Assembly (NCBI RefSeq): GCF_007678255.1
Contig: NZ_VEED01000035.1
Coordinates: 1 to 26,945 of the forward strand
Reading direction: 5' to 3'
Length of the DNA: 26,945 nt
Source: Bacillus sp. X1(2014)
Lineage (GTDB): Bacteria; Bacillota; Bacilli; Bacillales_B; DSM-18226
Below, in pieces: positions 1-26,945 of the stretch; positions within the stretch are counted from its first letter, which is position 1; each line of letters starts with the position of its first letter. The notes beneath the pieces were generated by a model that was given only the letters and a program-made list of their open reading frames with translations, had not been told where the DNA came from and did no database searches. A program made the position numbers and the translations under genes.

Positions 1-74
1 CACAAAAAATAAATCAGCTGCTTAACATTGTTTTTCATCAGGAATGAATTTACACATAATAATGGGCTTGACTA

Positions 75-171
75 AAACCTTCCCTTATTTAGCCTGAAAC
101 GAGCTCCATTCTGCATTTAACCGAAAAATCTCCGGTTATTTTCCTTTCGCTGGTTACTCTTTTAAAAGGGG
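75..171. repeat. Dispersed intergenic repeat, copy 1
   Basis: This stretch aligns over its whole length with 23259-23351, at roughly 80% by eye. It shares the CCCTTATTT start, a GAAACGAG block, a small hairpin unit and the TTTCGCTGGTTACT end. The hairpin at 117-140 pairs AACCG with CGGTT around AAAAATCT. In the other copy the arms are different but still complementary, which suggests that the fold is kept. No coding potential is seen in 1-238 apart from the ribosome binding site of the next gene. Confidence 0.7.
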
Positions 172-238
172 GACGTTTAGTTCCTTAAGAAAATCAATTA
201 TAATAAATGTAAGTACATAAATGAGGAGGGTGATATAA

Positions 239-634
239 GTGGAAAAAATAACACCGTTTTTAATGTTTCAAGATAGCAACGCAGAAGAAGCGATGAATTT
301 TTATATTTCCATCTTTGAGGATTCTCGAATTACAAACATTATTAGATATGGGGCTAATGAAGCTGGACCAGAAGGCACTGTAATGCAGGCTACTTTTACC
401 TTAAAAGGGCAAGAATTTATGTGTATTGACAGTTTTGTCAAACACCAATTCTCCTTTACACCTTCTTTCTCAAGCTTTGTTACTTGTAGTAATGAAGAAG
501 AACTTGTCGATCTTTATGAGAAACTTTTGGAAGGTGGACAAGCACTTATGCCATTAAACAATTATGGCTTCAGCAAAAAGTTTGGCTGGGTCAATGACCG
601 CTTCGGAGTTTCTTGGCAACTAAATCTTCCTTAA
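239..634 (+). CDS. VOC-fold PhnB-like protein
   Basis: A 131-residue protein of the vicinal oxygen chelate superfamily, in the PhnB / '3-demethylubiquinone-9 3-methyltransferase' group. It opens with the typical ITPFLMFQ and A-EEAMNFY-SIF motif, and ends with the W-NDRFGVSWQLNL motif characteristic of the second half of the fold. Length is normal for a single-domain member. The GTG start at 239 is preceded by GAGGAGGG at 222-229. The family is cytosolic and usually dimeric. The substrate cannot be told from sequence, and the methyltransferase name is historical and not a functional claim. It is a single-gene unit that ends in the REPIN hairpin at 642-693. Confidence 0.85.
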   Translation: MEKITPFLMFQDSNAEEAMNFYISIFEDSRITNIIRYGANEAGPEGTVMQATFTLKGQEFMCIDSFVKHQFSFTPSFSSFVTCSNEEELVDLYEKLLEGGQALMPLNNYGFSKKFGWVNDRFGVSWQLNLP

Positions 635-641
635 CCTCTTA

Positions 642-693
642 GGGGTCAGTCCCCCACTGCTTTAACGTAGTGGGGGACTGACCCTTTTTTTTT
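642..693. repeat. REPIN-like palindrome 1, acts as terminator
   Basis: A long inverted repeat: the left arm GGGGTCAGTCCCCCACTGC and the right arm GTAGTGGGGGACTGACCC are separated by TTTAAC and followed by a run of nine T. It is almost identical to copies at 2606-2653 and 12098-12139. Its outer arms match the end palindromes of the transposase element at 16291-17046. It lies 7 bases after the VOC gene stop and has the form of a Rho-independent terminator. Confidence 0.88.
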
Positions 694-760
694 CGTTCAT
701 CTTGAATTCACAAATGTTTGGTACTCTCATATGTATTCAGTTAGAGGGGGAGGAAATGAA

Positions 761-1789
761 ATGAATCTTATCAATAGAAAAACTGCATTTCCGGAAAATG
801 GAGATTGGGCGGTGGAAGCGCATGGCCTTGTAAAAACGTTTGGCGACAACCGTGCTGTTGATGGGGTAGATTTGAACGTACGTGCTGGTACGATCTATGG
901 CGTGCTTGGTCCCAATGGAGCGGGGAAAACAACCACAATCAGAATGCTGGCGACACTTTTACGATCAGATGAGGGTTCAGCAAGAATCTTTGGATACGAT
1001 GTAGTGAAAGAGGCACAAATCGTACGGCAACTCATTGGAGTGACTGGCCAGTACGCATCGGTAGATGAGACACTTAGTGCTACGGAGAATTTGGTCATCT
1101 TTTCTCGACTGTTGGGACTAGGACGTGCAGAATCAAAGCGTAAGGCAAACGAGCTGTTAGAAGAATTTGGATTAACAGAAGCTGCCAAACGTCCTTTGAA
1201 AAATTTCTCTGGTGGTATGCGGCGCAGATTAGATTTAGCGGCAAGTCTCATTACACAGCCGCCGCTTATCTTCTTGGATGAGCCGACGACTGGGCTGGAT
1301 CCGCGAACACGTAATCAAATGTGGGAGACCATCCGCCGATTGGTAAAGATGGGTTCCACGGTATTGTTAACTACACAATACTTGCAAGAGGCAGATGAAC
1401 TTGCGGATAGGATAGCGGTTATCGATCATGGCAAAGTGGTTGCCGAGGGAACTGTGGACGAATTAAAAGCGTCAGTTGGGAACTCATCGTTACAATTGAG
1501 ATTGGAAAATACAAAAGATATGGAGGACGCTCGTCAAACGGTTGAACGGGTACTCAAAGTTAAGTCCAGTGTGTCGTCCGAAGGTGTGAAGATTATTGCA
1601 CCAATGGCGGATGCCAATAAAGTGACTGACTTACTTATCGCTTTCCGTGAGTCAGGAATCCAATTGGCTGAGTTGAGTGTGCAAAAACCAACACTCGATG
1701 AAGTTTTTCTGAATATTACTGGTCATGGGGTAGACGACACATCAAAATTGCCAGGTAAATCGGGAGAAGAAGTGGAGGTTGGCATATGA
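761..1789 (+). CDS. ABC transporter ATPase, DrrA-type
   Basis: ATP-binding subunit of an ABC-2 exporter of the daunorubicin-resistance (DrrA) type. Visible are Walker A GPNGAGKTTT, a Q-loop region with TGQYASVDETLSATENL (typical of DrrA), the ABC signature FSGGMRRRLDLA, Walker B PLIFLDEPTTGLD, and a switch region with TTQYLQEAD. The C-terminal part carries the DrrA-type extension ending near LDEVFLNITG. The reading frame is open from 731, but the GGGGGAGG box at 746-753 places the start at ATG 761. The stop overlaps the permease start by four bases (ATGA), so the two are translationally coupled. The substrate is unknown; relatives export drugs or secondary metabolites. Confidence 0.9.
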   Translation: MNLINRKTAFPENGDWAVEAHGLVKTFGDNRAVDGVDLNVRAGTIYGVLGPNGAGKTTTIRMLATLLRSDEGSARIFGYDVVKEAQIVRQLIGVTGQYASVDETLSATENLVIFSRLLGLGRAESKRKANELLEEFGLTEAAKRPLKNFSGGMRRRLDLAASLITQPPLIFLDEPTTGLDPRTRNQMWETIRRLVKMGSTVLLTTQYLQEADELADRIAVIDHGKVVAEGTVDELKASVGNSSLQLRLENTKDMEDARQTVERVLKVKSSVSSEGVKIIAPMADANKVTDLLIAFRESGIQLAELSVQKPTLDEVFLNITGHGVDDTSKLPGKSGEEVEVGI

Positions 1790-2601
1790 AAAACAATACG
1801 GTGAAGTCGTTTTCTGATCGCCAGTTAAAAAATAACACAAGCTTCAGTCAAGCAGTCCGTAACTCGTTTACCATGGCCTATCGTGGGTTGTTGAAAATTC
1901 GCCGCACACCTGAACAGTTGTTTGATGTTACGCTCCAGCCAATCATTTTCACTCTGATGTTTACTTACATTTTCGGCGGGGCTATCTCTGGGAACGTGCA
2001 GAACTATTTACCCGTCATTATTCCTGGTATCCTCGTTCAAACGGTGATTTCAACTTCAATTGTGACTGGCGTCCAGTTGCGTGAGGACATGGATAAAGGC
2101 GTATTTGATCGATTTAAGTCCTTGCCGATTGCTCGTATTGCTCCGTTAGCAGGGGCGTTGCTGGCAGATAACATTCGGTACACCATTGCTACTGTGCTTA
2201 CTTTTGTTATGGGATATATTATGGGGTACAGACCTGATGGTGGTCTAGGTTTTGTTGCCATCGCTGGCCTGCTTGTGATTGTGTGCTCTTGGGCAATTAG
2301 CTGGATTTTCGCCTTCTTCGGTGTGATTGCACGGACGGCTTCAAGTGTACAAGGAATCTCGATGCTCGTGCTGTTCCCACTTACGTTCCTTTCTAACGCC
2401 TTTGTTCCAGTTGAGACCATGCCTAATTGGCTTCAGTGGTTCGTGAAGTTCAACCCAGTTTCACATCTTGTGACTGCTGTCAGAGAGCTTGCCAATTCTG
2501 GAACCGTTGGCATGGATTTCGGCATCTCCCTCATTGGGGCTGCTGTCATAGTAGCGATCTTTGCACCTATTACAGTACGTGCCTATATGCGCCGAGCATA
2601 A
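1786..2601 (+). CDS. ABC-2 permease, DrrB-type
   Basis: Membrane subunit partnering the upstream ATPase. The 271 residues begin with a soluble N-terminus and the RTPEQLFDVTLQPIIFTLMFTY segment region that is characteristic of DrrB/ABC-2 permeases. About six hydrophobic segments follow, including LPVIIPGILVQTVI, an IATVLTFVMGYIMG stretch, and a GISMLVLFPLTFLSNAFVP motif before the last helix. The gene overlaps the ATPase by ATGA and ends a few bases before REPIN 2, which probably terminates the operon. The export substrate cannot be inferred. Confidence 0.88.
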   Translation: MKNNTVKSFSDRQLKNNTSFSQAVRNSFTMAYRGLLKIRRTPEQLFDVTLQPIIFTLMFTYIFGGAISGNVQNYLPVIIPGILVQTVISTSIVTGVQLREDMDKGVFDRFKSLPIARIAPLAGALLADNIRYTIATVLTFVMGYIMGYRPDGGLGFVAIAGLLVIVCSWAISWIFAFFGVIARTASSVQGISMLVLFPLTFLSNAFVPVETMPNWLQWFVKFNPVSHLVTAVRELANSGTVGMDFGISLIGAAVIVAIFAPITVRAYMRRA

Positions 2602-2605
2602 AAAA

Positions 2606-2653
2606 GGGGTCAGTCCCCCGCTGCTTTAAAGCAGTGGGGGACTGACCCTTTTT
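2606..2653. repeat. REPIN-like palindrome 2, bidirectional terminator
   Basis: Second near-identical copy: GGGGTCAGTCCCCCGCTGC, a short TTTAA loop, then GCAGTGGGGGACTGACCC. It has an A-run before it and a T-run after it. It sits exactly between two convergent genes (permease stop at 2601, minus-strand gene ending at 2656), so it can terminate both. Confidence 0.88.
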
Positions 2654-2655
2654 CA

Positions 2656-3225
2656 TTACTGGGAGCTTGCTTCACTTACAAGATCTTCTTCTTTGAAGTT
2701 ATTTAGGATGAACGCTTCTTCTTCTGATTTGCTCATGATTCCATAAGCTTCGCCGACCGTCCCTCCTTGGTAGGTCCAGAAATAGTTGTGGTCATCATCT
2801 ATTTCTGAAAAAGTGCCCTTTTTCCATTTAGATAAAATGGCTAGCAATTCATCTTTTTGTTCGAACTGACTGTTCTCCACAATGTTATAAACTTGATTAA
2901 TTGTATCGGGGATCATAGGAATGGCTCCCCACTTTTCTTTCGCTTTCACTTTTTGATGAGTCATTTTGTGCATCACTTCAATAACCGCATCTTGTGAGCT
3001 ACTATCATCAATCCCAATATCATATTGAATTCCGCCAATTTTGGCTGTTTGTTGCTTGTCCACTTTCTTTTTCTCTTTACTGGCAGTATCTTGAACAGCT
3101 TTCGCTTCTACTTTCTCTTGCTTTTTTTCAGGTTCGGCCGCATTGTCTACTAATTCAAATCCTCCGTATTTTACGCCTATTAAAATGGCCAAAACAATTC
3201 CAATAACGATTGATACTTTTGTCAA
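2656..3225 (-). CDS. Membrane-anchored protein, DUF6241-like
   Basis: A 189-residue protein with an N-terminal hydrophobic segment (VSIVIGIVLAILIGVKYGGF), then a lysine/glutamate-rich low-complexity linker of about 40 residues, then a globular C-terminal domain. That domain contains MHKMTHQKVKAKEKWGAIPM and a DDHNYFWTYQGGTVGEAYG motif. I recall this pattern from Bacillus proteins assigned to DUF6241; that assignment is from memory and not verified. The anchor suggests that the domain faces outward. The TTG start at 3225 is supported by AGGGGGG just upstream. It is monocistronic and ends at the REPIN. Function unknown. Confidence 0.7.
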   Translation of the reverse strand: MTKVSIVIGIVLAILIGVKYGGFELVDNAAEPEKKQEKVEAKAVQDTASKEKKKVDKQQTAKIGGIQYDIGIDDSSSQDAVIEVMHKMTHQKVKAKEKWGAIPMIPDTINQVYNIVENSQFEQKDELLAILSKWKKGTFSEIDDDHNYFWTYQGGTVGEAYGIMSKSEEEAFILNNFKEEDLVSEASSQ

Positions 3226-3476
3226 TTCATTCCCCCCTAATGATAGTGGATAGTTTTAACTTAACAAAAAATTCAGAATTATTCTAGTTTATTTAGTTAA
3301 CATAATCCCTCCAAAGAAGACAGCTATCGACATTTGTACTGAATTTGGATTTAATAGATTAGGAAGGATGCAGGTTCGGGCCAATTGCGGTTTGAATCTA
3401 TTACTTGTAAGTACTCTGGCAAAGAATTACTATTTAGAATAGAATACTGGGAAAACGATCTAAAGGAGGGTTAAAC

Positions 3477-3659
3477 GTGGAAAAGCAGATTATCAAGAAG
3501 GAAAGTGGCAACGAGTATATTGTAGGTACTTATCGTATATGGAAACAACCGAGCGGAGGGATCGGAATAAAATTCGATGGAGAAAAGGAGCTATATAGTA
3601 TCCCTAAAGGTACGGATCTCTATCATAAAATAAATAAGCGTTTTGAAACTGAAGAGTAG
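3477..3659 (+). CDS. Small hypothetical protein (60 aa)
   Basis: A 60-residue protein that starts with GTG at 3477, directly after an excellent AAAGGAGGG ribosome binding site at 3462-3470. The sequence is charged and soluble (YIVGTYRIWKQPSGGIGIKF, then KGTDLYHKINKRFETEE) and has no membrane segment or cysteine. The strong initiation signal and ordinary amino acid composition argue that it is real. No family is recognised. It stands alone between two minus-strand genes. Confidence 0.6.
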   Translation: MEKQIIKKESGNEYIVGTYRIWKQPSGGIGIKFDGEKELYSIPKGTDLYHKINKRFETEE

Positions 3660-3765
3660 GTCGATTTTCTAGAGGCAGCGGAAGAGGAGCCGAGGGGAAG
3701 GTTGTGTTTGACACTCTAACCTTAATAAGAAGCCATGAGAACTTCCCCTGTGGCGTTTCTAGAGA

Positions 3766-3891
3766 TTATCTATCTTTTTGCGAATGTCCAGATTTCCCCT
3801 CAGTAATTACACGATCAATATCAAGATAGGGCTTCCCTTTTATTGCATCATTAGAAACAATTTTGGTATTTTCCTTGTGAGTGTCTTTCAT
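3766..3891 (-). CDS. Small hypothetical protein (41 aa)
   Basis: An open frame of 42 codons including TAA, beginning with ATG at 3891 and preceded by GGAGGGAGGATTTAA, a near-ideal Bacillus ribosome binding site. The predicted peptide is hydrophilic (begins MKDTHKENTKIV, contains KGKPYLDIDRVITEGKSG). It has no signal sequence or membrane segment. The size and composition resemble many tiny Bacillus proteins, some of them spore-associated, but no family is recognised. The call rests on the ribosome binding site and the plausible peptide. Confidence 0.5.
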   Translation of the reverse strand: MKDTHKENTKIVSNDAIKGKPYLDIDRVITEGKSGHSQKDR

Positions 3892-3985
3892 TTAAATCCT
3901 CCCTCCAAAATTTAGAATAATGTTAGTTTGTACAATCAAAAGATATTAAATACTGTATGGCGATATTGTGTGTATCTAATAAGAT

Positions 3986-4018
3986 ATAAAAACCATGCAG
4001 TTGTTCCAGCGTGGTTTT
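3986..4018 (-). terminator. Rho-independent terminator
   Basis: On the minus strand the arms AAAACCACGC and GCATGGTTTT pair with one mismatch around a ten-base loop and run into TTTTTATAT. It lies 15 bases after the stop of the minus-strand gene at 4033-4275. Confidence 0.6.
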
Positions 4019-4032
4019 AACGTTTCTGTGTA

Positions 4033-4275
4033 CTATTCTTCCTCATACTCAGCCATCAAATGGTGTAAATCGTTGACAGCTAGTTTGACACTCTGTTTTT
4101 TATCTTTATGAAATCCGATTCCTGTTAAAGAATCATGGCTTTCGTAGGAATTAGTTGCAAAGCTTTTGTAGCCGTCAGGAACGGTGAAGATTTCGACTGT
4201 AATGGTTAAACTTTTGCCAGTGTAGATCTTAATAATCTCCAGCTCATCAATTTTAAACTTTGTTACCACTTTCAT
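4033..4275 (-). CDS. Hypothetical protein (80 aa)
   Basis: A soluble protein of about 80 residues, beginning MKVVTKFKIDELEI and ending with an acidic AEYEEE tail. The open frame extends upstream to 4359, but the GGAGAGG box lies just before the ATG pair at 4278/4275, whereas no ribosome binding site precedes 4359. The shorter form is therefore preferred. No domain is recognised. The pattern of short beta-strand-like segments (LTITVEIFTVPDGYKSF) followed by a helix (KQSVKLAVNDLHHLMAEY) suggests a small alpha/beta fold. It is monocistronic with its own terminator. Confidence 0.55.
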   Translation of the reverse strand: MKVVTKFKIDELEIIKIYTGKSLTITVEIFTVPDGYKSFATNSYESHDSLTGIGFHKDKKQSVKLAVNDLHHLMAEYEEE

Positions 4276-4474
4276 CATAATCCTCTCCGCTCTTAGGGAA
4301 ATCGTCTTCCTGTCACCATAGTCAAGTATACGGTAAAAGACTACCTTATGGGCCTTCATGATATGACAATAATCAAACTTGTTTGAATTTTGGTGGCGCG
4401 CAATTGAATACGACTAGTTACGAAAGTGATATGACTGAATCTCAATGGCTGTAGGTACGTTTGTAGTTTGACAT

Positions 4475-4765
4475 TTTTCTCAGGTTTTTAAAGTGAAAAA
4501 TCTAGGAATGATGCGGGCTAAGGAAACATTTAATTAAACGTTTGTGTAGTTTCGAAAATGCGGGAGATTAATAGAATATTGTAAGTTTATGAAAAACCCA
4601 TCTGTTTTTGTTGAAAGATGGGTTATTTCCTGCGAAATTAACAAATTCTCTTCGACACCTTTCTTGTCTACTTTGCTGCGAGAATTCATATACATCAGTA
4701 CTTGCAGAAGTTTAACCAAACGTTTGAATAGTATAGCCTATATGGTATTTCGTCGAAAGAGTGTC
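4475..4765. repeat. Long imperfect repeat with CAAACGTTTG boxes, copy A
   Basis: This gene-free region aligns with 19355-19640. Shared landmarks, in order: an AAACGTTTG box (4535-4544), a TAGTAGAATA-like block, a hairpin with arms CCCATC and GATGGG at about 4598-4622, GGGTTATTTCCTGCG, and a second TTAACCAAACGTTTGAATAGTATAG box (core 4717-4726). Both boxes have the same orientation by their flanks, as do those of the other copy. The short open frames here are not conserved with copy B, so it is not coding. It may be a MITE-like element or a structured RNA/regulatory module. Confidence 0.7.
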
Positions 4766-4881
4766 GGGTGGTGACGATAACAGAATTTACGACATCTTTC
4801 TTCTATTTTTCGTGCATGTTTCAACAATTTATTTTTACATAATGGAGGACTAAGTTAGATAAATCAATGGCTAGAGGGGAA

Positions 4882-4901
4882 CTAATCAAACGTTTGATTA
4901 G
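4882..4901. promoter_or_regulatory. 20-bp perfect palindrome, operator-like
   Basis: CTAATCAAACGTTTGATTAG is a perfect palindrome centred on CG, flanked on both sides by AGAGGGGAA in direct orientation. Its core CAAACGTTTG is the same as in the repeats at 4475-4765 and 19355-19640. A CG-centred palindrome of this size is typical of LacI- or TetR-family operators, but no such regulator is encoded in this window. Confidence 0.45.
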
Positions 4902-4926
4902 AGGGGAAACTTGTGGAAGATTGTCA

Positions 4927-4943
4927 GGGGGTCAGACCCCACT
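4927..4943. repeat. Solo REP-like half palindrome
   Basis: GGGGGTCAGACCCCACT has the GTCAGA centre of the left end of the RAYT element at 16291 rather than the GTCAGT of the three REPINs. It is a single hairpin without the second arm. Confidence 0.65.
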
Positions 4944-4957
4944 CAAAGTAATTATAA

Positions 4958-4997
4958 AAAGGCGATTTCTAATAATGATTAGAAATCGCCTTTTTAT
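4958..4997. terminator. Bidirectional terminator of the GerP-like cluster
   Basis: A perfect inverted repeat with arms AAAAAGGCGATTTCTAAT and ATTAGAAATCGCCTTTTT around AATG, followed by TATAT. It lies 12 bases after the stop of the last minus-strand GerP-like gene. The A/T runs on both sides would allow termination in both directions. Confidence 0.85.
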
Positions 4998-5009
4998 ATA
5001 AGAAAAGTA

Positions 5010-5246
5010 TCAAACCACACTATTTTTAACTGCATTGCTATCACTAACATCGGGGTCAATGACGGTATTGGATGAGAGGTTTACAGGAGACAAGTCACCG
5101 AGTACTTCTCCAAATGCCTGATTTCGCTTATAAGTTACAAATTGGTCAATTACTTGTAACGAACCCGTATTTGCAACTGCTCCATTGTCAAGGCTATTAA
5201 TTTTAACGCCCAACACATTGATGACCATCGGAGAAATAAAAAACAT
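5010..5246 (-). CDS. GerPA/GerPF-like spore protein 4
   Basis: Last of four tandem paralogues. The 78 residues show the GerPA/GerPF family layout: a short beta-rich start (MVINVLGVKINSLDNGAVANTG), a central KRNQAFGEVLGDLSP and the C-terminal V-DPDVSDSNAVKNS motif. In Bacillus the gerP operon products are spore coat proteins needed for nutrient germinants to cross the coat. Whether this paralogue shares that role is inference. It has a good AGGAG site upstream, is 57 bases from the preceding gene, and is followed by the terminator at 4958-4997. Confidence 0.75.
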   Translation of the reverse strand: MFFISPMVINVLGVKINSLDNGAVANTGSLQVIDQFVTYKRNQAFGEVLGDLSPVNLSSNTVIDPDVSDSNAVKNSVV

Positions 5247-5303
5247 GTAAACACTCCTATTTTTTATTGTATACCCCCAAGCTCTGGACGATGGGACAAA
5301 TTG

Positions 5304-5537
5304 CTATAGGATACTTGATTTTACAGATGAACTATCAACTAAATCATTGTCAAACACCCAAGAAGTTGATAACAGAGTAGGGGATAAGTCGCCGTTTTGT
5401 TCTCCAATTCCTTGATTACGCTTAAATGAGACAAACAAGTCCAGGTGCTGACTTGGCCCTAGATTTACCACTGCACCATGGTCAATGGCATTAATTTTAA
5501 TACCTAAAATGTTAAGTGTCGCAGGCGCAAATGTCAT
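5304..5537 (-). CDS. GerPA/GerPF-like spore protein 3
   Basis: A 77-residue paralogue of its neighbours: LNILGIKINAIDHGAVVNLG at the start, FKRNQGIGEQNGDLSPTLLS in the middle and FDNDLVDSSSVKSS at the end. Its ATG overlaps the upstream stop (ATGA), and GGAGTGAG lies just before it, so it is translationally coupled to the 5534-5800 gene. It is closest in sequence to the 5010-5246 gene, which suggests a recent duplication. A spore coat location is inferred from the family. Confidence 0.75.
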   Translation of the reverse strand: MTFAPATLNILGIKINAIDHGAVVNLGPSQHLDLFVSFKRNQGIGEQNGDLSPTLLSTSWVFDNDLVDSSSVKSSIL

Positions 5538-5800
5538 GGGCTCACTCCTGGAATTGGAATTTTAGACGTCGAGTCAAAGGTAGAGTTGGAATCCAGTTGA
5601 TCACGGTCATCAACAAAACTTCTTGTACCTAGAAAGTTACTTCCGTCTCCCATATTTTGGCCTAAGCCCATATTTTTTTTGTCTGAATTATGCCATTCAG
5701 CCAGTAGGTTTTGCCCGACATTGATGGCTGAGGCATTCTCAAAAGAGTTTACCTTTATGATATTAATATTAATGTTGATGTAAGGAACCGGACCAGACAT
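5534..5800 (-). CDS. GerPA/GerPF-like spore protein 2
   Basis: An 88-residue paralogue, the most divergent of the four. It has a proline-containing start and a repetitive YININININIIKVNSFENAS segment, where the other members have a single INI--IK. The central part is KKNMGLGQNMGDGSNFLG, and there is a short extension (KIPIPGVSP) after the conserved D-LDSNS region. A strong AGGAGGG lies before the ATG at 5800. It overlaps the next gene by ATGA. Assignment to the GerPA/GerPF family rests on this shared layout. Confidence 0.7.
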   Translation of the reverse strand: MSGPVPYINININIIKVNSFENASAINVGQNLLAEWHNSDKKNMGLGQNMGDGSNFLGTRSFVDDRDQLDSNSTFDSTSKIPIPGVSP

Positions 5801-5819
5801 AAAACCCTCCTAAGCATTT

Positions 5820-6050
5820 TTAATTCGTTGTTTTTTGTGACATGCTATCCTGAGGCTCGTTATCAATTGTTGAAGAGACTGTGAAAGCTCTCAGTGTACC
5901 ATCTGCCATTTGCTGGCCAATTCCTTGGTTTTTCTTTGCACTTACATTTTTGTTTTGAATAATCGTTGAATTAAATGATACTTGACTTAAATGATCAACA
6001 TTATTCAGTTTGATACCTTTAATATTTATAGTCGTTGGTAAAAAGAACAT
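5820..6050 (-). CDS. GerPA/GerPF-like spore protein 1
   Basis: First gene of the minus-strand cluster, 76 residues. It shows INIKGIKLNNVDHLSQVSF, then KKNQGIGQQMADGTLRAF, then a D-EPQDSMSQK tail that matches the family's acidic C-terminal motif. Transcription must start in the 138-bp space before the divergent Hsp20 gene frame or just inside it. The ribosome binding site (GGAAAGGA) is about 10 bases before the ATG. Late mother-cell expression (SigK type) would be expected for the family, but I could not identify a convincing promoter. Confidence 0.72.
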   Translation of the reverse strand: MFFLPTTINIKGIKLNNVDHLSQVSFNSTIIQNKNVSAKKNQGIGQQMADGTLRAFTVSSTIDNEPQDSMSQKTTN

Positions 6051-6278
6051 AGACCAGAATCCTTTCCATTCAAATCCCGGGATACTTAAAGCCTATGCGG
6101 GACACATGATGATTATGTTAGGACATTAAGTTTAGAGAACAGTAATAGGAACATCGTTTAAATTTTTTTATGTAATAATCCTATTTCCGTGAATGATTTG
6201 ATAAATCATAAATACGATGGTATAAGATGCACACTTATAATTGGCCCAGCTTTAACTTCTTCTGAGGGGGATCCATAC

Positions 6279-6752
6279 ATGGATATGAATAAGATGCTAC
6301 AATGGATGGATTTAGCAAAGAAGTATCAATCCAATGACTTTTGGAATGGTATTTTTGAGCAGCCCTCCTTTGATGATTTTATGAAAAGTAATTTTGACTT
6401 TGGTCAACCCGGAGAGACGAATTCAGAACCTGTGAGGGGAAAAAATTTTCCGCCAACCGATATCTATATGACAGACGAAGAGGTTATATTGGTCGCCGAT
6501 CTGCCTGGTTATTTAAAGGAAGATATTCAGTTGTCTGTATCAGGCATCAAGATTTTAATAAAAGGAAGTAAAAAAAGTCTCATGAAAGGGGAGCTGGTAC
6601 AACAAGAAAGATATAATGGAGATTTCCAACGAATCATCCAGCTTCCAGAACCTGTATTACCCAATCAAGTTCGTGCAAAGTTTAGCAATGGCTTGTTGAT
6701 CATTTCCTATAAACGGCAATATTCTAACGAAGAACGGGTGCCAATTGAATAA
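6279..6752 (+). CDS. Hsp20/alpha-crystallin protein, spore-coat-like
   Basis: A 157-residue small heat-shock-type protein. The N-terminal about 65 residues are variable (MNKMLQWMDLAKKY). The alpha-crystallin domain starts near PPTDIYMTDEEVILVADLPG, and ends with the NGLLIISYKR motif that corresponds to the family's GxLxIxxxK strand. The frame is open from 6189, but TGAGGGGG at 6263-6270 points to ATG 6279. Bacillus uses several Hsp20 paralogues (CotM, CotP) in the spore coat. The position between GerP-like genes suggests a coat role here, which is inference. It is divergent from the GerPA-like genes and probably cotranscribed with the next gene. Confidence 0.82.
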   Translation: MDMNKMLQWMDLAKKYQSNDFWNGIFEQPSFDDFMKSNFDFGQPGETNSEPVRGKNFPPTDIYMTDEEVILVADLPGYLKEDIQLSVSGIKILIKGSKKSLMKGELVQQERYNGDFQRIIQLPEPVLPNQVRAKFSNGLLIISYKRQYSNEERVPIE

Positions 6753-6820
6753 TCAATTTTCAGTATTTCTGACGCTGGTTGTCATAAAGGAAAATAAATA
6801 ATAGTTTGCGAGGATTTACT

Positions 6821-7744
6821 ATGCCTATTAAAGGGATATTCGGCGGAAATAATAAGGAAAATTCGATAAACAGTGCAAATGATTACGATAAGCAAATTTT
6901 GCGGATAAATGCGCTTGAAGTCCAAATGAAAAAATTTTTGGAATTTGAAAAACAACTTCGGCTTTCGATGGTTGGAACAGACAAACAAGTGAAAGACAGG
7001 CGATCTTGGACAGAGCAGAAAAAGGTGGAAGCAATTAAGTCTGAACAGGAGTTTCACTCAAAAAGGAACGCTGAAAATAATCTACCAGTACAAAAAATCA
7101 ATGAGCTGTCACAGAGGATCGACCGCCTTGAGAATATGGTTAAAGAAATTATTTTGACACAAAAGGCTAGTCAATCAGAAAGAGCTATGAGTGCGAATAG
7201 TTATCGTCTGCGGGAAAATAGGAGCGATGGGCAAGACCAGAGTGACTCCCTCTCCTCACTTATAAACATGAGAGTCCGGGAGCTGGAGAAAAATTATGAA
7301 ACTGTTAATGAGGTACAAGCTGGGATCATCACTCAAATAGGGGAACTAGTAGAAAAGCATAATCAAATGCTGCAAAAATGGGAGAAAAAAGAAAGTGAGG
7401 AGATTCAGCAGAATCAGAATCCTATTATCAAAACTTTATATATTGATAAATTTTATTTAGATAAATATGAGCAGCACAATAACTTTGGCCAGATTGGCAT
7501 TCATTCGTTGAGCGGTGCCCTTAATATTGGAGCGACCTATGGAAAAGATGTTATACCTAGCAGAATAACGGAGGGAGTAAAAGAAGAAATAGAAAAAATA
7601 AAGTCCGACATGGAGGGAATGGAAAAACCACCAACTGGTACAAACGAAGCGGACAAGCCTGAAGAAGATGAGTCATCTAGCGCTTCAACATCTATTCCTG
7701 TAGAGGGGGAGGAAGACTTCACCGAGATTGGGATTGAGGATTAA
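6821..7744 (+). CDS. Coiled-coil protein with GerPC-like C-terminus
   Basis: A 307-residue hydrophilic protein. The N-terminal two thirds are heptad-rich coiled coil (about residues 20-205, e.g. LSQRIDRLENMVKEI). Then comes a conserved-looking block, KTLYIDKFYLDKYEQHNNFG followed by IHSLSGALNIG, then a helical segment and an acidic, serine-rich tail. The coiled coil plus 'IDK-x(n)-LSGxLNIG' arrangement resembles GerPC, the only coiled-coil member of the gerP operon, although this protein is about 100 residues longer. The GCGAGGA box before ATG 6821 decides the start. Context (GerPA-like genes, Hsp20) supports a spore coat role. The GerPC assignment is moderate. Confidence 0.6.
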   Translation: MPIKGIFGGNNKENSINSANDYDKQILRINALEVQMKKFLEFEKQLRLSMVGTDKQVKDRRSWTEQKKVEAIKSEQEFHSKRNAENNLPVQKINELSQRIDRLENMVKEIILTQKASQSERAMSANSYRLRENRSDGQDQSDSLSSLINMRVRELEKNYETVNEVQAGIITQIGELVEKHNQMLQKWEKKESEEIQQNQNPIIKTLYIDKFYLDKYEQHNNFGQIGIHSLSGALNIGATYGKDVIPSRITEGVKEEIEKIKSDMEGMEKPPTGTNEADKPEEDESSSASTSIPVEGEEDFTEIGIED

Positions 7745-7929
7745 AATTGGTGCTTGTCACATCAATTGATGATTTCAGTACGGTCTACTCTTCCTTAAAT
7801 TATCTGAGGCATTTTCTTTGATAAATCTTTTGTAAATGAAATAAATCATCATTTGAGTTCGAAATTGGTTTTGGAAAGATTTACCGATATTCCCTAATCA
7901 ATGGGGGTTTATTTTATTATCAAAAATAG

Positions 7930-7935
7930 TATAAT
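7930..7935 (+). promoter_or_regulatory. Candidate -10 element upstream of the riboswitch
   Basis: A TATAAT hexamer lies about 35 bases before the conserved part of the c-di-GMP riboswitch. The -35 region (GTTTAT at 7907-7912, 17 bp away) is weak. Nothing else is seen in 7745-7960. Confidence 0.4.
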
Positions 7936-7971
7936 AGTTTCAGAAAATACTGTAATTGGACCCTAAAATTC

Positions 7972-8055
7972 GATAGAGGCAAACTTACTGAAAGATGAGG
8001 ACGCAAAGCTACGGGTCTAAGGTTATAAACCATAACGATGATCGCCGGGTTACCG
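7972..8055 (+). ncRNA. Class I c-di-GMP riboswitch (GEMM-I)
   Basis: The conserved blocks of the GEMM-I aptamer are present in order. GAGGCAAAC is followed by a hairpin with a GAAA tetraloop (ACTGAAAGAT), then GGACGCAAAGC, ACGGGTCTAAGG (the tetraloop receptor side), a variable stem, and CGCCGGGTTACCGAA. The last block and GGACGCAAAGC closely match the Vibrio Vc2 aptamer as I remember it. It lies in the 5' leader of a gene for GGDEF and EAL domains, the enzymes that make and break c-di-GMP, so the ligand and target agree. The coding frame that appears to begin at 8038 lies inside this RNA and is not the real start. Confidence 0.92.
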
Positions 8056-8075
8056 AATAATGATACGATCTCATC

Positions 8076-8108
8076 GGCTATTTCTAAAAGAAATAGCCTT
8101 ATTTTTTT
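8076..8108 (+). terminator. Riboswitch expression platform terminator
   Basis: Perfect arms GGCTATTTC and GAAATAGCC around TAAAA, followed by TTATTTTTTT, form an intrinsic terminator between the aptamer and the start codon. An alternative stem is possible between CGATGATCG (8036-8044, aptamer 3' part) and CGATCTCATCG (8066-8076, touching the terminator base). This would couple ligand binding to termination. The direction of the switch cannot be decided by eye. Confidence 0.85.
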
Positions 8109-8133
8109 AATACATTTAGATTGGGGTATTCAA

Positions 8134-11100
8134 ATGAATGTTGGATCTATTGCTTCCCTATTCGAAGAAAATACAGCACATAAAATTTTAGATAGCCCAG
8201 AACTTACGATTTGGTATAAAGACTTACAAGAGGATACTTTATGGGTTTCTAAAGGTATTGCTTCCATATATGGGTATCCGCAAAAATATTTCTTCGAGAA
8301 TTCTCTAATATGGTTAGAGTCGGTTTATTCGGAAGACAAATGGATGATTGAAAATGCAATAAGCAGGCAATTAGTAGGGGAGTCAACAGATGTAGAATAT
8401 CGAATCATTCGTTCCGATGGTGAAGTTCGATGGGTGCAAGATCGTTCGCATCCAATCTTAGATGAAGTAGGAAAGGTTATCGCCATAAGCGGTTCTGTAC
8501 ATGACATAACTTTACAAAAAAGAGAAACTTTGAAATTACAAGAACAGCTTAAAATGACCGAAAACAGTTATCGTTCACTAATAGAAAGTGAAGACCGATA
8601 CCGAAGTTTAGTAGAAGTTTCACCAACTCCTATTATTGTTCATCAAGAAGGAAGAATCGTTCTTGTAAATCAAGCTGGATTAGAGGGGCTTGGTGCCGTT
8701 TATGATGATCAGCTGGTTGGCAGGGATCTCTTTGACTTTATTCATCCGGACAGTAGGCAGATCTTATCGGACCGTTTTAAGGAAGCGTTAGTCAATGGAA
8801 AAGTCAGCCCAAGTGAATGTAAATTAATTACCTTAGATGGAAAGACCATAGATGTAGAAGCATCTGGAACCAAAATTTTATTTAATGGGAAACCAGCCAT
8901 TCTGGCGGTTGGAATAGATATTACAGAGAAGAAAGCCTTGCTTGAACAATTAGATAAAAATGACCAACGGTATAAATCACTATTTGAACATAATGCCAAT
9001 AGTGTTTACTCGTTTGATTTAGATGGTAATTTTACTAGCTGTAATAGTGTTTGTGCAGAAGAAACGGGGTATCGTAAGGAAGAATTATTAAAACCGATGA
9101 ATTTTAAGGAAATAATTGTCCCTGAAAAACTAGAAGAAGGTTTAGATCATTTTGTACGATGCATAAAAGGCGAGGCACAAAATTTTAGAACCTCTATATT
9201 AAATCGGAAGGGTTCCATCATTCATTTAAATGTGACAGTGGTACCTATTTTCGTAAATGGAGAAGTAAATGGTGTTTTTGGGATTGCCCAGAACATTACC
9301 AAACAAGTGGAAATAGAAATAGCAAATGAACATATGGCTTACCATGATTATTTAACAGGTTTGCCAAATCGCAATAAGTTAAATTCAAGTCTAACAAGCG
9401 AACTGGTCAGTGCGGCAAAAAGAAAACAAAAATTGGCTGTTTTATTTATGGATCTTGATCGGTTTAAAGTGGTCAATGATACCCTGGGTCACAATACAGG
9501 AGACGAATTGCTTAAAGAAGTAGCCAAACGGCTTACCTTTTCTTTAAAAGATAAAGACATCGTTTTTAGGCAAGGCGGGGATGAATTTATTATCATTCTA
9601 AAAGACGCTGATCGAGATGTGGCTGCAAAAGTGTGCAGGAGAATGGTAGATGTGGTGGCTGCTCCATTTAGGATTCAAAATTATGATATTTATACTCGTC
9701 CGAGCATGGGGGTCAGTATATTCCCAGAAGATGGAGAAACGGTGGAAACCTTAATTAAGCATGCTGATTTTGCCATGTACCAAGCTAAAAAGGAAGGGAA
9801 AAATCATTTTAAGTTTTATTCATCGAATAATCAGGCTTCCATTATAAATCCCCTGGTATTGGAAATGGATCTTCATAAAGCGATTCAACAAGAGGAGTTA
9901 CTCCTCCATTATCAGCCGAAAATGAGTTTAAAAACAGGGAAAATTGTAGGTGTAGAAGCATTAATCCGCTGGAATCATCCAGAATGGGGCCAAGTAGCAC
10001 CTGGAAACTTTATTCCGATTGCAGAGGAAACAGGATTAATAATTCCTATTGGTGAGTGGGCGTTATACACTGCTTGTAAGCAAAATAAAGAGTGGCAGCA
10101 AAAAGGATTTACCACCACGATTTCTGTCAATCTATCAGCCAAGCAATTTACACTTTCTAATTTAGATGAAACAGTTGCTAGGATCCTGAACGAGACAAGG
10201 CTGGAGCCCCAATATTTAGAATTAGAGATTACCGAAAGCATAACAGCGAATATAGAACGCACCATTACAACCTTACAAAAGCTTAAAAGTCTTGGAGTTC
10301 GCCTTAGTATTGATGATTTTGGGACAGGCTTTAGTTCTTTAAATTATTTACAAAAGTTTCCTTTGGATACTTTGAAAATTGATCAGTCCTTTGTACGGGG
10401 ACTGCAAAATAATTCGAATGATGAAACGATTGTAAAAACCATTATTTCAATGGCCCATAATTTGAATTTAAACGTGGTTGCTGAAGGAATAGAAACAAAG
10501 GAGCAACTAATGTTTTTGCAGGAACATCTTTGTGATGAAGGACAAGGGTTTCTATTCACCAAACCACTTTCAGCAAACGAATTAGAAAATATGATTGTTA
10601 GCATTCAGAAAATAGTCAAGGATTATGGGATCTCGCAGGATGTTAATGAACGCATGTGGTCCGAAGAATTAGTACGTATCGCAAAAAAAGAATTAAATGA
10701 AACGATTCGCCTGCAGCAGGGGATGACCTTTAAATATAAAAAAATAAACGGCAAATTTATTCACACCTTGTGTGATGGTGAATTATTGTATCGCTTTGGC
10801 CTTATTCCGAGTCTTGTAGTAGGAAAACAGTTGAGTGATTTTCTTCCGAAAGAGAAAGTAGAGAATAAGCAAGTATACTACCAAAGAGCGTGGAATGGGG
10901 AAGAACATGTTCATTATGAAGATGAGCTTAATGGAATTTCATATCTAGTCGCGTTAAGACCCATTAAACGTGGTGGTGAAGTGGTGGAGGTAATTGGCTC
11001 ATGTATCGATATTACCGACCGTAAGAATGCTGAAAAAGCCTTGCTTGAGAGTGAAAGTAAATATCGGTTGATTGCTGAAAACATGACAGATTTAATTATT

Positions 11101-12081
11101 TTATTCGATTTAAATAGGAAAGGAATCTATGCATCCCCATCACACGAATCCGTCCTTGGGTACACACCAGAATATTTTGAAGGAAATAGTACGTTAAATC
11201 TTATTCATCCTGAGGATGTGGACGCGGCTATGGACCAATTCGCGGAGGTGATCAGGACTAAATTACCTGCAAAAGCTGAGGTGAGGCTGTTACATGCAAA
11301 TGGTGAATGGAAGTTATTTGATTGTACAGGAACACCTGTCGTAGATGAAAATGACGAATTTGAACACATTATGGTTGTAGCAAAAGATATTACAGAGAAA
11401 AGAAAAGCGGAAGAAATGCTATGGAATGCTGAGAAGTTGTCATTAGTTGGTGAGTTGGCCGCAGGGGTTGCACATGAGATTAGAAATCCACTAACATCTA
11501 TAAAAGGGTTTATCCAATTATTCCAAGAAGGTATTGTAAAACATGAATACTTTAACGTCATCCTGACGGAGTTTAATCGGATTGAGGAGATCATAAAAGA
11601 ATTTCTTTCTCTTGCCAAACCACAAGAAATCCAACCTAAGTTAGTTCATATCCCTTCATTGTTAAAAGAAATTGAAACATTACTCGAATCAGAAACGATC
11701 CTTAATGATGTTGACTTTTCAGTTGAAATGGAAACGGATCTCCCATTGGTTATGTGTGATGCCAATCAAATGAAACAAGTATTAATCAATCTTTGCAAGA
11801 ATAGTTTTGAAGCAACGGATAAAAAGAATAATGGTTTCATAGAAGTCAAAGCTTTTATCAATCAAGAACATCTCACCATCCAGATAAGGGATAATGGGAT
11901 CGGAATAAGCGAAGAACGATTAAAAAGACTAGGTGAACCTTTCTATAGCAACAAAGAAAAAGGGACGGGATTAGGGGTGATGACCTGTTTCAGGATTATA
12001 AGACAACATAAAGGAACACTGAAATTTGAAAGTAAAGAAAATCAAGGTACAACGGCTGAGATTAGGCTGCCACTGGCTTAA
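8134..12081 (+). CDS. PAS-GGDEF-EAL-PAS-histidine kinase fusion
   Basis: A soluble multidomain signalling protein of about 1315 residues. Domain order: three PAS domains (about 10-130, 150-270, 275-395), GGDEF (about 400-565, intact GGDEF at 481), EAL (about 575-820), two more PAS domains (about 860-970, 975-1095), then HisKA and HATPase (about 1098-1315). The EAL domain has EAL at 608 plus the E, DDFGTGFSS and AEGIET motifs expected of an active phosphodiesterase. The product-inhibition RxxD of the GGDEF domain reads KDKD, so feedback inhibition may be lost. The kinase has H1114 in AHEIRNPL, an N box, DNGIGI and KGTGLG, and resembles Bacillus sporulation kinases (KinA/KinE type). Start ATG 8134 follows the riboswitch terminator with GGGG at 8123. 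It is expected both to turn over c-di-GMP and to phosphorylate a response regulator, perhaps Spo0F. The partner is inference. Confidence 0.9.
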   Translation: MNVGSIASLFEENTAHKILDSPELTIWYKDLQEDTLWVSKGIASIYGYPQKYFFENSLIWLESVYSEDKWMIENAISRQLVGESTDVEYRIIRSDGEVRWVQDRSHPILDEVGKVIAISGSVHDITLQKRETLKLQEQLKMTENSYRSLIESEDRYRSLVEVSPTPIIVHQEGRIVLVNQAGLEGLGAVYDDQLVGRDLFDFIHPDSRQILSDRFKEALVNGKVSPSECKLITLDGKTIDVEASGTKILFNGKPAILAVGIDITEKKALLEQLDKNDQRYKSLFEHNANSVYSFDLDGNFTSCNSVCAEETGYRKEELLKPMNFKEIIVPEKLEEGLDHFVRCIKGEAQNFRTSILNRKGSIIHLNVTVVPIFVNGEVNGVFGIAQNITKQVEIEIANEHMAYHDYLTGLPNRNKLNSSLTSELVSAAKRKQKLAVLFMDLDRFKVVNDTLGHNTGDELLKEVAKRLTFSLKDKDIVFRQGGDEFIIILKDADRDVAAKVCRRMVDVVAAPFRIQNYDIYTRPSMGVSIFPEDGETVETLIKHADFAMYQAKKEGKNHFKFYSSNNQASIINPLVLEMDLHKAIQQEELLLHYQPKMSLKTGKIVGVEALIRWNHPEWGQVAPGNFIPIAEETGLIIPIGEWALYTACKQNKEWQQKGFTTTISVNLSAKQFTLSNLDETVARILNETRLEPQYLELEITESITANIERTITTLQKLKSLGVRLSIDDFGTGFSSLNYLQKFPLDTLKIDQSFVRGLQNNSNDETIVKTIISMAHNLNLNVVAEGIETKEQLMFLQEHLCDEGQGFLFTKPLSANELENMIVSIQKIVKDYGISQDVNERMWSEELVRIAKKELNETIRLQQGMTFKYKKINGKFIHTLCDGELLYRFGLIPSLVVGKQLSDFLPKEKVENKQVYYQRAWNGEEHVHYEDELNGISYLVALRPIKRGGEVVEVIGSCIDITDRKNAEKALLESESKYRLIAENMTDLIILFDLNRKGIYASPSHESVLGYTPEYFEGNSTLNLIHPEDVDAAMDQFAEVIRTKLPAKAEVRLLHANGEWKLFDCTGTPVVDENDEFEHIMVVAKDITEKRKAEEMLWNAEKLSLVGELAAGVAHEIRNPLTSIKGFIQLFQEGIVKHEYFNVILTEFNRIEEIIKEFLSLAKPQEIQPKLVHIPSLLKEIETLLESETILNDVDFSVEMETDLPLVMCDANQMKQVLINLCKNSFEATDKKNNGFIEVKAFINQEHLTIQIRDNGIGISEERLKRLGEPFYSNKEKGTGLGVMTCFRIIRQHKGTLKFESKENQGTTAEIRLPLA

Positions 12082-12097
12082 GGTGATAGGAAAAAAA

Positions 12098-12139
12098 GGG
12101 TCAGTCCCCCACTGCGTTAAAGCAGTGGGGGACTGACCC
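12098..12139. repeat. REPIN-like palindrome 3, bidirectional terminator
   Basis: Third copy of the palindrome, with arms GGGTCAGTCCCCCACTGC and GCAGTGGGGGACTGACCC around a GTTAAA centre, preceded by A7 and followed by TTTAAAA. It lies between the convergent kinase and germination operon ends (12081 and 12150). Confidence 0.88.
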
Positions 12140-12149
12140 TTTAAAAGCT

Positions 12150-12374
12150 TTACTCCATTATTTTTCTTAAAGGACCAAAAATGTTTTGAAGAAGAGTGAG
12201 AGGTCCTGGTATGTTTTCTAGGTTGAAAAAGGAAACCAATTCTGATAATAGCAGGATAGCTATAAATGTTATTCGATCTGCCTTCGACGCTTTTTTGAGT
12301 CTCTTCCACTCGAATAACACAATGATCACAATAAGTCCTTGTATGCCGAATACTGTGCCCCAACTCCATTGCAT
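12150..12374 (-). CDS. Small two-helix germinant receptor D-type subunit
   Basis: A 74-residue membrane protein with a hydrophobic segment near the N-terminus (FGIQGLIVIIVLFEW), a short basic loop (KRLKKASKADR) and a second segment (ITFIAILLLSELVSFF). Its ATG overlaps the stop of the upstream C-subunit gene (TAATG), and GGTGAAGGAG lies just before it. Small two-TM 'D' proteins are known next to some Bacillus GerA-type operons (e.g. with gerK, gerU), where they modulate germination. Position, size and topology all fit, and no catalytic motif is expected. It is the last gene of the operon. Confidence 0.7.
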   Translation of the reverse strand: MQWSWGTVFGIQGLIVIIVLFEWKRLKKASKADRITFIAILLLSELVSFFNLENIPGPLTLLQNIFGPLRKIME

Positions 12375-13549
12375 TACTCCTTCACCTCGTCTCTAGGAAG
12401 GGCTGCGGGCGGGCCAATGTAACCAGGTCTTCTTATTTTTGCATTCACTGTTATATGAACCTCGACTTCTGGGAACTTTTCTTCCCATCGGTCCTCTACT
12501 TTTTTCCACTCGTTCGGGTATTGTTGATGAAATTTCCTCCCAAAATCGATGACATCTGCTTTGAATTCTTTTTGAAGCTTTTCAACTGTTTGGGCTACTC
12601 TTTCCTTTAGGGCGGCTTCATATTCTTCCTGGATATTCATTATGACATCTTCATTCATAAGGTTTAGATGCGTTTCGTTTTGAACAATATCTCCCTCAAT
12701 CGAAATATTTAGATGCATCATCCAGCGATTACCTTTGATTTTAGGTCTAAAACTCATCTTTCCTAACGAAGGTGTCATCGTAATTTTACCGTCCTCACCT
12801 TTCGGCTTAACGGATATGGTGCTCCTTTTCACCTCGTCCTTTAACCATAGTAAGCCACGGGTCTCCTTCATGTTTAACGTTCCGACCATTTTATCCTTCT
12901 TATACACAGCCGTTCCCTCAATAACAGGTATGGTTTCATATAATTTCCTAGCCTTCTCCTTTGAGATCAACGTTTTTATATAAGGCATAGACACGCTCTC
13001 ACTCTCGCCCATTAACCCCATGTCGACATCTCTTAGTGTCGTAATCATTCCATATTCATGTTGTGATAATTTACTCAGTGCAACCCCTGAATACCTTTCT
13101 AAAGGTGGAATTAATGTAAGAATTTCACTTGCTTTCCCATTACTTACATATAGTAGTGAATTGCCTCTTGGTTTGGGATGGCGAGCTAAATAGTCTATTT
13201 GCTCGCGTATACCGTTTTTAGCCAGCTCGTCTCCAAAAATATAAACTTTACATTGACCCCAGAACAGTCTTCTGGGTACATTGAGTTGTAACTTGGAAAT
13301 GGCATTTGCAAGATTATCTCCTGTTCCTTCACGAACAAAGGTGGAGGCTGCACTTGGATCCTCTCCTGTTTGTCCGCTTACAATGGCACGTGGGATAAAT
13401 AGCTGGACTGAGATTTTAGTTTTTCCATCTTCTAGCCGGTCGATGGCCGCCGCCGTAATAATGGCGAGATCTGGAAGTTCCACTTGATCCCAGCAGCCAG
13501 AAAGAGTGGGAATACAAAAGCACATGATGGAAAGTAGAATCTTCTTCAA
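12374..13549 (-). CDS. Germinant receptor C subunit, GerAC/GerKC family lipoprotein
   Basis: A 391-residue lipoprotein. The signal peptide (MKKILLSIMCFCIPTL) ends in the lipobox LSGC with C19 as the lipidation site, followed by the family hallmark WDQ-ELPDLAII. Family features further on include the ARHPKPRGNSLLYVSNG region and the conserved C-terminal domain, in which FGRKFHQQYPNEWKKVEDRW is the typical motif. C subunits sit on the outer face of the spore inner membrane together with the A and B subunits. The TTG start overlaps the stop of the B gene (TTGA), with AAGGAGTGAG upstream. Length is normal. Confidence 0.92.
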   Translation of the reverse strand: MKKILLSIMCFCIPTLSGCWDQVELPDLAIITAAAIDRLEDGKTKISVQLFIPRAIVSGQTGEDPSAASTFVREGTGDNLANAISKLQLNVPRRLFWGQCKVYIFGDELAKNGIREQIDYLARHPKPRGNSLLYVSNGKASEILTLIPPLERYSGVALSKLSQHEYGMITTLRDVDMGLMGESESVSMPYIKTLISKEKARKLYETIPVIEGTAVYKKDKMVGTLNMKETRGLLWLKDEVKRSTISVKPKGEDGKITMTPSLGKMSFRPKIKGNRWMMHLNISIEGDIVQNETHLNLMNEDVIMNIQEEYEAALKERVAQTVEKLQKEFKADVIDFGRKFHQQYPNEWKKVEDRWEEKFPEVEVHITVNAKIRRPGYIGPPAALPRDEVKE

Positions 13550-14637
13550 CGGCTCTCACTCCTTTTCCTGCGGACCAGTGCAATGATGAGCAAGAAAAGG
13601 GGCAGGATTGTCTGAACCATAACGAAATAAAAAGGATGAATTCTTGTAAAGTAGTCTACTAATACGACAATATTAGGAATGTCCCAATAACTTAATAAAA
13701 TGATAAGCAGACTTAAGGGAAACACAACCAGCCGGTAATTGGAAAGTCTTAATAATTGCGCAAGCCCCAAACTAGCTACATATAAAAAAACAGTTACTTT
13801 AACAAAATTCCCGAGTACCCAGGAAGCTGTAATGATGACTTCAAAGTTTTCAAAAAATCCCATTACATTTATGGCACGGACGACCGAGTATACAGGATAT
13901 AATTGATTGACGGATGAAACACCTAATAAAGTGAGTACAAAAAAATGAATATATAAAAGAATAAGCATGACGAAAAGGGCCGCTTTCATCCCTGACTTTA
14001 GACCCTTTTTGGGACTATTGATAAAAGGATAAATGAATGCTAAAAGAAAAAATTCACTGAACCATGCTGTTTGTGCAAATCCTCCCTTCATAACCGGGAG
14101 GACCCCATTCTCTAGAATAGGAAGCATAAAAGTAACATCAATATCCTTCATTAATAATAGGAGAGACACAGATGTACTTAGGTATAATGTCGTGCAAATA
14201 ACGGCGGATCGGGCAATCACTTCAATCCCGCCCCGCACTGCTAGTGCGCTTACAAACATGATGCTGATGGAAAATACAAGGCTAGGGGTTTCAAGCATCA
14301 CGTTACCGGTGATGAAATCAGAATATTGTCTGATGATTAGCCCTGTATTATGAATATAAAAGGAAACGAGGAAAAACCCAAATAGCTTTCCGACTGCTTT
14401 CCCAAGAATTTTTTCACTATATTGTATGGGATTCAACTTTGGAAATAATTGATGGAGCTTCCAAACGATGTATACGGTTATAAAACCGATTAAAGAGCCT
14501 ACGATCGGCGTCATCCACATATCATGCTGCGCAAATTTTCCAGCGATAGACGGAATGGAAAGAACACCTGTAGCAATAATGGTTGGAACCATCATAATCT
14601 CCATTTGAAGGTTTGATATTTTACCCTTTTCTAGCAT
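13546..14637 (-). CDS. Germinant receptor B subunit, GerAB/GerKB permease family
   Basis: Endospore germination permease of the amino acid/polyamine transporter superfamily. Nearly the whole chain is hydrophobic, with about ten membrane segments, and it begins in the family style (MLEKGKISNLQMEIMM). It ends in a basic cytosolic tail (RRKRSESR). B subunits contribute the germinant-binding pocket in characterised receptors. The frame is open from 14658, but GGCGGTGA lies at the right distance from ATG 14637 and the alignment-like start MLEKGKIS supports it. It starts about 25 bases after the A gene and overlaps the C gene start, so the operon is tightly coupled. The germinant specificity cannot be told. 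Confidence 0.9.
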   Translation of the reverse strand: MLEKGKISNLQMEIMMVPTIIATGVLSIPSIAGKFAQHDMWMTPIVGSLIGFITVYIVWKLHQLFPKLNPIQYSEKILGKAVGKLFGFFLVSFYIHNTGLIIRQYSDFITGNVMLETPSLVFSISIMFVSALAVRGGIEVIARSAVICTTLYLSTSVSLLLLMKDIDVTFMLPILENGVLPVMKGGFAQTAWFSEFFLLAFIYPFINSPKKGLKSGMKAALFVMLILLYIHFFVLTLLGVSSVNQLYPVYSVVRAINVMGFFENFEVIITASWVLGNFVKVTVFLYVASLGLAQLLRLSNYRLVVFPLSLLIILLSYWDIPNIVVLVDYFTRIHPFYFVMVQTILPLFLLIIALVRRKRSESR

Positions 14638-14661
14638 GTTCATTTCACCGCCATTCATGCC

Positions 14662-16224
14662 TTATTCATTGCTATTATTAGGACCAGGCTTTACATTTGT
14701 TCCTTGTCTTACCGCATTAAATTCTCCTGTCAGGTGAGGACGGCTGTTCATTTTCCATAAAGGAGAACGAATGAGCGTATCCTTCAACGGATGTTTTTGT
14801 AGTGTAGCGATAGGACTCAAGTAAGGGAGCCCAAATGATCTTAACGTTGATAGATGGATAACGAGCACAATTAACGCAAGCATGACACCGATTAACCCTG
14901 CAAAGCCTGCAAGAATGATGATTGGGAACCTTAGTAATCGGATGGCTAGACCAATTGAATAGCGAGGGACCATAAAGGAAGCAATCCCTGTGATACTCAC
15001 CACGATAATCATGGGTGCAGAAACAATCCCTGCTTGAACAGCTGCCTGTCCAATGACAAGTGCCCCTACAATACTGACAGCTGAACCGACTTGTCTAGGA
15101 AGACGTATTCCAGCCTCCCTCAATGCTTCAAAGGTAATTTCCATCATAATCGCTTCAACTATGCCGGGAAAGGGGACGCCTTCTCTAGCGGAAGCTATAC
15201 TTAGCAACAGGTCTGATGGGATCATTTCCTGATGAAATGTTATAATGGCAACATATAGGGAAGGGAAAAATAAGGATATTACTAAAAAAAGAAACCTGAG
15301 AGATCGGATAAATGTCCCTATCCAAAATCGTTCGTAATAGTCCTCTTGGGATTGAAATAAACTAAAAAAACTCACTGGTGCCACTAAGGAAAAGGGGGTC
15401 CCTTCAATCAGCAAAACGGCTCTGCCCTCTAGTAAATTAGCACAAACCACATCAGGACGCTCCGTATACAAAATTTGCGGAAAGGGCGAATAGGGATTAT
15501 CCTCAATGAATTGTTCGATATATCCACTTTCCAACACCCCATCAATATTAATTCGGTTAAGACGATTTTCAAATTCCTCAATCAGAGTTTTATCTGCTAA
15601 TCCCTCTATAAAAGAAATCACAACCTTGGTCTTCGTATATTTTCCTATATGGACGGTCTTCATTTTCAGAGCAGGGTCTTTAATAATCCGACGCAATAAA
15701 GATGTATTTACACCAAGAGATTCAGTGAAACCTTCTCTTGGTCCTCGAACAGAGGTTTCAGCCTGTGGCTCTTCAATTGAGCGTTTTTCAAATTTCAGTA
15801 AACCTAATGAAAAAGCCTCTTCAAATCCATCAAACAGCAAAACTGGGTTTCCAGTGCCAATGGCATCAATACAGGCGGGAATCGTAGTGACCCTGTTGAT
15901 GTTTGAAATGGGTAATCTATTTTTTATAGAAAACAGGAAGTCTGTTTCATCAAATTCACTTTTATCTAACAGTGTCTCAAGCACTTGTTGTTCTAGCTTT
16001 TGAGTATCAGTTAATCCTTCTATATAGATAATGGCGGCGTCCTTTCCATTAACAACAAAAGAACGAAAAACGACATCTGAACTATCCTTGTACAGAGAGG
16101 AAAAGAATTGTATATTTCTTTCAAGTGTTTTCGATAAAGGGATGTCCTGTGATAAAGTCTGATGTGGTGCTTTATGATCCTTCGCTATCTTCTTCTTTAA
16201 AGGACCCCTTCTAACACGAATCAC
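14662..16224 (-). CDS. Germinant receptor A subunit, GerAA/GerKA family
   Basis: A subunit of a GerA-type receptor. It has a soluble N-terminal half of about 290 residues with two related subdomains, containing the familiar [19 protein letters not shown] stretch and [20 protein letters not shown]. Four to five membrane segments follow, with the family motif [38 protein letters not shown]. The frame is open from a GTG at 16248, but the AAGGAGGA of that stretch is itself the ribosome binding site for GTG 16224 (VIRVRRGP), so I prefer the shorter form of 520 residues. First gene of the operon. The promoter must lie in the short space up to the RAYT element at 16291 or beyond it. Confidence 0.92.
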   Translation of the reverse strand: [520 protein letters not shown]

Positions 16225-16290
16225 CTCATTTTCCTCCTTTTTCTTCACATATATATTAATTTCCTTATATTTTTAAAAAGTATTCATGTG

Positions 16291-17046
16291 GGGGGTCAGA
16301 CCCCCACTAAGCTAAAAGTTTAACGCGTTAATGTGATATAGGACAAAAGTATATTTGTTTTTTTTTTGTGTAATAAATTTTTATCGAAATATAGAGGAAA
16401 AAAGTGGATTTTGTTGAATAATGTATTAGGTAAAAAGAATAATGATAGAAAGAGAGGCGTTATGCTCAATTGTCGAGAAAACATCGCGTTTGGTTTCCTG
16501 GTGCCATGTATCATATTACAAATCGTGGCAATCGAAGGTCATCTATTTTTTATGATGATTATGATTGTATAGTCTACTTTAAGATCTTAGAAGAAGCTCG
16601 TCGTTGTTATCCTTTTCATCTCCACACATACTGTCTCATGACAAACCACGTTCATCTACAAATCGAAACCATTGACCACCATCCAAAAGATATGATGAAA
16701 ATGCTAAATTCTAGATATGCAATGTATTTTAATAAACGTCATGAACTAGTAGGCCATGTTTTTCAAGGAAGATATGGAGCAGAACTTATTGATTCCCAAG
16801 CCTATTTCTTAGATGTTAGTAGGTATATTCATTTGAATCCTGTAGAGGCAAACATGGTCAAATCCCCAAGTGAATACCGGTGGAGCAGCTATACTGCTTT
16901 CATATCGGATTTTGTTAATCCTCATATTACAACCACAAAAATCTTATCTCATTTTCCAGAATCACCAAAAGAGAACTACCGCAAATTTGTTGAAGGATCA
17001 TTCACTTTAACACGTTAAACTTTTACCTGAGCGGGGGACTGACCCC
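16291..17046. mobile_element. RAYT element with REP-type inverted ends
   Basis: The transposase gene is bounded by inverted repeats of about 45 bases. Reading inwards, the left end (16291-16337) is the GGGGTCAGACCCCC palindrome, then CTAAGCTAAAAGTTTAACG, then GTTAATGTGA. The right end (17002-17046), read on the minus strand, is GGGGTCAGTCCCCC, then a CTCAGGTAAAAGTTTAACG block, then GTTAAAGTGA. The ends carry the same GTCAG(T/A) palindromes as the three REPINs and the solo copy at 4927. The left end also contains a perfect TTAACGCGTTAA palindrome. The last codons and the stop of the transposase lie inside the right end. No clear target-site duplication is seen, as expected for Y1 enzymes. Confidence 0.8.
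16470..17018 (+). CDS. REP-associated tyrosine transposase (RAYT, Y1 HUH family)
   Basis: A 182-residue single-domain Y1 transposase related to IS200/IS605 TnpA. It has the RAYT-type start MYHITNRGNRR (about residues 13-23), the metal-binding HUH motif as NHVHLQI (H60 and H62), and GHVFQGRYG. It also has RYIHLNPVEANMV, whose Y119 is a candidate catalytic tyrosine, and YRWSSY. All key positions look intact, so it may be active. Start TTG 16470, with GAGAGG twelve bases upstream. RAYTs are known to act on REP palindromes as single-stranded DNA; matching palindromes flank this gene and occur elsewhere in the window. Confidence 0.9.
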   Translation: MSRKHRVWFPGAMYHITNRGNRRSSIFYDDYDCIVYFKILEEARRCYPFHLHTYCLMTNHVHLQIETIDHHPKDMMKMLNSRYAMYFNKRHELVGHVFQGRYGAELIDSQAYFLDVSRYIHLNPVEANMVKSPSEYRWSSYTAFISDFVNPHITTTKILSHFPESPKENYRKFVEGSFTLTR

Positions 17047-17110
17047 AAATTGATAAAAAGTTTCTATAACCGTATAATTTTCATTAGTGTCTAATAATGG
17101 GGTGAAGAAG

Positions 17111-18019
17111 ATGAAAGTTGGAATTATTGGGTTGGGTGATATTGCTCAAAAAGCCTATCTGCCTGTTCTTTCGGAAAAAGAAGGTATTGAATTAGTGCTT
17201 TGTACAAGAAATCAAGACACGTTAAACAGCTTATCAAAAAAATATAGGATTCAAGAAAAGGTTCAGTCTGTAGAAGAACTGATCATGATGGGTATCGATG
17301 CAGCCATTGTGAGTACTGCTACAGAGGCCCATTTTGAGATAGCTGAAACATTGCTCAGAAATGGGATCCATACATACATAGACAAACCGATATCGATGAA
17401 TATTCATGAAACCAGAACCATCGCCAAGCTTGCAAAAGAGAGCGGTAAGATCGCCATGGTGGGTTTTAATAGAAGGTTTATACCGAAAGTCAAAGAGCTG
17501 AAAGAAAAGGGGAAAGCCAACTTAATTATCATGCAAAAAAACAGATTTTCAGCTCCAGACTTTGTGCGAAGGTTTGTTGTGGAAGATTTTATCCATGTAG
17601 TCGATACACTTAGGTTTTTGATGGATACTGAGGTCAAGGATGTCAAAGTTGAGTACCTTAAAAATGGTGAAATGCTTGAACATTTGGTCATCACGCTCAT
17701 CGGAGAAGGATGTACCGTTATCGGGATCATGAACAGAAATAGCGGGGTTACAGAAGAAATCATTGAATACATGACTGGACATGATAAATACGTCGTAAAC
17801 AGTCTCGTCGAAACAACTCACTATCATAATAAAGAAATAAATATTTCAAAATTCGGTGACTGGGAGCCAACTCTGTATAAACGTGGTTTTTATCAATTAG
17901 TAGATCATTTTATTGATTGCGTTCAAAATAATAACACACCTGAACCATCTATTGATGATTCACTGATTACCCATGAAATTTGCGAGAAAATCGTGAGATA
18001 TATTGATTCAGGTGAATAG
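17111..18019 (+). CDS. Gfo/Idh/MocA-family oxidoreductase
   Basis: A NAD(P)-dependent oxidoreductase of 302 residues. The N-terminal Rossmann fold begins with VGIIGLGDIAQKAYLPVL (GxGxxA nucleotide-binding motif). AIVSTATEAHFEIAETLL and the family's DKP motif (YIDKPIS), which contains the conserved lysine, follow. The C-terminal alpha/beta domain has the HVVDTLRFLM segment where the catalytic histidine/aspartate region lies. The frame is open from 17087, but GGGGTGAAGAAG directly before ATG 17111 decides the start. It stands alone. The substrate (usually a sugar, sugar acid or inositol derivative) cannot be assigned. Confidence 0.87.
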   Translation: MKVGIIGLGDIAQKAYLPVLSEKEGIELVLCTRNQDTLNSLSKKYRIQEKVQSVEELIMMGIDAAIVSTATEAHFEIAETLLRNGIHTYIDKPISMNIHETRTIAKLAKESGKIAMVGFNRRFIPKVKELKEKGKANLIIMQKNRFSAPDFVRRFVVEDFIHVVDTLRFLMDTEVKDVKVEYLKNGEMLEHLVITLIGEGCTVIGIMNRNSGVTEEIIEYMTGHDKYVVNSLVETTHYHNKEINISKFGDWEPTLYKRGFYQLVDHFIDCVQNNNTPEPSIDDSLITHEICEKIVRYIDSGE

Positions 18020-18056
18020 AAATGATTTCATGTTGTTCACATAACAAAAACCGTAG

Positions 18057-18087
18057 GGTCCATTCCAGACATTAACTGAAATGGGCC
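18057..18087 (+). terminator. Possible terminator after the oxidoreductase
   Basis: Arms GGTCCATTCCAG and CTGAAATGGGCC pair with two mismatches around ACATTAA, followed by TATTGTTA. The T-run is poor, so the call is tentative. The rest of 18020-18237 shows nothing recognisable. Confidence 0.4.
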
Positions 18088-18237
18088 TATTGTTACTTAC
18101 CCTAGTTTATATAGTGGATGAATGGATGCCCAAATATGGCCAATGTCCCGTAAGGGGCAACCCTAATATGACGTTTATAACGGGAATACTTTGCAAAACT
18201 GATTTTAAGCATTGGTGACAGCTGATACGAATTCTAA

Positions 18238-19071
18238 TCAAAGTTTATAATTCTTGCTCAAACCTAGACTAAACTCCATTTCCGTATCACATAGATCATA
18301 CTTATCCCTAAGTACTTCATGAAAAAGTACGCAAAACTTATTCTCCGCGATTCCAAAAAAATAGGCGAATGGATTTCTTACATTTCTGTTGAACTTCATC
18401 TTCCTAATGAGCTGCTTAAAGGATTGGATGGCAACATCTTGGATTTGATGTAGATCAAGTTCCCATCTGTAACTGGATGCAGCAATATTTACTGTTCTCC
18501 AATACTCTTCGATGGTCTTTGCTTCAGGAAAAAAGCATTTTACTAGCTGGACAAAAGGCTGTGGAACTCGGTCACTCACATAGGTATGGTCTAATTCGGA
18601 CGCTTCTTCTTTACGTTCTTTTATCTTTTGATCTTTTTCAGTTTTTAAAAGATTATTAGTTTCTTTAGGGTGGTCCAAGATTTCCTCTTTAGGTGGTTCA
18701 TTTGCAGGAAATCGATTGATGATATATAAGTTACTAGATTGCGAACCATTCTTTCTTTCTGTTTCATAAACGGTTAGAATTCCCAAATCCTTTGCTTTAA
18801 GAATCATTCGTTTAAAGGTAGAGCGCGAGATTCCATTAAGGTTGTATTCTTCGTGAATCGCTTTTAAGACCGTTCCAATTTTGGCATTACATACGCCAGG
18901 TATTTTTGCAGAAAAACGAACCAGCCGCTTAAACCCAACCAATTCCCCTTTAGAAAAATCATGCTTGTGGACGGTTAACCACTTCTCAATATGTGTATTC
19001 AATTCCTTCAGCGAACTAAATTGTGAAAACTGCTCGAATCCCTCAATATTGCCTGACTTTAAACCCACCAT
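18238..19071 (-). CDS. Winged-helix protein, replication-protein-like
   Basis: A soluble protein of about 277 residues. The N-terminal part (about residues 40-130) reads as a helix-turn-helix/winged-helix domain: NLNGISRSTFKRMILKAKDL, then a wing with GILTVYETERK-GSQSSNLYIINRF. This looks like plasmid replication initiators and Bacillus 'helix-turn-helix domain-containing' cytosolic proteins. A charged linker rich in K/E follows, then a helical C-terminal domain containing NRNVRNPFAYFFGIAENKF. The frame is open from GTG 19089. ATG 19071, with GGAAGGG upstream, is preferred. It is monocistronic. Target and role unknown; DNA binding is inference. Confidence 0.55.
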   Translation of the reverse strand: MVGLKSGNIEGFEQFSQFSSLKELNTHIEKWLTVHKHDFSKGELVGFKRLVRFSAKIPGVCNAKIGTVLKAIHEEYNLNGISRSTFKRMILKAKDLGILTVYETERKNGSQSSNLYIINRFPANEPPKEEILDHPKETNNLLKTEKDQKIKERKEEASELDHTYVSDRVPQPFVQLVKCFFPEAKTIEEYWRTVNIAASSYRWELDLHQIQDVAIQSFKQLIRKMKFNRNVRNPFAYFFGIAENKFCVLFHEVLRDKYDLCDTEMEFSLGLSKNYKL

Positions 19072-19169
19072 TTCCAAACACCCTTCCACCGCTTAGTTTG
19101 CGCTTTCCAATTGCTAAATCAACAATTTCAGCACCTTCACGATAGCGGTTTTAGCAGCACAAATCGAAC

Positions 19170-19250
19170 GACTAAATTTCAAATTTGGAGCCGTTTTTAT
19201 AGTGAAAAGCGTCATTTTGGGTGTCAAATTTGAAATTTGAGGCCAATTTT
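19170..19250. repeat. AAATTT-rich repeated motif upstream of the wHTH gene
   Basis: AAATTTCAAATTTGGAGCC and CAAATTTGAAATTTGAGGCC occur about 55 bases apart, and each is followed by a similar A/T-rich stretch ending in AAGC. The pair forms direct and, because AAATTT is self-complementary, also inverted repeats. It lies about 100-180 bases before the start of the minus-strand wHTH gene and could be its binding site. Confidence 0.4.
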
Positions 19251-19354
19251 AGCATTTTAAGCTATTTTTCATATCAATTTGGAAACGAGGGGTGGAGGCC
19301 AAAGGGACATTTTTAGGGAGTGGTTTTTGAAGACATCGCTCGACAATCTTTTTG

Positions 19355-19640
19355 GCCATTTAGAGTGAGAAAACTATTATGTGAAGCGTGCCGAGGCAAT
19401 TTTTAACCAAACGTTTGTTTAGTATCGAAAAGCCGGGGTTTTAGTAGAATAATGGAAGGTTGAGAGATTCCCATCTGATTTTGGAGAATGGTGGGTTATT
19501 TCCTGCGGAATTATCGACAATTTTTTTTCGATAATTAAATGGTAAAAGCTTATAAATAAATAGATGCGCCTGTTTTAACCAAACGTTTGAATAGTATAGC
19601 ATAAATCGAATTTGGTCGAATTCATTCTATCTTTCGTGTA
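19355..19640. repeat. Long imperfect repeat with CAAACGTTTG boxes, copy B
   Basis: Second copy of the element at 4475-4765, in the same orientation. It has a first box TTAACCAAACGTTTGTTTAG (core 19408-19417), a TAGTAGAATAATGG block, a hairpin with arms CCCATC and GGTGGG that keeps pairing with copy A through a G-U change, GGGTTATTTCCTGCGG, and a second box (core 19580-19589) with the same TAGTATAGC flank. The rest of 19072-19713 contains only the AAATTT repeats and the terminator at 19679. Confidence 0.7.
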
Positions 19641-19678
19641 GAAATAGGATGTGAATCTAGTTTGAGAGCAACGAAAAG

Positions 19679-19697
19679 AGGACTGATCATCAGTCCT
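19679..19697 (-). terminator. Terminator of the Excalibur-domain gene
   Basis: AGGACTGAT and ATCAGTCCT form a nine-base-pair stem with a one-base centre. On the minus strand it runs into CTTTTCG. It lies 16 bases after the stop of the next minus-strand gene. The loop is very short, so the outer base pairs probably do the work. Confidence 0.5.
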
Positions 19698-19713
19698 CCT
19701 AGAGTCTCACCTA

Positions 19714-19983
19714 TTAACGCTCACATGCAATTAAATCTTTATCGCGGTCACTTTTTTTATTTTTGTCATACAGTGCTTTTGAAACATAAGGCTTGTACTT
19801 AGTTTTTCCACCTTTGTTTTTAACCTTCGATGAACGTGCCACGCCACCTTTAAAGTCCTTATTCAAAGCAGTACAGTTTTTGTAAGTTTTAATCTTTACT
19901 TTTGCCTCTGCAGAATCAGTCAAACTAAAAGATAAACCAAAAACTAACCCCAAAGATAGTAAAATAGTAACTAACTTTTTCAA
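19714..19983 (-). CDS. Secreted Excalibur calcium-binding domain protein
   Basis: An 89-residue secreted protein. It has a clear signal peptide (MKKLVTILLSLGLVFGLSF) ending in a DSAEA cleavage site near residue 27. It also has an Excalibur domain: YKNCTALNKDFKGGVA at the start and the calcium-loop-like SDRDKDLIACE at the end, with the two conserved cysteines. The family is extracellular and often paired with nucleases, but here the domain stands alone. The start codon is TTG, with AGGAGTGGG upstream. Mature size is about 62 residues and the protein is very basic. The function of single-domain members is not established. Confidence 0.85.
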   Translation of the reverse strand: MKKLVTILLSLGLVFGLSFSLTDSAEAKVKIKTYKNCTALNKDFKGGVARSSKVKNKGGKTKYKPYVSKALYDKNKKSDRDKDLIACER

Positions 19984-20075
19984 TTTTATCCCACTCCTAA
20001 TATTGAAATCTAATTTCCATAATAGGATATTACTAGGTAATTAGCAATATAAATAAAGTTATAAATTAAATAGTT

Positions 20076-20118
20076 AAAGTTATAGTGGGCATTTCCTTTA
20101 ATCAGGAATGCTTTTTTA
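20076..20118 (+). terminator. Orphan terminator-like hairpin
   Basis: GCATTTCC and GGAATGC pair with one bulged T around TTTAATCA, followed by TTTTTTATTTT on the plus strand. No plus-strand gene lies upstream, and the promoter for the downstream gene is after it. It may end a short plus-strand RNA or antisense transcription. Confidence 0.5.
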
Positions 20119-20182
20119 TTTTATAAAATTTAAATGTATTTGATAAATCGATAATAAATTATTAAGTAGGATTAAAAATTTA

Positions 20183-20211
20183 TTGAAAATCAATAAATTA
20201 TATCTTATAAT
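20183..20211 (+). promoter_or_regulatory. SigA promoter of the YoaS/YozG-like pair
   Basis: TTGAAA at 20183-20188 and TATAAT at 20206-20211 are separated by exactly 17 bases, about 30 bases before the start codon of the DUF2975 gene. ATTGA and TCAAT half sites around the spacer could form an operator for the co-encoded regulator, which is inference. Confidence 0.7.
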
Positions 20212-20243
20212 CAATTTGAAAAAAACTTAGTGGGGTGCTTTTT

Positions 20244-20720
20244 ATGAAACGAGGATCAACACTCTTTTTAAAGATGGCTGTTTTTCTTATGGGAGTTCCT
20301 GTTCTTGCTTTGTGTATATTTGGGATGTCTTGGTTAGCTAAGAATCCAGTAAATCCAGATTATGATCACATACTATATCCGATTGTAATAGGGATGTATG
20401 TATCTATGATACCGTTTTTCGCTGCATTGTATCAGGCGTTTAAACTTCTAAGCTATATTGACAAAAACCAGGCTTTCTCTGAATTGTCTGTGCAGGCCCT
20501 AAAGAAGATCAAATTCTATGCACTGATCATTAGTGGGGTGTATGTGATCATTCTGCCATTTGTTTATTTCTTAGCAGAACTAGATGATGCACCAGGGCTC
20601 ATAATCATCGGAATGGTCCCTATCTTTGCCTCCGTGGTCATCGCAGTATTCGCGGCTGTTCTTCAAAGACTTTTACAAGAAGCGATTGATATAAAATCGG
20701 AAAATGACTTAATCGTCTGA
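20244..20720 (+). CDS. DUF2975 membrane protein, YoaS-like
   Basis: A 158-residue integral membrane protein with four predicted helices: MAVFLMGVPVLALCIFGMSW, IVIGMYVSMIPFFAALYQAF, YALIISGVYVIILPFVYFLA and LIIIGMVPIFASVVIAVFAA. The intervening loop with LLSYIDKNQAFSELSVQALK is characteristic of DUF2975 (B. subtilis YoaS). ATG 20244 with GGGGTG upstream is chosen over 20235. It forms a two-gene operon with the HTH gene after it, an arrangement seen for yoaS-yozG. The molecular function of the family is unknown. Confidence 0.85.
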   Translation: MKRGSTLFLKMAVFLMGVPVLALCIFGMSWLAKNPVNPDYDHILYPIVIGMYVSMIPFFAALYQAFKLLSYIDKNQAFSELSVQALKKIKFYALIISGVYVIILPFVYFLAELDDAPGLIIIGMVPIFASVVIAVFAAVLQRLLQEAIDIKSENDLIV

Positions 20721-20730
20721 GGTGATAACA

Positions 20731-20952
20731 ATGGCAATTATAATCAATATTGATGTGATGCTGGCGAAACGGAAAATGAGCGTTACAGAACTTTCGGAGA
20801 GGGTTGGAATCACGATGGCTAATCTTTCTATCTTGAAAAATGGAAAGGCAAAAGCGGTTCGATTTTCTACTCTAGAGGCGATTTGTAAGGCTTTAGAGTG
20901 TCAGCCGGGGGATATTTTAGAATACAAACCTGACGAAGACACTCATGGATAA
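20731..20952 (+). CDS. YozG-like Cro/CI-type HTH regulator
   Basis: A 73-residue single-domain DNA-binding protein. The XRE-type helix-turn-helix runs MLAKRKMSVTELSERVGITM, ANLSILKNGKAKAVRFSTLE, AICKALECQPGDILEY, the layout of YozG and other HTH_26 proteins that accompany DUF2975 genes. The GAGGTGAT box overlaps the stop of the upstream gene and directs ATG 20731. Likely autoregulator of the pair and possibly of one distant target. Confidence 0.87.
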   Translation: MAIIINIDVMLAKRKMSVTELSERVGITMANLSILKNGKAKAVRFSTLEAICKALECQPGDILEYKPDEDTHG

Positions 20953-21027
20953 AAGAATACTAACAAACGGACAAGAGGCCCAAATCCATTTCTACGGAGA
21001 CGGGAGAATAGAAGGAAGATAAATCAA

Positions 21028-21038
21028 GGGACCGTCCC
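21028..21038. repeat. REP-like GGGACCGTCCC palindrome
   Basis: AAGGGACCGTCCCTGTG is a short palindrome similar to intergenic REP-type sequences that I recall from Bacillus genomes. It lies just before the regulated promoter of the ABC transporter. Family membership is from memory only. Confidence 0.4.
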
Positions 21039-21051
21039 TGTGTTTTCCACA

Positions 21052-21106
21052 TTAAGAAAATATTAAGATTTTTATCATGGGCTTGTTAAGATTTGCTGGG
21101 TATCCT
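21052..21106 (+). promoter_or_regulatory. ABC transporter promoter with TTAAGA regulator boxes
   Basis: TTAAGA occurs at 21052, 21063 and 21086 (11 and 23 bp steps), followed by a -10 like TATCCT at 21101. The weak -35 TGGGCT (21078-21083) is 17 bp from it. The region before the response regulator gene (23596-23650) has the same three boxes with identical steps. Eleven-base direct repeats are typical of OmpR-family binding, so the adjacent regulator probably binds here. The leader to the start codon is about 115 bases long. Confidence 0.75.
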
Positions 21107-21227
21107 GATTTCAGGACGAAAAATAAAGGGGAGATTGGGTATCCGTTAAGGATAAATAAGCATGGATAGTTAACATTTGCTAACAAAATGACAAGACGTT
21201 TAAATCTATCATTTAAGGAGGACATGT

Positions 21228-22160
21228 ATGAGCAACGAACCAATTATCAGCTTGCGTAATGTGACTAAAAGAATTGGCCGGACCACCCTCATCGACGATC
21301 TTACATTTGACGTACCACAAGGTGAAATTTTCGGCTTCCTTGGTCCAAATGGGGCCGGTAAAACAACGACAATCCGCATGATCGTCGGACTGATGTCGAT
21401 TACCAAGGGACAGATACTTATCAAGGGAAAAAATATCAAAACTGAATTCGAGCAAGCGATCCGCCACGTCGGTGCCATCGTGGAAAGCCCTGAAATGTAC
21501 AAATATCTGAGCGGTTACCACAACCTTGTTCATTACGCCCGCATGGTGCCGGGGGTAACCAAGGAACGTATTGACGAGGTAGTGGAGCTGGTGAAGTTGG
21601 AAAATCGTATCCATGACAAAGTCAAAAAGTACTCGCTCGGTATGCGTCAGCGTCTGGGAGTCGCCCAGGCATTGCTGCATCGGCCGTCCTTGTTGATTCT
21701 CGATGAACCGACGAACGGTCTTGACCCGGCGGGGATTCGCGAGCTGCGCGATTACTTGCGGCATTTGACCCGTACGGAAGGAATCACGGTTATCGTCTCC
21801 AGCCATCTGTTGTCCGAGATGGAGCTGATGTGTGACCGTGTTGCCATCCTTCAACAGGGCAAGCTGGTCAATGTAATGCCGGTTCAGCATTTTACTCGCG
21901 GGAACGATCAAACTCAAACATATCGAATCCAAGCACAGCCGCCGGAAAAGGCATTGGCGGCCACGAGGCAGATGGATGGGGTTCTGGAGGCTAAGATCAC
22001 TCAGGAGGGAATCGTAGAGATCACAACCGAGCGGGAACGAATCCCGGATATTCTCGCTGAGCTGATGCAGAACCATATCCGAATCTATGGCGTCGAGATG
22101 GTTTCCCAGTCCCTGGAAGATCGATTCTTGGAAATAACGGGGGGTGGGCAAATTGCTTAA
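21228..22160 (+). CDS. ABC transporter ATPase, BcrA/lantibiotic-immunity type
   Basis: A 310-residue ATP-binding subunit with Walker A GPNGAGKTTT, signature YSLGMRQRLGVAQ, Walker B LLILDEPTNGLDPAG and the H-loop in IVSSHLLSEME. The C-terminal extension ends in LEDRFLEITGG, as in BcrA-like subunits for bacitracin resistance or lantibiotic self-protection. AAGGAGG directly precedes ATG 21228. The stop lies 14 bases inside the permease gene. The gene is visibly richer in GC than its neighbours, consistent with acquisition by transfer. It probably works with the two-component system at 23708-26492. Confidence 0.9.
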   Translation: MSNEPIISLRNVTKRIGRTTLIDDLTFDVPQGEIFGFLGPNGAGKTTTIRMIVGLMSITKGQILIKGKNIKTEFEQAIRHVGAIVESPEMYKYLSGYHNLVHYARMVPGVTKERIDEVVELVKLENRIHDKVKKYSLGMRQRLGVAQALLHRPSLLILDEPTNGLDPAGIRELRDYLRHLTRTEGITVIVSSHLLSEMELMCDRVAILQQGKLVNVMPVQHFTRGNDQTQTYRIQAQPPEKALAATRQMDGVLEAKITQEGIVEITTERERIPDILAELMQNHIRIYGVEMVSQSLEDRFLEITGGGQIA

Positions 22161-23097
22161 TCTAGTACTCAATGAAAATATGAAAATTTACCGGAGGGTA
22201 CGAACATGGATCCTTGTCGGATTGATGGCTGCTTTTGTACTTTTTGTTAACATCATGGAATGGCATTCCGATGGAAAACAGGCGAAAGGTGAAGGCTGGC
22301 GGGCCGAACTGCAGCAGGAGAATCAGCAGTGGAGCAAAATTCTGAAGCAGCCCAAGCTGGATAAAGAGGACCGAACATTCTATCAGCAGCAGATTGCCAT
22401 CAACAACTATCACTTGGAACACAATATTCGTTCGACGGACGGCACGATGTGGGATGGAGTGAACGGTTCAGCCAGTTTGATGATCGTGATTACCATTTTC
22501 ACAATCATTATTGTGGGAGACAGTGTGGCAGGCGAATTTTCGACCGGCACCATCAAGCTGTTGCTCATCAGGCCGGCTAGTCGAGTCAAAATCCTCGTCT
22601 CCAAGTATCTCTCTTTTCTGTTATTCGGCATGCTTTTGTTAATCACTCTATTTGTTATATCCGTCGCCGTGAACGGAATCTTATACGGCTTTGGATATAT
22701 GAATCTACCGTTGGTCAACATGACTGCTGACGGGCAGATTGTCGAAAGGAATATGGTAATCAATCTATGGAAAACGTATATGATGAACGGTGTATCCACG
22801 GTAATGTACGTAACCATGGCCTTTATGATCTCATCCGCTTTCCGAAGCAGCGCAATGGCTATCGGTTTTTCCATCGGCGCTTTGTTTGCGGGCAATATGG
22901 TTCTGCAGGTACTGCATCGGTTCGATTGGAGTAAGTACCTGTTGTTTGCCAACACCGATCTGACCCAGTACCTGAGCGGTCGTCCTTTCCAAGAAGGAAT
23001 GACATTGTCCTTTTCCATCGGAGTGCTTGTTGTCTATTTCCTCGTGTTCAATCTGATCTCCTGGCTTATTTTTACACGTAGAGATGTGGCAGCCTAA
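22144..23097 (+). CDS. ABC-2 permease, antimicrobial-resistance type
   Basis: A 317-residue membrane subunit: one helix at the N-terminus (TWILVGLMAAFVLFVNIM), a loop of about 75 hydrophilic residues (38-112) outside the membrane, then five more helices starting with LMIVITIFTIIIVGDSVAGE. The GEFSTGTIKLLLIRPASR segment is a hallmark of ABC-2 subunits that interact with the ATPase. The GTG start at 22144 overlaps the ATPase gene by 17 bases with GGGGGG upstream. TTG 22153 is an alternative. GC content matches the ATPase gene and not the flanks. The substrate is unknown; a peptide antibiotic is a reasonable guess. Confidence 0.88.
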   Translation: MGKLLNLVLNENMKIYRRVRTWILVGLMAAFVLFVNIMEWHSDGKQAKGEGWRAELQQENQQWSKILKQPKLDKEDRTFYQQQIAINNYHLEHNIRSTDGTMWDGVNGSASLMIVITIFTIIIVGDSVAGEFSTGTIKLLLIRPASRVKILVSKYLSFLLFGMLLLITLFVISVAVNGILYGFGYMNLPLVNMTADGQIVERNMVINLWKTYMMNGVSTVMYVTMAFMISSAFRSSAMAIGFSIGALFAGNMVLQVLHRFDWSKYLLFANTDLTQYLSGRPFQEGMTLSFSIGVLVVYFLVFNLISWLIFTRRDVAA

Positions 23098-23132
23098 CGT
23101 TTTGGGGGATCAGGTTAAGCACTCGATCTGAT

Positions 23133-23351
23133 AAATAGGCGGAAAAATTCCGCTTATTTAGAAATTATCATTAAGAATAGCTTAAAATAAACGGAGAAAT
23201 TCCGCCTATTGGCTCGAAAAACGTGAAAATGGGGGATTTTGCTTTGCATAACCGGAAAAACTCCCCTTATTTACCTCCGAAACGAGGTCCGTTGTGTACC
23301 TAACGGAAAAATCTCCGCTTATTTTTTCTTTCGCTGGTTACTTATTTAAGG
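23133..23351. repeat. Tandem array of small hairpin repeats, copy 2
   Basis: Four related units at 23133-23160, 23186-23210, 23246-23271 and 23301-23321, each of the form (AATA/TAAC)GGAAAAATTCCG(CTTATT), able to fold into a hairpin. The last two units and their spacer align with 75-171 at the left end of the window. No coding potential. Unit spacing is about 55-60 bases. Confidence 0.7.
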
Positions 23352-23398
23352 ACAGCCCGCCATAAGAACCGTCACTGTGGCAAGCCCAGTGGTCCACC

Positions 23399-23433
23399 AA
23401 AAAATGCCACCCGAAATGGGAAGGCATTTTTTT
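23399..23433. terminator. Bidirectional terminator
   Basis: AAAAAATGCCACCC, a GAAAT loop and GGGAAGGCATTTTTTTT form a stem with A/T runs on both sides. It could terminate read-through from the ABC operon and from the remnant minus-strand gene at 23448. Confidence 0.7.
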
Positions 23434-23447
23434 TATTACAGTCTATT

Positions 23448-23580
23448 CGGCTCTATAGCTGCCATAGCGAATTTTTACGTCATCATAATTCTCAGGCTGG
23501 CCCGATAACAAATACGATAGATTAATGGCTGAACCATCCTTGTTTTTATTGAAAGATTTGCAAAACTTAAATATTAGGCC
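23448..23580 (-). pseudogene. Possible 3' remnant of a minus-strand gene
   Basis: An open minus-strand frame of about 44 codons with no start codon and no ribosome binding site ends in TAG. It reads like the C-terminus of a protein (FNKNKDGSAINLSYLLSG, then ENYDDVKIRYGSYRAE) and is followed directly by the terminator at 23399-23433. It is cut off upstream by a stop near the regulator boxes. The source gene is not recognised. It could also be chance. Confidence 0.3.
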
Positions 23581-23595
23581 TTATTTTTCTAGACG

Positions 23596-23650
23596 TTAAG
23601 AAAATCTTAAGATTTATATCCTGTGTTTGTTAAGATTTGCTTGATATGAT
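23596..23650 (+). promoter_or_regulatory. Response regulator promoter with TTAAGA boxes
   Basis: TTAAGA at 23596, 23607 and 23630, a -10 element TATGAT at 23645, and a poor -35 TGTGTT 17 bp from it. Box steps (11 and 23 bp) and the distance from the last box to the -10 (15 bp) equal those of the ABC promoter at 21052-21106. This supports autoregulation plus control of the transporter. Confidence 0.75.
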
Positions 23651-23707
23651 TCTTTTTGCAGGCATACTAAAAGGTGATAGAACGTAGTTGGGAGTGAATT
23701 TTTTTCC

Positions 23708-24394
23708 ATGAATGTGTTGGTTTGTGATGATGATAAGGAAATTGTCGATGCGATCGGAATTTATTTAGAAAATGAAGGATATCACCTATTTAAAGCGTTT
23801 AATGGTTTGGAAGCTATCGATCTCATCAAAAATCATGAGATTCATCTTATTATCATGGATATTATGATGCCTAGGATGGATGGATTAAGGGCTACGATGA
23901 AGATTAGAGAAGAAAATAATATACCATTGATAATGCTTTCTGCTAAATCGGAGGATTCGGACAAAATTATCGGATTAAATTTAGGGGCAGATGACTATCT
24001 AACAAAGCCGTTTAATCCGCTGGAGTTGATTGCAAGGGTCAAGTCCCAGCTGCGGAGATATACCACATTGGGAAGTCTTGAAACAAAGAGGAATGTCTTT
24101 CGGACGGGAGGACTGGTCATAGATGATGAAAGTAAAGTCATCTCGGTCGATGGGGAAGTGGTCCATCTTACACCGGTGCAGTATAAGATTTTGAAATTGC
24201 TGACGGAGAACGCGGGAAGAGTCTTTTCAATTGAAGATATCTATGAAAGGGTATGGAATGAAACAGCGTTTAGTCCGGAAAATACCGTATCCGTTCATAT
24301 TAGAAAAATAAGAGAGAAAATCGAAATCAATCCGAAGGAGCCCAAATATTTAAAGGTGGTGTGGGGAGTTGGATATAAAGTTGAAAAAATATAG
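23708..24394 (+). CDS. OmpR-family response regulator
   Basis: A 228-residue two-component regulator. The receiver domain has the acidic pocket D7-D9, the phosphoacceptor D51 in IIMDIMMPRMDG, a switch threonine/serine in IMLSAKSED, and the lysine in DDYLTKPFNP. The C-terminal winged helix has LTPVQYKILKLLTENAGRVF and the recognition region NTVSVHIRKIREKI, ending in the YLKVVWGVGYK wing. The ATG at 23708 is preceded by GGGAGTGA. The downstream kinase gene overlaps its end. The promoter boxes suggest that it activates itself and the ABC transporter at 21228-23097. Confidence 0.93.
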   Translation: MNVLVCDDDKEIVDAIGIYLENEGYHLFKAFNGLEAIDLIKNHEIHLIIMDIMMPRMDGLRATMKIREENNIPLIMLSAKSEDSDKIIGLNLGADDYLTKPFNPLELIARVKSQLRRYTTLGSLETKRNVFRTGGLVIDDESKVISVDGEVVHLTPVQYKILKLLTENAGRVFSIEDIYERVWNETAFSPENTVSVHIRKIREKIEINPKEPKYLKVVWGVGYKVEKI

Positions 24395-26492
24395 CCACTT
24401 ATTAACAACGAAAATCATTGTTTTTATGATCGCAGTCGTTTGTTTTACAGGGATCATCAAAGCCATGATCCAGGTTGAAGTTGTCAATCATGGTTATTTT
24501 AGCATGGTTATGGAAGAGGACTATCTTTTAAGTAAGGCATATGTTAGAGAAAATGAAAAGATTATCGGCAATCTTACTACTCTTCTTAGGGAATACAAGA
24601 GTGAGGAAAATATTCTAAAGGGCGGTTCGATTAGTGAAGAAAGGTTAAGGGTAGAGACGATGGAGTTATATTCCGATTTTGAGCTCTCCTCTAAGAACTA
24701 TCGGCCGGAATTAAGGGAAGCGGAGAACTATTCCGCATTTAAAAAAGAGTACGCTGACAAGATTGCTCAGGTTAAGGAAAGATTGATAAAGGAAGATTTA
24801 AGAACTTATCATAGATTATTGCAAGAACTCACGGAGCAGAAAAATCCGTTGTTTTATGCCAGTGATGGTGTAAATGTCTATACAAACACGACAAAGACAG
24901 AAAAGGGACAGTTTAAAGAGTATCCTACTTATTTGATATTTGAAGATTATAAGAGAGAAATTTATCCGAAAGTAATTGAAGAAAATGAGCAATTACACTT
25001 CCTTACAGATCCAATAGAGGAATTGAATCAGGATAAGATGGTGGTTTATGTTGCGTTTACAGACAACTTTTTAAATCAAAAAATAAACGAATGGAAGGAA
25101 GATAAAGCAGTTGCCGCAAAAAACTTTTATATTTTAGCCGCGTTCTTGCTAGGCTTCATCCTTTCATTTAGTTATCTTATCCTCACCACAGGAAGAAGGT
25201 CATTTACAGATGATCATGTACACCTTCATCCAGTGAATAAACTATTTAATGATATCAATATCGTGCTGTGCATTAGCCTAATTGCCATTTGGGTTACAAT
25301 GATGGATAATGTGACGCACCAAAGTATTGATAAAATAGCCATTCCCATCACCATCCCGATTTCAGCAACCGTGTTTATTCTGATTCTCTCACTGGTTAAA
25401 CACGCTAAAAATAAAACGTTCTTTAAGCATACCCTGATTTTTGCTATCATCCATAAGCTCATAAAGATTGTAAGAAATGTGTATGAGACAGGGAATGTCG
25501 GGGTCAAGACAGTATTAATTGTGATTGGTTATCCAGTATTGATTGCGTTAACGTTTTTTATGTTCCCGGTTACTATAGGCCTGGCCGCGTGGTTTGCTTA
25601 TAAAAAGGTTAAGAGTTTTCAAGCCATCCAGGATGGAGTGGAAAAAATTAAGGCGGGAAATCTTCATCATCGAATCGAAGTGGCTAGCCGTGGTGAATTA
25701 AATACCCTTGCTAGCAACATCAACAGCATCACGGATGGATTGAAAGAGGCTGTTGATCGTGAACTTAAAAGTGAGCGGTTAAAAACGGAGTTAATCACCA
25801 ATGTATCTCATGATATTAGAACACCGTTAACATCTATCATTACCTATGTGGATTTATTAAAAGGGGAAGAGGTTACACCAAGAGCTGCTGAATATATCGA
25901 TATCCTGGATCAAAAATCGAAGAGATTAAAACTATTAACTGATGATTTATTTGATGCGGCGAAGGCGACGAGTGGAAATATTTCCGTTAATTTTGAGAAA
26001 ATTGATATTGCCTCTTTAATCACTCAGGGACTTGGAGAAGTAAATGATAGAATTGAAGCCTCCCAGTTGCAATTCAAACTTAATCTTCCCAAGAAGAAGG
26101 TTTATATTGAAGCGGATGGAAAATTACTTTGGAGATCGATTGAAAACTTATTATCGAATATCTTTAAATATGCACTCAGTGGTTCTAGAGTTTATATTGA
26201 TGCTGAGGATGCAGGCAATGAAATTCAGCTTACCTTTAAGAATATTTCCGCCTATGAGTTAAATATCTCAGCAGACGAATTAATGGAACGGTTTAAGCGT
26301 GGTGATGAATCTAGATCCAGCCAAGGAAGCGGGCTTGGACTATCAATTGCGAAAAGCCTCATCGAAGTTCAAAAGGGGAAATTTAATATCCACGTGGACG
26401 GAGATTTATTTAAGGCAGTTATTTCTTTCCCTAAGGTGCCTGACACCCAATCGAGAGATGTGGAAGAAATTGATATTATCGGTTTACAGTAA
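24381..26492 (+). CDS. Membrane sensor histidine kinase
   Basis: A kinase of about 703 residues. Topology: a first helix (IIVFMIAVVCFTGIIKAM), a mostly hydrophilic 210-residue presumed outer region, then helices near 245-265, 285-310, 320-335 and 375-405, followed by a HAMP-like linker (KIKAGNLHHRIEVASRGEL). The HisKA box is TNVSHDIRTPLTSI with H477. The ATPase domain has the N box (IENLLSNIFKYAL) and the G2 box GSGLGLSIAKSL. The usual DxGxG segment reads KNISAYELNIS, as in a known subset of Firmicute kinases. The frame is open from TTG 24369, but GGGGAG lies too close for that start, so TTG 24381 is preferred. It overlaps the regulator gene. Confidence 0.88.
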   Translation: MKKYSHLLTTKIIVFMIAVVCFTGIIKAMIQVEVVNHGYFSMVMEEDYLLSKAYVRENEKIIGNLTTLLREYKSEENILKGGSISEERLRVETMELYSDFELSSKNYRPELREAENYSAFKKEYADKIAQVKERLIKEDLRTYHRLLQELTEQKNPLFYASDGVNVYTNTTKTEKGQFKEYPTYLIFEDYKREIYPKVIEENEQLHFLTDPIEELNQDKMVVYVAFTDNFLNQKINEWKEDKAVAAKNFYILAAFLLGFILSFSYLILTTGRRSFTDDHVHLHPVNKLFNDINIVLCISLIAIWVTMMDNVTHQSIDKIAIPITIPISATVFILILSLVKHAKNKTFFKHTLIFAIIHKLIKIVRNVYETGNVGVKTVLIVIGYPVLIALTFFMFPVTIGLAAWFAYKKVKSFQAIQDGVEKIKAGNLHHRIEVASRGELNTLASNINSITDGLKEAVDRELKSERLKTELITNVSHDIRTPLTSIITYVDLLKGEEVTPRAAEYIDILDQKSKRLKLLTDDLFDAAKATSGNISVNFEKIDIASLITQGLGEVNDRIEASQLQFKLNLPKKKVYIEADGKLLWRSIENLLSNIFKYALSGSRVYIDAEDAGNEIQLTFKNISAYELNISADELMERFKRGDESRSSQGSGLGLSIAKSLIEVQKGKFNIHVDGDLFKAVISFPKVPDTQSRDVEEIDIIGLQ

Positions 26493-26521
26493 GGTAATGA
26501 CCACCAAAGAGAATAGATTAG

Positions 26522-26551
26522 ACCGTTGCATGTAACTTGCAGCGGTTTTTT
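26522..26551 (+). terminator. Rho-independent terminator after the kinase
   Basis: CCGTTGCA and TGCAGCGG pair (one G-U) around TGTAACT and are followed by TTTTTTT. It lies about 30 bases after the kinase stop. Confidence 0.88.
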
Positions 26552-26679
26552 TCATTATCTTCCCATAACAATTTGTCTAAATCCATGATGAAGGATGGAA
26601 GAAAGGAAGATGTCTTGTAATGAAATTTTTATAAAAAGAAAAATTACCTATTGTAAAAGTAAACAGGAGGTGTTATGAT

Positions 26680-26715
26680 ATGAAAGTTGCTTTTAACGAC
26701 AGCTTAATTAGTTAA
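26680..26715 (+). CDS. Possible 11-codon leader peptide
   Basis: An ideal AGGAGGTG (26665-26672), seven bases before ATG, opens a frame of only 11 codons (MKVAFNDSLIS) before TAA. The stop is followed by the second arm of a TTTTAAC/GTTAAAA inverted repeat. It lies just upstream of the rrn promoter. It may be a real micro-peptide, a leader, or the surviving start of a lost gene. Confidence 0.35.
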   Translation: MKVAFNDSLIS

Positions 26716-26747
26716 AAGTGAGTGCGAAAAAAAGCTAAATTATTATA

Positions 26748-26776
26748 TTGACATAGTGATAGAGAGTTGATATAAT
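26748..26776 (+). promoter_or_regulatory. rrn operon promoter (SigA)
   Basis: A consensus promoter: TTGACA at 26748-26753 and TATAAT at 26771-26776 with a 17-base spacer. Transcription should start near 26783, about 120 bases before the 16S gene. Only one such promoter is seen here; tandem promoters are common for Bacillus rrn operons. Confidence 0.92.
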
Positions 26777-26804
26777 AACAAATGTCGCTTCTGACATAGT
26801 GAAT

Positions 26805-26819
26805 TGTTCTTTGAAAACT
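26805..26819 (+). promoter_or_regulatory. BoxA-like antitermination signal in the rrn leader
   Basis: GTTCTTTGAAAACT in the leader matches the boxA region typical of Bacillus rrn operons, which recruits Nus factors to prevent early termination. Confidence 0.65.
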
Positions 26820-26902
26820 AAACAAACAAAATCGTGCAAACAAACAATAAACTTTAGTTTCAATTATGAAGCTAAGCCAACGTAACAAATGAGCTAATCA
26901 AC

Positions 26903-26945
26903 TTTCTTGGAGAGTTTGATCCTGGCTCAGGACGAACGCTGGCGG
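26903..26945 (+). rRNA. rrs: 16S ribosomal RNA, 5' end (partial)
   Basis: The window ends within the 16S gene. TTTCTTGGAGAGTTTGATCC and the following GGCTCAGGACGAACGCTGGC block are the universal 5' end (the 27F primer region) with a Bacillus-type start. The gene continues beyond the right edge. Confidence 0.97.

What the first reader, a model, noticed from the sequence alone, without database searches (positions are those of the whole stretch)
16291..17046. RAYT transposase bounded by inverted ends that match the window's REPIN palindromes
The gene has about 45-bp inverted ends (GGGGTCAG palindrome, TAAAAGTTTAACG block, GTTAA-GTGA block), and its own stop codon lies in the right end. The same GTCAG(T/A) palindromes occur as three paired REPINs and one solo copy within 15 kb. 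RAYT/REP systems are best known in Proteobacteria. Here an intact-looking Bacillus RAYT, its IS-like ends and its probable non-autonomous offspring can be seen together, so the element may still move as a unit.
Basis: partly seen in the sequence, partly recalled or inferred. Interest (0 to 1): 0.75.

Follow-up and report, generated by a model that had tools for sequence, protein, structure and literature searches.

The report
RAYT transposase with local REPIN cloud
A Bacillus-family bacterium carries a small DNA-cutting transposase whose flanking ends match short hairpin repeats nearby; in relatives such repeats crowd around the transposase gene rather than being evenly scattered, which hints that they spread over short distances.

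Summary
In detail: an intact-looking 182-aa HUH/Y1 transposase gene (RAYT) with 45-nt inverted ends (39 of 45 positions), three 42-nt REPINs and one solo palindrome of matching type, well above chance. It is a known kind: a TIR-flanked RAYT ("TIRYT", GGGGWSAS ends; PMC3733652), common in Bacillaceae. RAYT-end and surrounding palindrome types match locus by locus (0.75 vs 0.12 shuffled, 38 of 81 loci). Not seen in the papers I searched: the palindromes crowd around the RAYT. In ten Neobacillus genomes the 40 kb around it hold 100 palindromes outside its own ends against 11.0 expected; Cytobacillus and Lentibacillus agree. Duganella and Massilia relatives look scattered, and REPINs of P. fluorescens were reported as random. 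Local spread is my best reading, but RAYT-free clusters exist and two of four RAYT-free genomes are just as REP-rich. "Moves as a unit" is only partly supported: its edges are synteny breaks and relatives sit elsewhere, but copies are few and no clean empty site was found. REP-bounded gene-block shuffling looked striking against one sister genome but was not upheld in a larger controlled test.

The parts
16470..17018 (+). RAYT gene, 182 aa, TTG start, HUH/Y1 transposase
   Evidence: PF01797 E 2.8e-13; purifying selection
16647..16655 (+). HxH motif (H60, H62) of the HUH active site
   Evidence: invariant in the 29-protein alignment
16824..16826 (+). codon of the presumed catalytic Y119
   Evidence: invariant in the 29-protein alignment; role inferred from the family
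16292..16336 (+). left inverted end (GGGGTCAGACCCCC... TAAAAGTTTAACG)
   Evidence: 45 nt, 87% complementary to the right end
17002..17046 (-). right inverted end; contains the RAYT stop codon
643..684 (.). REPIN 1, 42 nt, just 3' of ORF 239-634
   Evidence: ssDNA fold z -8.8
2607..2648 (.). REPIN 2, 42 nt, just 3' of ORF 1786-2601
   Evidence: z -9.6
12098..12139 (.). REPIN 3, 42 nt, just 3' of ORF 8038-12081
   Evidence: z -11.5
4928..4940 (.). solo REP palindrome GGGGTCAGACCCC, left-end variant
   Evidence: sits at a block border against G080
12087..17044 (.). segment (REPIN 3, ger-like operon, RAYT) that stands where sister genome G080 has 207 bp
   Evidence: window 12086 and 17045 are G080 neighbours

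Best explanation
A TIR-flanked RAYT (TIRYT kind) with its cognate REP/REPIN family in a Neobacillus-like bacterium. Inferred mechanism: the HUH/Y1 protein recognises its own ends and the matching REP hairpins in single-stranded DNA, cuts beside them and rejoins them, so that short end-pairs (REPINs of about 42 or 50 nt) spread as non-autonomous offspring, mostly over short chromosomal distances and into DNA just behind stop codons. Shown here: intact catalytic motifs, inverted ends, type match between ends and palindromes, high REP density around RAYTs, 3'-end placement. Inferred: cutting, joining, copying and the short range of movement.
For: Ends and REPINs. Type match 0.747 vs 0.120 shuffled, 0 of 10000 as high, 38 of 81 loci usable, a few from one genome. 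REP density: G084 132 of 231 hits within 200 kb of the RAYT (19.1 expected), G087 111 of 168 (13.8), G085 96 of 163 (12.6). Ten more Neobacillus genomes: 112 vs 11.8 in 40 kb, 100 vs 11.0 without the 1 kb on either side of the RAYT, each genome 6.5-fold or more. Five distant 20-kb controls: 0, 0, 1, 3, 0 vs 9, 14, 6, 6, 11 around the RAYT. Random placement of the RAYT on the real REP map, own ends dropped: as many REPs within 50 kb at only 0.35-1.5% of positions in five genomes of three genera, combined p 3.6e-7. Nearest stop codon within 50 bp for 126 of 192 REP loci, nearest start for 29.
Against: REP clusters without a RAYT: G044 at 1.34-1.49 and 2.06-2.12 Mb, G071 at 0.61-0.80 Mb, G080. 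Two RAYT-free genomes are REP-rich. Density does not fall smoothly in G087 and G085, and in Lentibacillus the densest spots lie beside the RAYT (20-kb window: top 2.1%). REPs are old and stable: at most 8 of 131 colinear loci look empty, so no fresh movement was seen. Elements of the Duganella relative are not clustered.
Confidence: 0.6

Rival explanations
1. Regional tolerance: REPs and RAYTs both collect in plastic chromosome regions, so the crowding shows where insertions survive, not local movement.
For: REP clusters without RAYT exist. The 400-kb stretches compared are plastic: 148-200 of about 371 called genes have a match between any two of the three.
Against: REP loci are next to shared DNA more often than other intergenic points: neither flank found in the other genome for 88 of 436 REP cases against 383 of 924 controls. 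In G084 density falls over a few kb from the RAYT (16, 10, 6.7, 3 per 10 kb).
Confidence: 0.3
2. The RAYT with its ends is a still mobile IS-like unit.
For: Discrete ends that coincide with synteny breaks on both sides; close relatives at different surroundings in the stretches compared; two copies in G082.
Against: Few copies, no near-identical second copy, several decayed; in G084, G085 and G087 the RAYT is inherited in place; no clean empty site found (limited).
Confidence: 0.2
3. REPs bound gene blocks that are shuffled as cassettes (by RAYT, or by recombination between REPs).
For: Against G080 all three REPINs, the solo REP and both RAYT edges lie at block borders. Block 693-2600 starts at the same base, within about 2 nt, beside three different neighbours in window, G080 and G070. 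In G085 the left neighbour of one shared REPIN differs from G084 and G087.
Against: Controlled test in three other species: broken REP junctions OR 0.98-2.7, 1 of 6 comparisons below p 0.05; with gene neighbours OR 0.69-3.0, 2 of 6 below 0.05. Some window breaks have no REP (for example 18029/18248, 20055, 26465).
Confidence: 0.12
4. The REPINs are ordinary intrinsic terminators, unrelated to the RAYT.
For: They directly follow stop codons, are flanked by A and T runs and score as the strongest terminator-like sites.
Against: Locus-specific sequence match to RAYT ends and crowding around RAYTs are not expected of terminators. They may still serve as terminators.
Confidence: 0.04

Closest known systems
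TIRtron / TIRYT (PMC3733652, 2013; section 16 and passages read, supplements not seen)
   Same: RAYT-like gene between inverted repeats with GGGGWSAS motif; some TIR families exist as dimers; one TIR may overlap the gene.
   Different: The main text does not contain 'Firmicutes' and names Bacillus only for bcr1. It says most REP families are spread throughout the genome, with T. roseum clustered in blocks as exception; it reports no crowding of TIR repeats around the gene in the passages I read.
TnpAY1 subclass 2.1 (Quentin et al. 2018, PMC6006769; abstract, sections 10, 12, 22 and passages read)
   Same: That paper says subclass 2.1 probably corresponds to the TIRYTs.
   Different: Subclass 2.1 is described with a C-terminal HTH-like extension and no REP-like neighbours; the window protein has 182 aa, no second Pfam domain at E 0.001 and a REP family. 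Subclass not established here.
REPIN/RAYT of Pseudomonas and E. coli (PMC3116915, PMC8266576, PMC8049555; passages read)
   Same: REP pairs in inverted order, cognate to a single RAYT, in extragenic space.
   Different: Those REPs have a GTAG foot; doublets are reported as randomly distributed in P. fluorescens SBW25. Here there is no GTAG and the REPs crowd around the RAYT.
IS200/IS605 insertion sequences
   Same: HUH/Y1 single-strand transposase family (PF01797).
   Different: IS elements occur in near-identical copies; this unit does not.

Membership tests
RAYT / TnpAREP (HUH Y1) | HUH motif and catalytic tyrosine in a Y1 domain | tested here: met
   PF01797, H60/H62/Y119 invariant in 29 proteins; nearest solved structure 4ER8 TnpArep, E 0.003
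RAYT / TnpAREP (HUH Y1) | curated model NF047646 at its cut-off | tested here: not met
   72 bits against a cut-off of 80: near but below; the claim rests on Pfam, motifs and cognate REPs
RAYT / TnpAREP (HUH Y1) | cognate REP family around the gene | tested here: met
   type match 0.747 vs 0.120
RAYT / TnpAREP (HUH Y1) | GTAG tetranucleotide at the REP foot and residues that read it | tested here: not met
   ends read GGGGTCAG; W94, E100, H101, R104 of 4ER8 align with F98, A104, E105, D108, Q95 is kept (weak alignment; roles)
RAYT / TnpAREP (HUH Y1) | cuts and joins single-stranded REP DNA | not testable with these tools
   needs purified protein
TIRYT / TIRtron | inverted repeats around the gene with GGGGWSAS | tested here: met
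   GGGGTCAG in both 45-nt ends
TnpAY1 subclass 2.1 | C-terminal HTH-like extension | tested here: not met
   182 aa, only PF01797 at residues 12-121 at E 0.001
REPIN | two REPs in inverted order forming a hairpin, repeated in the genome | tested here: met
   three 42-nt pairs in the window; repeated in relatives; own genome not held
IS200/IS605 insertion sequence | multiple near-identical copies or empty sites | tested here: inconclusive
   no near-identical copies in 61 relatives; own genome not held; no empty site in a capped search

The most novel reading that the evidence does not exclude
In Bacillaceae, RAYT-borne REPs spread by short-range single-strand transposition, so each RAYT is surrounded by a cloud of its own REPs whose centre records its present or past position; clouds without a RAYT then mark lost RAYTs, and dense clouds supply edges for local rearrangement of gene blocks.
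Probability: 0.4. Interest if true: 0.75.

Novelty: new variant of a known kind. Interest (0 to 1): 0.58.

Why it matters
A published model takes as premise that RAYTs disseminate their REPs throughout the host genome (PMC3686654, figure legend seen), and how REPs move is unresolved. REP density that peaks at the RAYT would be a quantitative trace of the mechanism, readable from sequence and testable in easily grown soil bacteria. It would also show that TIR-flanked RAYTs can have large REPIN families outside the Proteobacteria.

Tried and rejected
Cassette shuffling at REPs: striking in window vs G080, not upheld in the larger controlled test. Plain terminators as the whole story. Phage or plasmid carriage: no phage match; 24 plasmid records, all under 60% identity. 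REPIN empty sites among G084, G085, G087: at most 8 of 131 colinear loci, several with doubtful alignments, so no target rule could be read. One search used a poor 12-mer and was replaced. Left/right bias of the cloud: 46/31, 40/37, 32/32 REP loci, no clear bias. The letters GGGGTCAG with 'transposase' brought, by titles and abstracts, only unrelated papers. One search failed in its BLAST step and was redone. Limits: G001 was the discovery case and is not in the combined test; G079 and G082 were looked at together with it because they hold RAYT copies; G084, G085, G087 share one inherited RAYT locus and only G084 is in the combined test, with 100 of its 118 forward sites. Of the ten genomes, G044 and G071 had already been searched. 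Controls were fetched for 5 of those 10, at half size. ORFs come from a simple script; 26 of 218 REP loci inside ORF calls were dropped from the distance count. The type match uses the 38 of 81 loci that have palindromes both near and far.

Full report
What is there. No genome is held for the window itself, so genome-wide statements are about relatives. The RAYT ORF 16470-17018 is intact, PF01797, below the cut-off of NF047646, with H60, H62 and Y119 invariant in 29 chosen proteins and low dN/dS. Its ends are 45 nt inverted repeats, 87%. Three 42-nt REPINs and one solo palindrome of the same type lie in the window; GGGTCAG is 11 vs 1.45 expected.

Family. 45 of 81 loci (window plus 80 relatives) have a palindrome core of this kind within 400 bp of the RAYT, and Massilia, Duganella, an Atribacteria bin and a Nitrospirae bin show GGGGTCAGGTC inverted ends. 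PMC3733652 described TIR-flanked RAYTs with GGGGWSAS, so by its ends the element is a TIRYT. It lacks the GTAG foot, and four E. coli residues discussed for reading GTAG or the neighbouring region are not kept. It lacks the C-terminal domain of subclass 2.1. REPINs in the fetched Bacillaceae loci share a plan: mostly 42 or 50 nt between arms, often with a TTAA centre.

Cognate pairing. In the 38 loci with palindromes both within 400 bp and more than 1 kb from the RAYT, near and far types agree at 0.747 on average, against 0.120 when loci are shuffled, highest shuffle 0.323. Some loci share a genome, so they are not all independent.

The crowding. N. cucumis (G001) showed it first: 9 of 11 distinct sites, two of them the RAYT's own ends, lie within 17 kb in 6 Mb (sites merged by me). 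In G084, 132 of 231 hits lie within 200 kb of the RAYT (19.1 expected), falling from 16 to 2 per 10 kb; G087 and G085, which have the same RAYT locus, show the same excess but not a smooth fall. With own ends dropped and pairs merged, the counts within 50 kb are 30 of 95 (G084, partial list), 5 of 8 (G079), 6 of 10 (G082), 6 of 7 (Cytobacillus gottheilii, G012) and 21 of 41 (Lentibacillus, G028), where 0.13-1.97 are expected; only 0.35-1.5% of chromosome positions do as well (lists). For ten further Neobacillus genomes, mostly single large contigs with a RAYT of about 50% identity, the 40 kb around the RAYT hold 112 palindromes vs 11.8 expected, or 100 vs 11.0 without the 1 kb on either side of the RAYT. 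Five controls about 2 Mb away gave 0, 0, 1, 3, 0 per 20 kb against 9, 14, 6, 6, 11 around the RAYT.

Contrast. In Duganella alba (G094, draft) 66 hits, mostly inverted pairs 45-74 bases apart, are spread over many contigs; on C33, which I take from matching coordinates to be the RAYT contig, only the RAYT unit itself is hit. Massilia (G093) has 18 hits, three at the RAYT unit, one 27 kb away, the rest scattered. Bertels and Rainey report REP doublets as randomly distributed in P. fluorescens. PMC3733652 says most REP families are spread throughout the genome, with T. [quoted passage not shown] its tie to the RAYT is what I did not find described.

Against a simple story. Clusters without RAYT exist: G044 and G071, and G080, where 14 of 24 distinct sites lie in 5.51-5.66 Mb although one search finds no RAYT there. 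Of four RAYT-free genomes two hold 200 and 185 palindromes, two hold 26 and 8. Lost RAYTs would explain this: G080 carries left-end-like remnants, and its cluster covers the region where its sister, the window, has the RAYT. That is inference. REPs are stable: at most 8 of 131 colinear loci look empty, so I saw no recent movement.

Rearrangements. Against G080 all window REPs and both RAYT edges lie at block borders; 12087-17044 (REPIN 3, ger-like operon, RAYT) stands where G080 has 207 bp. G080 has blocks A and C joined by one REPIN where the window has REPIN, block B, REPIN. But other breaks have no REP, and in three other species REP junctions were not reliably more often broken than other intergenic junctions. 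I keep it as a lead.

Placement. REPs lie a median 11 bp from the nearest stop codon, within 50 bp for 126 of 192, and are enriched between convergent genes (OR 2.0, p 0.001; divergent OR 0.67, p 0.09). The window REPINs score as the strongest terminator-like sites. Insertion preference, selection and use as terminators cannot be told apart here.

Literature. Searches: RAYT+REPIN+Bacillus, GGGGTCAG+transposase, RAYT+REPIN, comM+RAYT, REPIN+gene cassette (59), TnpA REP or REPtron, local hopping+insertion sequence+REP, REP-associated tyrosine transposase+Mg chelatase, REP-associated+tyrosine transposase+Firmicutes+inverted repeat (106). In these listings and in the sections and passages read from PMC3116915, PMC8049555, PMC3686654, PMC3733652, PMC6006769 and PMC8266576 I saw no report of REPs crowding around their RAYT. 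The library is open-access only and supplements were not read, so this is no proof of absence.

Noticed in passing
L208:10103-12238 and other RAYT loci: A comM/YifB-like gene (Mg_chelatase domains) stands next to the RAYT, usually directly downstream on the same strand, in 41 of 119 RAYT loci examined (some loci repeat one place, a few are fragments or the reverse order), from Neobacillus to Clostridium and Lachnospiraceae. The window RAYT lacks it. Two paper searches for the pair found nothing.
   Followed up: partly
7968-8057: A c-di-GMP-I riboswitch (Rfam RF01051, 78 bits) precedes the PAS/GGDEF/EAL/histidine kinase gene called at 8038-12081, whose true start is therefore probably further down.
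   Followed up: no
4713, 4883, 19404, 19576: A second repeat family with the palindrome CAAACGTTTG, in pairs about 170 bp apart; similar sequence recurs in G080.
   Followed up: no
693-2600: Block with two ORFs (ABC transporter-like by sequence, not scanned) whose left edge is the same base, within about 2 nt, beside three different neighbours in window, G080 and G070; in G080 a RAYT left-end-like REP stands just outside it.
   Followed up: partly
L012:9658-9890: Cytobacillus gottheilii has REP palindromes in a direct tandem array of 42-bp period beside its RAYT; all 11 genome hits of that variant point the same way.
   Followed up: no
L093, L094, L095 near position 2040: In three species the right-hand REPIN overlaps or abuts the 3' end of the RAYT reading frame, much as the right end does in the window.
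   Followed up: no
G084, G085, G087 (400-kb stretches): REP loci have shared DNA on at least one side more often than other intergenic points (neither flank found: 88 of 436 vs 383 of 924), so they do not prefer novel DNA.
   Followed up: partly
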